NCBI GenBank assembly: GCA_016927905.1
Contig: JAFGLW010000001.1
Location: forward strand, 359,718 to 423,717
DNA from: a candidate division CSSED10-310 bacterium
GTDB taxonomy: Bacteria > CSSED10-310 > JAFGJC01
Reading direction: 5' to 3'
DNA length: 64,000 bases
Shown here: piece after piece, positions 1-64,000 of the stretch
How the letters are laid out: every line of letters starts with the position of its first letter
How positions within the stretch are numbered: position 1 is the first letter of the stretch
Notes under the pieces: generated by a model
The model's input: only the letters and a program-made list of their open reading frames with translations
Told to the model about the DNA's origin: nothing
Databases searched by the model: none
Made by a program: the position numbers and the translations under genes

Positions 1-1
1 G

Positions 2-484
2 CGCAGTTACCTTCTGATTCAGCAACCGGAATCCGGCGACATCAGCTGTTACCGGGGAACATTCTTCCCGTACGGATGGGAAAAAATCGACACGCTCAAG
101 ATTGGTCTTTCGGAAAACTGGGAGCAGGATCTGGATGATGCCAGGCTGGCAAATTCATTGATTCACGGTTATAAGATTCGCGGCGCGGACGAGCTGGATT
201 CCACAATCATCCATTTATACAAATCACTTGGGAAAAAAGCTCTGACCATCAAGACGATCGAACAGCAGGAACTGGCTATCTATTATTTCTCGAGAATAGA
301 AAAAGCCGCGTACCGGAACCTGGTGTTGAACGATCTCGCCACCGCCTATGTCAATCTTGCCCGACTTCATTATGAGCGGGGAAATCGATCGCAGGCGCTC
401 AAACACGTCGCCACGGCAAGAAGATACATTCCGGATTTCCCGGGAGCCGAACAGCTGTTGTCCCGGATTCACCCGTCATTCTGA
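2..484 (+). CDS. C-terminal part of a TPR-containing protein, cut by the window edge
   Basis: The frame is open from base 2 to a stop at 484, so the gene starts left of the window. About 160 residues are visible. The last 70 form two helical repeats of TPR type (ELAIYYFSRIEKAAYRN, then YVNLARLHYERGNRSQALKHVATARRYIPDFPGA split over the repeat), ending in SRIHPSF. The part before is rich in aromatic and charged residues and I do not recognise it. Similar TPR tails end many membrane or sulfatase-like proteins of the kind found at 7-8 kb, but nothing in the visible part proves a function. It converges on the phosphofructokinase gene, leaving 32 bases between stops. Confidence 0.7.
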   Translation, partial: RSYLLIQQPESGDISCYRGTFFPYGWEKIDTLKIGLSENWEQDLDDARLANSLIHGYKIRGADELDSTIIHLYKSLGKKALTIKTIEQQELAIYYFSRIEKAAYRNLVLNDLATAYVNLARLHYERGNRSQALKHVATARRYIPDFPGAEQLLSRIHPSF

Positions 485-516
485 ACGGGATGCCCGGCGG
501 GCGGCAGATCGCTGTT

Positions 517-1854
517 TCATACATTGCCTGCCGATCCGGGGGAAATCATCAGTGGTTGACCCGTGTTTTCAACCACCGCCAGCCATTCTGGACCGTTTGG
601 ATTCAGTGATTTGCGTCTGGATATCGCCAGTTCCATGGGAATATGGACAAATTGACCGTGCCAGGTTCCCACGATTATTTTCGTCCGTCCGGCAAACGCC
701 GCATGAACGGCATTTTCCGACAGTTCGAAACAGAAGATACTGTCATCGGCACTGGCAGTCGTTGCACGGATCAGATAGCTTGGATCGAAGTATTTTATGG
801 TGAATTCCATTCCCGTATCTTTCAGGTAGCTATCGATGCGTTCCTGGAGAAACTTCCCGATATCCGCGAGCCGCTGATTTCCGGACGGATCCGTTCCGAG
901 CTCTTCGGACCGGTCCCGCATCAGGTGCTGTCCAGCCCCCTCTGCAACGACGATCAGCGCATGCTTTCTCTGGTTCAGGCGTTTTTCGAGATGTTGCAGG
1001 AATCCATATTCACCTTCAAGTTCAAACGGCAGCTCGGGAACCAGAACGAAGTTGGCTTCTCCGCTGGCGAGCGCGGCCCGGGCAGCGATATAGCCGGAAT
1101 ACCGCCCCATCAGCTTGACCAACCCGATCCCGTTCGGTGCGCCCCGGGCCTCGGCATGAGCGGCATCAATTACTTCCTTGGCCTTGGCGACGGCGGATGA
1201 AAATCCGAAACTCCGGTCAATGAACGCGATATCGTTATCGATGGTTTTGGGTATTCCGATGATTGCGATATCCATATTCCGTCTACGGGCTTCCGCGCCG
1301 ATCTCGATGGCACCCCGAATCGTACCATCGCCACCGATGGGAAACAGCATATTGATGTTCCGTCGCTGCAAAAAATCAACCATTTCGACGATGTTGTACA
1401 TCCCCCGGGATGATCCCAGAAAGCTCCCTCCCCGATCCGTAATATTCTCCACAACCTCAGGACTCAAAGGCATGGCCGTTCCACCGTGTCGCAGGGTCAT
1501 GCCCCGATAGCCATATCGAATTCCGAATATTTCGGTGACCCGATACCGATAATGGAGCGTCATGACAAGAGAACGGATGACATCATTCAGCCCCGGACAT
1601 AAACCGCCACAGGTCACGATGGCCGCCCGGGAACCCGCCGGATCGAAATACAGCATCTTTCTGGGACCGGCCAGCTCGAAACAGTGCGGTTCCCTGCCCT
1701 CATCCCGGTACTTTTTCCAGACCGACCAGCTGGGATTGACCAACGGTTTATCATCCTCGTCTACAAAATTGGCAATGCAGTCATCGTCCCGTTCGGACAG
1801 CGCCAACGGGGACTCGAACCGGGGATCACCCAAAATTTCCGCTTCGTATTTCAT
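517..1854 (-). CDS. pfkA: ATP-dependent 6-phosphofructokinase, group II (TP0108-like)
   Basis: Phosphorylates fructose 6-phosphate in the cytoplasm, the committed glycolytic step. The protein is 445 residues. It has an N-terminal extension of about 75 residues, then GGLCPG (83-88), the nucleotide loop GGDGT (174-178) and the catalytic loop PKTIDND (202-208), followed by MGRYSGYIA. A Gly after GGD is typical of ATP users, whereas PPi-dependent enzymes have GGDD; with PKTIDND and the FGFSSAV segment this resembles the trypanosome/plant-like ATP-PFK clade rather than the short E. coli type. ATP use is inference from these residues. The gene stands alone, converging on the truncated TPR gene and divergent from the GGDEF gene. 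Confidence 0.88.
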   Translation of the reverse strand: MKYEAEILGDPRFESPLALSERDDDCIANFVDEDDKPLVNPSWSVWKKYRDEGREPHCFELAGPRKMLYFDPAGSRAAIVTCGGLCPGLNDVIRSLVMTLHYRYRVTEIFGIRYGYRGMTLRHGGTAMPLSPEVVENITDRGGSFLGSSRGMYNIVEMVDFLQRRNINMLFPIGGDGTIRGAIEIGAEARRRNMDIAIIGIPKTIDNDIAFIDRSFGFSSAVAKAKEVIDAAHAEARGAPNGIGLVKLMGRYSGYIAARAALASGEANFVLVPELPFELEGEYGFLQHLEKRLNQRKHALIVVAEGAGQHLMRDRSEELGTDPSGNQRLADIGKFLQERIDSYLKDTGMEFTIKYFDPSYLIRATTASADDSIFCFELSENAVHAAFAGRTKIIVGTWHGQFVHIPMELAISRRKSLNPNGPEWLAVVENTGQPLMISPGSAGNV

Positions 1855-1995
1855 GATTCAGGTCCCTTTGCATCCTTTCCAGTCGCCAAAACGAACCCAT
1901 TCTTCAAAATGGTTTCGTCTTTTGAATTTCCCGGATCTCCGCTTCCAATCGCATCCTACCTCAGTTACAATGAACATGGCAATGCAGGAGCTGAA

Positions 1996-3393
1996 ATGCA
2001 ACCGATCAACGTCGTGGTTATCGAAAGTGAAGTGAAAAACAATGGCAAACCCCTGAGCGGCCTGCTGCAGGATCCGGATATCAATATATTCGAATCCACC
2101 GGACCGATCGGCCAGACCGAAGCCATTGTCATTCCATTTCAGGGTCGCAACCGGGTGGATCCGAAAGTTAAATCACACCTGAAACGTTTCGGATACGATA
2201 TTCCGGTCATCGGCATCGAAACCGAAATGCGGGAAATCCGGCAATGGGAAGTGACCGCTCTGGATCTACGATTGTCCGTCGATCTGCCGGAATGTATTGT
2301 CTGTCACATGATCAAGCAAACCGTGCTGAACCGCAGAAGAGAAATCGAGCTGATCCGGTTGCGCACGGACTACCAGGAAAGATCCCGTGAAATCGAATTG
2401 CTGGTCAAACTGGGTATTCAATTCACCGCCACACTGTCACGATACGAATTATTCAACCTGATCATATCCCGCAGCGTGGATATCGTGCCAGCCGAGTTTC
2501 ATCTGCTGATGATCTTATCGGAGAACAAGAACATCGCCTCCCTGGTTTCTTATTTCGGAGTGGACGATAACCGGCCCTTCCTCCCCACCAAACGCCTGAC
2601 TCCAGAAATGAGAGAAACACTTGCACATATGCAGCGCCCGGTTCACGATGTGAAACCATTCCAGCAATCTTCCTTCATCAAAAGCGAAGTTCAGAATCTG
2701 GACAGAGATGTCGCTTCCATGCTGATTGCACCCCTTCTTTCAAAAAGCAAACTCCTGGGCTACATGATCATCGGAAACCGGATTGGCAGAACCGCTTTTT
2801 CAGACAAGGACGCCGATCAGCTCGAAATGCTGACCGATTTCGGCGCAGTCGCGCTCGAGAATGCCATGTTGTATGAAAAGACCGAGCTGCTGGCTCAAAT
2901 TGACGATCTGACTCAAGTGCAGAACTTCACATTCACCCAGAATTTTCTGGAGAAACTGACCGCTGAACAAGCGCCATTCAGCATTCTCTTTCTGGACCTG
3001 GACGGATTCAAGAAAGTGAATCAGAAGTATGGTCACCGAAAAGGCAACGAAGCGCTTCAGCGTGTTTCAACCATTCTGCGCAATCATACCAGCCCCATCG
3101 GCGTCACGTGCCGGTTCGGCGGTGACGAGTTCATGCTGATTCTTCCCGGTAGCAATCTGCAGTCGGCGGTGCGTTTATCCGAGGAGATTCTGATACTGCT
3201 GAAGGCGGAACGATCGCTGCCGGGTATCGAGTTGTCCGGAAGTATCGGAATCGCGGTGTTTCCGGAAGACGGTGAAACGATTCAGGCAATTGTACAGGCC
3301 GCGGATATGGCCATGTACCAAGCGAAATCTCTGGGTCCCGGACATGTGACCTGCTACCGGTTTTTGAATCGTTCGAATGGAGAAATGAAATGA
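1996..3393 (+). CDS. Diguanylate cyclase with N-terminal receiver-like region, GAF and GGDEF domains
   Basis: Predicted to make cyclic di-GMP. I chose ATG 1996 because AGGAG lies 5 bases upstream; the frame is open further 5' but that part overlaps the divergent phosphofructokinase gene. The product is 465 residues. Residues 1-110 look like a degenerate response-regulator receiver (VVVIESE at the first strand, no clear phospho-Asp). A coiled linker around 115-145 leads to a GAF domain of about 150 residues and then a GGDEF domain with an intact RFGGDEF active loop and the DLDGFKKVNQKYGH substrate-binding segment. No RxxD inhibitory site is obvious. The stop overlaps the start of the BamD-like gene (ATGA), so the two are translationally coupled. 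Confidence 0.85.
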   Translation: MQPINVVVIESEVKNNGKPLSGLLQDPDINIFESTGPIGQTEAIVIPFQGRNRVDPKVKSHLKRFGYDIPVIGIETEMREIRQWEVTALDLRLSVDLPECIVCHMIKQTVLNRRREIELIRLRTDYQERSREIELLVKLGIQFTATLSRYELFNLIISRSVDIVPAEFHLLMILSENKNIASLVSYFGVDDNRPFLPTKRLTPEMRETLAHMQRPVHDVKPFQQSSFIKSEVQNLDRDVASMLIAPLLSKSKLLGYMIIGNRIGRTAFSDKDADQLEMLTDFGAVALENAMLYEKTELLAQIDDLTQVQNFTFTQNFLEKLTAEQAPFSILFLDLDGFKKVNQKYGHRKGNEALQRVSTILRNHTSPIGVTCRFGGDEFMLILPGSNLQSAVRLSEEILILLKAERSLPGIELSGSIGIAVFPEDGETIQAIVQAADMAMYQAKSLGPGHVTCYRFLNRSNGEMK

Positions 3394-4124
3394 AATCGCT
3401 ACCGATTCTGGCCCTGACGACGGGAATTACGGTTATCCTGATGTCCGGTTGCAGTCATCATATCATCCTGCTGTCTCCGGAAGATCATTATTTCCTGGGT
3501 AATCATTACCTGGATAAGGGGGAAAATGCCAAAGCAAAAGAGCAGTTCGAATATATCCGGGATCATTACACTCTGAGCGAATTCGGGACCATGAGCCAAT
3601 TCAAGCTCGCGCAAACCCAGTTCCTGCGGAAAAACTACCTGGAAGCCGCGGTTGATTTTGAGATATTTTTGGAGTTTCATCCTGCCCACAAGCTGGCCTC
3701 CTATGCCCAATATCATCTCGCCCTGAGCAAATTCCACAGCATCAGGACACCTGACCGGGATCAAACCATGACCCGTGAAGCCCTGTCGGCATTCAATAAG
3801 TTCCTGCAGCTTTACCCGGATCATCCAAACTTTGATAATGCCTTGAGTTTCAAGCACCGGGTTGAGGATCACCTGTTCAAACATGATCTGGCAGTGGCCA
3901 GAACATATTATCGCCGGCACGCATTCGACTCGACGATCAATCGACTGGAACAGATTCCCCAACTGGCCCACGAACAACTCCTGCGGGCCGAATCCAGTTA
4001 TCTGCTGGGCAGAAGCTATGAACAACTGAACGATAAGGAGCGGGCCTTGGAATACTACCGTTCCGTAAGCGGGGTCAGCAGGTGGGTCGAGAAGGCCCGC
4101 AATCGAATGAAAAATCTGGATTAA
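3390..4124 (+). CDS. BamD-like outer-membrane lipoprotein with TPRs
   Basis: A 244-residue lipoprotein with a signal peptide ending in LMSGC, Cys21 being the predicted lipidated residue. It is followed by TPR-like helical pairs (YFLGNHYLDKGENAKAKEQF; FKLAQTQFLRKNYLEAAVDF; AQYHLALSKF; LLGRSYEQLNDKERALEYY). This matches BamD in length and layout: BamD is the essential lipoprotein of the beta-barrel assembly machine, in the periplasm at the outer membrane. Family membership is well supported. Whether it is the BAM subunit or a TPR relative is inferred, since no bamA lies nearby. Its ATG overlaps the stop of the diguanylate cyclase gene. Confidence 0.75.
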   Translation: MKSLPILALTTGITVILMSGCSHHIILLSPEDHYFLGNHYLDKGENAKAKEQFEYIRDHYTLSEFGTMSQFKLAQTQFLRKNYLEAAVDFEIFLEFHPAHKLASYAQYHLALSKFHSIRTPDRDQTMTREALSAFNKFLQLYPDHPNFDNALSFKHRVEDHLFKHDLAVARTYYRRHAFDSTINRLEQIPQLAHEQLLRAESSYLLGRSYEQLNDKERALEYYRSVSGVSRWVEKARNRMKNLD

Positions 4125-4145
4125 AGCGCATCCCCGATCGTTTTT

Positions 4146-5351
4146 TCAGGAACGCGACTGCTCCATGGATACAATCCGGACCGATTCCCGGGCGATTACA
4201 AGTTCTTCATCCGCCTTGACCACGATCACCGGAATCGGACCCTGGGAGATCAGTCCCGGATTCCGGCGCAGGTTCTTCTCCGGATCCACGACGATACCCA
4301 GGAATTCCAGATTTTGCAGCGATTCCGTCCGGATCAGATAATCGTTCTCACCAATGCCACCGGTGAAGACGAGGATATCCAATCCACCCAGCGCAGCCGT
4401 ATAGGCCCCGATGTATTTTTTCACGCGATATGCGTACATCGTCCGGGCCAGAACCGCTCCTTCTTCACCTTTCCCGGCGGCCTGTTCCAGATCGCGCATA
4501 TCACTTGTGCCCAGCCCGGCGACCCCCAGAACTCCCGAGTGTTTGTTCATCAGATTGTTCACACCTGATAATGATAGATTGTCTTTCTCGATCAGATACG
4601 GAATGATGGCCGGATCCAGATCTCCACAGCGTGTTCCCATCAACAGGCCTTCCAGGGGAGTGAATCCCATGGAGGTGTCAATGCACCGGCCGCCGGATGT
4701 CGCCGTGATCGATGCGCCATTACCGAGATGGCAGGTGATGATTTTCAGTGTTTCGATCGGTTTGCCCAGATATTTCGCCGCTTCATGTGCCGCATAATAG
4801 TGGGATGTTCCGTGAAATCCGTATCTCCGTATCTTGTATTTGTCATAAAGCAGCTTGGGCAGGCCGTATAAAAACACATGCGGTTTCATGGTATGGTGAA
4901 ATGCAGTATCAAATACAACCACCTGGGGAACTTCCGGCAGAAGCTCCTGGCAGACCTTGATCCCGCGGATGTTGGGAGGATTGTGTAAAGGCGCCAGCTC
5001 CGCGCATTTCTCGATTTCCCTCAAAACAACCGATGTCACAATCATCGAACCGGTGAAGTATTCTCCGCCATGCACAACCCTGTGGCCCACCGCCTGGATC
5101 TGGTCCAGATTTTTCAGGATTTCGTACCGGGGATCGGTGATGATTTCCAGTATCCGGGCGATGGCATTGTGTTGATCCAGGAAATTACCGCTCTCCTGAT
5201 GATCATCAACGGCGGCTGTTTTCATTTTGAGACGGGCGAATTTAGTACCGATTTTCTCTGCGATGCCCTTGCACAAAACCTTCTCGTCAGCCATGTCGAA
5301 GACCTGGAATTTAACGGATGAACTCCCGCTGTTGATTACCAGTATGTTCAT
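4146..5351 (-). CDS. ackA: Acetate kinase
   Basis: Interconverts acetyl phosphate plus ADP with acetate plus ATP, the last step of acetate fermentation. The 401-residue length is standard. Visible hallmarks are the N-terminal NSGSSSVKFQVFDM phosphate loop, GHRVVHGG with the substrate Arg, FDTAFHHTM, GFHGTSHYY, HLGNGAS and FTGGIGEN, so all main ASKHA-fold active-site blocks are intact. No phosphotransacetylase gene lies beside it. Instead its ATG overlaps the stop of a degenerate 3-hydroxyacyl-CoA dehydrogenase-like gene, which makes the two an operon. Confidence 0.96.
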   Translation of the reverse strand: MNILVINSGSSSVKFQVFDMADEKVLCKGIAEKIGTKFARLKMKTAAVDDHQESGNFLDQHNAIARILEIITDPRYEILKNLDQIQAVGHRVVHGGEYFTGSMIVTSVVLREIEKCAELAPLHNPPNIRGIKVCQELLPEVPQVVVFDTAFHHTMKPHVFLYGLPKLLYDKYKIRRYGFHGTSHYYAAHEAAKYLGKPIETLKIITCHLGNGASITATSGGRCIDTSMGFTPLEGLLMGTRCGDLDPAIIPYLIEKDNLSLSGVNNLMNKHSGVLGVAGLGTSDMRDLEQAAGKGEEGAVLARTMYAYRVKKYIGAYTAALGGLDILVFTGGIGENDYLIRTESLQNLEFLGIVVDPEKNLRRNPGLISQGPIPVIVVKADEELVIARESVRIVSMEQSRS

Positions 5352-6394
5352 GGCGCTTCTCCAATCTGAGAATTTTCATACAGGTGGATTCCATGCCCGG
5401 TCTTCTTGCCGAGGTACCCCATGCTCACCAGATTCTTAAGACGCGCCTGGGGCCTGAACTGCAGGAGACCGTGAGACAGATGAAGTGATTCCAGAGTCTC
5501 CAGCACGGTGTCCAGCCCATAAGTATCCGCATACTCCAGCGGACCCATTTTCAAGTCCAGGGCCAGTTTCAGCACTTTGTCGATTTCTTTTGCCGTGGCA
5601 ACTCCCTCCGCCCATAAACCGATCGATTCATTGATTAACTGCATGATGATTCGAGTCGATATGGTTCCTGAACTCTCCATGACTTCGATAACTTCCTTCT
5701 TCAGAAATCTGGCAATGGCAAGCATCTTGATCACGGTATCATCCGACGTTTTCCGTCCCCGCATGATCTCGACGATATGCCTTCGGGAAGGCGGGTATGT
5801 CAGGTGAAATCCGATCACCCGGGACGGATTGGTGAAATATTCCGCGAATTGGCTTACCGGGCAGGTGTCGTCATGAAGCGCAACAATGATGTTTTCGGGA
5901 ATGATTCCGTTTATTTCCCTGTATATCCGCTGCCGTTCCTCCCAATGCCCCTGAACCGTATCGAACAGAAGATCGACATCGCTGAGATCCTGAAGATCGG
6001 TTGTCATTTGGATGTGCTGAAGAACAAGAAGTTTTTCCGTTTCCGTCAACTCCCACTTGGTGATCATCCAGTCCATATTCAGTTTGATCATGTCCATGGT
6101 CATCTTCAATTGCTCATCGGATTCACCCACAATGACGACGGATACTCCCTTCTCGGCAAATAACTTGATCAGACCCCTGGAGACAGCCTGGATCCCGTAT
6201 ATCCCCACCTTCTTCAGATCGATCATGTCACCCGCATGGATCTGCTGGACCTGAAGCTTCCGGAAAGGCAGGATGTTTTCGGAGTTGGATTCCAGGAGTC
6301 GGGCCAGCAAATCGGATGGCGAGATGCCCAGATGATCCGAAAGATTCGCCAGCAGATCTGCGGTTTTCCGCGGTACTTCCAGTTCGATTTTCAT
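5348..6394 (-). CDS. 3-hydroxyacyl-CoA dehydrogenase-like protein with degenerate active site and extra N-terminal domain
   Basis: A 348-residue protein whose residues 60-345 follow the layout of 3-hydroxybutyryl-CoA dehydrogenase: a Rossmann domain, then the GFHLTYPPSRRHIVEIMRG segment and the helical C-terminal domain (INESIGLWAEGVATAKEIDKV, MGPLEYADTYGLD). Residues 1-40 form an extra helical piece that resembles a ribbon-helix-helix or CopG-type module. The NAD loop reads GIYGIQAVSRG, so the GxGxxG glycines are largely lost. The catalytic His197 and Glu209 remain, but the Asn usual in GFVVNR is Thr247 (GTISTR). NAD-dependent activity is therefore doubtful and a regulatory role is possible. 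It is coupled to ackA by a 4-base overlap. Confidence 0.75.
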   Translation of the reverse strand: MKIELEVPRKTADLLANLSDHLGISPSDLLARLLESNSENILPFRKLQVQQIHAGDMIDLKKVGIYGIQAVSRGLIKLFAEKGVSVVIVGESDEQLKMTMDMIKLNMDWMITKWELTETEKLLVLQHIQMTTDLQDLSDVDLLFDTVQGHWEERQRIYREINGIIPENIIVALHDDTCPVSQFAEYFTNPSRVIGFHLTYPPSRRHIVEIMRGRKTSDDTVIKMLAIARFLKKEVIEVMESSGTISTRIIMQLINESIGLWAEGVATAKEIDKVLKLALDLKMGPLEYADTYGLDTVLETLESLHLSHGLLQFRPQARLKNLVSMGYLGKKTGHGIHLYENSQIGEAP

Positions 6395-6569
6395 ATGAAC
6401 CCTTCCCTTCCATACAACAGCGCCCTTAATGTAAATCAGGTCAATTAATTAATGTCAACTCCAAATAAACAGAAATTAATTTTTTATTTGATCCTCCCCG
6501 TCAAATGGAATATGATTTTAGTGAAATTGATTTATTCATCGACCATGGATGCAGCCCGGGAGGTTGATT
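6395..6569. other. AT-rich divergent intergenic region
   Basis: The region separates the dehydrogenase-like/ackA pair from the plus-strand gene at 6570 and is clearly richer in A and T than its surroundings. On the minus strand a TTGACA hexamer (6453-6458 complement) could be a -35 box for the dehydrogenase-like/ackA operon, but the matching -10 is poor. A GGGAGG ribosome binding site at 6558-6563 serves the plus-strand gene. No RNA gene was seen. Confidence 0.4.
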
Positions 6570-6962
6570 ATGAGAAATTTGGTTGTTGCCAAAAATCTGG
6601 ACGGCACACTGGTCAAGGGATTTACACGCGATTTCATGCCCCGGCAGGAAATATTCCATATTGTGGATGAACACGATCCCGGCATATGCCAGACGATTTA
6701 TATGTCCAAACTGAAAGCACTCTTCTTCGTCCGCTCAACCCAGGGAAACCGGGACCATGTGGAATCACTGGACGTAAGCAAACGAAAAATGTACGGGAAA
6801 CCGATCCAGGTGGAATTTCTCGACGGGGAGATCATCACGGGTTTTACCCAGGCATACCGACCCAAGGACAAAGCGTTTTTTATGTTTCCGGCTGATGAGA
6901 AATCGAACAATGAACGTATTTACGTCAACCGGGATGCCACCCGCACGATCAAATTTCTGTAG
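6570..6962 (+). CDS. Small conserved protein (DUF6982-like C-terminal motif)
   Basis: A 130-residue soluble protein of unknown function. I start it at ATG 6570, six bases after GGGAGG, rather than at an upstream ATG lacking such a site. The C-terminal half (MYGKPIQVEFLDGE, TGFTQAYRP, FFMFPADEKSNNERIYV) resembles a short conserved module that I recall as DUF6982, common in proteobacterial proteins next to signalling domains; I cannot confirm this here. There is no membrane segment or signal peptide. It stands alone, converging on the sulfatase-like gene with only 9 bases between stops. Confidence 0.7.
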   Translation: MRNLVVAKNLDGTLVKGFTRDFMPRQEIFHIVDEHDPGICQTIYMSKLKALFFVRSTQGNRDHVESLDVSKRKMYGKPIQVEFLDGEIITGFTQAYRPKDKAFFMFPADEKSNNERIYVNRDATRTIKFL

Positions 6963-6971
6963 TTCGAACCG

Positions 6972-8426
6972 TCAATCAATATAACCCAATTGCCTGAGTT
7001 TTTCGCGGTCTTCGCCATCACCGTACGGCATTTCATCGATCTCTGGAATTGATGTCATGGATCGGTACCGATCCAGATGTTCTCCCAGCCTGCCGACGAT
7101 CCGGGGATAGTCTTCCCGGCAATCATGGAGTTCCGCTGGATCAATCGCCAGATCATACAATGCGGCATCTCCGGTTGTTTCGTTGCGTATCAGCTTGAAC
7201 CGGGGATCATAGGCCGCCAGCAAAAGACCCTGACTCAAATGAACACGGGGCAGCGATGGCGCCAGTGCAATGAAATCCGCGCGTGACCTGGGAAGTGCTG
7301 TTCGGACTTGAAAATCCAGATTTTCTCCCGGAAGATCCGGCAGGTACGCCATCGATTGGGTCAAGTTCATCACGGTCGGCATCAGATCATGATGAAACGC
7401 GACGGTTCGTGACAAAAAGCCGGCATGTTTGTCCATGGGATATCGAAGGATCCATGGAACCGATACCGCAGACTCCCACAATCTGTCTCCATGGCCGAAA
7501 AAATAAGTGTGATCGAATCCTTCCCCATGATCGGATGTCAACAGAATCAACGTCCGGTCCATCCTTTTTTGATTGCGGAGCGCTTCGAACACATTGTTGA
7601 GACACCGATCCGTCCTGCATATTTCACCCAGATACCTGCTCTGGTATTTACGAAATGTATCTTGATCGGTTACCGTCGTGGTGGGATCCTTGACTACGAT
7701 ACCGAAATCCTTGTTTTTTATGGCGTTTTCAATGTTTTGCCGGTATGCCTGAACCGTTTGTTGAGTATATGCCATATCCGACTCCATCACATCAACGGCA
7801 TCCAGTATCATTTTTGCATAAATCGACGGGGGCTGATAAGGACTGTGCGGATCGAACAGATGTATCCAGGCGAAAAACGGCCGCTCATCAATGGTCTCAA
7901 CCCATCCGGTAAAAGATGCGACGGTATCTTCGCAATCCCGCTCGACCCGGGTCTCGGACCATTGGTCGTCAAAAACCGCAAATCCCGCATCCAATCCGCT
8001 GACTCTGGCCACCAGGGAATATCCGCTGACGAACGCAGCGGTCCGGTATCCGAAATCAGCCAATATTTTCGACAGCAGGGGATATCGTTCCCGGTATTTC
8101 ATGCCGTTCCGGAAAACGCCGTGTTCCCCGGGTTCGCGTCCGGTCAGCATGGTTGCATGTGACGGTGCGGTTGTGGGAACCGGCGCATAACCTCTGACGA
8201 ACTGAACACCATGACGGATCAGGTTGTCGATCACCGGTGTGTAGACCCGTGGATTTCCGTATCCCCCGATCGCATCCATGCGGCATGTGTCAATGGTGAT
8301 TAGGAGCACATCCGGTTTGAGTTTTTCGAAACCATGCTGCAAACCCTTCAGAAGACCATGGAGAATCCACAGGGGAATCATCAGAAAGATCAGCAGCAGC
8401 AGCCATTTGACGATCCGGTTTGACAC
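6972..8426 (-). CDS. Membrane-anchored sulfatase-like hydrolase of the alkaline phosphatase superfamily
   Basis: 484 residues with an N-terminal membrane anchor (WLLLLIFLMIPLWILHGLL) and a periplasmic catalytic domain. LITIDTCRMDAIGGYG holds the first metal-binding Asp, TSDHGEGF the later Asp/His pair. At the nucleophile position the segment is PTTAPSHATMLTGREP, so the Cys or Ser that sulfatases convert to formylglycine is Thr. That argues for a phosphodiesterase or phosphotransferase using Thr, or an unusual sulfatase. It ends in LRQLGYID, a C-terminal signature shared with many such enzymes and with the protein at 28 kb. It is the last gene of the overlapping secA operon, and its start coincides with the end of the GT-C gene. 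Confidence 0.82.
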   Translation of the reverse strand: MSNRIVKWLLLLIFLMIPLWILHGLLKGLQHGFEKLKPDVLLITIDTCRMDAIGGYGNPRVYTPVIDNLIRHGVQFVRGYAPVPTTAPSHATMLTGREPGEHGVFRNGMKYRERYPLLSKILADFGYRTAAFVSGYSLVARVSGLDAGFAVFDDQWSETRVERDCEDTVASFTGWVETIDERPFFAWIHLFDPHSPYQPPSIYAKMILDAVDVMESDMAYTQQTVQAYRQNIENAIKNKDFGIVVKDPTTTVTDQDTFRKYQSRYLGEICRTDRCLNNVFEALRNQKRMDRTLILLTSDHGEGFDHTYFFGHGDRLWESAVSVPWILRYPMDKHAGFLSRTVAFHHDLMPTVMNLTQSMAYLPDLPGENLDFQVRTALPRSRADFIALAPSLPRVHLSQGLLLAAYDPRFKLIRNETTGDAALYDLAIDPAELHDCREDYPRIVGRLGEHLDRYRSMTSIPEIDEMPYGDGEDREKLRQLGYID

Positions 8427-9949
8427 TAGAACTCCTTCGCGCGAATCCGCTGGTAAAAAGTGAAATACCTCCCGTCAATCACTACGGTCCGCTCCACATA
8501 TCTTTGCCTGAAAAGCGGATTATTCACAATAGTCCACGACGGATCCGGCTCGAACGATTCGGGTATATCCCTCAGAATGAAAAAAGACGCAGGTTCGGCA
8601 AGAATATAATCCGGATTGCGCTCCAGTATGATCCTGTCGATGAGTCTCTGCTCCAGAACCTTCGAACGGGCATGATAGATGATGTGCGCGATCTCCTTGT
8701 CGTTCAGCCCACCCCGGTCGATATTTACAAGTCTCGAATAATAGGGGATGATGCCACCCAGCCCGGTCGACATGACATCACCCGGATCGGCATTTTCATG
8801 AAACCACAACCCCACTTCCTTCCAATCTCGGTAATGGGGATATTCCCAGGCCAGAACATCAAGGTAATGGCTGGGTTTGAAACGCAGAAGATCGAAATTG
8901 ACCGAGGTCATCGCGATCAATGCGCTCAGGATCAAAACAACGGGTATCCCGATCCGCCTGGCCGCCCGGTGATAGTCCGCCAGGACGATCGCCGCGGAAA
9001 GCGCCAGAAACGGCTGAAACGGAACGAGAAATCTACCCATGGGCATCCAGTCTCCGCCGATATGATAAACATAAGCCAGATATCCTGTCGCGGGAAGAAG
9101 CAAAGCTGAGAGATAGCGTTTACGGTTTGAAGTCCACAGACCCGAGACGGCGATGATAAACCCGATGCATCCGGTCATGGCGGCATACCGAGTGAAATAA
9201 GCCCATCCCCCTCCCTGAAACCGCCTGCCCTTGACCCAGAACGTGTTTGGCACCCAACTCCCATAATAAGCCAGCCGGAACAACTGATGGGGAATCACGA
9301 CCAGCCCGAATCCGGCAAAATAACTCAGGATTCGGCGGGGCGAACTCCGTAAATCTGTCATCTGCGGTATCATGTACAACAGGAAAAACAGCAAACCTTC
9401 CGGACGGGTCAGGGTGGCAAGACCGAATAAAACTCCCGAGACGAATCGCACGGGTTTCCGACTTCCCAGATCAATCCGTACGGCCGCGACCAGCAGGAAT
9501 ACGAACAGCGAAGTCTCCAGACCGGCAACCGACCACAAATGGAATCCGGGACTGACCGAAAGCAGGAATGCCGCCATCGGACCCACGGGACGCCGATGAA
9601 TATCCTGCTCCTTCCATGTCAGCAGCAACGCCAGTGAACCCAGGGCGAAAACGAATCCGAGCTGTTTGGCCGCCCCGGGCAGTTCAGACAGCATGCTGCC
9701 AAACCCCAGAAGGATCACCCAGAGAAAATTTGTGTATCCTTCCACCCGTTCTCCAGGGTTGTAAACCAGCCCTTCTCCTGCAGCAAAATTTTCGGCATAC
9801 CGGAACGATATGTATGCATCTTCAACAGTGTAAAACCAGAAGAAAACACACCCGGACACCGTGATGGACAGGATTACGGCGGCGTACATTATCGACCGGA
9901 TCGGGAACCCGGCGTTCCCCGGGGAAGCAGGATCTTTCTTCAATTTCAA
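8426..9949 (-). CDS. Polytopic membrane protein, GT-C type glycosyltransferase-like
   Basis: 507 residues with about ten hydrophobic segments. The first extramembrane loop carries VEDAYISFRYAENFAAGEGLVYNPGERVEGYTNFLW, written here as one recognisable block split after RYAE and VYNP. This acidic-residue loop after the first helix is the hallmark of GT-C glycosyltransferases that use polyprenyl-phosphate sugars. The last 100 residues form a soluble tail. Likely role: transfer of a sugar to a surface glycan on the outer face of the inner membrane; donor and acceptor are unknown. It overlaps the DUF4388-like gene by 4 bases upstream and abuts the sulfatase-like gene downstream. Confidence 0.75.
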   Translation of the reverse strand: MKLKKDPASPGNAGFPIRSIMYAAVILSITVSGCVFFWFYTVEDAYISFRYAENFAAGEGLVYNPGERVEGYTNFLWVILLGFGSMLSELPGAAKQLGFVFALGSLALLLTWKEQDIHRRPVGPMAAFLLSVSPGFHLWSVAGLETSLFVFLLVAAVRIDLGSRKPVRFVSGVLFGLATLTRPEGLLFFLLYMIPQMTDLRSSPRRILSYFAGFGLVVIPHQLFRLAYYGSWVPNTFWVKGRRFQGGGWAYFTRYAAMTGCIGFIIAVSGLWTSNRKRYLSALLLPATGYLAYVYHIGGDWMPMGRFLVPFQPFLALSAAIVLADYHRAARRIGIPVVLILSALIAMTSVNFDLLRFKPSHYLDVLAWEYPHYRDWKEVGLWFHENADPGDVMSTGLGGIIPYYSRLVNIDRGGLNDKEIAHIIYHARSKVLEQRLIDRIILERNPDYILAEPASFFILRDIPESFEPDPSWTIVNNPLFRQRYVERTVVIDGRYFTFYQRIRAKEF

Positions 9950-11085
9950 TGCCGCCGTTTTGACAGATTCTTCGGTTTGACCGCGTCCAGGTAAATCAAG
10001 CCCATCCGGATGAACTTGTGAAGTATGATATGGAGATCATCCTTGGACAGATTGGTGAGATACGTCAGGGATCGAACATCGGTTGTTCCGTCGATCCGTG
10101 AAAACACGAAAGCTTCCTCCGCAGTCAGAATCAATCTCTCTGGAGCCAAGGTGGAAAATGACTGACGGATCTTGGGCACGGCTTTCCCGGCCGGAATCAT
10201 TCGTTTGGCGTCATTCAGAATTTTAATTTTTATATCGCAGATCATCCTTTTGATGGACTGGTTCTTGGGATCCAGATCCTGCGCCCGATTCAAATATGAC
10301 AGCGCTTCATGATATCCCTGATGGGTTGTCAGGGTCGCGGCACGGTCCAGATTCTTGGCGATCTCAGCTTCCAGATTCTCCAACCGGTTTTCCGAGTCGT
10401 AATCCCGTGAAATCAATTTCGTATTCATCATTCTACGAAGCGTATCGAGTATGATAAACTCGGGAGCGTTCATCTCATCGACGATATCACTCACAATCCG
10501 AGGCTTTGATAGATAGTTCCAGATCTGTTCCTCCAGCCCCGGCCGGAAAACCTCGGAAAATCCGCGTTTGAACACCACGCGGTTGGATGGAATCTCGGAG
10601 CGGATGCGACGCCACTCATCGATGCGCCGGGTGCCTTCCAGCAGAAGAGTGGAGGTGTTGACCGGTTCAATCAGCTGCTCCCGGCGATCAAGTTGCCTTT
10701 CCTCAAATATGAATTCCCCGCTGTCCCTCAAAAGAAAATCGAAAAGGATGTCCTGAACTTGATCGACAAGGACATCCTCCAGTTCATTTTCCGATATCAT
10801 TTCTCTTTGAACCAGCATTTCACCCATGAGACTGCTCCGGGTTGACTGGTCACGCCGGAGATCGCTCAGTTGGCCTGCATCGATGATCCCTTTTCGCACC
10901 AGGAGCGCTCCCAGCCTGTCTTTTGAACGGGAGGAATGAACACCGACGACCCAGCCATCACGGAACCGGATATCAATTCCGGTGTCTTTACATCGGACGG
11001 ACAGTATCCCATGTTTTTTCCCTCGAGAGATCCATTGCAGCAGATCTTGGGGTGGCATGCCTTCCAGGGTTCCACTAATCGCCAT
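9946..11085 (-). CDS. DUF4388/PATAN-like protein with short TPR region
   Basis: A 379-residue cytoplasmic protein. The start at 11085 follows GGAAGG in its leader; a longer frame to 11190 lies inside the HAD gene. Residues 1-100 (GTLEGMPPQDLLQWISRGKK, LSVRCKDTGIDIRFRDG, GALLVRKGII) match the PATAN/DUF4388 fold seen in PatA-type regulators and gliding-motility proteins. A second block with RRMMNTKLISRD looks winged-helix-like, followed by a TPR pair (ALSYLNRAQDLDPKN) and a C-terminal region with LIYLDAV. Such proteins are usually scaffolds or regulators in signal transduction. Its target is unknown; operon context suggests envelope or surface-glycan control. Confidence 0.75.
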   Translation of the reverse strand: MAISGTLEGMPPQDLLQWISRGKKHGILSVRCKDTGIDIRFRDGWVVGVHSSRSKDRLGALLVRKGIIDAGQLSDLRRDQSTRSSLMGEMLVQREMISENELEDVLVDQVQDILFDFLLRDSGEFIFEERQLDRREQLIEPVNTSTLLLEGTRRIDEWRRIRSEIPSNRVVFKRGFSEVFRPGLEEQIWNYLSKPRIVSDIVDEMNAPEFIILDTLRRMMNTKLISRDYDSENRLENLEAEIAKNLDRAATLTTHQGYHEALSYLNRAQDLDPKNQSIKRMICDIKIKILNDAKRMIPAGKAVPKIRQSFSTLAPERLILTAEEAFVFSRIDGTTDVRSLTYLTNLSKDDLHIILHKFIRMGLIYLDAVKPKNLSKRRH

Positions 11086-11815
11086 TTTGAATCCTTCCGC
11101 GTAACTGGAACAGCTCCTGCAGATCAGCAATATCCGGGACGGTATGATCAACGAACGGTTCCAACTCGTCCGAAACCCCGCCGGATCCAATCCATATCGT
11201 TGTCATCCCGATTCGTTTGGCCGGTACAAGATCCCAATCAATACGGTCGCCAACCATGGCAATTTGACCGGGTTTAATCCCCATCCTGCCTGCCGTCAAC
11301 CGGTAAAGTTCCAACTGGGGTTTATGATACCCAGTTTCACCCGAAATGACAATCTGGGTAAAATATTTTCCCAGCCTGTTGCGTTTAATCTGGGACATCT
11401 GGGTTTCTTCCGAACCCTCTGTAAGCAGGCCCAGTTTATAATGCCTTGACAGCATACCCAGAACCTCATGCACACCCGGTACCAAAACCGCACCCCGAAC
11501 TCTGCCCACTCCGTACTCCCCGGCCATCTTCAAGGTTACGGAAGGCAGGTCAAGATGAAGAGCAGACAGGGTTTTGTCAAACCGCATTCTGCGGTTTTCG
11601 AGCGCTGGATACCGTATGCCCGATCCGGACGTTTCGGATTCTTCCGCCTGGATCACATCCCTATAGGCAGCTTCAAATTCAGCAAAGGTGATCTCGGAAC
11701 CGATTCCCCTCAAAACCTCGTATGCGCTTCTGAGGCCGGTTTCAGCGCTGGCCCGGTAATCGGTCAATGTTCCGTCCAGATCGAACAGGATTCCGAGCAG
11801 GTCACGGGAGATCAT
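11075..11815 (-). CDS. HAD-superfamily hydrolase (phosphoglycolate phosphatase/YjjG type)
   Basis: 246 residues with all four HAD motifs: FDLDGTLTDY (nucleophile Asp and acid/base Asp), LLTEGSEE (motif II Thr region), the Lys in GETGYHKPQLELY (motif III) and MVGDRIDWDL (motif IV). The helical cap inserted after motif I gives a C1-type phosphatase, closest in look to the YjjG/phosphoglycolate phosphatase group. Its substrate cannot be read from the sequence. It overlaps the amidase-like gene by 4 bases upstream and the DUF4388-like gene by 11 bases downstream. Confidence 0.85.
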   Translation of the reverse strand: MISRDLLGILFDLDGTLTDYRASAETGLRSAYEVLRGIGSEITFAEFEAAYRDVIQAEESETSGSGIRYPALENRRMRFDKTLSALHLDLPSVTLKMAGEYGVGRVRGAVLVPGVHEVLGMLSRHYKLGLLTEGSEETQMSQIKRNRLGKYFTQIVISGETGYHKPQLELYRLTAGRMGIKPGQIAMVGDRIDWDLVPAKRIGMTTIWIGSGGVSDELEPFVDHTVPDIADLQELFQLRGRIQNGD

Positions 11816-12708
11816 CCAGGATCCCCGATAAGATCCTGATACAGAGCCGGTTTCCGATCCATCAAAAAAGGAAATTCCGTCCGGGCTTTGAGGGTATCCG
11901 CAATATCGATATCGGCGATCACGATCGCATCCCTATGGAATGCGGGTTCCGCCGTCATCTCTCCAAACGGATCGACGCAAAACGATTTCCCGTAGAAATT
12001 GAGATCTTTTTCCTTTCCGACCCTGTTAATCCGGAAAACGAATACACCGTTCACGACAGCGTTGGCACTCATCACCGATTGCCATCTGAATTGCGAATCG
12101 AATGCCGCTGCGGTCGGTGCAATGATGAGATGCGCCCCCTTCAAAGCCAGGATGCGGGATCCTTCCGGAAAAAAATTGTCCCATCCCATCTGGATGCCGA
12201 TCCGCGCATGGGACGTTTGAAAAACCGGGAATCCGAGATCTCCAGGCTGAAAATACCGGGTTTCTTCCCAGAACGGAATGTTCGGGATGTGAACTTTCCG
12301 ATATTTTTCGATCGATCCATCCCCACTGATGATGACGGTCGTGTTGTATGTCCTGTCCCGGTCACGCTCGAACACCGGGCAAAGGATGACGGCATGATAC
12401 TGTTTTGCAAGATCGATAAATGGTTCGGTGGTCGGTCCCGGGACGGATTCCGCATGTTCCGGATATTGCGGGTCATCCGAATCGAACCAGGGCAGACAGA
12501 ACAACTCCGAAAAAGCGATAACATCAGCCTTTTTCTCCAAGGCAACCCGTGCGAACTCCACCGCCCTCTTGATGTTCGTCTCGATCTCACCGGATGCAGA
12601 AAACTGGATGCCTGCGATCCGGACGGGTGCAGCAGGATTTTGGTTTCCGGGTGCGCTTTTCAGGCCCCGCAACACTTCTTGTATTTTTTCCCGCTCCCGC
12701 AGGGACAT
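11812..12708 (-). CDS. Carbon-nitrogen hydrolase family protein lacking the catalytic cysteine
   Basis: Up to 298 residues; family resemblance is to N-carbamoylputrescine amidase ([77 protein letters not shown]). The Glu (FSELF) and Lys (YRKVH) of the nitrilase triad are present. The Cys normally in ICWD is Gly in QMGWD, which I checked by translating the complement around 12185. Amidase activity is therefore unlikely unless chemistry has changed. The ATG at 12708 lies 49 bases inside secA; a GTG 33 bases downstream is an equally possible start. It lies between secA and the HAD gene. Confidence 0.8.
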
Positions 12709-15383
12709 GGATCATTTCTCCCGACTTTTGAGGCGGTACGTCTGACCGTCACTATCGGTTTCGGGTGTTCGGGTGTTGATCCGGGCGACGGAACAGGGGT
12801 TTGCCGGGTTGCACCACCGATGCTGCCCCGCCCCTCCACCGTGCGACTCCCGGTTCGTTCCAGGGGAATATCCTGGGGGGATACCGGTCTGAACACGAAC
12901 AAATCGTGTATTGCATCTTTTTTAATCCTGGAGACCATCTCCTGAAACAGCTCATACCCCTCGCGTTTGTATTCGGTCAGAGGATCTTTCTGGCCGTAAC
13001 CCCGAAGCCCGATACCTTCTTTCAGATGGTCCATGCTCAGGAGATGATCCTTCCAATTCAGATCAATTCTTCTGAGAAGAACCGCTCGTTCAAACCATTG
13101 CATCAGTTCCGCGCCGATCTCCGTAACTTTTTTCTGGTACAGAACCCGATATTCTTCCGTAAGATAGGAAAAAAACTGCTCTTCCATCCATGTTTCACCG
13201 CTTTGCGGATGATCCAGTGAAACGGTGAAACCGAACTGGTTTTTCAAGGCCTGCTGCAAACCTTCCATATCCCAGTCGTCCGGATGCGATTTCACGGGAA
13301 TGAACAGTTCGAATAATTCTTCGATGACATCACCTAGCATTTCATCGATGAATTCCTGCAGGTTTTCGGATCTCAGTACCCGGTTTCTCTGCCCATATAC
13401 GACTTCCCGCTGCTTATTCATGACATCATCGTATTCGAGTAAGTTTTTTCGAATCAGAAAATTATGTGCTTCCACTTTTTTCTGGGCGTTTTCGATCGAC
13501 TTCGTGACCATGGCGTTTTCGATCTGTTCTCCTTCCTCGATCCCCAGCCTATCCATGATACCGATGATCCGTTCACCCCCGAAAATGCGCATGAGGTCAT
13601 CTTCCAGGGATACATAAAAACGGCTGGATCCGGGATCACCCTGACGTCCGGACCGGCCCCGCAACTGATTGTCGATCCGCCGGGATTCGTGACGTTCCGT
13701 CCCGATGATATGCAAACCTCCCAGGCTCACAACTTCTTCATGTTCCCGGTCCGTTTTTTTCTTGAAATCGGGAAATAGTGCCTTATAGTGCGACTGATAA
13801 TCCGGATCCCCCTCGCGAACACCCCGCCCGGCAATCTCCTGACGCGTGAGAAATTCCGGATTCCCGCCCAGAAGAATGTCGGTTCCGCGCCCGGCCATAT
13901 TGGTGGCGATGGTGATGGCGTTTTTTCGACCGGCCTGGGCCACGATTTCAGCTTCCCTGCTGTGATGTTTGGCGTTCAGAACATTGTGGGTCAGTTTTTT
14001 CCGCTGCAGCATCTTGGACAGCTTTTCGGATTTTTCAATGGCAATGGTTCCCACCAGAACCGGTTGACCTGTGGAATAAAGTGATTCAATCTCCCTGACA
14101 ACCGCATTGAACTTCTCTCGTTCCGATTTGAACACGATATCGGAATATTCCCTTCGAATCAGCGACCGATTGGTGGGAATCGAGACCACGTCCAGATTAT
14201 AGATCTGTGCGAACTCAGGTGCTTCCGTCATGGCAGTACCGGTCATGCCCGCCAGTTTTTCGTACATCCGGAAATAGTTCTGGAAGGTGATGGTGGCAAG
14301 TGTTTGATTTTCACCCGCTATCTTGACTCCCTCCTTGGCCTCCACCGCCTGATGCAGGCCGTCCGACCAGCGCCGCCCCGGCATCAACCGGCCGGTGAAT
14401 TCATCTACAATGATGATTTCGCCGTCGCGGACAACATATTCGACATCTCTTTTAAACAGGGTATGCGCTCGAAGCGCTTGATTCAGATGATGCTGAAGCA
14501 CCATGTTCCTGGGATCGAACAGGTTGCCCACATTCAGGAGATTCTCGGCTTTGGCGATCCCTGAATCGTTGAGTGAAACCGTATGACTTTTTTCTTCAAT
14601 GACATAATCGATATCCCGCCGGAAATTCGGAATGATCCGGTTTACTTTGACATACAGGTCGGTCGATTCCTCGGAGGGACCCGAAATGATCAACGGCGTC
14701 CTGGCTTCATCAATCAGAATCGAATCCACCTCGTCAACAATCGCATAATACGGTTCTCTCTGGACGAAATCCTGGGGAGCGGATTTCATGTTGTCCCTGA
14801 GATAATCAAAACCGAATTCATTATTGGTACCGTAAGTGATATCCGCTCGATATGCCTTATAATGTTCCAGCGGTTCGGACGTGCTCTGAATCACTCCGAT
14901 TGACATTCCCAGAAATCGGTAGATCTGGCCCATCCATTCCGCATCGCGTCTCGCCAGGTAATCATTCACTGTCACAACGTGAACGCCTTTTCCGGTCAAG
15001 GCGTTCAGATAGACCGCCAGCGTTGCCACCAGGGTTTTGCCTTCACCCGTTTTCATCTCGGCAATTTTCCCCTCGTGCAAAACAATGCCGCCCATCAGCT
15101 GGACATCGAAATGTCTCATGTTCAGGACTCGCCTGGCTGTTTCCCGAACGACCGCGAAAACCTCCGGAAGAAGATCATCCAGATTCTCTCCGCGATCCAG
15201 CCGTTGCCTGAATTCGGTTGTTTTTCCCTGCAATTGCGAATCATCCAGCCGAGAAACCTGGCTTTCCAACCCGCATATCCGCTCAACAATCGGATGCATC
15301 CGATTGATCTCGCGTTCATTGGCCGTGGGAATGACCTTCCGGACAACCCGTGAGATATTCGATATGACTCCCAAGACGATCAC
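12660..15383 (-). CDS. secA: Preprotein translocase ATPase SecA
   Basis: The motor that pushes unfolded preproteins through SecYEG at the inner membrane. 907 residues, normal length. Visible: Walker A MKTGEGKT (Gly113-Thr117), the DEAD-like [14 protein letters not shown], the preprotein cross-linking domain, SATs-like [39 protein letters not shown] (motif VI), the helical wing and scaffold, and a C-terminal linker rich in Pro and Ser ending in the zinc motif [18 protein letters not shown], which binds SecB or ribosomes. Its end overlaps the amidase-like gene, so it heads a six-gene minus-strand operon that ends at 6972. Confidence 0.97.
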
Positions 15384-15455
15384 CTATCCTTCGCAGTGAT
15401 TTAGAATCGATTTGAAGTGAATGGCCGGTAACATCCCGCAATCTCTCGATTGCAG

Positions 15456-16391
15456 TTAGCTGGTCTCTTCATCCGGCAGAAAATAAAACGGATTGACCGG
15501 TCTGCCCTCAATCCGCACTTCATAATGAAGATGCCGATGTGTGGACCGTCCCGTATTCCCCAGTAATCCGATTGTCTGTCCGCGATCGATCCAGTCGCCT
15601 TCCCGAACGTCGATCCGATGAAGATGCGCATACCGGGTGGATAATCCGAACCCATGATATATGGTTATCATCCTGCCGTAGGAACCGCTCCATTTGGTCT
15701 CGACAACGATCCCTTCGGCCGTGGCGCAAACCGGGACATGATTCGAATGGGCGATGTCGATCCCGGTATGCATCTTGATGGCGCCCGTAAACGGATCGCT
15801 GCGTCTGCCGAACGGTGAGGAGATGAATCCGCCCTGCACGGGCCGGATACTTGGAATCGAACGGATCAAGGCACTCTGCGAATTTATAAACCGGTACAGA
15901 GAGGCGTTTTTCCCATGTTCCAGCTTGATTTCAAGCTCGATCTCCTCAATTTCCGTCCACATTCGATCCAGAAGCTCACTCTCGGAATTCAAGAAGGCGA
16001 CCTCCCGGACATCCCGCCGGTGAATCCCCTTCAAGGGTCCACCCGTTCCACCCTCCTCCGGTGCCGCTCTACGCCCCAGTTGAACTTCGATGTTCCGGCT
16101 CAGTGCGCGAACACCCGCAAGCTCTTCCCGGATTTGACTCATCCGCTCAGTCATGAAACTGATTTGATTGTGTTTCATGCTGAGTTCCCGGTTCAAATTC
16201 CGGATTTCGCTTTTCAGCTTTTCATATTCTGCATAACGATCCAGACCGGTTAAGCTTATGCCGGTCAGGATCGACACCCCCAGTAGACTGATGAGAACAA
16301 ACCATCTGGGAACCCAGAACCGCCGGACACCGCTCCGCTCAATCCGCCTGATAATGATCTGAAATCCCTTTTTCTTTCTCCCCAAACTCAT
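15456..16391 (-). CDS. M23 (LytM-type) peptidoglycan endopeptidase with transmembrane anchor and coiled coil
   Basis: 311 residues. An N-terminal membrane segment (WFVLISLLGVSILTGISLTGL) is followed by a coiled coil (about 50-100) and a C-terminal peptidase domain. The zinc ligands are visible: His and Asp in MHTGIDIAH and the HLH pair in THRHLHYEVRIEGRPVNP. All catalytic residues appear intact, so it should cut cell-wall peptides rather than act only as an activator like EnvC. It is divergent from the LpoA-like lipoprotein gene, and PBP1A lies 2 kb on, so this is a cell-wall cluster. Confidence 0.9.
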   Translation of the reverse strand: MSLGRKKKGFQIIIRRIERSGVRRFWVPRWFVLISLLGVSILTGISLTGLDRYAEYEKLKSEIRNLNRELSMKHNQISFMTERMSQIREELAGVRALSRNIEVQLGRRAAPEEGGTGGPLKGIHRRDVREVAFLNSESELLDRMWTEIEEIELEIKLEHGKNASLYRFINSQSALIRSIPSIRPVQGGFISSPFGRRSDPFTGAIKMHTGIDIAHSNHVPVCATAEGIVVETKWSGSYGRMITIYHGFGLSTRYAHLHRIDVREGDWIDRGQTIGLLGNTGRSTHRHLHYEVRIEGRPVNPFYFLPDEETS

Positions 16392-16435
16392 TCTCTCCCT
16401 TTCCTGCGTAGCTGCCCGACAATACTAAATAACTG

Positions 16436-16465
16436 ATGTTACATATAGAATTTAATGGTTGTCAA
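16436..16465 (-). promoter_or_regulatory. Candidate sigma-70 promoter for the M23 peptidase gene
   Basis: Read on the minus strand: a perfect TTGACA -35 box (complement of 16460-16465), an 18-base spacer and TAACAT (complement of 16436-16441) as a modest -10. The predicted start of transcription is about 35 bases before the peptidase ATG. Pattern match only. Confidence 0.45.
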
Positions 16466-16488
16466 GGGTAAAACCGAATTGGTCAACA

Positions 16489-16517
16489 TTGACATCGAAC
16501 TCTACTGTATTTACATT
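16489..16517 (+). promoter_or_regulatory. Candidate sigma-70 promoter for the LpoA-like gene
   Basis: A perfect TTGACA (16489-16494), a 17-base spacer and TACATT (16512-16517). It lies 35 bases upstream of the chosen GTG start with its GGGAGGTGA ribosome site, and is back to back with the minus-strand promoter of the M23 gene. Confidence 0.5.
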
Positions 16518-16551
16518 CTCGTTAATCCTGTCCGGTCGGGAGGTGATTTTT

Positions 16552-18606
16552 GTGAAACTGCCGAACAAAATTCTTTTGATCCTGTTCGCCTTGACAACCA
16601 TGACTCGACTCACCGGATGTGTCCCCGCTCAGGTACCGCTTCAATACAGGAAACTGACCGATATCCCCGCAGCCGATATCCAGCAGACCCTGTCGGAATA
16701 CCAGACTCTGATCCGGGATCATCCCGGCGACCCGCTCATTCCCCGGCTGATATACAACTGTGGCCGTCTCTACCTGGCAATCGACCAAAAAAAGGATGCC
16801 ATGCGCCAGTTTTCGCTGCTGTCGGAAACCGATCCGGACAGCACCTGGGGGACAGCAGCCCGGATCGAGCTGACCGGCCTGGAAGAACACAGTGATCCCG
16901 ACGCTGCGATCGAAACCCTGAAATCGCTGAAAACCCGGATTCTGGATTCGGCAATGGGCAGTCGAGCGGATTATCATATCGGAGAAATCCAGGCATCCCG
17001 GGGAAACTATCGGGAAGCTTTGAATCAGTACCTCCATGCCATGACGTTCCAGACTGATCCGGCAACCAGCGCGCTGGTCAGCCTCAAGATCGGGCTGTGC
17101 CACTTCAAAATGAATCAACTGGACAAAGCGGATACATTTCTGCAGAAATCGCTGCGAACGGATCGATATCATCACCCCGATCCATATATTCTTCTGGCTC
17201 AACTGCACCTGATGAGAAATTCTCCATTGAAATCACTTCAGATTCTGTTCGACGGGCTGAACAACCTCATCAATCCCGCTCCCCTGGAACCTGAAATTTC
17301 CGGCATCTTGAGTCGGTTTTTGACACTGGAACAACTGCTTGAGATTGAACGGAAACTCAGCCTGGAAGACCCCGAGTTGTATCTCATCCGGATGGAACGA
17401 ATCCGGCGGCTGATGGAGAGCGGGCAGCTGGATACCGCTGAAACACAGATCGAGGATCTTCTTCGGGATTATCCCGTGAGGGCATCAAATCTGGAAGCGG
17501 ATCTGTCGGCTCTACAACAGCGTGTGGTTTCGGATGAATATGCAATCGGCCTTTTGATACCACTGTCGGGATCCCTGTCGATGATCGGTCAGAACATTTA
17601 CCGGGGTGTCCGGATGGCCCTGGATGAATATTATCAAACCGAACCAACGCTCACGATCGAATTGATTCCGATAGATACCGGTGGCATACCGGAGAATGCC
17701 CTGGAGGGATTTCTCGAACTGGCGGAAAATCCTGAAGTGATTGCCGTCATCGGTCCGGTCAAGAGTTCAACGACCGATGCTATTATCGAATCCGCAGCCA
17801 AATACCATCTCCCGACCATCACCCCCGGCTGCCCCAATGACACCATCTGCGGGCAATCTGAATATTTGTACCGTATCTATCCATCCGCTTACCGGGAAGG
17901 CAGAATGTTGTTGAAATTCATGAGCGAATCGATGGGTTACGCCAAATACGGTTGTGTTTATCCCGATATCGAATACGGGTCCACCGCATGTGATGGATTC
18001 ATCGATGCCGTAAGCGAGTTCGGAGGGGAAATCGTCCAGGTGATAAAATACCCGGTCATATTTTCGAATGCAGCAAACTACCTGATGAATCTCAAGGATG
18101 CCGAGCTGGAGTTCATCTTTCTTCCGGACGAAGCCGAACGGGCGGCACAGATGGCCGGACAGATCCGGTACCAGGAAATCCTGGATCCCGTCATTATCGG
18201 TACCGGCGCTTGGGAAGATTATTTGATCACTCAGATCGCCGGTATCCATCTGGAAGGTTCTTTTTTTATAACCGGATACCCACACCTGACCGGTGCCCGG
18301 AAGACCGCCGCCGATCGGTACCGCCTGCTGTACGGAGAAACACCGGATCATTTTGCCTTGCGGGCCTACGAAGCCTGCCGGATACTGTTGAACCGGCTCG
18401 AACCCGATGTGAAGTACCGGGAACGATTGAATTTTCTTCTTTCCGATTCCGAAGGATTCACATCGTTGGACGGGATATCGAAATTCGACCACAACGGTGA
18501 TTATCTCCCGCCCCTGACCATCTTCCAGATAAGGAACAGGCATTTTGTTCCGATGGTTCGATGGGACGGATCAGAATTTATTCCGATTGAAACTCCGGAA
18601 AACTGA
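16552..18606 (+). CDS. LpoA-like lipoprotein: TPR region plus type 1 periplasmic-binding fold
   Basis: 684 residues. The start is GTG 16552, because GGGAGGTGA lies 5 bases upstream and the product then begins with a lipoprotein signal ending in RLTGC. Residues 30-340 are TPR-like helical repeats (QFSLLSETDP, YHIGEIQASRGNYREALNQYLHA, SLKIGLCHFKMNQLDKADTFLQKSL). From about 350 a type 1 periplasmic-binding domain follows (AIGLLIPLSGSLSMIGQNIYRGVRMAL, VIGPVKSSTTDA, GCVYPDIEYGSTACDGF). This two-part design and total length are those of E. coli LpoA (678 residues), which activates PBP1A from the outer membrane. Here the convergent neighbour is a PBP1A gene. Functional equivalence is inference; amino-acid sensing is the alternative. 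Confidence 0.75.
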   Translation: MKLPNKILLILFALTTMTRLTGCVPAQVPLQYRKLTDIPAADIQQTLSEYQTLIRDHPGDPLIPRLIYNCGRLYLAIDQKKDAMRQFSLLSETDPDSTWGTAARIELTGLEEHSDPDAAIETLKSLKTRILDSAMGSRADYHIGEIQASRGNYREALNQYLHAMTFQTDPATSALVSLKIGLCHFKMNQLDKADTFLQKSLRTDRYHHPDPYILLAQLHLMRNSPLKSLQILFDGLNNLINPAPLEPEISGILSRFLTLEQLLEIERKLSLEDPELYLIRMERIRRLMESGQLDTAETQIEDLLRDYPVRASNLEADLSALQQRVVSDEYAIGLLIPLSGSLSMIGQNIYRGVRMALDEYYQTEPTLTIELIPIDTGGIPENALEGFLELAENPEVIAVIGPVKSSTTDAIIESAAKYHLPTITPGCPNDTICGQSEYLYRIYPSAYREGRMLLKFMSESMGYAKYGCVYPDIEYGSTACDGFIDAVSEFGGEIVQVIKYPVIFSNAANYLMNLKDAELEFIFLPDEAERAAQMAGQIRYQEILDPVIIGTGAWEDYLITQIAGIHLEGSFFITGYPHLTGARKTAADRYRLLYGETPDHFALRAYEACRILLNRLEPDVKYRERLNFLLSDSEGFTSLDGISKFDHNGDYLPPLTIFQIRNRHFVPMVRWDGSEFIPIETPEN

Positions 18607-18624
18607 CTTCAGATCAGTTGGTTT

Positions 18625-21015
18625 TCAGGGCGCCAGTTGTTCGAGATCGACGACGGGAGCGGTCGATTCCTCCACTTCCAGTTTATCCCAGTCGAGACCG
18701 ATTCCGATCTTGGTCGTTCTGCTGATCGGCCGGTGCTTCTCACAATACTGAACCGGTTCCCTGCCCTCCAGAAATGCTTCATTGATGACGGTCTCACATT
18801 GTTCAGTGGCCAGCTGTCCAGTATCCATGCACACATCGAACAAAACGATTCCAGGGGGCATCTGAAAGTCCCTGATATCATAATCGGGAAGCACCTTTTC
18901 CATGAAACCCATCCAGATGGGCAGTGCAGCCGAAGCACCGGTCGCGCGCGGATAGATCGATTCCAGCATATCCATGCCAACCCAGGTGCCGGTGACGATC
19001 TGAGGGGAAAATCCGATGAACCAGGCGTCATGATAATTGTTGGTTGTGCCGGTTTTCCCGCCGATCGGTCTGTTCAGAGATCTGGCGGCGAAACCGGTAC
19101 CATGCTGGATTACTCCCTGCAGCAGAAAGGTGGTCAGATAGGCGGTTTTATCGTCGAGTGCCCGCCTGACCACCGGATAATACTCCTTGACCACATACCC
19201 GTCCCTGTCCACAATCTGCCTGACCATCATGGGTTCAGCAGCCATTCCCAGCGTTGCAAAACCGCCGTACGCGCGAGTCAACTCCAGAAGAGTCACTTCG
19301 GATGCACCCAGTGCGAGCGACAGGGTCGGCGACAGCGGAGACTGGATCCCCAGTTTCGATGCGATGCGGATTACATCGGAAACGCCGATAGCCTCCAGAA
19401 GATGAATGGAGATAATGTTCCGGCTTTTCGCCAGACCGACCCGCATCGTCGTGGCTCCAAAAAATTCCTCGGAATAATTGTGCGGCTTCCAGTATTCCTT
19501 CTCCGTTTCCTCGACAGCATTCGGATCGGTTTCACTTTCCTCCATTTCCGGGCTGATTTCCCATGTCTTCTCGATGATGATCGGGGAATCATAGATAATA
19601 TCGGAAGCTGTGAATCTGCCATTCAGTGCGGTGGCGTATATGAACGGTTTGAAAGCCGATCCGGGCTGTCTTCGGGATTGAGATACCCGGTCGAACTGGC
19701 TGCGTGAAAAATCGTAACCGCCGACCCATGCCAGAATTTCCCCGGTCGCCGGATCGATTGACACCAGGGATCCCTCAACCTGCGGTTCCTGAGCCAACCG
19801 GCAGGATTCGATCTTCAGATTCCCGCCACCGGATTCATAGGCTTCGACGATGCATCCCACCCGATCACCCGGTTTCAGTTGAATGAGATCCCGGTTTTTT
19901 ACCCATATATTCTTAAAAAGAAGCGTCGTCTCGAGACCACCGATGTCGAGTGTCAGTCGATCCCGGCCGACATTGAGAACGCGTGCACCCGTCAGCCTGC
20001 CGATGACGGGTGGTTCGTCGGCGAGTTCGATCGTATTCGAAGGGCCGCGCCATCCCCTTTTGCGATCCACTCGATCCAATCCTTCACGAACCTGTATTTC
20101 ACCAATTGTCTGGTATCCCAAATCGAGCGTGGTATGGATGCTCAATCCCTCATTGTAAATGTAATCCGGCCCGAATTCATCTTCCATGGTGCGCCGGAGA
20201 ACTTCGACGAAATAGGGCGCCTTGTTCTCTAACCGTGGTGAGGGATCCAGCAGTATTTCCTCCGTCATGGCCTTTTGAGCGGTCTCAGCCGGAATGTAAT
20301 TGTTGACCGCCATCCGATGCAGCACCGTGTTTCTCCGGGAAACAGCCGGATCGTGATCCCGTAACGGCGAAAACCTGCTGGGAGCCTTGGGCAGACCCGC
20401 CAGCAATGCTGCCTCGGACAGGGTCAGCTCCGAACAGGATTTATTGAAATATGTTCGAGCAGCTGATTCGATCCCATAAGCCCCGCTCCCGAAATAAACT
20501 TGGTTGAGATAGAGTTCCAGGATTCTGCTCTTGGTCAGGGCGTTTTCAAGCTGAATGGCCAGCAAAGCCTCCTTGATCTTCCTGGAAACAGTCCGTTCCC
20601 GGGTCAGAAACAACGATTTGGCCAGCTGCTGGGTGATGGTGCTGCCCCCCTGTACAATCTCCCCCGCCATAAAATTCTTCCAGGCAGCACGCATGATTCC
20701 GGGGAAATCAATCCCGTGATGACTGTAAAAATGCTCATCTTCAATGGCGATGATTGCATTCTGCATGAGTTCCGGTATCTGAGAAAGCGGAACCAGTATG
20801 CGGCGTTCCTTGGCGAAATTCGCCAGCAGATTGCCTTTCCTGTCGAAAATGGAGGATATCAGCGGCGGGCGGTAATCGAGCGCCTGGCTCAGTTCCGGCA
20901 GTTGTCTGGCGTAGTGAAAATAGACGGCCAGGACGGATCCCGAGCCGATTCCGATGGCGATCGTCAAGCCCAGTTTGACTGAGAATCGGAAGACAAGTGA
21001 GAAGATGGATCGCAA
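18625..21015 (-). CDS. mrcA: Class A penicillin-binding protein, PBP1A type
   Basis: 796 residues. Bifunctional peptidoglycan synthase of the inner membrane: glycosyltransferase plus DD-transpeptidase. An N-terminal membrane anchor precedes the GT51 domain (AIEDEHFYSHHGIDFPG with the catalytic Glu, then QGGSTITQQLAK and RKIKEALLAIQLE). An OB-like insertion follows (DRLTLDIGGLETTLLF), then the transpeptidase with SxxK in QPGSAFKPF, SRN as SxN and KTGTTNNYHDAWF as KTG. All catalytic motifs are intact. It converges on the LpoA-like gene with 18 bases between stops, suggesting a functional pair despite opposite strands. Confidence 0.95.
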   Translation of the reverse strand: MRSIFSLVFRFSVKLGLTIAIGIGSGSVLAVYFHYARQLPELSQALDYRPPLISSIFDRKGNLLANFAKERRILVPLSQIPELMQNAIIAIEDEHFYSHHGIDFPGIMRAAWKNFMAGEIVQGGSTITQQLAKSLFLTRERTVSRKIKEALLAIQLENALTKSRILELYLNQVYFGSGAYGIESAARTYFNKSCSELTLSEAALLAGLPKAPSRFSPLRDHDPAVSRRNTVLHRMAVNNYIPAETAQKAMTEEILLDPSPRLENKAPYFVEVLRRTMEDEFGPDYIYNEGLSIHTTLDLGYQTIGEIQVREGLDRVDRKRGWRGPSNTIELADEPPVIGRLTGARVLNVGRDRLTLDIGGLETTLLFKNIWVKNRDLIQLKPGDRVGCIVEAYESGGGNLKIESCRLAQEPQVEGSLVSIDPATGEILAWVGGYDFSRSQFDRVSQSRRQPGSAFKPFIYATALNGRFTASDIIYDSPIIIEKTWEISPEMEESETDPNAVEETEKEYWKPHNYSEEFFGATTMRVGLAKSRNIISIHLLEAIGVSDVIRIASKLGIQSPLSPTLSLALGASEVTLLELTRAYGGFATLGMAAEPMMVRQIVDRDGYVVKEYYPVVRRALDDKTAYLTTFLLQGVIQHGTGFAARSLNRPIGGKTGTTNNYHDAWFIGFSPQIVTGTWVGMDMLESIYPRATGASAALPIWMGFMEKVLPDYDIRDFQMPPGIVLFDVCMDTGQLATEQCETVINEAFLEGREPVQYCEKHRPISRTTKIGIGLDWDKLEVEESTAPVVDLEQLAP

Positions 21016-21206
21016 GACAATACCCTCTGATACCGCGCCAAAAATCGATTATAAACGCTTTCAGCCGGTCCGGTCAAAACCATATCAGGCCATGCGACAC
21101 GGAAATGCGACCGGACCCTGCATGCGAATCTTGACCCGCTCCACAGGCTTTGTTAGATTGTGATCCGGTTGCCGCCAATTGTATTCGCCAACGGAGAATA
21201 ACGACT

Positions 21207-22193
21207 GTGATCGAACTATCGGATACCCGTACTTCGGAACTCATCAGGCAGTTTGCCCACGTTAAAATACTGGTCGTGGGCGATCTCATGGTCGACAAGT
21301 ATATCTGGGGCTCCGGTATACGGCTTTCCACTGAAGCTCCCATTCCTGTAATCAAGGTTGTCCGGGAGCAATATTCTCTGGGTGGAACCGCGAACATCTC
21401 GTTTCATCTGGCCAATCTGGGAGCAGACACATCGATCTGCGGCATCGTCGGATACGACGATGCTGCCCATAACATGCGGTCTCAGATCGTCAGATACGGT
21501 ATCGAAGCAGCCGGGGTTTTCCCGTCTTCTTCCCGTCCGACCACCCAGAAAGTCCGGATCATGTCCCTGGAACATTCCCAGGTGCTGGGGCGGTTCGACT
21601 ATGAATCCATGACGCCCTTGACGACCGAAGAGGAAGCACCGATGCTGCGATTCATCGAAACATTCGTTACGGACTCCCAGGTCATGATCCTTTCCGATTA
21701 CGGCCGCGGCGTCTTTAAAAGCGAATCGTTCATCGAAGCGTTGAAACGGAAAATTTCCAAACGGAAAATACTGACCGTTGCCCAGTGCAGAACCGAAAAC
21801 CTGGCGTTTTTTTCCTGGGTGGATTACCTGGTGCTGACCGTCCAGCATGCAATGAATTTGATCCACCAGAAAACCCAGAAAGAAATTACGGATATTGAGG
21901 AACTCGGGAAGAAAATCTGGGAAAACGTACCGGTGAACCATATTGTGTTGAACGATAATGCCAATCAAAACATGTCGCTTTTCACCAACGGCCTCCGATC
22001 ATGTGTCTGCTCCAATACACCTTCCCAGGTTCGGGATCAAACCGGATTGAGCGACATCACGGTTGCGGTTCTGGCAATCGGACTATCAGCCGGAGCGAGC
22101 CCCCGGGAAGCCGTTCTGCTGGCGTTCAGAGCGATAAAATCTGCCGGCCAGCAGATCGGAACCGGTAAAATCCTGCCGGATGATTTGATGTAA
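21207..22193 (+). CDS. RfaE1-like PfkB-family sugar kinase, domain I only, with altered active site
   Basis: 328 residues from GTG 21207 (GGAG 10 bases upstream; the frame is open to 21150). It follows the heptose-7-phosphate kinase half of HldE: ILVVGDLMVDKYIWGSG, STEAPIPVIKV, LGGTANISFHLANLGADT, GIVGYDDAAHNM, LSDYGRGVF. The C-terminal half departs from the family. The usual DPKG is VAQC near 192, and the anion-hole loop DVTGAGDT is DQTGLSDI, keeping the catalytic Asp283. The cytidylyltransferase half (RfaE2) is absent. It may be a weak or specialised kinase for ADP-heptose synthesis or a regulatory relative. It is divergent from PBP1A and converges on rsmE. Confidence 0.75.
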   Translation: MIELSDTRTSELIRQFAHVKILVVGDLMVDKYIWGSGIRLSTEAPIPVIKVVREQYSLGGTANISFHLANLGADTSICGIVGYDDAAHNMRSQIVRYGIEAAGVFPSSSRPTTQKVRIMSLEHSQVLGRFDYESMTPLTTEEEAPMLRFIETFVTDSQVMILSDYGRGVFKSESFIEALKRKISKRKILTVAQCRTENLAFFSWVDYLVLTVQHAMNLIHQKTQKEITDIEELGKKIWENVPVNHIVLNDNANQNMSLFTNGLRSCVCSNTPSQVRDQTGLSDITVAVLAIGLSAGASPREAVLLAFRAIKSAGQQIGTGKILPDDLM

Positions 22194-22205
22194 TAACACC
22201 GCGGA

Positions 22206-22979
22206 TTATTCCGGGCGGGAACATTCCGGTTCGGACTCCATGTAACGTTCCATCAAAACGGCCATGCCGCCGATGCATGCCATCTCGGTTGTCAAAACAA
22301 ACGGACTGATCTGCAGTGAGCGGAATCCGGACTGCCGTATCAGGTCCCACTCCCTTTCCGACCAGCCACCTTCCGGCCCGACAAGCCAAATGATCCGACT
22401 TGGAAACCGAATATCCGGAACCGGTCCGGAAGATTGTCGTGTCATTCCGGGTTCCTGGCCGGTGAAAGCCAGATGATCCCCGGCTTTCGGTTCGTCCAGA
22501 TACCGGTCGATCTCCACCGGTTCCAGTATCCTTGGAAACCACGGCTGCCTGCACTGCTTACATGAATTGACAACGATCCGTTTCCATCGGATAAGCCTGC
22601 GCTGAATCTGACTTCGATTCAATTTGCGGGATCGGGAACTGAATAGAGGCTGGAAAACTGCTGCGGAAAACTGGATGCACCCTTTCAGGATCATATCGAA
22701 TGTTTCTTCGCTTCTGGGCAGCGCCACCGCCATATGAAACTCCGGATGAACCGATTCATACATCTGCATCGAATGAATCTCCACGCTTGCTGAGTTTCGC
22801 ATGGTCCGCTGGACCACACCTTGAGCGATACGCCCCTGACCGTCCAGGATTTCCACGGTATCTCCGGGCTGTTTCCGAACAACCCGCATCAGATGATGTG
22901 ATTCTTCTGCGTCAAGATGAATCAATACCGGGCATGTTCCAAGATGACGACAGTAGAATCGAACGGCGGTCATGGTCAT
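22206..22979 (-). CDS. rsmE: 16S rRNA m3U1498 methyltransferase RsmE
   Basis: 257 residues; methylates N3 of U1498 in 16S rRNA using S-adenosylmethionine. Seen: an N-terminal PUA-like domain (HLDAEESHHLMRVVRKQPGDTVEILDG) and a C-terminal SPOUT knot with LVGPEGGWSEREWDLI and SPFVLTTEMACIGGMAVL. The last motif departs a little from the usual LGPRILRTETA but keeps the TE pair. It overlaps prmA by 4 bases, the same order seen at the end of the Firmicutes dnaK cluster. Confidence 0.88.
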   Translation of the reverse strand: MTMTAVRFYCRHLGTCPVLIHLDAEESHHLMRVVRKQPGDTVEILDGQGRIAQGVVQRTMRNSASVEIHSMQMYESVHPEFHMAVALPRSEETFDMILKGCIQFSAAVFQPLFSSRSRKLNRSQIQRRLIRWKRIVVNSCKQCRQPWFPRILEPVEIDRYLDEPKAGDHLAFTGQEPGMTRQSSGPVPDIRFPSRIIWLVGPEGGWSEREWDLIRQSGFRSLQISPFVLTTEMACIGGMAVLMERYMESEPECSRPE

Positions 22980-23821
22980 CCAAAGACAAGGCAGGCCCAG
23001 TCATTCAATCGATCCGAACGAATCAATGTCAGCCCCAGAGACTGGTACCGTTCTATCAGATCCTTCCGGTGCCGGGATTGAAATCCTGAAATGCAGATTG
23101 TACCGCCTGATTTCAGTGTTCCCGCCAGAAGATCCGCTCCCGAGGTCAGAATGGAATAATCAAGATTTGCCAGGACAACATCGAATGTTCCCGGTCGGAC
23201 CGCATCGGGAGTTCCGATGAACCATCGAATATCCTTTTCTCCATTCAACCCGGCATTGTCCGCGGATTCACGAACCGCCTGAGGATCCCGGTCCAGGCCC
23301 GCCGTCAGACCGCATTTCATCTTCCGGGCACCGATTGCCAGAATGCCCGATCCACATCCGATATCCAGCACTTTCATCCCCCGTAACGGGATGCATTCAA
23401 GCATCCGGACCATCAGAGCCGTTGACTCATGATATCCGGTTCCGAATCCCTGACCGGGATTGATGATGATTTGATATCGACCGTCATCCGGAACGGTTAT
23501 CCAGGGCGGATGGATCCGGAACAGCGCGCCAACTTCTATCGGTTCGAAGTACGGATGCCAGTATTCCGTCCAATCCTCATCTTGGATCGGGATCATCTGG
23601 AGCAGCAGCAGAAACCCGTTGGATCTTGATTCGGTGATCAGCGCCGAACTGCACCGGTTTGTCGCTTCGCGGTCTTTGAAATATGTTGAAAACAGAAAAT
23701 ACCCCGTAACATGTTCCACGATTCCGGAGCAACCATGCTCCCAACAAAGATTCTGCAGGATTTCCACCGATTCGGTTGGACAACCCACATCGAGTTGCAG
23801 CCAATTGGATGGGTCTCTCAA
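22976..23821 (-). CDS. prmA: Ribosomal protein L11 methyltransferase PrmA
   Basis: 281 residues; trimethylates several lysines and the N-terminus of ribosomal protein L11. The N-terminal substrate-recognition domain (residues 1-110) is followed by the methyltransferase with FGTGYHESTALMVRMLE (the PrmA signature), VLDIGCGSGILAIGARKMK (motif I), GLDRDPQAV (motif II) and VLANLDYSIL (the catalytic NxxY-like loop). It starts 15 bases after dnaK and overlaps rsmE, so it is part of the hrcA heat-shock operon. Confidence 0.92.
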   Translation of the reverse strand: MRDPSNWLQLDVGCPTESVEILQNLCWEHGCSGIVEHVTGYFLFSTYFKDREATNRCSSALITESRSNGFLLLLQMIPIQDEDWTEYWHPYFEPIEVGALFRIHPPWITVPDDGRYQIIINPGQGFGTGYHESTALMVRMLECIPLRGMKVLDIGCGSGILAIGARKMKCGLTAGLDRDPQAVRESADNAGLNGEKDIRWFIGTPDAVRPGTFDVVLANLDYSILTSGADLLAGTLKSGGTICISGFQSRHRKDLIERYQSLGLTLIRSDRLNDWACLVFG

Positions 23822-23836
23822 AATCGCTCAGATCAA

Positions 23837-25708
23837 TTATTCGATCGTATCCAGACCCTCGAGAGCGCTCTCTTCCAGCTCTTCCTCAACCGAAGAAGAA
23901 GCACCGTCTTTGTAAACAACCTGTGAAAGCCGGATGGAAGCTTCGCGCAATTCGCGGACGGCGTTGACGATCTTATCCACCTCCCGGAATTCGAGCGCTT
24001 TCTTGGCCTCTGCAAGCGTTTCGTTTACCCGTTCCAGATCATCTTCGTCGAGTTTATCACCGTATTTGGCCAGACCTTTCTCGGTCGTGTATATCAGTGT
24101 TTCGGCTGAATTCCGCGCCTGGATGATTTCACGCCGTTTCTCATCTTCCGCTTCATGCGCCCGGGCATCCCGGATGATTTCTTCAATCTCGCGGTCGGTG
24201 AGACCGGATGAAGCGGTTATGACGATTGCCTGTTCCTTCTTGGTGCCCAGATCCCTTGCGGAGACGCCCAGAATTCCATTTGCATCCACACTGAATGTCA
24301 CTTCAATCTGAGGCACTCCTCTGGGAGCGGGTGGGATTCCCTGCAGTTCGAAACGCGCCAGACTTTTGTTGTGGGCGGCGAGTTCACGTTCGCCCTGCAG
24401 GACGTGAATGGACACGCAGGTCTGATTGTCTTCAGTTGTGGAAAACAGGCGGGATTTCTTGGTCGGGATGGTTGTATTGCGTTCGATAACGCGGGTGAAC
24501 ACACCTCCGACCGTTTCGATACCGAGGGAGATTGGAATGACGTCCAACAGCAAGATGTCTTTGACTTCCCCCGTAAGAACTCCGCCTTGAATTGCAGCGC
24601 CGATGGCAACGACTTCATCCGGATTGATACCGCTGTGCGGCGGTTTGGTGAAAAAATCCTCCGCTTTTTTCCGGACCAGAGGCATCCGGGTCTGACCGCC
24701 CACCAGAATGATGTTGTCGATCGCATCGACCGAAAGACCTGCATCCGAAAGCGCTTCCTCACACCAGGGATGGAATGTCTCATCGATGAGATCCTGAGTC
24801 AGTTCCTCCAGTTTCAGCCGTGTCATGGTTATATTGAGGTGTTTGGGTCCCGTGTCGTCGGCCGTGATGAACGGTAGATTGACTTCCGATTCCTCGACGG
24901 TTGACAGTTCGCATTTGACTTTCTCCGCAGCTTCTTTCAACCGCTGGAGAGCCATCCGGTCTTCACGCAGATCGATATTGTCGCTGGCGATGAATTCCTC
25001 CGCCAGATAATCGATGATCCGCAGATCGAAATCATCACCGCCCAGGAAAGTATTCCCGCGGGTTGAAATAACCTCAAAGATTCCGTCGCCGATTTCCAGA
25101 ATGGAGATATCGAATGTTCCACCACCCAGATCGTACACCGCAATCTTCTGACTTCTGCGTTCACCCAGACCATAGGCCAGCGAAGCTGCCGTGGGTTCAG
25201 GTATCAGCCGCAGCACTTCCAGTCCAGCGATTTTACCGGCATCTTTGGTGGCCCGTTTCTGGTCATCGTCGAAATAAGCCGGAACCGTGATAACGGCCTC
25301 GTTGACCTGTTCACCCAGATAGTCTTCAGCAGTCTGTTTCATCCGCTGAAGGATCATGGCTGAAATTTCCTGCGGCGTGTATTCGGTCCCGCGGATCTTG
25401 ACCCGGACATCACCATTGGGCGCTTCAACAATCTTGAATGCGACCATCGAAGCGAATTTTTCCACTTCCGGAGATCCGAATTTTCTCCCGATGAGTCTTT
25501 TGACAGAGAAAACCGTGTTTTCCGGATTGGTGATGGCCTGTCTTTTTGCAATCTGGCCGACCAGGCGTTCCTCGTCATCGGTGATCGCAACAATAGACGG
25601 TGTCGTTCGGCTCCCTTCTGAATTGGGAATTACAATCGGTTCCGATCCTTCCATAATCGACACGCATGAGTTCGTGGTGCCCAAATCAATTCCAATTACT
25701 CGTGCCAT
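23837..25708 (-). CDS. dnaK: Chaperone DnaK (Hsp70)
   Basis: ATP-driven chaperone of the cytoplasm. 623 residues, with [16 protein letters not shown] at the start, [42 protein letters not shown] blocks in the ATPase domain, [23 protein letters not shown], the linker [14 protein letters not shown] and the substrate-binding domain with the helical lid. It ends in an acidic tail, GLDTIE. The gene lies 33 bases after grpE; the next gene is prmA, so the dnaJ usually found here is missing. Confidence 0.98.
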
Positions 25709-25741
25709 TCCAGCAACCTCCCTGTCAGATATCTCATCCGA

Positions 25742-26779
25742 CTAGTTCTCCAATATTATATCAGACCCGTCTTTCGAATCCAGTGTTTTTCCATTTTCTT
25801 CATTCGGCGTGAATATTTCATCCGGATTCACCCTTTCGTTTCCTTCGGGATCATCCACATCCTGCATGGAATCAACGGTATCTGCCGATTCATCCGGTCC
25901 GGACGGTTGGTCCGGAATATCTTCCCCTGGATGCCGGTCAACCAACGGACCCGCTTCTTCCGATTCCGAAACGATGGTTTTTTGGGTTTCGGGACTTACC
26001 GCAACAATCACTTTTGCCGGTCGCAACACTCTCTCCTTAAAGAAATAGCCCGTTTCGTAAACCCGCACAACGATATTGTTATCTTCCGATTTCTCTGCCG
26101 GTATCCGGTCCATCGCATCATGGACAAACGGATCGAATTCCTCACCGAGCGCAGGGATTTCCCGAACTTTCCAGCTGATAAGAAGATCTTCGATCTGTTT
26201 GTAAATCAGTTTGATACCTTCTTTGAAATTACCGGAGTCGGAAGAACAGTTGAGCGCCCGTTTGAAATTCTCGAACACCGGAAGAAATGTCCGGATCAGG
26301 TTCATCTGTTCCGCCTCGACGAATTCCGACATCCTGCTCCGGGTCCTTTTCTGATAATTCTGATAATCCGCATTGACCCGCACCCAGCTATCGTGAAGAG
26401 ATTTGGCTTTCTCGTTCGACTCCTCCAGCCGGGTGCGATAGCTGCTGGTTTCCTTTCTGAGTTTTTTAATTCGCTTGTGCAGTTGTTTGATCATTTTCCG
26501 GGAAGCTTCGGACCGGGTATCTTCTTCAACCGGAGTATCGGATTCGGTCGGGGTTTCGCCGGCAGCTGGACCCGGTTCCGTTGTTTCCTGCCGGGGTTTC
26601 ACAGGCCCTTCGCTTTTGGAGCTTTCAATGGCGGCAAGGGCGGAGGCGATATCGGCGTCTACGTCCAGCATTTCGTCTTCACCGATATCGATAACCGGAG
26701 AGCTGTTTTCCGCCACCTCTTCACTTTCTTCCCCGGATGGGAGATCATTGCTGTCGAATGGCCAAGCCGATTTGATCAT
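25742..26779 (-). CDS. grpE: Nucleotide exchange factor GrpE, enlarged
   Basis: 345 residues, well above the usual 180-210. The GrpE core lies at about 95-250: a long coiled coil (MIKQLHKRIKKLRKETSSYRTRLEES) and the beta domain (ALGEEFDPFVHDAMDR, VVRVYETGYFFKERVLRPAKVIVA). The extra length is an acidic, Ser/Thr/Pro/Glu-rich N-terminal tail of about 95 residues and a similar acidic C-terminal tail of about 90, both probably disordered. It exchanges ADP on DnaK and acts as a thermosensor in other bacteria. It lies between hrcA and dnaK with short gaps. Confidence 0.93.
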   Translation of the reverse strand: MIKSAWPFDSNDLPSGEESEEVAENSSPVIDIGEDEMLDVDADIASALAAIESSKSEGPVKPRQETTEPGPAAGETPTESDTPVEEDTRSEASRKMIKQLHKRIKKLRKETSSYRTRLEESNEKAKSLHDSWVRVNADYQNYQKRTRSRMSEFVEAEQMNLIRTFLPVFENFKRALNCSSDSGNFKEGIKLIYKQIEDLLISWKVREIPALGEEFDPFVHDAMDRIPAEKSEDNNIVVRVYETGYFFKERVLRPAKVIVAVSPETQKTIVSESEEAGPLVDRHPGEDIPDQPSGPDESADTVDSMQDVDDPEGNERVNPDEIFTPNEENGKTLDSKDGSDIILEN

Positions 26780-26791
26780 ATCGCATACCTT

Positions 26792-27883
26792 TTACGGAGC
26801 ATTGCTGTCCGGATTCTGCTGAGGTTTGTCGAGATTCTGAAGTATCCTGCTCAGTGCCCGGGCCATATATTCCACCAGACCCACAACATATTGATAATGC
26901 ATGCGTTTCGGCCCGATAACCCCCAATCCACCGGAAACAGTGTCGTTCAGGGAATATTTCGCCGTCACCACACTCATGTCGCTGATTTCCGGAATTTCCA
27001 CATCATTTCCAACCGCAACACAGACTCCCTCGGTGTCCAGGCACCGGTCAAGCAGCTTGATGATCGCCGATCGTTCGGTAAACGTTTTAAACAAATCCTT
27101 CAATCTGCGCAGATCAGAAAATTCCGGCTGTTCCAGAATATTGATGGCGCCCTCAATAAAAACCTCCTCCATGCCGAACAGGTTTTTCCTGAAAGCCAGT
27201 TCACCCATCTGCACCGCTGCGTCCAGCAGTTCCGTATACTGACGTTTCTCCTCTTCCAGCATCTCGATCAGCGTCTGCCTGATTTCCGACAGAGTCATGT
27301 TTTCAAAGCGGCTGTTCAAAAACCGTGAAACACTCTCCAGCTCCTCCTGACTGAAATCCTGATCGGCCAGGAGAACCTTGTTCTGGACCACGCCGGATTT
27401 GGCTACGAAAATGGCCAGCAGCCTGCGTTCGCTCAACCGGATGAACTGGATCTGCTTGTAAACGGTATTGATGATCTTGGGCGTGACCACAATTCCCGCA
27501 TATTTGGTCATTCGCGACATCAGATCGGAAACCTGCTGCATGATCCGGTAGAATTCCGTTTCCATGCTGATGGATTCCGTAATTTGCCGCCGATCTTCAG
27601 CATTCAGAACCGGCGCTTGATTGTTCCGGACGATTTGATCGACGAAATAGCGGTAACCGACGTCGGATGGAACTCGTCCGGCGGAAACATGGGGCTGTTC
27701 CAGCAGCCCATAATCCTCCAGATCTGCCATGATGTTCCGGATCGTTGCCGGACTCAATTCGAAATCCTTCGCCAGCTTTCGGGATCCAACCGGTTCCGCT
27801 TCGCGGATATAATAATTTACCACCGCATTGAAAATCGCGAGTTCGCGATCTGTGAGCTGCGGACAATTTTGAGTTTTTTCCAC
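26792..27883 (-). CDS. hrcA: Heat-shock repressor HrcA
   Basis: 363 residues. The N-terminal winged helix (LTDRELAIFNAVVNYYIREAEPVGSRKLAKD, then LSPATIRNIMADLEDYGLLEQPHVSAGRVPSDVGYRYFVD) and the C-terminal dimerisation and GAF-like domain (GVVVTPKIINTVYKQIQFIRLSERRLL; VAVGNDVEIPEISDMSVVTAKYS) fit the family throughout. HrcA represses the dnaK and groE operons by binding the CIRCE element with help from GroEL. It is the first gene of the operon here, so it should control itself. No canonical CIRCE element is visible upstream, only a shorter inverted repeat at 28030-28055. Confidence 0.96.
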   Translation of the reverse strand: MEKTQNCPQLTDRELAIFNAVVNYYIREAEPVGSRKLAKDFELSPATIRNIMADLEDYGLLEQPHVSAGRVPSDVGYRYFVDQIVRNNQAPVLNAEDRRQITESISMETEFYRIMQQVSDLMSRMTKYAGIVVTPKIINTVYKQIQFIRLSERRLLAIFVAKSGVVQNKVLLADQDFSQEELESVSRFLNSRFENMTLSEIRQTLIEMLEEEKRQYTELLDAAVQMGELAFRKNLFGMEEVFIEGAINILEQPEFSDLRRLKDLFKTFTERSAIIKLLDRCLDTEGVCVAVGNDVEIPEISDMSVVTAKYSLNDTVSGGLGVIGPKRMHYQYVVGLVEYMARALSRILQNLDKPQQNPDSNAP

Positions 27884-28029
27884 AAAACGGCTCTAAATTA
27901 AACGATTGAAATCAAACATCTTCCGTTATTGAAACGTCTGTCCGGCGGCAATTGTCACCTGGATTTCCCCGAGCTGAAACCTGAAATTGTGCGAGCCGGC
28001 CGAAACATCGCTTCCCCCTGCAAACCAAC

Positions 28030-28063
28030 GCTAAATATATAAATGTTCCTTTAGCAAAGTCAA
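28030..28063 (-). promoter_or_regulatory. Promoter of the hrcA-grpE-dnaK operon with an overlapping inverted repeat
   Basis: On the minus strand a TTGACT -35 box (complement of 28058-28063) is followed by AT-rich -10 candidates, the best being TATATT (complement of 28034-28039, spacer 18) or ATATAT one base shorter. The inverted repeat GCTAAA-N14-TTTAGC (28030-28035 and 28050-28055) spans the spacer and the -10. CIRCE is TTAGCACTC-N9-GAGTGCTAA; here only a shorter related core appears, in reversed arm order. That this is the HrcA operator is inference. Confidence 0.5.
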
Positions 28064-28094
28064 ATACTTAACGGTTCTGACCGATTGCATTCCA

Positions 28095-29762
28095 ATGGAG
28101 TGTCAATATAATAGGCCCGTGAGAAACTTCATCCGCCTGATTTTATTCTTCATCCTGCCTGCATTGACCCAGACAGGCTGTTCCCGTCAGCCGGCACTGA
28201 ACAATCTCCGGGTGAATGTGATCGGTCTGGATGGTGCGACCTGGGAGATTATCGATCCGTTGATCGAGCGCGGGGAATTGCCCGGGTTCGCCCGCATGAA
28301 AAAAGAAGGAGTCTGGGGAAATCTCGAGACTTTCCAGCCGACTGACAGCGTATCCATCTGGACATCCATCGCCACCGGGGTCACGCCCACCCGTCATGGA
28401 ATTCAGACCTTCATTCGATCGATTCCCGGATCGGACAGAACGATTCCGTCCCCCGGTACAGACCGCCGCGTACCGGCACTCTGGAATATCGTTTCGGACG
28501 CCGGACGAACGGTTGTCTGCGTAAAATGGTTTGCCACCTGGCCGGCGGAGGAAGTCAACGGCGCCATGCTGTCTCCCCGGCTGGAAGATGACGCCGGCGG
28601 TCACCAGACCTATCCGCCTGAACTATACCGTGAGATCAGCGGATTCCGGCACAAATCAACAATGGACCGACTGCCCCAACCGGTGAAATCCGATTTGCCC
28701 GTCCGGGATTTTTCGGCTCCCGGTGTCCTGATCGGCACCGGACGGATAAAGAACAAGATGTTCGACGACACCTCGGTCTGGGAAGCGGGTTATCACGTTT
28801 ACCGGAAATACGATCCCGATTTGTTCATGATTTACCTGAAAAGCATCGACCGGGTCGAACATTTTCTATGGGGGGCACAGGAGGTTCTGAACGATCCCGA
28901 TCCGGATGAGAATGACCTGCAAAATGCGAAGGCCATATTCGGCTGGTACCGGTATTTCGACTCGAAAATTCTCGAACTGACGAACGATCCCGACAGAATA
29001 CTGATCGTGGTGTCCGACCACGGCATGCAGGCACGGGACAGCATCCCCGAACCATATGATGTCCGTAATATTGATTTCAACCGGGTTCTTACGGATCTCG
29101 GGTATCAGATTCAAAGCGGTCCCAAACAGACCGCCTGGAACAAAACCGTTGCTTACGCCTTCCGTCCGGAACCCTATGACTGGGCGTGCCAGATCAATCT
29201 GAACCTGTCGGGTCGCGAACCGGAAGGGCTCATCGCTCCGGAGGATTCCCCCGCTCGTTTGCAGGAGCTGATGGAACTGTTGAAGGGACTGAAAACGGAA
29301 TCCGGCCGGAACGTGTTCGAAAAGGTCGATCGCGGCAGTTCGGGATATGATCTGAGAGTCGAATTGAACCGGACATTGTCTTTGGATGACCGGGCCATGG
29401 TCCTGTCAACGGCCATTCCCCTCAGGCAGTGGATCAATGTCCGGGGTCTTCCGCTGGGTATCCACACCAAAGCTCCCGACGGAATCATTGCCGCCATCGG
29501 TCCGAGTCTTAAATCCGGCTACCGGTTGACCGGCGCTTCGGTGCTCGACATCACTCCCACCGTCCTGTTCGCCATGGGCCTGCCCCTGGCACGGGATTTC
29601 GACGGATCCTGCCTGGTCGATGCTTTCACCGAATCGTTCCGGTCAAATCATCCCGTCCGGTGGATCGAAACCCATGGAACGCGGCAGATCGATTCCGTCC
29701 TGAAAGAAACCGGTGCGGATGACAGAATAAAGGACGAATTGCGCGCGTTGGGATATATCTGA
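28095..29762 (+). CDS. Lipoprotein of the type I phosphodiesterase/nucleotide pyrophosphatase family
   Basis: 555 residues (or 547 from a GTG at 28119). A lipoprotein signal ends in LTQTGC. The catalytic domain has VIGLDGATWEIIDPLIERGELPGFARMKKEG, split here at its metal Asp, then a nucleophile Thr region FQPTDSVSIWTSIATG, VSDHGMQ for the second metal pair, and a C-terminal LRALGYI. This is the AP-superfamily phosphodiesterase type often annotated as nucleotide pyrophosphatase. Substrates of such lipoproteins are mostly unknown; a phosphoglycan or phospholipid head group is possible. It is divergent from hrcA, and downstream lies the convergent synthase gene. Confidence 0.82.
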   Translation: MECQYNRPVRNFIRLILFFILPALTQTGCSRQPALNNLRVNVIGLDGATWEIIDPLIERGELPGFARMKKEGVWGNLETFQPTDSVSIWTSIATGVTPTRHGIQTFIRSIPGSDRTIPSPGTDRRVPALWNIVSDAGRTVVCVKWFATWPAEEVNGAMLSPRLEDDAGGHQTYPPELYREISGFRHKSTMDRLPQPVKSDLPVRDFSAPGVLIGTGRIKNKMFDDTSVWEAGYHVYRKYDPDLFMIYLKSIDRVEHFLWGAQEVLNDPDPDENDLQNAKAIFGWYRYFDSKILELTNDPDRILIVVSDHGMQARDSIPEPYDVRNIDFNRVLTDLGYQIQSGPKQTAWNKTVAYAFRPEPYDWACQINLNLSGREPEGLIAPEDSPARLQELMELLKGLKTESGRNVFEKVDRGSSGYDLRVELNRTLSLDDRAMVLSTAIPLRQWINVRGLPLGIHTKAPDGIIAAIGPSLKSGYRLTGASVLDITPTVLFAMGLPLARDFDGSCLVDAFTESFRSNHPVRWIETHGTRQIDSVLKETGADDRIKDELRALGYI

Positions 29763-29769
29763 TCGGAAA

Positions 29770-30744
29770 TCACCAGTACGAAACCATCTCGTCCCAGGTT
29801 TCGGCTCCCAGGACTCTGGATGCAAACCGGCCGCGTCTCAATCGGGGAAAAATATCCCGGGATCCGAATACATTTCCGTCCAGCCGGCGCACCCTCCGGC
29901 TGATTTCAGAATATATCGCCACGATCAGACCGAGGATTCTGGCCCGGTGAAAGGGAAGCTTCGAGCCGATTTCAACCGCGTGATTTTTGCCGGGCTTCCC
30001 GTATTCATCACCCCAATCCAGGAACGACAGCACCATATCCCGCCCCGGAATGCTCAGTTTGCGATGCATGGCCTGGCGGCGTATCTCCGCGTGGGTCAAA
30101 CCATGATCGTCAAGGAATGACCGGGGAATCAGCCTTCGTCCGTGTTTTCCCGCGCGCATGTCCGCCTGAAAATCACGGGCGATGTGAATCGTGTAAGCCC
30201 AGATTCCCAGATTCCTTCCGGTGCTGCGGTAATCGTCATGCCACCGGTAGGCAATCCGCTCCGCATCCAGAGTTGACCCGATCAGAATCAGATAGATTGT
30301 TGTGGCGGCAACGGACGCGCCTTCGGCGTATCGGAGGAAATCATCTCGAGTGACGGGTAACCCCCGACGGAAATCCACCCACATGGCGTTAAAAAAATTT
30401 CGCCACAGCAGGCCGGGAATGCCGAATCGATCATTGATCCGGCGAAACCGGTCCCGCAACGGATACAGCCGGGCGGGAATTCTCTCTGCAAAGCCGCCAC
30501 AGGCAATCGCTTCATACTCCCGGACCCGCTTCTCGATCCGCCTGATCTCCACTCCCGAAAGATCCTCTTCCAGGATCCGGTCCACCCGGTCATCCACTTC
30601 TCTCATGAATGAATAAAGCCCGGTGAACGCCTCGGAACGTTCCGGATTCCTGAACAGCCTGCTGGCTACAACCAGATTGGCTGCATCCCGTTTCATTTCA
30701 CAGTCGAGCGCCGGGCCGTCTTCCATATTCAATTCCCGCACCAT
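29770..30744 (-). CDS. Squalene/phytoene synthase family protein
   Basis: Predicted head-to-head prenyl transferase of 324 residues. I favour the ATG at 30744; the frame is open to 30864 but the first 40 residues there do not look like the family. The first aspartate-rich motif is FMREVDDRVDR, and the second is ARDFQADMRAGKHGRRLIP, matching the usual layout of about 280 residues. Both motifs are intact, so catalysis is possible. No hopanoid or carotenoid genes lie near it, so the product (squalene, phytoene or other) cannot be told. The C-terminal 40 residues are unusually Arg-rich. Confidence 0.8.
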   Translation of the reverse strand: MVRELNMEDGPALDCEMKRDAANLVVASRLFRNPERSEAFTGLYSFMREVDDRVDRILEEDLSGVEIRRIEKRVREYEAIACGGFAERIPARLYPLRDRFRRINDRFGIPGLLWRNFFNAMWVDFRRGLPVTRDDFLRYAEGASVAATTIYLILIGSTLDAERIAYRWHDDYRSTGRNLGIWAYTIHIARDFQADMRAGKHGRRLIPRSFLDDHGLTHAEIRRQAMHRKLSIPGRDMVLSFLDWGDEYGKPGKNHAVEIGSKLPFHRARILGLIVAIYSEISRRVRRLDGNVFGSRDIFPRLRRGRFASRVLGAETWDEMVSYW

Positions 30745-30933
30745 GTCTCCATCCACTCCAAGTTTGAGCACTCCCGAAGATAAAGTCCCTGCACCCTGTC
30801 GCGTATTATATACACAATATGAATTTCTCTTGCACGTTTCAGCTTGCATCGGATGCCCACTCATGCCATCCTTTTTCCGCTGGTATCATTGCAGTGGGTC
30901 TGAATCGATCAGGAAGAAGGGACGGTATTTCTC

Positions 30934-31398
30934 ATGCGTATCGAAAAATATATCAAACAAATTCATGTGCTGTCCGATGTGAATGCATCCGATAAGCCCG
31001 AACTTTTCGCGGTATTGAGCGCTCATGTTCACGATCTTTATCCCGGAATCGATCGGGAACGGATATACGAGCAACTTGATTCTCAGGAGAAGGAGGCGTG
31101 CTCGTATTCCGGCAACTTCATCGGGATCCCCAATCTGCTCATCGACGGACCCGCGGATACTGTCTGCCTGATCGCGCGCATTCCGGCAGGAGTTGATTAC
31201 CGGGCGCTCGACGGCAATCCGGTGCGATTGGTTTTCCTGGTGTTCAGTCCGCCTGCACGGGCTGGAAAGCATATCCGTCTGATTGCGCGTCTTGCCCGGT
31301 TTGCGTGCAATCCGGATTTCGCCCGGGAGATGGTGGAATGTCAAGACGACGACTGCCTGCTAAAACGGTTGTCCGCCGAGGATTCGGCGCATGTATAG
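30934..31398 (+). CDS. PTS EIIA (PtsN-like) domain protein lacking the phospho-histidine
   Basis: 154 residues; a single EIIA type-2 (mannitol/PtsN) fold. The block that normally reads STGIGxGIAIPH is SYSGNFIGIPN, so the phosphorylated His is Asn67. The rest of the fold (LIARIPAGVDYRALDGNPVRLVFLVFSPPA, split at its Asp-Gly turn; HIRLIARLARF) is well kept. It cannot take phosphate from HPr at that position, so a binding or sensing role for the downstream antiporters is likely. The stop overlaps the PII-like gene by 8 bases, and all four genes to 34338 run together. Confidence 0.85.
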   Translation: MRIEKYIKQIHVLSDVNASDKPELFAVLSAHVHDLYPGIDRERIYEQLDSQEKEACSYSGNFIGIPNLLIDGPADTVCLIARIPAGVDYRALDGNPVRLVFLVFSPPARAGKHIRLIARLARFACNPDFAREMVECQDDDCLLKRLSAEDSAHV

Positions 31399-31744
31399 TT
31401 CAGCCGACACCCACCTTCTTTTGTGTATCATCAAGGATTTCAACAAAGTCGAAGCCATCCTGACGGGATTTCTGGATCTCGGGATCACCGGAGCCACCGT
31501 GATCGACAGCCGGGGGATGGGGGAGATCATATCGGAAGATATCCCGGTTTTTGCCGGATTGCGTTCTTTCTTTCCCCGGGGTAATCTGCACACATATATC
31601 ATCTTGTCCGTTGTCAAACATATCCAGATCGCCGATGCATTCTCCTTGATCCGGGAAATCTGCGGCGATCTGTGTGAACCGGGCACCGGGATCGTTTTTA
31701 CCCTGCCGGTAACGAAAGTATACGGTCTGGCTCAGGGCCTCTGA
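31391..31744 (+). CDS. PII-like signalling protein
   Basis: 117 residues with the ferredoxin-like PII layout: HLLLCIIKDFNKVEAILTGFLDLGITGATVIDSRGMG, split at its first loop, then a T-loop-like segment about 45-62 and YIILSVVKHIQIADAFSLIREICGD, ending with GIVFTLPVTKVYGL. Proteins of this kind bind nucleotides and control transporters, as in PII-like partners of antiporters and SbtA. The short T-loop lacks the Tyr that is uridylylated in GlnB. Between the EIIA-like gene and two antiporters, a role as their gate is the natural inference. Confidence 0.8.
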   Translation: MYSSADTHLLLCIIKDFNKVEAILTGFLDLGITGATVIDSRGMGEIISEDIPVFAGLRSFFPRGNLHTYIILSVVKHIQIADAFSLIREICGDLCEPGTGIVFTLPVTKVYGLAQGL

Positions 31745-31759
31745 TTTCGATCAGGAGTT

Positions 31760-32971
31760 TTGAAGCGGCTGATGAAAATCCATATCATCGTCATCATCCT
31801 CATAGCCATCGCATTTCTGGGATCGCGCTGGTCATTTTCGAGAATCCGTCTTCCACTGGCTGCCCAGCATCTGTACCTCACCGGCACGGAATTCATACTG
31901 GTCGGATTTCTGCTGGGTCCTGCCGGGATCAATTTCTTCAATCCGGAAACGGTGAGGGCCCTGCAGCCGCTTTTGGCGCTGACTCTGGGCTGGATTGGAC
32001 TGCTGTTCGGTCTGCAGCTTGATTTCAAGCTTCTCAAGGCATTCCCTCGGTATTACGTTCAGATCAATCTCGTTCACTCTTTCCTTCTGTTCATCTTCAC
32101 CCTGGGGCCGGTGTACATCATGATGTCCTGCCTGACCGGAGCGGGTACGACAACCCTGATCAGCGTTTCGGTCATCCTGGCCGCTGCGGGCTCCTGCACT
32201 GCTCAATCATCGCTGGCCATCATGCAAAAACAACTGGGAATTTCCCGGAACTCCCTCATGAACCTGCTTCGTTTCATCTCCAGCGTCGATGCAATCCTGG
32301 CCATACCGGTATGCGGAGTCCTGTCCTGTCTGTATGCGGAATCGGGAATCCGGTTCATCCGGATACCTCCCGCCATCCAATGGTTCTTCCTCTCCATCTG
32401 TTCAGCCGTCCTGCTGGCACTTCTTCTGAATACCCTTCTGAAACCCACCAGCCATCAATCGGAAATGCTGGTTTGGACAGTCGGGTTCGTCTGTCTGGCA
32501 AGTGGCCTGGCGTTTTATTTCCAGTTGTCGGTCTTGTTCATCACGGCCCTGATGGGTTTCGTTCTGGCCAACCGTCATCACGCCAAACGCCTCTACGCAT
32601 CGACTGCAATGATCGAAAAACCTGTGTATATTTTCCTGCTCATCCTGGCCGGGTCCATGGTCCGGAGCATTTCCATGCACAGCATCTGGTTGTCGTTCCT
32701 GTTCGTGGGCATCCGGTTTTTGACCAAACTCGCCGGTGGATATATGACTGGAAAGCTTTTCAGTCGTGTGCGTTCCATCCCGCCCGCTTACGGCCTGGGT
32801 CTTTTGTCCGAGGGCGGGATCAGCCTGGCCATCGCAGTTTCGTACCGGAGCGTGATGGACGGCCCCATGGCCGATCTGGTGTTGATCATCATCCTCCTTT
32901 CCATTCTCCTGAATGAAATCGCGTCCTCCATATTCACACCGCTGTTGATCCGGGAATCCGAAAAGGCATGA
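31760..32971 (+). CDS. Cation:proton antiporter (CPA2/Kef type), first subunit
   Basis: 403 residues with 11-12 hydrophobic segments of the Na+/H+ exchanger fold. GTEFILVGFLLGPAGINFFNPETV matches the early GxxLGP motif of CPA2 exchangers; LGLLSEGGISLAIAVSY near the C-terminus matches the usual late motif. There is no cytoplasmic TrkA-N or TrkA-C regulatory domain, unlike KefB/KefC, which makes the upstream EIIA-like and PII-like proteins good candidates for control. The start is not settled: a TTG at 31760 is close to AGGAG, and an ATG at 31772 is an alternative. It overlaps the next gene by 4 bases. Confidence 0.82.
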   Translation: MKRLMKIHIIVIILIAIAFLGSRWSFSRIRLPLAAQHLYLTGTEFILVGFLLGPAGINFFNPETVRALQPLLALTLGWIGLLFGLQLDFKLLKAFPRYYVQINLVHSFLLFIFTLGPVYIMMSCLTGAGTTTLISVSVILAAAGSCTAQSSLAIMQKQLGISRNSLMNLLRFISSVDAILAIPVCGVLSCLYAESGIRFIRIPPAIQWFFLSICSAVLLALLLNTLLKPTSHQSEMLVWTVGFVCLASGLAFYFQLSVLFITALMGFVLANRHHAKRLYASTAMIEKPVYIFLLILAGSMVRSISMHSIWLSFLFVGIRFLTKLAGGYMTGKLFSRVRSIPPAYGLGLLSEGGISLAIAVSYRSVMDGPMADLVLIIILLSILLNEIASSIFTPLLIRESEKA

Positions 32972-34338
32972 AACGGATTATCGTATTCGGCAGCCTGGCA
33001 GTCTTTATGCTTGCAGTTCAATATGCCGCAAGGAATATGGAATGGGTATCCGAAGCCGGATATCATACTCTTTCATTCGGTTTTATTCTCCTGGCGGGAT
33101 ACCTGCTGAGTGATATATTCAATCTGATCCGACTGCCCCGGATCACCGCCTATCTTCTGGCAGGCATTCTCTTCGGCCCATTCGGTTTGAATTTTATTAC
33201 GCGTGATTCGATCGATTATTTGAGTTTCATCGACGATCTGGCGCTTAATTTCATTGCTCTGGCGGCGGGTGCCGAATTGCAGTTCCGGCGGGTGAGTAAA
33301 CAATTGAAGCTGATCCTGCTGCTGATTCTGTCCAACGCCGTCATCGTATTCGGTGGCTTCGTTCTGTTCATGCCCCTTTTCAGCACACGGATCATGAATC
33401 ACAAATCCACCGCGGAGACCCTGATCATCGGGGCTCTTTGCGGAATCATCGCCGTCGCCCGATCCCCCTCATCGGCGATTGCGATCATTTCGGAGACGCA
33501 TGCAAAGGGCCGGTTTACCGACGCATCACTGTGCGTTACGGTTATATCGGATGTGATTGTCATCCCCATATTTGCCATGGCCGCTTTTCTGGCCAATATA
33601 GCGCTGGTTTCGGACTCAGGACCCGGCAGCAGATATCTGGTCGGGATCATGTCCACTCTGGCCGTTTCCGTTGCATCCGGCGTCCTGATCGGTTGGATGA
33701 TCCATCTCTATTTCCGGTATATCGGCCAGGAGAAAATCTTTTTCGTTATGGCTCTGGTACTGACGGTGGCCAGGCTGTCTCAGCTGATCGAAAACTATTT
33801 CATGGCGGGATACGGTATCGGTTTCAGCCTGGAACCGATGGTAATCTGCATGACCGCCGGATTTGTCTTTCGAAATTGGTTCAAGGAAGGTGGCACCCTC
33901 ATCCATACCATTGAAAGAAGTTCACTTCTGGTCTATGTGCTTTTTTTTTCGCTGACGGGAGCATTTCTCGATATCAATATCGTGCGAACCGCATGGCGCG
34001 CATCACTGGTGATCGTTGTTCTCCGGTTCCTGCTTCTGGTGTTCAGTTCCTATATCGGCGCACGGAGTTCAAGGGAACCGCGCGGACGAAGCATTCTGTA
34101 CGGCCTGAGTTTCATCACGCAGGCAGGTGTCAGCATCGGACTGGCAAAAATATTGTCGCAGGAGTTTCCGGGATGGGGAACGAATCTGGCCAACATCATC
34201 ATCGCCTCGATCATCATCAACCAGATCGTCGGACCGGTTCTGATGAAATTCGCACTGGACCGGGCAGGCGAAACACGGCAACAATCATCGGAATGCCGAT
34301 CGGAATTCAGGGATTATTCAGATCGGAAAAGGCGATAA
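32968..34338 (+). CDS. Cation:proton antiporter (CPA2/Kef type), second subunit
   Basis: 456 residues, about 12-13 membrane segments. It is a paralogue of the preceding gene: RLPRITAYLLAGILFGPFGLNF, then ARSPSSAIAIISETHAKG (the ion-binding helix region), GLSFITQAGVSIGLAKILS near the C-terminus. It also lacks a soluble regulatory tail. Two adjacent single-domain antiporters joined by an ATGA overlap could form a heterodimer. Its C-terminus overlaps the convergent diguanylate cyclase gene by 32 bases. Confidence 0.84.
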   Translation: MKRIIVFGSLAVFMLAVQYAARNMEWVSEAGYHTLSFGFILLAGYLLSDIFNLIRLPRITAYLLAGILFGPFGLNFITRDSIDYLSFIDDLALNFIALAAGAELQFRRVSKQLKLILLLILSNAVIVFGGFVLFMPLFSTRIMNHKSTAETLIIGALCGIIAVARSPSSAIAIISETHAKGRFTDASLCVTVISDVIVIPIFAMAAFLANIALVSDSGPGSRYLVGIMSTLAVSVASGVLIGWMIHLYFRYIGQEKIFFVMALVLTVARLSQLIENYFMAGYGIGFSLEPMVICMTAGFVFRNWFKEGGTLIHTIERSSLLVYVLFFSLTGAFLDINIVRTAWRASLVIVVLRFLLLVFSSYIGARSSREPRGRSILYGLSFITQAGVSIGLAKILSQEFPGWGTNLANIIIASIIINQIVGPVLMKFALDRAGETRQQSSECRSEFRDYSDRKRR

Positions 34339-37207
34339 TCCGATTTCTTCCGGCTGCTTTGGCCCGGTAGAGCGCCAGGTCCGCCTGTCGTACCAATTCA
34401 TCAGGATTCTCCATCCCTTGTCCCGCCATGCGAGTGCTGATGCCACCGGAAATTTCGGTGCCGATCTTCACGTGTGATGCGATCTGGATTCTCAGATTCT
34501 GGATCTCATGCCTGATCCTCATTGCAACCTCGACGGCGGTCCGCTGATCGGTTTCGGGAAGCAGGATTGTGAATTCTTCCCCGCCAAACCGGGCCAGCGT
34601 ATCCGAATCCCTCAAGATTTCATTCATCTTTCCAGCGATCCGCCTGAGAACCTCATCTCCTGCAGCATGACCATAAGTGTCATTAATCTTTTTGAAATGA
34701 TCGATATCAAACAGGATCAGAGACAACGGCCGGCCATATCGTTCGGCGCGTTCCCATTCGGTGTCCAGCATCCTGAAAAAATACCGCCGGTTGAATATTC
34801 CGGTCAGTTCATCGGTGATGGATAACTGCTCCAGTTGATCCTTCTGTTCGGCCATCTTCGTCAACTGCTCCTGGATGACCTGTGTCTTCCGGTCGACTTC
34901 TTCCTTCAACCGCCGCGCGGCAGCACGGCTGCGTGAATTCCGAAGTTGGATGATACCCATGATCATCAATACGAACGACAGGGAACCCGTTATCTGGATC
35001 CAGCGGATTTCCCACCAGGCCGGAAGCACTTCAAAAGCGAAAACAGCCGGTTTCTGGCTCCATACGCCATCCCGGTTCATCGCCTCCACCTCGAGATAAT
35101 ATCTGCCGGTGGGCAGATAGGTGTACCGGGTATAAGGGGAATCGGTGGGCTGAGATCTGCTCAGATCGAAACCAGTCAACTGGTAACGGTACTGATTCCT
35201 CTCTTCATTTGCAAAACTGATACACACGGAATTGAATTCAAAGTTCCGGGAGTTATGAGAGACTTTCTCACCCGGGTACAAGGGTCGCTGATCAACGAAA
35301 GCACTCTCGATATATACCCGTGGATTCACGATCGGACTCGTATAATCCGGATTGACGATGGTGATGCCCGCTCCGCCGAACCACAGCATGCCGTCCTCGT
35401 CGGTCGTCACGCAATCGGCGATGAAATCGTCCCCGCTGATTCCATCGTCGACATTGTAATTGGTTATCCGACCCTTCTTCAGGCACGACAATCCTTTGCT
35501 GGTGGCAAACCACATGTTCCGGTTCCGGTCTTCAAACACAGTCCATACATGATTCGAACTCAATCCCTGCTGGGTCGTATAAATATTGTTGATCCGGTTG
35601 TTCTTTAAAAGACAGACACCCTGCAAAGTGGCAATCCACATCAGATCCCTGTCATCCTGAAATATCGAAAACACGTGAGAATCGGGCAGATTCCCGATCG
35701 GAACCGCCGGGGATTCGGACTGCCTGTAAAAATAAGCTCCGTCCCCATCGGTTCCCAGCCACAGGGTTCCGGATCGATCGAACACGACGGTACTGGCCCG
35801 GATGATATCCGGCAAACCCATCTCGGCATTTTTCTTTTCAAATCTGCCGTCCTTCAGTGTGTAAAATCCGTCACCGGAAGCAATCCAAACCGTGTCGTCG
35901 GGACTCAGGGCAAGCTGATATCCCACAGTATTGTCGTTCCGGCTGATCCGCAGAACCGAATCATCCTTGACCTGGAACAAACCGGATGAATCGGACGCGA
36001 TGACAGATCGATCCGACAACTCCAGCATCGACAGAACAAAATCACCGTCCAGACCGTCCTGATGGTTCCACAATGTTATCCTGTCCCCGTCAATCCGCAT
36101 CAGACCTTCCGTCGAAGCAATCCATTTTCTGTTCGCGGAATCGATCAGGATGTCGTTGACGGTGGATATGGGCAGTCTTTCGGAATACTTTATCTGCCGG
36201 AACTGCAGACCGTGAACTTTTCCCACACCATTGTCGGATCCATACCAGAGATTCCGTTCCAGATCGAAGAAGACATCGTAGATCAGATTGCTGGTCAGCC
36301 CGTTATTCGCATGAAAATGCTCGATACGGTTTGAATCCACAGCGAACAACCCCTTACTCGTCCCAATCCATATCCCACCGGATGGATTCCGGACGGCGGT
36401 ATAGACTTCAATTGCCTGGCCCTCCGGTTCAAACCGGGTCCTGATCAGCTTCCGGTCCACGACATGAATCAACCAGCCGTCATCACCTGCGAACCAAATA
36501 TCGGATGGCGATTCAACGATATATTTACCGAAAATGGAATCCATCTTGCCGGGAATGGGAATTTCCTCGAAACCGGATGCCGAATATCCGTACAGACCGT
36601 TTGTGGATGCAACATAGACATTCCCGAGTGCATCGGTATCCAGATCGATTAAGAAACCCGGACTGAACGCGGTTTGTCCGGACATGTCCTCCACGATCCC
36701 GTTCTGTATTCTGAAAGGACCTGAATTGTTGCATATCAACCATATGGCTCCCCAGCGGTCCTCCACAATATCACTGATATGCCGGTAGGGTCCGCTTACC
36801 CCGAGCTCGACAATGGAAAACCGACCGTCGCGGAAAAAGACCAGGCCATCGATGGTGCCGATCCAGAAATGTCCGTTCCGGTCGAGGAGTGCTGCCGTGA
36901 CCTGGTTGGAGCTGGTTTTTGGAAAATCATCGTAAACATTCCAGTATTTACCGTTGTAAGAGGCAATCCCCAGCTGGGTGAATATCCATATGAAGCCCTT
37001 ATGATCCTGGAGAATTTTCAATATGGTGTTGCTGGGCAGGCCGTGCCGGGTTGAATAATCAACACCCGATATGGAGCGGTAATTGGCGAAGCGGAAATGG
37101 CGCACCGCGCAAATCCGGTCCGGAAGAACCAGAAATACAGCGATAATCAGGAAGGCGAATGCTCTTTTCACGGGCACAAGAATAGACTTGAGGTCTCGTT
37201 TTGACAA
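34307..37207 (-). CDS. Periplasmic beta-propeller sensor diguanylate cyclase
   Basis: 966 residues. A signal peptide or anchor (FLIIAVFLVLPDRICA) precedes about twelve two-component-regulator propeller repeats (patterns such as ILKILQDHKGFIWIFT, DRNGHFWIGTIDGL, DENGMLWFGG-like blades), a Y_Y_Y domain (RYQLTGFDL...YTYLPTGRYYLEVEA), one membrane helix near 755-775, a coiled coil (RRLKEEVDRKTQVIQEQL) and a GGDEF domain with an intact RFGGEEF loop. This is the hybrid two-component architecture of Bacteroidetes sensors with the kinase replaced by a cyclase. The ligand, usually a glycan in related sensors, is unknown. It stands alone. Confidence 0.9.
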   Translation of the reverse strand: MSKRDLKSILVPVKRAFAFLIIAVFLVLPDRICAVRHFRFANYRSISGVDYSTRHGLPSNTILKILQDHKGFIWIFTQLGIASYNGKYWNVYDDFPKTSSNQVTAALLDRNGHFWIGTIDGLVFFRDGRFSIVELGVSGPYRHISDIVEDRWGAIWLICNNSGPFRIQNGIVEDMSGQTAFSPGFLIDLDTDALGNVYVASTNGLYGYSASGFEEIPIPGKMDSIFGKYIVESPSDIWFAGDDGWLIHVVDRKLIRTRFEPEGQAIEVYTAVRNPSGGIWIGTSKGLFAVDSNRIEHFHANNGLTSNLIYDVFFDLERNLWYGSDNGVGKVHGLQFRQIKYSERLPISTVNDILIDSANRKWIASTEGLMRIDGDRITLWNHQDGLDGDFVLSMLELSDRSVIASDSSGLFQVKDDSVLRISRNDNTVGYQLALSPDDTVWIASGDGFYTLKDGRFEKKNAEMGLPDIIRASTVVFDRSGTLWLGTDGDGAYFYRQSESPAVPIGNLPDSHVFSIFQDDRDLMWIATLQGVCLLKNNRINNIYTTQQGLSSNHVWTVFEDRNRNMWFATSKGLSCLKKGRITNYNVDDGISGDDFIADCVTTDEDGMLWFGGAGITIVNPDYTSPIVNPRVYIESAFVDQRPLYPGEKVSHNSRNFEFNSVCISFANEERNQYRYQLTGFDLSRSQPTDSPYTRYTYLPTGRYYLEVEAMNRDGVWSQKPAVFAFEVLPAWWEIRWIQITGSLSFVLMIMGIIQLRNSRSRAAARRLKEEVDRKTQVIQEQLTKMAEQKDQLEQLSITDELTGIFNRRYFFRMLDTEWERAERYGRPLSLILFDIDHFKKINDTYGHAAGDEVLRRIAGKMNEILRDSDTLARFGGEEFTILLPETDQRTAVEVAMRIRHEIQNLRIQIASHVKIGTEISGGISTRMAGQGMENPDELVRQADLALYRAKAAGRNRIIAFSDLNNP

Positions 37208-37231
37208 GCTGTGAACGGGAAAACATGTATT

Positions 37232-37304
37232 TGGAGATAGGGGGACTTGAACCCCCGACTTCCACGTTGCGAACGTGGCGCTCTCCCAACTGAGCTATAT
37301 CCCC
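37232..37304 (-). tRNA. tRNA-Ala, anticodon CGC
   Basis: On the minus strand: acceptor GGGGATA with TATCTCC, D arm GCTC...GAGC, anticodon stem CCACG/CGTGG around loop TTCGCAA (anticodon CGC), T arm GGGGG TTCAAGT CCCCC, discriminator A. The 3-70 pair is G·U, the identity element of tRNA-Ala, which supports the assignment. 73 bases; CCA is not encoded. It lies between the sensor cyclase and the PHP lipoprotein, both on the same strand. Confidence 0.97.
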
Positions 37305-37355
37305 TCTGTGCCAAGTGCGAATATACCAGCCGGATGGTATCTCCGCAACCTGATT

Positions 37356-39254
37356 TTAACGCGGATTTAAGTCACCAATCCAGACCGGGCTGGTGCAGGC
37401 CTCCTCCCCATCCATCTGCTGTACTTTCAGATAATACCAATCCCCTTCACGGCCTGCGGCTGGATCGGTCCACGAAATCCTCGCCATCCGTTCCGTTCCA
37501 TAAAATCGTTTGATCTCTTCACCGTTTTTAACCAGGATGATTCGCTCCAGGCAGCCTTCACCCAGAATAAACGCCGATATTTCAGCATGTCTGAAAACCG
37601 GCACCTCCGTGCTGCCCATCTCGAAACCATTCACCTGGAATTCAACGTAAATCCGGGCACCGGTCGTGGCATAGCATCTCCGAATGTACAAAGCTTCGAA
37701 AATCCGATCCCTACTCAATTCCTCCGCCCTGACCGCAACGGCGCCCCGGACGGATGCACCCCCCGTCCGCAGACCCGGATGACCGTCATGGGAATCGGAA
37801 GAAGCCATTGCACCCCACTGGAATCCCGCTTCCAGGGCATCCCGGTAAAAACCTCCGGCACGGGCGTTGTAAATCATCCGGGGGTTGCCATAGACCTCGC
37901 TGATTCCGTGAACTGATGCGATTTCCGCCAACCGGTACCGCTTCCGGTTGTCCATCCCGAAATCAAACGGGACCGGGCCGCCTCCCAGATGGTGGGGAAT
38001 AATCAGCGTATGAAGCGGATCGAAGGCGCTGGAGAGTTCCCGGGGTGAATCGAATTCGGGATCATTGTGATCGAATATGTTCAGGCTGTCACCCCTGACG
38101 ATCACGTTCCGGTGACCGTCTACCCACTGTGTCCATTCATATCCCAGAAGCACGGTGAACCGGCCCGTCTCATTGAACCGGTTTCCTTCCGATACATAAA
38201 ACTCCAGATTCTCCCCAAGCGCTTGAAAACCCCATGAATCGTGATCGGTCAGAGACGTAAAATCAAGACCGGCTGCCAACCGGGCATACCTGTAGTAATC
38301 CTCTGGCGTTCCGGTGCCGTCCGACAGAACCGAGTGGCCATGAATGTCACCCCAGTACAATCTCGATTTCCGGGCCATCGAATGCACGTATACCGGATTG
38401 CTCCATCCGGACAGGGCTGAAATATTGTGTTCCGCTGATCCCGCAGCTTCGACGAAAAATCGGCCGACACCCGTCTGAACCGCATTGAAATCAACCGAAC
38501 CGACCAGGTCGCCGGAAGTGACCTCCCGTTCCGCAGGCTGAAAAATATCCGGTGCCTTGATCCTGAAGATGCCCTCCCAGTCCGGTATCCAGTTCCACGC
38601 CCCGTCCAGCACCGCGATGCGCAGTTGACACGATTCGCCCACTCCCCGCTCGGACGGACACGTAACCAACAGGCGGCGGGCGGGACCTGGCAGGATGCGA
38701 ACGGCGGGCTGGGATTCAATCATCGCAAATGAACCGTTGCCATCGATATCCGTCAGAAAATAGAATTTCTGGGCTGATTCCGAAAACCGGTCGCTCAGGG
38801 CTGCGCCGCCTTTTCCCGGTTCAGCTCCGTAGACGAAGACGATTTGTTCCCCGGATTTCAGATTCCCCGAATCGAGCTGGACGAGGATGGATCTGTTTTC
38901 ACCTTCGGTGACGACGGCGCGAGTCGGACAGTCAACGGTCGTGTAACCGGGAAAGCCGGGATTGGATACCTGCGGCGCGGACCAGCCCCAATAAGGTGAA
39001 ACGATGAACAGGACACCCGCTTTCGGTTCCAACCCGGAAGGTCCGCATTCATAGGTGAATGTCAGCGTACAGGGGCTTGCAATCCGGACCGGACCTCCCG
39101 AGACATCGACCGTGCCTTCACCGTCCGTACCGGTATGCACCGACACGCTGCCGTCCCGGCATCCGACCGCGCCGGCCAGCAGAATAATCCAGACCACCGG
39201 TACATACTTCCACCGGTTTTCACGGCCGGCGACACGATGGTTTTCGGATACCAC
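37356..39254 (-). CDS. DUF3604-type lipoprotein with PHP metal-hydrolase domain
   Basis: 632 residues. A lipoprotein signal ends in LAGAVGC. Residues 50-275 are beta-sandwich-like; from about 280 a PHP-type metal site appears: YWGDIHGHSVLSDGTGTPEDYYRYAR, split at the second His, SLTDHDSWGF, IIPHHLGGG, and ASSDSHDGHPG. These His/Asp motifs match the trinuclear metal centre of PHP phosphoesterases as found in DUF3604. A C-terminal beta domain follows. Location is probably the outer membrane or periplasm; the substrate is unknown. Confidence 0.85.
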   Translation of the reverse strand: MVSENHRVAGRENRWKYVPVVWIILLAGAVGCRDGSVSVHTGTDGEGTVDVSGGPVRIASPCTLTFTYECGPSGLEPKAGVLFIVSPYWGWSAPQVSNPGFPGYTTVDCPTRAVVTEGENRSILVQLDSGNLKSGEQIVFVYGAEPGKGGAALSDRFSESAQKFYFLTDIDGNGSFAMIESQPAVRILPGPARRLLVTCPSERGVGESCQLRIAVLDGAWNWIPDWEGIFRIKAPDIFQPAEREVTSGDLVGSVDFNAVQTGVGRFFVEAAGSAEHNISALSGWSNPVYVHSMARKSRLYWGDIHGHSVLSDGTGTPEDYYRYARLAAGLDFTSLTDHDSWGFQALGENLEFYVSEGNRFNETGRFTVLLGYEWTQWVDGHRNVIVRGDSLNIFDHNDPEFDSPRELSSAFDPLHTLIIPHHLGGGPVPFDFGMDNRKRYRLAEIASVHGISEVYGNPRMIYNARAGGFYRDALEAGFQWGAMASSDSHDGHPGLRTGGASVRGAVAVRAEELSRDRIFEALYIRRCYATTGARIYVEFQVNGFEMGSTEVPVFRHAEISAFILGEGCLERIILVKNGEEIKRFYGTERMARISWTDPAAGREGDWYYLKVQQMDGEEACTSPVWIGDLNPR

Positions 39255-39311
39255 CTTACTGTTATCTCATGGCTTCCGAGTGGGGTGAACTCGTCGGGCA
39301 GTTTTACCGGG

Positions 39312-39560
39312 TCATTCCGCGATGAACGGCATCAATGCGATGTTACGCGCCCGCTTGATGGATAATGCCAGTTGCCTCTGATGCCGGGCACATGTCCCGG
39401 AAATTCTGCGCGGGATGATTTTGCCCCGTTCCGTGATGAATGTGCGAAGGGTCTCGATGTCCTTGTAATCCACCCATTCCGCGTGGTTTTGGCAAAACCG
39501 GCATATTTTCCGCTTTTTAAACCCGCGGCCCTTTTTACGTTTATTGTCTGGTCTGGCCAT
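39312..39560 (-). CDS. rpsR: 30S ribosomal protein S18
   Basis: 82 residues from the ATG at 39560, with AAAGGA upstream; the longer frame adds 18 unrelated residues. The body reads KICRFCQN...[51 protein letters not shown], given here in parts, and is full-length S18. Cys positions in CRFC and GTCARH suggest the zinc-binding form. It is unusual in not lying beside rpsF, ssb or rplI. It follows khpA on the same strand at 118 bases, probably one transcript. Confidence 0.96.
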
Positions 39561-39678
39561 TTCGCTGTTGTATCCTTTCAAATCTGGATAATTAAGAAAC
39601 GGAGTGCTGCGCACCCACCAGCAGGCTTGTTCGTTTCAACTATTCAAACAAATTCAATCCCTTCAATCCGCAATACCT

Positions 39679-39918
39679 TCATTCGTGGTCTTCCAATATC
39701 TCCACAACATATCTGCACCCGCGTTTCATTCCCACATTACTCAAGATTGTGCGTATCGCCGATATTGTGTTACCCCGCTTTCCAATCACCTTGCCAATGT
39801 CGGAATGGGCGACCCGGAGTTCGATGACGTTGGTATGTTCGCCTTTCACCTCGTTTACGTTGACATGCTCCGGGTTGTCAACCAGTTTCTTCGCGATCAT
39901 TTCCACTAATTCCCGCAT
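39679..39918 (-). CDS. khpA: KH-domain RNA-binding protein KhpA
   Basis: 79 residues, a single KH domain with the GxxG loop in IGKVIGKRGNTISAIRTIL. KhpA pairs with KhpB (EloR) and binds many RNAs in Gram-positive bacteria. In most genomes it lies in the rpsP-khpA-rimM-trmD cluster, whereas here it precedes rpsR. The start follows GAAGGAGATG. The 262 bases upstream to the divergent gene at 40182 hold its promoter. Confidence 0.93.
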   Translation of the reverse strand: MRELVEMIAKKLVDNPEHVNVNEVKGEHTNVIELRVAHSDIGKVIGKRGNTISAIRTILSNVGMKRGCRYVVEILEDHE

Positions 39919-40181
39919 AATTCATCTCCTTCGCCTGTAAACCACAGTTTTGACGGCCAGCCGCCATCAAATCGGGCAGATGGAGTCTAAGTCGAATGGA
40001 TCGAGAATGTCAAATAATTCTGAAAACAACATCTTCCAGAATCCGTTTTCTGCCTGCAGACTCCAAAACGCTCAACCCATCGGGACGGATATATTTATTT
40101 CTTGTCAGTTACAATGTCATGTGCTATGGTTTGGCCGTCCGCATATCAAGCGTACTTCGATGAGAAGCCCTGGAGGACGCG
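39919..40181. promoter_or_regulatory. Divergent intergenic region with a plus-strand promoter candidate
   Basis: Between khpA (minus) and the small gene at 40182 (plus). On the plus strand TTGTCA (about 40104) and TATGGT (about 40127) are 17 bases apart and make a fair sigma-70 promoter. GGAGG at 40171-40175 is the ribosome site of the plus gene. No RNA gene recognised. Confidence 0.4.
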
Positions 40182-40544
40182 ATGAAGGAAATTACGATAA
40201 TCTGGATTGACAAAAAAGAAGCCAGAATATTCACATGCAATCCATATGACATACTTGAAACGCATCATTTTTCATCAAGCGAACCGGAACTTCCACCCCT
40301 GGGAATGACCCCGGAATTCAGAAAAACAAAATCGAAGGCTCGGCAGGAATTCTACGGACAGATCGCCTCGAAAATTGAATTATCCCGTGAAATTGTTCTT
40401 TTCGGTCCGGACAATGTGAAAGAGGAATTTCTGGAGTATCTCAATGCCAGCGAACCCCAGATGTTCGTCAAAGTCATTGGAGTTGAATCGTCCATTGATA
40501 TGCCTGAGGAAAAAATCATCGCCAGGGGGCGAAAATATCTCTAG
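40182..40544 (+). CDS. Small protein resembling the C-terminal eRF1-like domain of bacterial release-factor-type proteins
   Basis: 120 residues, no signal or membrane segment. ITIIWIDKKEARIFTCN at the start and LFGPDNVKEEFLEYLN in the middle recall the baeRF/host-attachment family (eRF1 domain 3 fold), where an early strand WIDxxxARIF is followed by a GPxxxKxxFxxYL segment. This likeness is from memory and unverified. GGAGG lies 6 bases before the start. The universal-stress-like gene follows after 90 bases on the same strand, so the two may be co-transcribed. Confidence 0.6.
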   Translation: MKEITIIWIDKKEARIFTCNPYDILETHHFSSSEPELPPLGMTPEFRKTKSKARQEFYGQIASKIELSREIVLFGPDNVKEEFLEYLNASEPQMFVKVIGVESSIDMPEEKIIARGRKYL

Positions 40545-40634
40545 TGTAATTTTGCTATTGAATATTCCGATTCTAGCCCGGCGGATTCGTTCTCTCGCCT
40601 TCAAACCCGATCCAAAAGGAAGTTTTAGGAGTCA

Positions 40635-42380
40635 ATGCCGGATATTACATCACCCACACCAGGTCGCAGACCGCTCCAGTTGAAAATATTGGTCCCCCTG
40701 TTCCACTCGGACCGCTTCCACCGGATTCTGGATCTGATCGCCGGATCCATTCCTTCCATTCACTGCCACTATTTCTTCTTGCATGTCACCGATTCGACCG
40801 ATGCGGAACAGATCGCTGACATATACCAGGACATTCACTTGCATGCATCCCGACACATCCAGCCGGGCGGATTCTCCATCCGGATTTCCGAAGGAGACAC
40901 ACTAAAAACTGTCCTGGATTCAGCCGACGCATCGGGCGCAAATCTGATTCTCGTACCGTATGCCCATTCCATGATTCCCACTCGATTCGATAACCTGAAA
41001 ATCGTCCGGGACCTGCTACGGAAATCACATGTCCCCCTGATTTTTCTTCCTGATCCGCACGGGACAACCCGGACATATGTCCCGGTCCGGAACATCCTGC
41101 TTGTTTCCAATTCCCGGTTCATCAGCCGGAAAGCGCTGGCGGACGCCTTCAGAACAAAGCGGCTCCTGGATGCCCGCCTGCATATCGCCCTGAAATCCGG
41201 TAAAAGGACCGAACGGGAAAACCGGAGCCGCATCGATTACGCCATCCATCGTTATCTCACACGGGCGGAATGCAACGAATGGTCGCCGTCCACCCTGAGC
41301 ATGAAAAACATGATTTCTCTAGCAGCCTGCATACGGAATTCCGATATCGACATGGTGATCGTCGATGACTGCCGGAGCGAATTTGCAGGACCGAATCATT
41401 CGTGGCGGGGTCTTTACCGGTTCATCCGACATATGGACCGGCCGGTCCGGGTAACCCGATCTTATGACCAACTCGCCTTTGTTGAACGGAAATACCGGAA
41501 CGTTTTCAACCGGCTGTCCGGCTATGAACTGGCCGAATCGGCAACTTCGAGCAGACCGATTCTATCGGAGGGAACCGAAGTGCTCCGTTCCGGTTCTGAA
41601 CTGCTGTTCGGTATTTACAGCAGAAACGGAATCATGAACATCCTGCAACGCTACGGCCTGAATCAGGATCTCGAATCGGCCGGATACCGGGATATTGAAA
41701 TCGACCTGGACACCGGTGATCCATTCAGGCAGCGGATCCGTATTTTTCCCGGGACGGAAGGTCCTCCCATACCCCTGGTCGACGTCATTTTGCGCAGATC
41801 AAACACACCGGGATCCCCGGAGACAGTTCAATCCATCCCTGCCGTCAACGGCATGTTCCTGGTAATCGAATGGCTTCAACTTCAGGATCCGCTGCGCAAA
41901 TACCATTTGGATATGATTCCCCTGCCCGGCCAGGATTATCCCGGACTCGGCCTGGGATGGAAGGCCCTTTTCCTGCTGAAACTGATGGCGGAACGTATGG
42001 GAGCTTCCGGACTCTGCAACTTTCCCCAGTTCTACCATACTGCAAGGATATTCCAGCGGTATTTCTATTTTGCTTCACCCGAAATGCACGGCAGGATTCT
42101 GGCACTGGACCGGGATACCTACCCGATTCACAGCGGTCCGGTTTCCTGGGCGGTCCTGCACGGGCTGGTGGTGGAAAAATCTCAGAAACAAACCTCCGTG
42201 TTCAAATGGCAAAGTTCACTCCAGATACTGCCATTGTCGGCACAGCTTACCGCATATTTTAAATCGGTCGAATATCGCAGGGAGGTGCTGAAGGCTTTGA
42301 AAGAATTTCAGTTCGACATCAACCGGAACGAATTCGACAGGCTCGAATCCAATGGCAAGCTTTATTCGATACCCGGATAG
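40635..42380 (+). CDS. Orphan protein with two universal-stress-protein-like domains and an unknown C-terminal half
   Basis: 581 residues. Residues 15-140 (LKILVPLFHSDRFHRILDLIAG, ISEGDTLKTVLDSADASGANLILVPYAHS, SHVPLIFLPD) follow the alternating alpha/beta order of UspA, as does a weaker second unit at about 150-280 (NILLVSNSRFISRKALADAF, NSDIDMVIVDD). The canonical ATP loop G-2x-G-9x-G(S/T) is not clear in either. The last 250 residues contain WLQLQDPLRKYHLDMIPLPGQDYPGLGLGWK and a helical end; I do not recognise them. Soluble. It may sense stress or bind a nucleotide. The ribosome site is AGGAG, and the beta-CASP gene follows after 32 bases. Confidence 0.6.
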   Translation: MPDITSPTPGRRPLQLKILVPLFHSDRFHRILDLIAGSIPSIHCHYFFLHVTDSTDAEQIADIYQDIHLHASRHIQPGGFSIRISEGDTLKTVLDSADASGANLILVPYAHSMIPTRFDNLKIVRDLLRKSHVPLIFLPDPHGTTRTYVPVRNILLVSNSRFISRKALADAFRTKRLLDARLHIALKSGKRTERENRSRIDYAIHRYLTRAECNEWSPSTLSMKNMISLAACIRNSDIDMVIVDDCRSEFAGPNHSWRGLYRFIRHMDRPVRVTRSYDQLAFVERKYRNVFNRLSGYELAESATSSRPILSEGTEVLRSGSELLFGIYSRNGIMNILQRYGLNQDLESAGYRDIEIDLDTGDPFRQRIRIFPGTEGPPIPLVDVILRRSNTPGSPETVQSIPAVNGMFLVIEWLQLQDPLRKYHLDMIPLPGQDYPGLGLGWKALFLLKLMAERMGASGLCNFPQFYHTARIFQRYFYFASPEMHGRILALDRDTYPIHSGPVSWAVLHGLVVEKSQKQTSVFKWQSSLQILPLSAQLTAYFKSVEYRREVLKALKEFQFDINRNEFDRLESNGKLYSIPG

Positions 42381-42412
42381 CTTCTGTCAGATATTAAGAG
42401 GAAGGAGAAGGC

Positions 42413-43822
42413 GTGAATCAATCAAATTTCAAACTTGTTTTCATGGGAGCGACTGGCACCGTAACCGGATCGCGGACAGCCGTGATCGCCGGACCGAAAC
42501 TGGATGACCGGATCCTCGTGGATTGCGGTCTTTTCCAGGGATTGAAGGAATTGCGCCTGAGAAACTGGAATCCGTTTCCCATGGATCCCGGATCGATCGG
42601 TGCCGTATTTCTGACCCATGCACATATCGATCACAGCGGGTACCTTCCCCGGCTGGTGAAATCCGGGTTTCAGGGTCCGGTCTACTGCACGCCCGCTTCA
42701 GCGGATCTCCTTCATATCATGCTTCTGGACTCGGCACATCTCCAGGAGGAAGAAGCCCGGTTTGCGAACAAAACCGGTTTTTCCAAACATAAACCGGCTC
42801 TGCCGCTCTACGATACTGCGGATGCCCGGGCAGCCCTGGAACTCCTGCACCCGACAGCGCTGCATACCGAGATCCGGGTCGGAGATCGAATCCGGGCGAC
42901 ATTTCACGATGCGGGCCACATTCTGGGAGCCGGCTCGCTCCGGGTGGACCTGATGAATCGTTCCACCAGTGCGAACGTGCTGTTTTCAGGCGATATCGGA
43001 CGTTTCGGCGTTCCCATCCACAGCGATCCCGAATCCCCGGATTCCCCGGACATAATCGTAATGGAATCGACATACGGCAATCGGATGCATCCCCTGGATG
43101 ACCCTTATGATTCCCTGGCTTCAGTGATCAATGAGACCATCAGCCGGAACGGCGTTCTGCTCATCCCGGCGTTCGCCGTAGGCCGGACCCAGGTCATCAT
43201 GTACATGCTGCGGGAAATGCAGACGGCAGGGGATATCCCCAAGGTGCCCGTCTATCTGGACAGCCCGATGGCCATACGCGCCTTTGAAGCTTACGGTCTC
43301 CACGAAAACAGCTTGGACAGCGAGACGGCGTTCATGAGGCGAAAAGGCGATCACCCCATGAAACCCGATAACTTGCATTTCTGTTCGAGTCAGGAAGAAT
43401 CCAAAGCGCTGAATTCAATAACAAACTCCGCAATCATCGTCTCCGCCAGCGGTATGGCCACCGGCGGCAGGATTCTCCATCACCTCAAACACCGTCTTCC
43501 CCACGCCCGGAATACCGTGCTGTTTATCGGGTACCAGGGCACCGGAACCCGGGGACGGACCATCCAGGAAGGACGGGAATCCGTCAAGATCCACGGATCC
43601 CAGATCCCGATCCGCAGCCGGATTGAATCGATCCAGGGGTTCAGCGCTCACGCGGATCAGGATGAACTGCTTCTCTGGCTGAAAAAATTCCAATCGCTGC
43701 CCCGGAAAATTTTATTGAATCACGGAGAATCCGAATCCATCGAAGCACTGGCAAAACTGATTGCCAGAAAATTTCGAGTCGAGACGATGATTCCGGAGTA
43801 CCTGGAGGAAATTGAGCTTTAA
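42413..43822 (+). CDS. Beta-CASP metallo-beta-lactamase-fold RNase
   Basis: 469 residues from GTG 42413 (GGAAGGAGAAG upstream). The metal site is HAHIDH (69-74), with later ligands in FHDAGHILGAGSL, FSGDIGR and QGFSAHADQDELL; the beta-CASP motif with SGMATGGRILHHLKHRL follows. It resembles the family of RNA-processing nucleases related to CPSF73 and TTHA0252 (YsxC-type RNase J relatives). It should cut RNA as endonuclease or 5' exonuclease in the cytoplasm. It converges on the CaCA exchanger gene with 34 bases between stops. Confidence 0.9.
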   Translation: MNQSNFKLVFMGATGTVTGSRTAVIAGPKLDDRILVDCGLFQGLKELRLRNWNPFPMDPGSIGAVFLTHAHIDHSGYLPRLVKSGFQGPVYCTPASADLLHIMLLDSAHLQEEEARFANKTGFSKHKPALPLYDTADARAALELLHPTALHTEIRVGDRIRATFHDAGHILGAGSLRVDLMNRSTSANVLFSGDIGRFGVPIHSDPESPDSPDIIVMESTYGNRMHPLDDPYDSLASVINETISRNGVLLIPAFAVGRTQVIMYMLREMQTAGDIPKVPVYLDSPMAIRAFEAYGLHENSLDSETAFMRRKGDHPMKPDNLHFCSSQEESKALNSITNSAIIVSASGMATGGRILHHLKHRLPHARNTVLFIGYQGTGTRGRTIQEGRESVKIHGSQIPIRSRIESIQGFSAHADQDELLLWLKKFQSLPRKILLNHGESESIEALAKLIARKFRVETMIPEYLEEIEL

Positions 43823-43856
43823 ATCCTTTGGATCCGTTTTCCCCGCGCGGCCGCTT

Positions 43857-44801
43857 TCAGTGCAGAATCAACCACATGAACAAACCGTATAAAAGCAGAA
43901 GAGTGATTCCGTCCATCTGCCGAAGCAGCCTGTTTTTCCTGGCGAGGAGCCAGATCAGAGCTCCGGAGGCAAATGCGAAACCCAACTCTACCCTGAATTC
44001 CGACCAGTCGGATGCGAGCGGACGGAACAGAGCGCTTCCGCCGATCACCATCAACAGATTGAACACACAAGATCCGATCGCGTTGCCCACCCCGATATCC
44101 ATCTCCCTGCGGATGATCCCGACCATCGAAGTGATCAACTCGGGAAGCGATGTGCCGACAGCTACGATCGTCGCACCGATGATACGGGGAGGAACATCGA
44201 TCCGCTCGGCCACAAATGTCGCACTCTCGACGACCCATTTCCCTCCGATAAACAACAGCAGACATCCGGCCAAAACCGCTCCGAACGAAACCGCACGGTG
44301 CCCGGCCCAGAAATCCGTCATTTCGAAATCAATCGGGATAATTTTGCGGCGCGACCGGTAAAAGCTGAAAATTGTGTAGGAAATCACTCCCAGGGAAAGA
44401 ATCAGACCCTCCAGGCGGCCGATCACCGTGCCGGTCCAGCCCATCAGAACGACAATCACCGTTATCGCAAGCATGATCGGTATCTGCACAAATACGATTT
44501 CCCGCTCGATTTCCACCGGATGCATCACTGCGATGACTCCCAGAACCACCGCAATGTTGAAAATATTCGAACCCAGAACATTCCCGAGGGCGATTCCCGA
44601 AACACCCTTCATCGTGGCAACCACACTGGCCATGAACTCCGGCATGGATGTCCCGTAAGCCACAATGGTCAATCCAACCACCAGGGGATTGATCCCGAAA
44701 GCCCGAGCAATTCCGGAACCTCCACGCACCAGAAGCTCGGCTCCCGCAATAAGAAAGGCGAATCCGCAGGCCATAACAAAGATGTTGAAAACAATATCCA
44801 T
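43857..44801 (-). CDS. Calcium/sodium exchanger (CaCA family, YrbG-like)
   Basis: 314 residues, about ten membrane helices in two inverted halves. The alpha-1 repeat reads GINPLVVGLTIVAYGTSMPEFMAS and alpha-2 IIGATIVAVGTSLPELITSM, given separately, each with the ion-binding Glu/Ser set. The length matches the bacterial YrbG/NCX_Mj type. It should move Ca2+ out against Na+ or H+ across the inner membrane. It shares orientation with the aldo/keto reductase, 166 bases away. Confidence 0.92.
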   Translation of the reverse strand: MDIVFNIFVMACGFAFLIAGAELLVRGGSGIARAFGINPLVVGLTIVAYGTSMPEFMASVVATMKGVSGIALGNVLGSNIFNIAVVLGVIAVMHPVEIEREIVFVQIPIMLAITVIVVLMGWTGTVIGRLEGLILSLGVISYTIFSFYRSRRKIIPIDFEMTDFWAGHRAVSFGAVLAGCLLLFIGGKWVVESATFVAERIDVPPRIIGATIVAVGTSLPELITSMVGIIRREMDIGVGNAIGSCVFNLLMVIGGSALFRPLASDWSEFRVELGFAFASGALIWLLARKNRLLRQMDGITLLLLYGLFMWLILH

Positions 44802-44967
44802 TCTTCTGCTGATTCCTCACATGTCAGATGGTTCCCACAAAACGATTGTATTGTTCGTGAAGTCATCCGTAATATCAACTTTTTTCATTTCCGGCCGTTT
44901 GTTGCGGGCATCGATTGACGGATGAAGGATGGAGCCGGGCGGAAATGGCTTCTGTCCCGGCGGCGGT

Positions 44968-45969
44968 TCACCGATTGTAGTCCGGGATTTTGCCTTTGAG
45001 ATGATGCCAGATCGTATCGCAAGCCGCCTGGATTTCCTCCGGTAAGGGATCTCCCAGGGCATCCAGATTTTCCTTCAGCTGGCCGGACCGGCTGGCGCCC
45101 AGAATAATGCCGGTGATCCCGGGACGGTGCAGCAGCCAGTTCAAGGACAGACCGATCAGGGACCGCCCGCACCGGGCTGCCAGGTCTTTCAGTTCCTTCA
45201 GGGCATTGAACATGCTTTCATGCCAGTACCGATCCTGATAATAAGGAAACACATCGAACCGTCCCCCTTTCTGAACGCCGCTTACTGGTGAATGTTTACC
45301 CGACAGGATGCCGGCGGCGAGCGGGTTGTAGGTGTAAACGGAAAGATTCAGATCCCGACAGCATGGAAGCAGCTCCTGTTCGATGCTCCGGGCCACGAGA
45401 TTGTATATGGGCTGCACGATCGTGGGAGCGGTGAGGGAGCGCCGGTCGGCAATCCAGTGCGATTTCATCAGCTGCCAGGCGGCAAAATTGGACAGGCCCA
45501 GGACATGCACCTTTCCTTCCCGGACCAGATCATGAACCGCATGGAGCGTTTCCTCCAGATCCGTTTCGTAATCCGGCTGATGCAGATAAAGGATGTCGAC
45601 ATAATCCGTCTGGAGACGCCGGAGCGATTTTTCCACCTCGTTCCGGACGGTTCGACGCGACAGCCCCACACTCATTGGATCATCGCCAATCTGATAACGG
45701 ATCTTGGTTCCGATGACCACACGGTCCCGTCGCTGTTTCGCCCATTTCCCCAGGATTGCTTCCGATTCGCCGGCGCTGTAGGCGTTGGCTGTATCGAAGA
45801 AAAAAATGCCGCGTTCGAAGGCCATGTCCAGCAGGACATGAGATTCCTTTTCATTCAGCTGCGCGCCGAACGTCATCGTACCCATGCAGATCCTGGAACA
45901 TCTCAGCCCGGTACGCTTTAAAAATACCGTGCCGAACGGACCGTGACTGATTTGCGGATCGGTGATCAT
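44968..45969 (-). CDS. Aldo/keto reductase
   Basis: 333 residues, TIM-barrel NADPH oxidoreductase. FFDTANAYSAGESEAILGKW holds the catalytic Asp and Tyr; the catalytic Lys is in VIGTKIRY and the His in DILYLHQPDYETDLEE. C-terminal NADPH-binding residues are in GIILGASRSGQLKENLDAL. Like most of the family, the substrate cannot be told from sequence. The 166 bases between its stop and the exchanger gene hold an open frame to 44817 without a start signal or recognisable domain, so I leave them unannotated. Confidence 0.93.
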   Translation of the reverse strand: MITDPQISHGPFGTVFLKRTGLRCSRICMGTMTFGAQLNEKESHVLLDMAFERGIFFFDTANAYSAGESEAILGKWAKQRRDRVVIGTKIRYQIGDDPMSVGLSRRTVRNEVEKSLRRLQTDYVDILYLHQPDYETDLEETLHAVHDLVREGKVHVLGLSNFAAWQLMKSHWIADRRSLTAPTIVQPIYNLVARSIEQELLPCCRDLNLSVYTYNPLAAGILSGKHSPVSGVQKGGRFDVFPYYQDRYWHESMFNALKELKDLAARCGRSLIGLSLNWLLHRPGITGIILGASRSGQLKENLDALGDPLPEEIQAACDTIWHHLKGKIPDYNR

Positions 45970-46082
45970 TTAATGTATCCTCCTGTTTTTGACCAGGATG
46001 CGTGATGCACCCCAGATTTAAGCAAACCTCGTTTTACATGCTACAATTATTCGCGAACATATCAAGTTCAACAGGTTGACAG

Positions 46083-47903
46083 ATGCAATACCAGGCAGAC
46101 GACATCCAGGATCCTTACCGGCAGAAAATCGAATGGCCAGTGCTGAAACAACTGCTGCCGCGGTTCAGGCCCCACCGGTGGAGTCTGACAGCCTGCGCCC
46201 TGCTGCTGGCGGCTTCCTCCCTGCTCTCCCTGTCAGGACCTCTGCTTGTCAGGCACGCCATCGATGTCAATTTTCCGGATGGGGACATTCCCGGGCTTCT
46301 TCAAACGGGATTGCTGTATTTCAGTATCATTCTGCTTTCCTTCGGGGTCACCTATCTCCAACAGGTCAAACTGGAAATCGTGGGGCAGCGGATCATCAAG
46401 GAAATCCGTATCGATACGTTCAGCCACCTGACCCAACTTCCCCAGTCGTTTTTCGATACCCACCCCGTCGGACAGATCCTGTCCAGAATCGAAAGCGATA
46501 CCGAAGCCCTGCGGACAATGTTCACCTATACCGTGGTGACCATTCTGTCCGATCTGCTGATGATGTTCGGAATGCTGGGAGTCATGTTTGTCCTGAGTCC
46601 CCGGCTGACGCTCATTCTGCTTGCCGTGATACCCCTGGTCGTTTTCACGGTGCGGTATTTCAACAAACGGATCGTTCCGATTTTTGTCGAGGTTCGAAGA
46701 AAAACCGCCGAAGTTTATGCTTACCTGGAAGAATACATCCGGGGCGCACAGATCGTGCAGTCTTTCGACCAGGAAACCAACGTAATCGATCGGATGAATG
46801 CGGTGAACCGGTCGAAATTCAATATCGAATATCCCGGGGAGAAACTGTCAAATTATTTCGGACACATGGTGTTTCTGCTGAGCACACTGGCGACGGTGCT
46901 GATCCTGTCGTTCGGCGGCAGATGGGTCCTGAAGCGCCCGGATCTCCTGAGTATCGGGACACTGGTGGCATTTCTCGGCTACATTCAGAGATTCTTCGGA
47001 CCGATTTTTCACTTGAGTGAACAGATCAACATCATTCAGAAAGCCTTTGCCGGAGCCAAACGCATCGATGATATTCTCAATACACCCACTCAGAACCAGA
47101 TCGTGCTGAAACGGCTTGATCCCGCGGATTCCGTGACGGACAAGCCCGAAGGCCGATCGGAACCGGTCGTCGAATTCCAGGATGTTTGGTTCGCATACAA
47201 TCCTGACGATTGGGTGCTCAAGGGAATATCCTTCAGGTTGGAGAAAGGCCGGCGCTTGGCCGTCGTGGGACCCACCGGCGGCGGCAAGAGCACGATCATC
47301 AGCCTGCTGTACCGATTCTATGTTCCCCAGAAAGGCCGGATTTCCATAAACGGCCGGGATATCAACCGGATGAATCCCGAGGAATTCCGCAGTTCGATCA
47401 GCCTCGTTCTGCAGGATATCGTGCTGTTCCCCGGAACCGTGATCGACAATCTGCGGCTGGATGATCCCGATATTTCGGAAGAAATGGTCATGCGGGCGAT
47501 CAATACGGTCCACGCCGGCGATCTCATCCGGCGCATGGACCTGGGCCTGAAAACTCAGTTGACGGAGCACGGCACCAACCTGTCGGTGGGGGAACGGCAG
47601 CTTTTGAGTTTTGCCCGTGCGCTCGTTTTCAATCCGGAAATACTTGTTCTGGACGAAGCGACGGCCTCCATCGATCCACTGACCGAGCATCGGGTTCAGG
47701 GCGCGATGAAAACCCTTCTGAAGGAGCGGACGGCCCTGATCGTGGCACACCGTCTCCAGACCATAGTGGATTGCGATGAAATCATGGTCATCCAGGACGG
47801 GCGGGTCATGGAACATGGAACCCACTCCGACCTGATCGCTCAAAAAGGCCTGTATTTCAATCTCTGCCAGTTGCAGTTCACGGCAGGCGGAATCCCGTCA
47901 TGA
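46083..47903 (+). CDS. ABC exporter half-transporter with canonical Walker B
   Basis: 606 residues: six membrane helices (about 20-320) and an ATPase domain. Walker A is GPTGGGKST, Q-loop VLQDIVLFPG, Walker B LVLDEATASID with the catalytic Glu, and the H-loop AHR. The signature reads LSVGERQ, not the usual LSGGQ. It overlaps the next gene by 4 bases and the two surely form a heterodimer (MsbA/Sav1866-like fold, as BmrCD or TM287/288). Its substrate could be a lipid, peptide or drug. The leader before 46083 is short and no strong ribosome site was seen. Confidence 0.9.
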   Translation: MQYQADDIQDPYRQKIEWPVLKQLLPRFRPHRWSLTACALLLAASSLLSLSGPLLVRHAIDVNFPDGDIPGLLQTGLLYFSIILLSFGVTYLQQVKLEIVGQRIIKEIRIDTFSHLTQLPQSFFDTHPVGQILSRIESDTEALRTMFTYTVVTILSDLLMMFGMLGVMFVLSPRLTLILLAVIPLVVFTVRYFNKRIVPIFVEVRRKTAEVYAYLEEYIRGAQIVQSFDQETNVIDRMNAVNRSKFNIEYPGEKLSNYFGHMVFLLSTLATVLILSFGGRWVLKRPDLLSIGTLVAFLGYIQRFFGPIFHLSEQINIIQKAFAGAKRIDDILNTPTQNQIVLKRLDPADSVTDKPEGRSEPVVEFQDVWFAYNPDDWVLKGISFRLEKGRRLAVVGPTGGGKSTIISLLYRFYVPQKGRISINGRDINRMNPEEFRSSISLVLQDIVLFPGTVIDNLRLDDPDISEEMVMRAINTVHAGDLIRRMDLGLKTQLTEHGTNLSVGERQLLSFARALVFNPEILVLDEATASIDPLTEHRVQGAMKTLLKERTALIVAHRLQTIVDCDEIMVIQDGRVMEHGTHSDLIAQKGLYFNLCQLQFTAGGIPS

Positions 47904-49705
47904 ATCATTTTAAGGCCAATATGAAATGGCTGGGCGGATTTTACAAACCGTTCAAATTGCGCCTGTGGGGGATCGCTTTGCAGTCGATCCTGGTGGCGGC
48001 GCTGACCGCGGCGATGCCATACATTTACATCCGGATCATCGACGGCATCCAGGAGCACTTGTCGGCCGGTTTCATCATCAAATCCGTGGGTATCCTGCTG
48101 GTGCTCGGACTTCTGAATTTTGGATTTTCCGTGACCAACGCCACCCGGAGAGCTAAAACCAACCTGGAACTGGAATGGCATTTCCGCCAGAAGACATTCG
48201 CAAAACTGATCCGTATGGATCAGTCTTTCTTCACCCGATTCCGCCTGGGCGACGTGGTGACCAGACTCACCGACGATGTGGGTCGAAAACTGAGCTGGTT
48301 TGCTTGCTCCGGGATATTCAGAGCGTTCGAATCGGTTCTGAAATTCGCTTTCTGCCTGACCGTCATGGTGATCATCAATCCCGGGCTGACTCTGATCGCG
48401 GTTGCGCCGTTCCCTTTCCAGGTTCTGCTCTACATCAAATCCGCCGCCATTCTGGACCAGCGGTTCGGGCAGCTTCAAAAAGCCATTTCTAGGGTGAACG
48501 AAATGATCGAATCGTGCTTTTCGGGAATCCGGATCATCCAGGCTTACTGCGCCGAAAAGCGGCAGGCGATGAAGTTCGCCGAGGTCGCCCGAGACCGAGC
48601 GGAATCCGAAATCAGCGCCGAGAAAACACACATATTCGTCCATCAGCTCTATGGATATTTCTGGCAGCTGGCCCAGGTCCTGATCCTGATGGCCGGAGGC
48701 TGGATGGTGGTCCGTGGTGAATTGACGGTGGGAGAGTTTGTGGCATTCGATTATTATATTCTCTATCTGGTCTGGCCCATGTTCGATATCGGCGGCTTGA
48801 TGGTTGGATACCGACGGGCCGCAGTTTCCATCGGGCGGCTGCGGGAACTGGATGAATTCTCACCGTTGATTGTGAATCCGCCCGATCCGCTGACCCCATC
48901 CCGGTCATCCGGACAAATCGTATTTCAGGACGTGACGTTCACACGGACCGGACGAGCGGTCGTCGACCGGGTCAGCTTCGACATCGGATCCCATCGAATG
49001 ATTGCGATCGTGGGTGAAATCGGTTCAGGAAAATCAACACTTCTCCAGCTCATCTGCCGCTTCTTCGACCCGGATTCCGGAATCATCCTGCTGGACGGAA
49101 CGCCACTATATATGTTTAATCTGACCGATCTGCGACAACGGATCGGTTACATCTCCCAGGAACCCCTCCTGTTTACCGACACCGTAGAAAACAACATCCG
49201 GTTCGGACGGAACTGGATCGATACCGGTAAGATTATCGAAGCATCAGCTCTGGCACAGCTGACCGATGATGTCTGCCGGTTTAACAGCGGATTTCAGACA
49301 CCCATCGGATTGAGAGGCATGAACGTTTCCGGGGGTCAGAAACAGCGGATCAGTATCGCCCGCGCCCTGGCGGGCGATCCGGTTGTTCTGGTCATGGATG
49401 ATGCGACCGCCCATCTGGATGCGGAAACAGAAAACGTGCTGTGGAACCGGATATGTTCCGTTCTCCCCCGGATCCGCACCTTCGTAACCACCCATCGCAC
49501 TTCAACTCTGGAACGGGCGGATATGATACTGGTCATGAAAAACGGCCAGCTGGTCGAGACCGGTGTGCACCCCGATCTGCTGGACCGGAAAGGTGAATAT
49601 CACCGGATCTACTCAAGACAGAAAATCGAGGAGACCATCATGGAGCGCCGGGTTCACTCGGAATCCGCCCACACGAAACAACCACACTCCGGCGGTTCAG
49701 GCTGA
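47900..49705 (+). CDS. ABC exporter half-transporter with non-canonical Walker B
   Basis: 601 residues, six membrane helices then the ATPase domain. Walker A is GEIGSGKST, Q-loop YISQEPLLFTD, signature VSGGQKQR (canonical), and H-loop THR. Walker B reads LVMDDATAHLD, so the catalytic Glu is Asp. Together with the altered LSVGE signature in its partner, both changes fall in the same composite site, as in asymmetric heterodimeric exporters. The C-terminal 50 bases overlap the convergent beta-helix gene on the other strand. Confidence 0.9.
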   Translation: MNHFKANMKWLGGFYKPFKLRLWGIALQSILVAALTAAMPYIYIRIIDGIQEHLSAGFIIKSVGILLVLGLLNFGFSVTNATRRAKTNLELEWHFRQKTFAKLIRMDQSFFTRFRLGDVVTRLTDDVGRKLSWFACSGIFRAFESVLKFAFCLTVMVIINPGLTLIAVAPFPFQVLLYIKSAAILDQRFGQLQKAISRVNEMIESCFSGIRIIQAYCAEKRQAMKFAEVARDRAESEISAEKTHIFVHQLYGYFWQLAQVLILMAGGWMVVRGELTVGEFVAFDYYILYLVWPMFDIGGLMVGYRRAAVSIGRLRELDEFSPLIVNPPDPLTPSRSSGQIVFQDVTFTRTGRAVVDRVSFDIGSHRMIAIVGEIGSGKSTLLQLICRFFDPDSGIILLDGTPLYMFNLTDLRQRIGYISQEPLLFTDTVENNIRFGRNWIDTGKIIEASALAQLTDDVCRFNSGFQTPIGLRGMNVSGGQKQRISIARALAGDPVVLVMDDATAHLDAETENVLWNRICSVLPRIRTFVTTHRTSTLERADMILVMKNGQLVETGVHPDLLDRKGEYHRIYSRQKIEETIMERRVHSESAHTKQPHSGGSG

Positions 49706-50496
49706 ATCACACGAAACGGGCGAAACCCGTTCAGCTCCACGATGTTGTTCTCCATCTGGGGCATGCGGTCGGAGGGAAACACCAGTCCGTAAAATCGATT
49801 TCCGGTGATGGAGCAGTTCCGGATCGTGATCGTCCCTCCGGAGTGGGAATCCGGTTCGCCGCCGGGATTGATGATGACGATTCCGAAGAAGTTGCCGGGA
49901 TGATTCCGGATATCTGGTTCCCACCGGGTGAATGTGGGATACCCGATCCGGCAGTCTGTGATGATCGATTCTTGCTTTTGGGCGTCATACTGGAACAGAA
50001 TCGCCGTCCGGCATTTTGTCACCTGGCAGCCGGTCAGTACCGCGGGAACGCGCAGCCGGATACCGATTTCGGCTTCGAACCGGGTGTCCTCCCCGGCCAC
50101 CACCGGAACACTCCGAAGGTTGGAAACGTTCAAGCCTTCGATGACGACTCCGGGTGAATTCACATCGATGACTTCCCGGTATCGTTCGAACGAAGCGGTC
50201 AGAACCGGATGTTCATCAAAACCACCCGGTCGGGCATCCCCCGACCGTGAAATCAGATGAACCGGTTTATCGATGACCAGATGCTCGGAGTAGATCGGAA
50301 ACGCAGGTTCCCATACCACCACGATCCGGTCACCCGGATCGGCCTTCCGTAACGCCTCCCCGATGGTCCGGACCTGGCGGTCGCTGCATTCCATGCATAC
50401 GACGATCTCCCGGCTTCCGGCATTCAGACAGGACAGGAACATCCACCAGGTCATCCAGGCTGTCTTCAACATGCATTTCTTGATCGGATCTTTCAT
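49654..50496 (-). CDS. Secreted right-handed beta-helix protein
   Basis: 280 residues. An N-terminal hydrophobic segment (LKTAWMTWWMFLSCLNAGS) looks like a signal peptide, with Cys at about 19 and 29. The rest is a parallel beta-helix: the IGEALRKADPGDRIVV opening typical of NosD or pectate-lyase-like folds, then repeated I-x-x-C-x-I/V rungs (GVVIEGLNVSNL, VLTGCQVTKC, SIITDCRIGY, ITIRNCSITGN). No catalytic Asp set of pectate lyase is evident. It is divergent from the first C25 peptidase gene and overlaps the ABC gene end by 52 bases. Confidence 0.7.
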   Translation of the reverse strand: MKDPIKKCMLKTAWMTWWMFLSCLNAGSREIVVCMECSDRQVRTIGEALRKADPGDRIVVVWEPAFPIYSEHLVIDKPVHLISRSGDARPGGFDEHPVLTASFERYREVIDVNSPGVVIEGLNVSNLRSVPVVAGEDTRFEAEIGIRLRVPAVLTGCQVTKCRTAILFQYDAQKQESIITDCRIGYPTFTRWEPDIRNHPGNFFGIVIINPGGEPDSHSGGTITIRNCSITGNRFYGLVFPSDRMPQMENNIVELNGFRPFRVIQPEPPECGCFVWADSE

Positions 50497-50638
50497 CTGG
50501 TTTCAAGCCGCCGGAGTCCGAATTGATTATAGAAAACCGGCGATGCCCCTGTCCAGGAATGGTTCGAGTCCGATGCGGGCGCGTCCGTCATTTCGCCTGC
50601 ACAGCACGATTTCCCCCCGAACGGGTCTCCTGTTTTAT

Positions 50639-53600
50639 ATGATATGGACCAATGACCCTTTACGAACAATCCGAAACGCAACCGGTCGCTTGTGCTGTCT
50701 GATCGTTCTCATAACCCGGATTGCGGTTGATCCCGCAGCCGGGTCCGGCGAAAACTGGATGGCTCTGGACACCGAACCACCCGGATCGGCTCCGGATGTG
50801 ACCGTGATCGAATCCACTGCCGACCGCACGGTGATCGCCGTGCAGTTTCACGGCTTCTATTCAGATGAAGAACCGATCGGAAATCGTTTGTTTCAGAGGA
50901 TCCGGATGCCGGGCTGCCGTCAAACCGCCGATCCCGGATACCCGGAACTGCCGGTCCTGGACACCCTGATCGCGATACCCGATGAAGCCGGGATTCAATA
51001 CCATGAGCTCGATCGCCGGAGCATTGTTTTCGAAGGATTCAACGTCTTTCCGGCGCAGATGCCGGGAACGGATGCGAATCGATGGCGGGAACCGGTGATC
51101 GATGAAACCGTTTACCGATCCCGGGATCCCTGCCCTTCTTCAAGCGGATCGGTGTCCGAACCAGCCGTCTGGGGCTATTTAAGAGTTGCCACGGCATTGG
51201 TATCACCCGTGATTTATTCCCCTCAATCCGGGCAGATCCGGGCCGCTGCGGAGGTTCGATATGAAATCACCGCCACGGATCAACCCGGCGCCAATATCAA
51301 AACCAGGCGTCCGGCGGAATTCGTTTCATACGAAAAAGACCTGCTCTACCGGGCTGCCGTAGCCAATTATGACCACCTGGAAATCGACCGCTGGCAAAAC
51401 CGTTCCCTGACGGGTGGATATCTCATCATCGCCCTGGACAACCTGATCGAATCCATACAACCTCTGGCGGACTGGCACCGGGCAGCCGGCAGTTTCGTGG
51501 ATATCCGCCCGGTTTCCGAAGTAGGCAGTGAACCGGCCGAAATCAAAGCCGAAATCCAATGGTATTACCTCTATCATCAAATCGACCGGGTGCTGCTGGT
51601 CGGGCGCCATAACCAGATCCCCATGAACGAATTTTCCTTCGGCGGATATGATGCCATCGGAGATTACGACTATTCCTGTCTGGAGGGTCAGGACTGGTAT
51701 CCGGAAGTCGCGGTGGGCCGGTTTCACACCGATCAGCCGGGCGGGGTGAACCATATGGCGGCCCGGATCCTGAACTATATCCGCCAGCCGCCGGAAACCC
51801 AGTGGTTCAACCGGGCTATGCTGTGCGCGCATGAGGAGGAATATCCCGGCAAATATACACAGTGCAAGACTGATATCCGGGATTCCCCGTATGGATTTGA
51901 ATCCCTGCAGTTCGAAACGTTCTATCCGCCGGAAGGAGCCACTCATGCCCAGGTGAAAACCGCCATCGAACAGGGCTGCGGCTGGATCAACTACCGCGGG
52001 CACGGCAGCATCGATAGTTGGACCTGGTCGATCGGATGGAATACCACTGATGTGTTCAGCCTGCAGAACGGCCCGTTTACGCCCGTGGTGTGGAACATCG
52101 CCTGTGATAATGCGGCCGTTGATTCCGCACAGACCTGCCTGAGCCAGGTCTGGCAGGATGCCGGAAGCAATGGGCAGGGCGGCGCCCTGGCCAATCTGGG
52201 GGCCACCCGCCCGTCGTTCACCTTCGAGAACAACCTGTTCGACAAGGCCCTGTTCAGGGCCCCGCTGGATTCCGGAATCACGACCCTGGGCGATATCGTG
52301 GATTTCGCCCGGGCAACCATCGTCGACGACGGTGCAAACGGCATTTACAACGCCAGAATCTACCTGCTGCTCGGCGATCCCGGTATGAACCTGTACACCC
52401 GCATGCCGGCAACGCCGAACGTGGCATATCCCGAAATGATCGAAAGCGGATACACGGAGGTCCGGATCGGAGTGTTCGATGGATCCCAACCCATCGAAGG
52501 GGCCAGAGTCTGCCTGTACAAACAGGATGAATGCCATGCGTCAGGATTTACCCAGCCGGACGGATTCTGCCTGATTCCGGCTCAGATTCAATCCGGGGAA
52601 GGCCTGGTGAAACTGACGGTAACGGCATTCAACTACCTGCCGTTCCAGACCGAACTGCCCATCGATTCCGGAAGCTGCGGGGAAATCAACCTATCCGAAA
52701 CCATTTACGGATGTACTCAGTGGATCCAGATAACGGTAACCGACACCGATCTGGATATCAACCCGTTCTGCCCGGACCAGGTGTGCATCCAGGTTACCTC
52801 CGACAGCGAACCCACCGGACGGACGGTGATTCTGACGGAAACCTCCGGCAACTCCGCCGAATTTACAGGATCCATCCGGGCATCGGACAGTTATTCCGGT
52901 CCGGGCTACATTCTCGTTTCCGACCTGGATACCGTCGTGGGAACCTATCACGATGCGGATTGCTGCGGTCAACCCCGGACGGTAACCGATACCGCCCTCA
53001 TCGATTGCATGCCACCGGCATTGTCGGTGCCGGAAATAACGGAACTGGGATTCAATAGTGTTTCTTTGGAATGGATATCGAGTGAACCCGGAAACAGCGA
53101 AGTGAACTGGGGAGAAACCGTTCCCCCCAATCAAACCATGATCGATCCTGAAATGAGACTGACCCATTTGTTAACCATCACCGGCCTTTCGGAACAGACA
53201 TTGTATTACTTTGAAATTGCATCCACGGATCCATACGGCAACAGGTCGGTTCACAACAACCACGGACAATACTTCACATTCACCACAATGCCTTCCGGAA
53301 CGCATTCCCCCCGGCCCACTCATACGCCGGAGGGAACACCCGTGACATCCCCCACGCCCCACCCCACATTCACGCCGATCCTCCCGACCGAAACGCCTGC
53401 TCCCCGGCCGACCGCCACATCTGAAATGACACCCGGAGGCACAATGACGCCGACCTGTCCCGGAGCGCCAACGCAAACACCGGACCCGCCGTCTCATACA
53501 CCCACCTCTCCTTCATCCGATCCAACCCGGACTCCGACATCTTCCCGGACCGATACACCGCCTTCAAACCCATCCCCTTCCGGGACGCCGACCCGGATTC

Positions 53601-53995
53601 CCGACCCGTCCGAAACACCCTCGGCGACACCCGGCGCTTACCGGGGATTGAAACTGTACATGCCCGATACGGAAATGCAGGCTTTTGATCTGTTTTACCT
53701 TTATTTCGTTCTGTTCAATCCGGAGCCGGAATCGTATGAATGCGATGTCTATCTCCTTTTGGATATTGCCGGGGAGTATTGGTCATGGCCGGATTGGGGG
53801 CAACTGCCGGAAAGTCTGACCTACCGGTCGTTCACCGTTCCCGCTGAGGATCTGAAAAAACAAGATGTTCTGAGATTCGAATGGCCGGAGGGCGCCGGGT
53901 CAGCTTCCGATCTCCGGTTCATCGCCGGAGCTTTCAAACACCGGCGGTGGGATCCGATCGGCGAGATTGCGGCAATCACCTGGCGGTTTGAATAA
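50639..53995 (+). CDS. Secreted C25 (gingipain-type) cysteine peptidase, first copy
   Basis: 1118 residues from ATG 50639; the open frame further upstream to 50363 overlaps the divergent gene's leader and carries no signal. A hydrophobic segment (CCLIVLITRIAV) after a basic start suggests secretion. An N-terminal prodomain (HGFYSDEEPIGNRLF) leads to the C25 domain at about 270-590, with His455 in YRGHGS and Cys489 in WNIACDNA. After it come Ig-like and fibronectin type III-like domains, a Pro/Thr/Ser linker (884-1000) and a terminal domain (1001-1118) shared with the next gene. Gingipains cut after Arg or Lys; specificity here is unknown. It is followed by its paralogue at 183 bases. Confidence 0.9.
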   Translation: MIWTNDPLRTIRNATGRLCCLIVLITRIAVDPAAGSGENWMALDTEPPGSAPDVTVIESTADRTVIAVQFHGFYSDEEPIGNRLFQRIRMPGCRQTADPGYPELPVLDTLIAIPDEAGIQYHELDRRSIVFEGFNVFPAQMPGTDANRWREPVIDETVYRSRDPCPSSSGSVSEPAVWGYLRVATALVSPVIYSPQSGQIRAAAEVRYEITATDQPGANIKTRRPAEFVSYEKDLLYRAAVANYDHLEIDRWQNRSLTGGYLIIALDNLIESIQPLADWHRAAGSFVDIRPVSEVGSEPAEIKAEIQWYYLYHQIDRVLLVGRHNQIPMNEFSFGGYDAIGDYDYSCLEGQDWYPEVAVGRFHTDQPGGVNHMAARILNYIRQPPETQWFNRAMLCAHEEEYPGKYTQCKTDIRDSPYGFESLQFETFYPPEGATHAQVKTAIEQGCGWINYRGHGSIDSWTWSIGWNTTDVFSLQNGPFTPVVWNIACDNAAVDSAQTCLSQVWQDAGSNGQGGALANLGATRPSFTFENNLFDKALFRAPLDSGITTLGDIVDFARATIVDDGANGIYNARIYLLLGDPGMNLYTRMPATPNVAYPEMIESGYTEVRIGVFDGSQPIEGARVCLYKQDECHASGFTQPDGFCLIPAQIQSGEGLVKLTVTAFNYLPFQTELPIDSGSCGEINLSETIYGCTQWIQITVTDTDLDINPFCPDQVCIQVTSDSEPTGRTVILTETSGNSAEFTGSIRASDSYSGPGYILVSDLDTVVGTYHDADCCGQPRTVTDTALIDCMPPALSVPEITELGFNSVSLEWISSEPGNSEVNWGETVPPNQTMIDPEMRLTHLLTITGLSEQTLYYFEIASTDPYGNRSVHNNHGQYFTFTTMPSGTHSPRPTHTPEGTPVTSPTPHPTFTPILPTETPAPRPTATSEMTPGGTMTPTCPGAPTQTPDPPSHTPTSPSSDPTRTPTSSRTDTPPSNPSPSGTPTRIPDPSETPSATPGAYRGLKLYMPDTEMQAFDLFYLYFVLFNPEPESYECDVYLLLDIAGEYWSWPDWGQLPESLTYRSFTVPAEDLKKQDVLRFEWPEGAGSASDLRFIAGAFKHRRWDPIGEIAAITWRFE

Positions 53996-54178
53996 ATATC
54001 GGCAACCTATACCGATCCGCCCCGCCGCAAAACTCGGAAAATCCGGGTGATTTCCTTAAAAAAGCTTTTCTGGCACACAAATAGCAGGTATGCTTGCGTG
54101 GATTTTGTGTTTCCTGGTGTAAAGCGGGAAATTCAAGGGATTTTTCTGAGTCAATTATCTGGAGGAAGGAGAGGCGGT
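53996..54178 (+). promoter_or_regulatory. Leader of the second C25 gene with a sigma-54-like promoter
   Basis: The stretch holds TGGCAC-ACAAA-TAGC at 54071-54085, which differs from the sigma-54 consensus TGGCAC-N5-TTGC at one position and keeps GG and GC exactly 10 bases apart. Initiation would fall near 54097, leaving a leader of about 80 bases. A double purine-rich ribosome site, GGAGGAAGGAG, ends 7 bases before the ATG at 54179. Sigma-54 use is inference. Confidence 0.4.
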
Positions 54179-57100
54179 ATGATGCAGAAAAAATGGTTCT
54201 TGATGATATGTATCCTGTTTGCCGGCACAATGGCCAGCAGCGCCTGGATCGGCATCGACGGCGCGCCGGAAGGGACGGAACCGGATGTTGCGGTTCTCAA
54301 ATCGGATTCCGGTAGTACGATCCTGGAAATCGACGTGCACGGGTTTTATTCCGAGACCGTCGAGATCGACGGGCGGGAATACCGGGTGATTACCATGCCG
54401 GGATGCACCGGCAGTATCACCGTGGGCGCGCCTTTGGTTCCCCGCCTGCTGGCGCAGGTCGGGATTCCGGATCAGACTGAAGTCACAATCCGGGAAATCT
54501 CCCGGCAGAGCGTGACGCTTCCGGGATATAACCTGTTCCCGGCCCAGCGACCGATGCGAGACGATCAGATGGTTTCGGAGTTCGTCATCGACGACAAGTT
54601 TTACACACTCGTTCCATCCTATCCGGAAAACACCAGCCAGGTGTCCGATCCCGCCATCTGGCGCGATATCCGGCTGGTCACCGCAACCGTCTACCCGATC
54701 ATTGCGCATCCGGGAACCGAAACCATCGATGCCGCCGACCGGATCACGATCGAGCTGATGTATTCCGGTCAATCCCGTATCAATGTCAAAAACCGGACAT
54801 CGAATGAGATCTCCCCGGACTGGGAATCCATTTACCGGTCGTCGATCATCAATTTCGACGCGCTGAACCTGGAAACCCGGGATTCCAGGGATGTATCCGT
54901 CAGATATCTCATCATCGCGGACGACGCGCTGTTGACGGCGATTCAGCCGCTCGCGGACTGGTGGATGCGCGCCGGTCTGAATCCGGTGATCCGGCCCGTT
55001 TCCGAGGTCGGCTCGACCACAACCCTGATCAAGGATGAAATCTATTCTTATTATCTCAATGAAGGAACCGAGTATGTCCTTTTAGTTGGTGAACTGGCAG
55101 CCATCCCGGCGTTTTCTTTCAGCGGGGGTATCGGCGATTACGATTATACCTGTCTTGAAGGAGGCGATTACTATCCCGAAATGGCCGGCGGACGGATCAT
55201 CACCGACGATCCCGGCGTCGTCACCCACGTGGTGACCCGGGTATTGAACTACATTCAGAATCCACCGGCGGACGGCTGGGTTGAAAAAACCATGCTGTGC
55301 GCTCACGAAGAACAGTACCCGGGGAAATATACCGAGTGCAAGAACTGGATCAAGGATTATCCATACTCCATCCAGATTCCCATTTTTGAAACGTATTATC
55401 CGCCGGAAGGCGCTACCCACGCTCAGGTCAAGGCCGCCATGGAAGAGGGCCGGGGAATTGTGAATTACAGAGGGCACGGCAGTACGACCGCATGGGTCTG
55501 GAGCCCGGATTGGAGTGTCTCGGACTGCCACAGCCTGAACAACGGACCTTACACCCCGGTCGTCTGGAACATCGCCTGCGACAACGGCGAGATCGATTCG
55601 TCATCGGAATGTCTGGCGGAAGCCTGGCAGAACGCCGGATCCGCCGGTGAAGGCGGTGCGGTGGTCAACCTGGCGGCAACCCGGTCGTCCTACACCGTCG
55701 AAAACCATGATTTCGACAAGCGGCTCTATCTGGCACCGTTTGATGAGGGTGTCACCCGGGTCGGCGACGTCTGCAACCTGGGCCGGGAAACCATGGTGGC
55801 CATGAGCAGCAACGGCATATACAACGCCCGGATATACATTGTGTTCGGCGATCCGGCGATGGATATCACAACCCTGGGACCGTTCGAACCGGTCGTGGAT
55901 CACCTGCCGACCATCCCCATGGGCGGCGCCGATTATTCCGTGACCGTCAGCTACATGGGATCCCCGGTCGAAAACGCGCTGGTCTGCATCTGGAAAGACA
56001 CCGAAGTGTACGAAGCCGGTCTGACCGACGCGTCCGGAACCATCATCTTCTCCCCCATCATTTCCACAGGCGGAGAAATGAAGCTGACCGTGACCGCTCA
56101 CAACTACCTTCCCTACACCGCGGATGTACAGATCGCCGCGGCCGGATGCGGTGCCATCCTGCTGAACAAGGCTGTCTACAATTGCAATGAGAATATCCTG
56201 ATCCGGGTGTGGGACACGGATCTGAATCTCAATCCCGGCGCGCAGGATACAGCGGTCATTGACATTGCATCCGACAGCGAGCCGACGCCCGAAACCGTGA
56301 TATTGACCGAAACCGGAAATGATACTGCCGAATTCCACGGGACGATTCAAACCTCGGCAACCGAGCCGGGACTCGGATACCTGCTGCTCGCCCACGGCGA
56401 TGCCATCACCGCCCATTACTACGACGAGGATTGCGACGGTGCGCCTCAGGATGTTTACGACACAGCCGTCGCGGATTGTGTCGGCCCGGTGATTTCCAAC
56501 GTGACCATGTCCAACCTGGGCACGGACCAAATCACGATTTCCTGGACAACCGACGAGCTGTCCGATTCGGTCGTGATGTGGGGATTGTCAACGCCGCCCG
56601 ATATCGAAGCATCCGAAACCCGTATGGTCACCGAACATGAAATCGACCTGGAAGGGCTGGAAGAATGCACGCCTTATTACTTTTACGTCATGTCCACGGA
56701 CGCGGGAGGCAACGAAGCCATCGACGATAACGGCGGTGCTTACTACAGTTTCGTCACCCTGAAGCACTACATCCTGTTCGAGGAAAACATGGATGCTGAT
56801 CCCGGATGGACCATATCCGGCGGCCAGTGGGCCTGGGGCCAGCCGACCGGCGGCGGCGGATACTACGGGAATCCCGATCCGACCTCCGGCTACACGGGAT
56901 CCAACGTGATCGGATACAATCTCAACGGCGATTATTCCAACAACATGCCGGCATACTATATCACAACGAATTCCTTCGACTGCTCGGCGGCCACCGAAGT
57001 CAACATGAGTTTCTACCGCTGGCTCGGAGTCGAATCGTCGAGCTGGGATCATGCGGTCATCTCGGTATCCAACAACGGCGGATCATCCTGGACTGATATC

Positions 57101-57964
57101 TGGGCCAATCCGGGATCCTCCATGAGCGATGCCGACTGGACATTTGTCGAATATGACATTTCAGATGTTGCAGCGGGCTACGACGATGTCATGATCCGGT
57201 GGCAGATGGGTGCGACGGATACCAGCGTCTACTACTGCGGCTGGAACATCGATGACGTGGTGGTCGGCTATGTGGCTGAATGTGTCGAACCGACGCCCAC
57301 CATGCCGCCCACATCCACACCCACAGTCTCACCGCCCACGGACACACCAGTACCCCCGACCAGCACACCCGTTCCGCCCACCGACACGCCGGTACCCCCG
57401 ACCGACACGCCGGTTCCACCCACGGACACCCCGGTACCCCCGACCGAAACACCCATTCCACCCACCAATACGCCGATCCCCACATTCACACCCGTTCCGC
57501 CCACCGACACGCCGGTACCCCCGACCGACACTCCGGTACCCCCGACCGACACGCCGGTTCCGCCCACCAATACGCCCGTACCTCCCACGGATACACCGAC
57601 AATCCCCGACCAGGGCATGGAGCTGATCATGACCGATACGGATCTTCAGGCGGGAGATGAATTCCACCTGTATTTCCACCTGCACAATCCCGAATCGACC
57701 GCTTACGACACCGATGTCTACCTGCTGCTGGGCGTTTACGGCTCTTACTGGTGCTGGCCGTCCTGGGATAGCATTTTCGAACATCTCGACTACCAGGTGT
57801 TCAATGTCCCGGAGATGCAGACTGTGACCGAAGAGGTTTTGCAGTTCACATGGCCGGCCGGTGTGGGCACACTGGGTGGCCTGGAATTCATCGGCTGCGC
57901 GTTTGAACCGGGTAGCTGGAACATGATCGGAACGCTGCAGTACATCATGTGGAGTTACAGCTAG
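54179..57964 (+). CDS. Secreted C25 (gingipain-type) cysteine peptidase, second copy
   Basis: 1261 residues from ATG 54179 after GGAGGAAGGAG. A clean signal peptide ([17 protein letters not shown]) opens the protein. The prodomain and C25 domain (about 280-590) match the first copy throughout; the catalytic pair is His433 (YRGHGS) and Cys467 (WNIACDNG). Then follow an Ig-like domain, a fibronectin type III-like domain, an extra beta-sandwich with the [14 protein letters not shown] start, absent in the first copy, a PVPPTDT-repeat linker (about 1036-1142) and the shared C-terminal domain. No T9SS sorting domain is recognisable. A terminator follows directly. Confidence 0.92.
57298..57606 (+). 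repeat. Tandem repeat encoding PVPPTDT linker
   Basis: About fifteen imperfect 21-base units such as those encoding [21 protein letters not shown] inside the second C25 gene, forming a stiff extended spacer between the folded domains and the terminal domain. Units differ mostly at third codon positions, so selection keeps the peptide. The antisense shadow frame (VGGTGVS repeats) is not a gene. Confidence 0.85.
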
Positions 57965-57990
57965 ATTCGTTTACCGATTGATTCAAAAAG

Positions 57991-58021
57991 CCGGAATCCG
58001 TGCCGGATTCCGGTTTTTTTT
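57991..58021. terminator. Rho-independent terminator between convergent peptidase genes
   Basis: A perfect 9-base stem CCGGAATCC / GGATTCCGG around loop GTGCC, followed by eight T on the plus strand and preceded by AAAAA, so it can work for both strands. It sits 26 bases after the C25 stop and just after the S9 peptidase stop on the minus strand. Confidence 0.92.
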
Positions 58022-58022
58022 G

Positions 58023-59861
58023 TTAAATTTCGCAGCGTCCGCCGAGATGTTTTGACAGAAATTTCTCCGCGGCGGCATAGAACTTCAAGCGGTTCTGGGG
58101 TTTAGCAAATCCGTGACCCTCATCCGGGAAAAGCAGATATTCCGTATAGATCCCTTTTTCTTTCATCGCTTCCACAATCTGCTCCGATTCGATCTTCTTG
58201 ACCCGGGGATCGTTAGCGCCCTGGGCAATCAGCATGGGGATCCGGATGTTGTCCACATGAAACAGCGGGGAGCGGGACTCGAGAAATTCCCGGTCTTGCT
58301 CGGGATGTCCGATCTGCCGGTGGATCGTGGGCAACATCATGGACCAGTATGGCGGCACGTTGTGTAAAAATGTGATCAGGTTGCTGGGGCCGACGATGTC
58401 CACGGCGCATCGGAACAGATCCGGAGTGACGGTCGCTCCGACCAGCGCGGCGTAACCCCCGTAGGAAGCTCCGTATATGGCGATCCGCTCCGGGTCTGCA
58501 TACCCCCTGTCCACCGCCCATGCGACGGCATCCACCAGGTCGGTGTGCATCCTGCCACCCCATTCCCGGTCCGCTGCATTGACGAAATCCTTCCCGTATC
58601 CGGTGGATCCCCGGAAATTGACCTGAAGACAGATATACCCGCGATCAGTCAGCCAGGCGACTTCGGGATTGAAACCCCAGGTGTCGCGATACCAGGGACC
58701 CCCATGCACATTCAGGACCATCGGCAGGTCCTTACGGTCCGAATCGGGTGGAAACGAAATATATCCGTGGATGGTCAGTCCGTCCCGCGCCTGAAACGAT
58801 ATGGGCTCCATGGTGGCAAGGCGGTACTGCTCGAGTTCCGGGCGGTTGCAGAACAGGTATTCCGCCTGCCGCTGCTTCCGATCGAACAGGTAAAAGGTGT
58901 CGGGACCGTCGTCCTTTTCGAATCCGGCGATCCAGATGGTATCGTCGCGGGAGCGGCTGGTCAGAAACAGGTCCCCGTCCTCGATCGATCTCAGGAACTC
59001 GAAATCATCCCGGATGGCGTCATCCAGAACGGTCCATTCCTGCCGGGCTTTATAGATTCTGTATGCCTGCAGTTCATGAGTTTCGGGATGGATCATCACA
59101 CCCCGCACGTCGAATGTGTCATCCTGAGCGATGATTTCGAACTGCCCCGTCTTGATTTCATATTTGAGCAGTCGTGCGGCATTGACGTCGCGCGAATCGA
59201 TCATGAACAGGAATTCCCCGTCTTTCGTGAACGCGTAAACGAAGGATTGCAGCACATCATCCGGTTCCCAGTGAATCAGGGATTTCCAGGGGGATTCCTC
59301 GGTTTCGCGGAAAAGAAGATCGGCGCTGGCGTCCGGATTGGAGGCTTTCGCCACCCGGAGTTTGAAATCGGCATCGGCGGTATAGGCCATGAAATTACCG
59401 GGATTCCTGGCGACGATTTCGAACGAGCCGTCGAGGATGTTCATCCGGTAGACATCCTGCGCTTCGGGCCGGTCCCGGTTCATGGCGAACAGCATCTGAT
59501 CGGGGAAATCCCGGTGCATTTCCACCGGAAGTGCCTGGATGTTTTCGAAGGGTGTCAGATCGACGGTTTCGCCGGTTTCGAGATCCGTCCGGAAGATATG
59601 GTAATTCTCGTTTCCGCCGGAATCCTGGATATGGATGATATGCCGGTTGGTAAACGCCCAGAAATAGAAAACCACACCGCGGTCGGTGTCCCGGGTCAGC
59701 GGCTGGTCTTCGCCGGTTTCCAGGTTCCGGATCCAGACGTTCAGGACGCCGTCCAGCGGAGCGACATAGGCCAGCCGGGTTCCGTCCGGTGAAATCTGGG
59801 GATTGATCCGGGTCGGGTTTCCGAAGATGGTTTCCAGCGGGATCGGATTGCTTCGGCTCAT
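58023..59861 (-). CDS. S9 family prolyl oligopeptidase-like peptidase
   Basis: 612 residues starting at the ATG at 59861, which has AAGGAGAATGAC before it; the frame is open 12 residues further. Residues 10-350 form a beta-propeller ([11 protein letters not shown] start, repeated D-G-x-x-F blades); the alpha/beta hydrolase domain follows with [14 protein letters not shown] (Ser nucleophile), GANDPRVKK (Asp) and DEGHGF (His). There is no signal peptide, so it acts in the cytoplasm, clipping short peptides. It could finish peptides made by the secreted C25 enzymes next door, though that link is only by position. Confidence 0.93.
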
Positions 59862-59973
59862 GTCATTCTCCTTTTTTAAAAAGGGGTCATCATTCATGGC
59901 GGTTCATGCCCGGCCGTATGCCTTCCTCCGGATATCTATTATGGTTCGGAGTGCATTTCAAGCCGGCAGTGAG

Positions 59974-60002
59974 TTGTTTTTATCTCCGTGGATTGCTATA
60001 GT
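59974..60002 (+). promoter_or_regulatory. Promoter of the tmRNA gene
   Basis: TTGTTT, 17 bases, TATAGT. It lies 38 bases before the tmRNA 5' end, leaving a short leader removed by RNase P. Pattern match only. Confidence 0.45.
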
Positions 60003-60040
60003 TGATATTGGGAGCAACTCCGCGTGTTCTTTGACAATAT

Positions 60041-62010
<1,970 letters not shown>

Positions 62011-62012
62011 GA

Positions 62013-62168
62013 TCATTCCTCCTGTTCTTTAAGATTTTGAAGGATGGAGATGTACTCTTCTGCAAGACGCATGGCCAGATAATCCAGGAATTCCTTGACA
62101 GCCTGATCAGTATCGATTTCGTTTTGAATTTCTTCTTTGTTTTGAATCTTTTCAGCGAGCGCTTGCAT
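62013..62168 (-). CDS. 51-residue small protein in front of the recombinase
   Basis: ATG at 62168, stop overlapping the first recombinase ATG (ATGATCATG). The product starts MQALAEKIQNKEEIQNEID and ends ISILQNLKEQEE, strongly charged and helical (Lys/Glu-rich, two helices). Being translationally coupled to the recombinase, it may be a recombination directionality factor or partner. Too short to classify. GGAGG lies rather far upstream (about 13 bases), so the start is moderately sure. Confidence 0.6.
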   Translation of the reverse strand: MQALAEKIQNKEEIQNEIDTDQAVKEFLDYLAMRLAEEYISILQNLKEQEE

Positions 62169-62193
62169 CGTGCATCATCACCCTCCATCCTTG

Positions 62194-62222
62194 ATGATAC
62201 ACACTGTGTATTATATTGTCAA
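62194..62222 (-). promoter_or_regulatory. Promoter and operator of the small-gene/recombinase operon
   Basis: On the minus strand TTGACA (complement of 62217-62222), a 17-base spacer and TATCAT (complement of 62194-62199). The spacer contains the palindrome ATACACA-C-TGTGTAT (62197-62211 on plus), so a bound protein would block RNA polymerase. A near-identical palindrome lies in the promoter of the MerR-like gene upstream. Confidence 0.75.
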
Positions 62223-62223
62223 A

Positions 62224-62838
62224 TTAAAATTGAGAATTTTTAGTTAATTCGGTGAGATTGATTTCAAGTTGGCTTGTCACGGCATCGTCCCGGATGAGTT
62301 CACCGGTAACGATGATGTCATCCGGAATGCCGTACAAAACGGCTGGAGCCAGTGTTCGCCATCCGGAAGCTCTATTCTGAGATTTACTCATCAACTTTTT
62401 GCGAAAATATTCTTCCAGCTTTTCCAGGTCCAGACCCAGCAGGATTTTCTCATCGATTTCTTTTCCGGATTTACCCGGGATCAGCATTCGGAAGTAAGCT
62501 AGCTTTCCATTCCGGATCACGAGGAAAAACTGTAGATTCTGTTTCGTGAGCTGATCCAAGAGTGACTCGCCGAATTTTTGTTCCACGATCGAACTGAATT
62601 TGCTGAGCAGTCGTACAAGTACCGTGATATTGTGGGTTGAAATGCTGTACTTTTTCAACTCGAGTGTCAGGAGCAGTTCAAAAACATTTTGTGTCGAGAA
62701 CAGTCGGGAGGAACCTCGCCCTCTTGCATCGACCACCGGAACGATGACTTGTTTCTCGCACAGGTAGATGATTTCGTGCTTCGGGATTCCCAGTTTGAAT
62801 GCGGCTTCAGTGAGGGTGATAGTGTCTTCGGGATTCAT
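62224..62838 (-). CDS. MerR-like DNA-binding regulator of the element
   Basis: 204 residues from ATG 62838; an ATG three codons upstream lies inside the operator. The N-terminal 70 residues (ITLTEAAFKLGIPKHEIIYLCEKQ, then RLFSTQNVFELLLTLELKKY) follow the winged helix of MerR regulators with its second helix pair. The middle part (HNITVLVRLLSKFSS) is helical, and the C-terminal 80 residues are not recognised. Its own promoter and the next one downstream both carry ATACACAnTGTRTAT, so it probably represses itself and the recombinase. The stop is 2 bases before the -35 of the recombinase promoter. Confidence 0.8.
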   Translation of the reverse strand: MNPEDTITLTEAAFKLGIPKHEIIYLCEKQVIVPVVDARGRGSSRLFSTQNVFELLLTLELKKYSISTHNITVLVRLLSKFSSIVEQKFGESLLDQLTKQNLQFFLVIRNGKLAYFRMLIPGKSGKEIDEKILLGLDLEKLEEYFRKKLMSKSQNRASGWRTLAPAVLYGIPDDIIVTGELIRDDAVTSQLEINLTELTKNSQF

Positions 62839-62839
62839 A

Positions 62840-62873
62840 ATACACATTGTATATCACCGGGAGATTTTGTCAA
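62840..62873 (-). promoter_or_regulatory. Promoter and operator of the MerR-like gene; possibly leaderless
   Basis: On the minus strand TTGACA (complement of 62868-62873), 16 bases, TACAAT (complement of 62846-62851). The operator ATACACA-T-TGTATAT (62840-62854) covers the -10. Transcription should begin close to 62839, next to the ATG at 62838, and there is no ribosome binding site, so the message may be leaderless. Confidence 0.7.
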
Positions 62874-63227
62874 CGAATTCATTCATTCCCTTCTTGAATC
62901 GATGACATTGTCCGAAATTTTTGATTCCTTCACCGTCTCGGTCAACCTCGAAACAATTCTCATGAGAAGTTATCTGAAACTGATCAGCAAGGTATGGTCT
63001 GCCGCGGAGAAGAATTTTGATGAAATTGTCAGCAGTCACGCTAATTCCGATTAGATTTTGGCAACAACCAGTTTCTAGTGATTGGATTTTTTCGTGATCT
63101 CTCCTATTTTTCTTAGAGCAGGATGGTTTTACTGGAAAATTAGGCATGAACATTTCTCGATGTTGATCAAATCGGGAAGGAGATTGGACATGTGGGGTCG
63201 CATGAAATCAAAGGAATAATTTTCCTA
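62874..63227. other. Intergenic stretch between the regulator promoter and the leader-RNA promoter
   Basis: 354 bases without a convincing gene. A plus-strand frame ending at 63054 (from an ATG at 62902, about 50 residues) has no ribosome site; a minus-strand frame 62854-63153 overlaps the regulator promoter. GGAAGGAG at about 63180 precedes a 9-codon frame only. The stretch is likely regulatory or the remains of genes. Confidence 0.4.
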
Positions 63228-63256
63228 TTGACATTATTTAAAAAAATAATTATATT
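63228..63256 (+). promoter_or_regulatory. Strong sigma-70 promoter of the leader RNA and small genes
   Basis: A perfect TTGACA (63228-63233), 17 bases of A/T-rich spacer and TATATT (63251-63256). Initiation near 63262 coincides with the first base of the UUCG hairpin. Confidence 0.75.
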
Positions 63257-63261
63257 ATAGG

Positions 63262-63395
63262 TGAGTTCTTCGGAACTCAGAGTTTTCCTACCAATGAGCC
63301 CCTTGGGCAAAGTCGCTAAGGATTACATGTCGTGGTGAGATGCAGGGCACCCTGCATTTGAAGATTTGACTTTGCTTTCAAGGAGGTAATTCCAA
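63262..63395 (+). ncRNA. Structured 5' leader RNA that masks a ribosome binding site
   Basis: Three perfect helices can be read. First, TGAGTTC / GAACTCA with a TTCG tetraloop at the presumed 5' end (63262-63279). Second, a long-range helix of GCAAAGTC (63307-63314) with GACTTTGC (63368-63375), extended by CCTTG (63301-63305) with CAAGG (63379-63383). Third, inside it, ATGCAGG / CCTGCAT with loop GCAC (63340-63357). CAAGG is the start of the ribosome site AAGGAGG (63380-63386) of the gene at 63396, so the closed form should reduce translation. Ligand, protein or temperature control is open. It is not a family I recognise. Confidence 0.65.
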
Positions 63396-63773
63396 ATGAA
63401 CGATGCAGAATTCATCAAAAAATTTATCGAGCTTAGGGCTCAAGGCGAAACCTTCAACACCATCAAACAGAAACTCAATCTCGACGACAAGGAAATGGTC
63501 GAGCTGGCAAAAATGCACAGAAAAGAGATTGAAGAGATGGAAAGATTTTACATGGATGTCGATATCATCGATGCTTATGGTACAAAAAGGACCAGATTGA
63601 AACTTCTGGGATCTATTCTGGAAGATCTCGTATTGGAACTGGAAAAACGTGATTACAAAGATCTGACAACAGCGAAGCTCATTCAATTTATGCTGAAGTT
63701 CCTCTCTGAAATTATAGGAATGAATCTGGATGACTGGTCTGGTGATACCGTTCCAAAGAGCATCAAGAAATAA
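63396..63773 (+). CDS. 125-residue helix-turn-helix-like protein of the element
   Basis: Soluble, all-helical by look. Residues 5-38 (FIKKFIELRAQGETFNTIKQKLNLDDKEMVELA in parts) look like a resolvase or terminase-small-subunit type helix-turn-helix. A coiled charged segment (KMHRKEIEEMERFYMDVD) and a C-terminal helix pair (LLGSILEDLVLELEKRDYKDLTTAKLIQFMLKFLSEIIG in parts) follow, as in small phage DNA-binding proteins. The start follows AAGGAGGTAAT, which the leader RNA can mask. The 39-codon gene comes 23 bases after it with the same GGAGGTAAT site. Role unknown; DNA recognition is inferred. Confidence 0.75.
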   Translation: MNDAEFIKKFIELRAQGETFNTIKQKLNLDDKEMVELAKMHRKEIEEMERFYMDVDIIDAYGTKRTRLKLLGSILEDLVLELEKRDYKDLTTAKLIQFMLKFLSEIIGMNLDDWSGDTVPKSIKK

Positions 63774-63796
63774 GGTATTGAAATGGAGGTAATAAA

Positions 63797-63916
63797 ATGA
63801 TTGATCAAAGCATAATCGATAAAATCATAGAACTCAGGGTACAAGGACTCAGCTATGAGAAAATCTCTAAACGGGTAAAAATCAGCAAACCGACAATCAT
63901 GGATGTAATCAAGTGA
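63797..63916 (+). CDS. 39-residue helix-turn-helix-like mini-protein
   Basis: The whole product is one DNA-binding-like motif: IIDKIIELRVQGLSYEKI followed by SKRVKISKPTIMDVIK. It matches the N-terminus of the preceding protein at IxKxIELRxQG, so they are probably paralogous. GGAGGTAAT sits 6 bases before the ATG. Such a short protein may act as a dimer, compete with the larger protein, or be its truncated duplicate. Confidence 0.65.
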   Translation: MIDQSIIDKIIELRVQGLSYEKISKRVKISKPTIMDVIK

Positions 63917-63928
63917 AAAAGTCATGAT

Positions 63929-63961
63929 CTTCCCGGACAGTCAGCGTATTCTGCCGGGAAG
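63929..63961 (+). other. Stem-loop after the mini-protein gene
   Basis: CTTCCCGG-a-CAG pairs with CTG-CCGGGAAG around a 10-base loop; an A bulge interrupts the stem. No T run follows, so it is a weak terminator at best; a Rho-dependent end, an RNA-stability element or a binding site is possible. Confidence 0.6.
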
Positions 63962-63984
63962 CATTTAGGGCAGAAAAAACACCC

Positions 63985-64000
63985 CTGGGGGATCCCCCAG
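63985..64000. repeat. Perfect 16-base palindrome at the window edge
   Basis: CTGGGGGATCCCCCAG is a full palindrome (two arms of 8). It ends exactly at the window edge, so any larger structure is not visible. It could be a protein-binding site or part of a hairpin. Confidence 0.7.

Follow-up and report, generated by a model that had tools for sequence, protein, structure and literature searches.

What might a stable RNA fold do when it separates the near-consensus promoter of a small operon from its first gene, on what is likely a mobile element? This question is raised by the last 64,000 bases (the window) of a 423,717-base contig (C28), from a 3.1-Mb genome of 31 contigs; window base 64000 is the end of the contig. 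Of the mechanisms weighed below, the best single one is masking of the Shine-Dalgarno (SD) sequence of the first gene, ORF1, by its own leader, with the mask opened by a ribosome on a short upstream reading frame. We give this reading a probability of roughly one in three. A close rival is a leader that masks the SD permanently, and chance folding is a fair one.

The end of a likely mobile element

The genes and signals of the region are the following.

60041..60393, + strand: tmRNA gene (Rfam match), likely integration target
60232..62016, - strand: large serine recombinase with Resolvase, Recombinase and Zn_ribbon_recom domains, its 3' end lying across the tmRNA 3' end
62224..62847, - strand: divergent gene for a MerR-like protein, probably starting at 62838 (MerR_1 match at E 0.0021, short of the cut-off)
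63228..63256, + strand: promoter TTGACA-17-TATATT, 11 of 12 consensus positions
about 63263, + strand: predicted transcription start
63263..63395, + strand: predicted 5' leader RNA of 133 nt, from the putative start to the ORF1 ATG
63396..63773, + strand: ORF1, 125 aa, with an HTH-like N-terminal segment and a remainder predicted to be helical
63797..63916, + strand: ORF2, a helix-turn-helix (HTH) mini-protein of 39 aa resembling ORF1 residues 1-39

The recombinase and the MerR-like gene are thus read on the minus strand, followed by the leader, ORF1 and ORF2, all on the plus strand. Resolvase, recombinase and zinc-ribbon domains adjoining a tmRNA 3' end mark an integrative element, and the region is likely one end of an integrated mobile element. 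The lower G+C content of 60394-64000 (44%, against 52% for the contig) is in line with this reading. We infer integration itself from the one element end in view. The last codons of the recombinase frame (WRRRESNPGP...) cross the tmRNA 3' end (60232-60393). Relatives of the recombinase numbered 287 proteins; among the best 120 of these, the closest was P0004 (81% identity), encoded on a metagenome contig no longer than 13,897 bases, and the next full-length relatives showed 41-42%. The C-terminal residues of P0004 (WLQWWKRRESNPGP) and of the window recombinase (WLQWWRRRESNPGP) are alike, suggesting the same kind of target. Viral contigs held one relative at 28% and one at 27%, and genome contigs none. 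For the MerR-like gene, a single protein (P0003, 62%, on a 758-base contig) was found, and no relatives were detected in genome or viral contigs.

The first-pass annotation, which was made from the letters of the DNA, had described a near-perfect promoter before the leader, and the match at 63228-63256 (TTGACA at 63228-63233, a 17-nt spacer, TATATT at 63251-63256) agrees with that description. At a loose threshold (9 of 12), a 2-kb region contained no surplus of promoters (5 found, 4.2 expected). Sites matching at least 11 of 12 positions occurred three times in 60394-64000, where 100 shuffles gave 0.05 on average and never more than 1, and twice in the 60,040 bases upstream of the tmRNA gene. 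The other two element promoters precede the MerR-like gene and the recombinase. The former (TTGACA-16-TACAAT, minus strand, 62838-62873) ends at 62846, leaving about 0 nt of leader before the likely ATG at 62838, and a leaderless mRNA is therefore predicted for the MerR-like gene. The MCIM codons overlapping this promoter are kept in the distant relative P0003. The recombinase-side promoter lies about 20 nt from a short frame starting at 62168. Given a start at 63263, a long leader (about 133 nt) belongs only to the ORF1 transcript among the three.

ORF1 and ORF2 have codon-position G+C contents like those of the recombinase and the MerR-like gene (low at position 2). Both had been described as small HTH-like proteins. 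For ORF2 this is backed by matches to HTH_SB (E 1.4e-4) and HTH_23 (E 2e-4), neither of which reaches its curated cut-off. ORF1 itself showed no substantial match in Pfam or PHROG and none to an HTH family; its N-terminus is supported as HTH-like through similarity to ORF2, which aligns without gaps to ORF1 residues 1-39 (63396-63512) with a score of 60 that none of 5000 shuffles reached. The structure model of ORF1 was of low confidence (mean pLDDT 52.9), and among its 26 matches to the PDB at E <= 10 none reached 0.001. In a search of 5.8 billion proteins ORF1 found itself only (19 candidates); among 60 genomes it occurred in its own, and no relative was found in viral contigs. A regulator encoded with a mini-copy of its own putative DNA-binding end in one transcript would form a pair of regulator and possible competitor.

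Both genes have strong SD sequences (anti-SD duplex of the upstream 20 nt: ORF1 -12.8 kcal/mol, ORF2 -10.7 kcal/mol). The SD of ORF2 is open, with an opening cost of 1.6 kcal/mol, and therefore cannot be masked directly by the leader; ORF2 would follow ORF1 only through mRNA stability or polarity. The proposal of an RNA-regulated control unit of the inserted element is thus supported by calculation for SD masking at ORF1, in a likely mobile element, and only by half for control of the whole operon.

Downstream of ORF2, 63917-64000 contains a strong imperfect hairpin (CTTCCCGG...CCGGGAAG). The contig breaks off inside a 16-base palindrome (CTGGGGGATCCCCCAG, preceded by AAAAAACACCCC) found nowhere else in the genome. 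This palindrome scores as a terminator on the minus strand and may be half of a two-way terminator.

The predicted fold of the leader

The leader (63260-63400) is predicted to fold with a minimum free energy (MFE) of -46.2 kcal/mol, all folding energies being calculated with one energy parameter set. The fold consists of the following parts.

63263..63278, + strand: UUCG-capped hairpin of 6 bp (GAGTTC-TTCG-GAACTC) at the predicted 5' end, pair probability 0.9
63298..63314, + strand: 5' strand of the 17-bp SD-masking helix, pair probabilities 0.89-1.0 in 16 of 17 pairs
63338..63359, + strand: inner hairpin of 9 bp, arms 63338-63346/63351-63359, loop 63347-63350
63368..63387, + strand: 3' strand of the masking helix, with the SD AAGGAGG (63380-63386) inside it

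The masking helix encloses one short stem and the 9-bp hairpin. It includes the whole AAGGAGG except for a bulged A at 63384, and two further bases (63377-63378) are bulged; its weakest pair is 63306/63376 (probability 0.65). Six of the seven SD positions are paired, each with a probability of at least 0.97, and opening the SD costs 8.2 kcal/mol. By calculation, the SD is thus sequestered as in a translational attenuator. The fold was unchanged across seven alternative 5' ends from 63258 to 63266, and the UUCG hairpin gains a seventh base pair when the transcript starts at 63262 or earlier. Much of this had been drawn by eye in the first-pass annotation. The UUCG-capped hairpin was recovered where it had been placed, as was the 8+5 bp long-range helix over AAGGAGG (63307-63314/63368-63375 and 63301-63305/63379-63383), which the pairs 63298-63300/63385-63387 and 63306/63376 extend to 17 bp. 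The inner hairpin was also found, with 9 bp instead of the 7 bp assigned to it. Calculation (17-bp helix, six of seven SD positions paired) likewise supports the central proposal, masking of the first gene's SD by its structured leader.

The same bases could act as DNA. The inverted repeat at 63262-63279 (TGAGTTC-TTCG-GAACTCA) spans the predicted transcription start, and a terminator scan lists it as terminator-like; it could then be an operator for the MerR-like protein, ORF1 or ORF2, or a weak terminator against outside read-through, with the RNA fold being incidental. However, 62840-64000 holds no second inverted copy and a single partial direct match, inside ORF2, only four consecutive T follow the stem, and the helix over the SD would be unexplained. 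We regard this explanation as very unlikely.

How such a mask might be opened was addressed with several candidates. A switch had been suggested in which CCAA (63291-63294) pairs with TTGG (63303-63306) and frees the ribosome site. The calculation speaks against it, as this form has an equilibrium probability of 0.002, lies 3.7 kcal/mol above the favoured fold and does not free the SD core. When the pairing was forced, positions 63381 and 63386 opened and the SD core (63382-63384) stayed paired (unpaired probability 0.02-0.03), its predicted partner being a local UUCC. The CCAA/TTGG form was the minimum-energy form at two of 12 partial transcript lengths (ends 63306 and 63376), and it is therefore at most a folding intermediate. 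An RNA thermometer was rejected as well: the mean unpaired probability of the SD was 0.146 at 20 C, 0.148 at 45 C, 0.157 at 60 C and 0.256 at 80 C, so the SD stays closed over this range and no thermal switch is predicted.

A known riboswitch or other Rfam family was also rejected, since no covariance model matched the leader at its gathering score, in agreement with the first-pass annotation, which had recognised no riboswitch, T-box or L-leader. In the whole window, Rfam matches were the tmRNA and one tRNA only. At E <= 10, 63150-64000 gave three eukaryotic models (E 3.3-5.3, far below gathering), which are chance-level snoRNA models. These results bear on the idea that a protein or ligand binds the leader and opens or locks the fold, either as autoregulation by ORF1 or ORF2 or as a riboswitch. 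The closed multi-helix junction and the HTH-like products would suit such a site. However, there is no Rfam leader match up to E 3 apart from the chance-level snoRNA models, no relatives were found, and proteins of the HTH class usually bind DNA, which counts against autoregulation through RNA. Binding of this kind seems improbable.

Strength of the fold against chance

A stretch of 44% G+C with a purine-rich SD often folds in this manner, and the structure could have arisen with no selected effect. Moreover, the leader was picked by eye from a 64-kb window, and no conserved copy of it was found. The stability of the fold argues against this explanation: the MFE of 63260-63400 was equalled by 5 of 200 shuffles, and by 19 of 1000 when the SD and the tail were kept. 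The SD-covering duplex (-23.9 kcal/mol) was matched by 8 of 2000 shuffles (-15.5 +/- 2.6 kcal/mol), with the best among all SD-covering 20-nt arms being taken for each shuffle. With any arm at any place, 34 of 2000 shuffles had a duplex as strong, and a count of 3 in 2000 is too favourable because its arm was chosen from the fold itself. The position of the fold, with a near-consensus promoter directly before it and the first gene of that promoter directly after it, also argues against chance. Closure of the SD is less distinctive. By opening energy 57 of 1000 shuffles equalled it, and by mean unpaired probability 124 of 1000. A local hairpin of at least 9 bp appeared in 152 of 1000 shuffles. 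In the contig, 13 of 158 genes with strong SDs had the SD equally or more closed, and eight of these 13 also had an equally stable leader; the underlying set is a rough one (315 frames without overlaps, each 150 aa or longer, whose starts were picked by the strength of the SD). Overall, the helix is stronger than chance, but moderately so, and SD closure alone is a weak sign. The fold as described appears real as a prediction, standing modestly above chance, and we consider a purely accidental structure somewhat unlikely.

Relatives of the leader were searched for in several collections. At the DNA level, phages (14 records, no E-value better than 0.06) and plasmids (7 records, none better than 0.05) yielded nothing beyond short, weak similarities, and among eight genomes of the phylum only its own contained it. 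A model built from the leader as a single sequence (R1) matched, among 386 genomes, its own and one other (G146); the latter hit, with E 0.03 per genome, is what chance would give over so many genomes. Elsewhere in the contig (18 loci) R1 had no match. In viral contigs, a pattern for the 3' strand with the SD hit 16 stretches, 15 of them with near-identical sequence. Their predicted 5' arms were weak in all 16 (-8.4 to -13.6 kcal/mol, against -23.9 kcal/mol here), and R1 matched one of them (L040, 15.4 bits), within a frame of 1267 aa. A pattern for the 5' strand hit two stretches in viral contigs, neither matched by R1. Neither the leader nor ORF1 had a homologue in the collections searched that could supply covariation for the masking helix. 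At present, the leader is an orphan known from a single sequence, and its fold is moderately unusual.

The upstream frame and opening of the masking helix

Two short frames, the first of which is absent from the first-pass annotation, lie within the leader.

63294..63338, + strand: upstream frame of 14 codons, MSPLGKVAKDYMSW and stop, covering the whole 5' strand of the masking helix
63340..63369, + strand: second short frame of 9 codons, MQGTLHLKI and stop, a candidate frame only

As the first frame overlies the 5' strand of the helix, opening by a ribosome is suggested. The 17-bp helix would hold the SD of ORF1 shut and keep its translation low, and the most likely opener would be a ribosome on the 14-codon frame. 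Beyond the predicted start near 63263, we infer translation of this frame as well as repression and opening in the cell. With a ribosome footprint on codons 1-9, the calculated cost of opening the ORF1 SD falls from 8.2 to 5.4-5.7 kcal/mol, and on codons 10-15 it is 5.7-7.4 kcal/mol; under these footprints the SD remains partly paired locally. Leaders begun at 63307, 63315 or 63360 gave 4.3-5.5 kcal/mol. The median SD opening cost in the contig, 4.7 kcal/mol, is near the values for ORF1 without the 5' strand (4.3-5.7 kcal/mol). By this calculation the 5' strand contributes about 2.7 kcal/mol, which by simple arithmetic is close to a factor of 100 in equilibrium.

The frame itself is poorly equipped for initiation. 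Its anti-SD duplex is only -2.4 kcal/mol, almost no SD. The zone around its ATG (63279-63297) opens for 1.4 kcal/mol, and exposing the full 30S zone (63279-63310) costs 12.4 kcal/mol. A usable ribosome site of its own, as the leader frame of an attenuator has, was not found. ATG frames as long occurred in 1099 of 5000 shuffles, and frames spanning the arm in 760 of 5000. A leaderless start at the GTG codon at 63261, which shares its reading phase with the 14-codon frame, was considered and is unsupported; it needs transcription to begin exactly at 63261. The second frame begins one base past the first frame's stop codon and runs into the 3' strand of the helix, where it ends; in this position re-initiation could matter.

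An upstream frame at chance expectation is also what would be seen if the leader merely masked the SD and set a low level of ORF1, with no switch and with the upstream frame meaningless. Masking by calculation and the stability of the fold between 20 and 80 C (unpaired probability of the SD 0.15-0.26) are in accord with such a fixed damper. However, a weaker promoter or a weaker SD would presumably be a simpler route to a low level, and the 133-nt leader is long beside the other transcripts of the element. We hold this alternative as tentative, a little below masking with ribosome-driven opening.

A more specific form of ribosome-driven opening can be imagined, in which the leader senses translation stress. 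Ribosomes stalled on the 14-codon frame would open the SD of ORF1, a putative DNA-binding regulator without known relatives, and the uncontrolled mini-copy ORF2 would compete with it, so that the element decides when to act. We think this elaborate version improbable. If the leader works as predicted, the regulation of serine-recombinase elements at tmRNA genes, which has been little studied, would gain an SD-masking control, and a regulator of the element would be tied to the state of the host ribosomes.

Comparison with known leaders

SD-sequestering leaders in general include RNA thermometers, riboswitches and protein-bound leaders. As in these, the SD of ORF1 is predicted to pair with an upstream strand; here the leader is no thermometer and has no Rfam riboswitch match.

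Translational attenuators of resistance genes include those of ermC, cat and the Bacteroides tetQ of CTnDOT (PMC5418344). The present leader resembles them in having a leader frame and an SD-sequestering fold, and tetQ is likewise borne by a mobile element (PMC5418344). Unlike in these attenuators, no resistance gene is present here, no competing two-state hairpins were found, and the upstream frame has no good SD.

The nearest parallel is the toiL leader of the E. coli topAI-yjhQ operon, in which stalled ribosomes are reported to open a hairpin holding an upstream frame and the topAI ribosome site (PMC12121999). That model is experimentally supported by SHAPE, ribosome profiling and reporters; toiL requires its SD, and its peptide is conserved (PMC12121999). 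In contrast, the frame studied here has almost no SD and no relatives and is known from sequence alone. The toiL frame is 8 codons long with its start 139 nt upstream, whereas ours is 14 codons long with its start at 102 nt (PMC12121999). As in that toxin-antitoxin operon, a short upstream frame lies within a hairpin that is predicted to occlude the ribosome-binding site of the first gene (PMC12121999). The leader is a plausible further example of a known and common form of control, SD masking, with its function being predicted from the fold.
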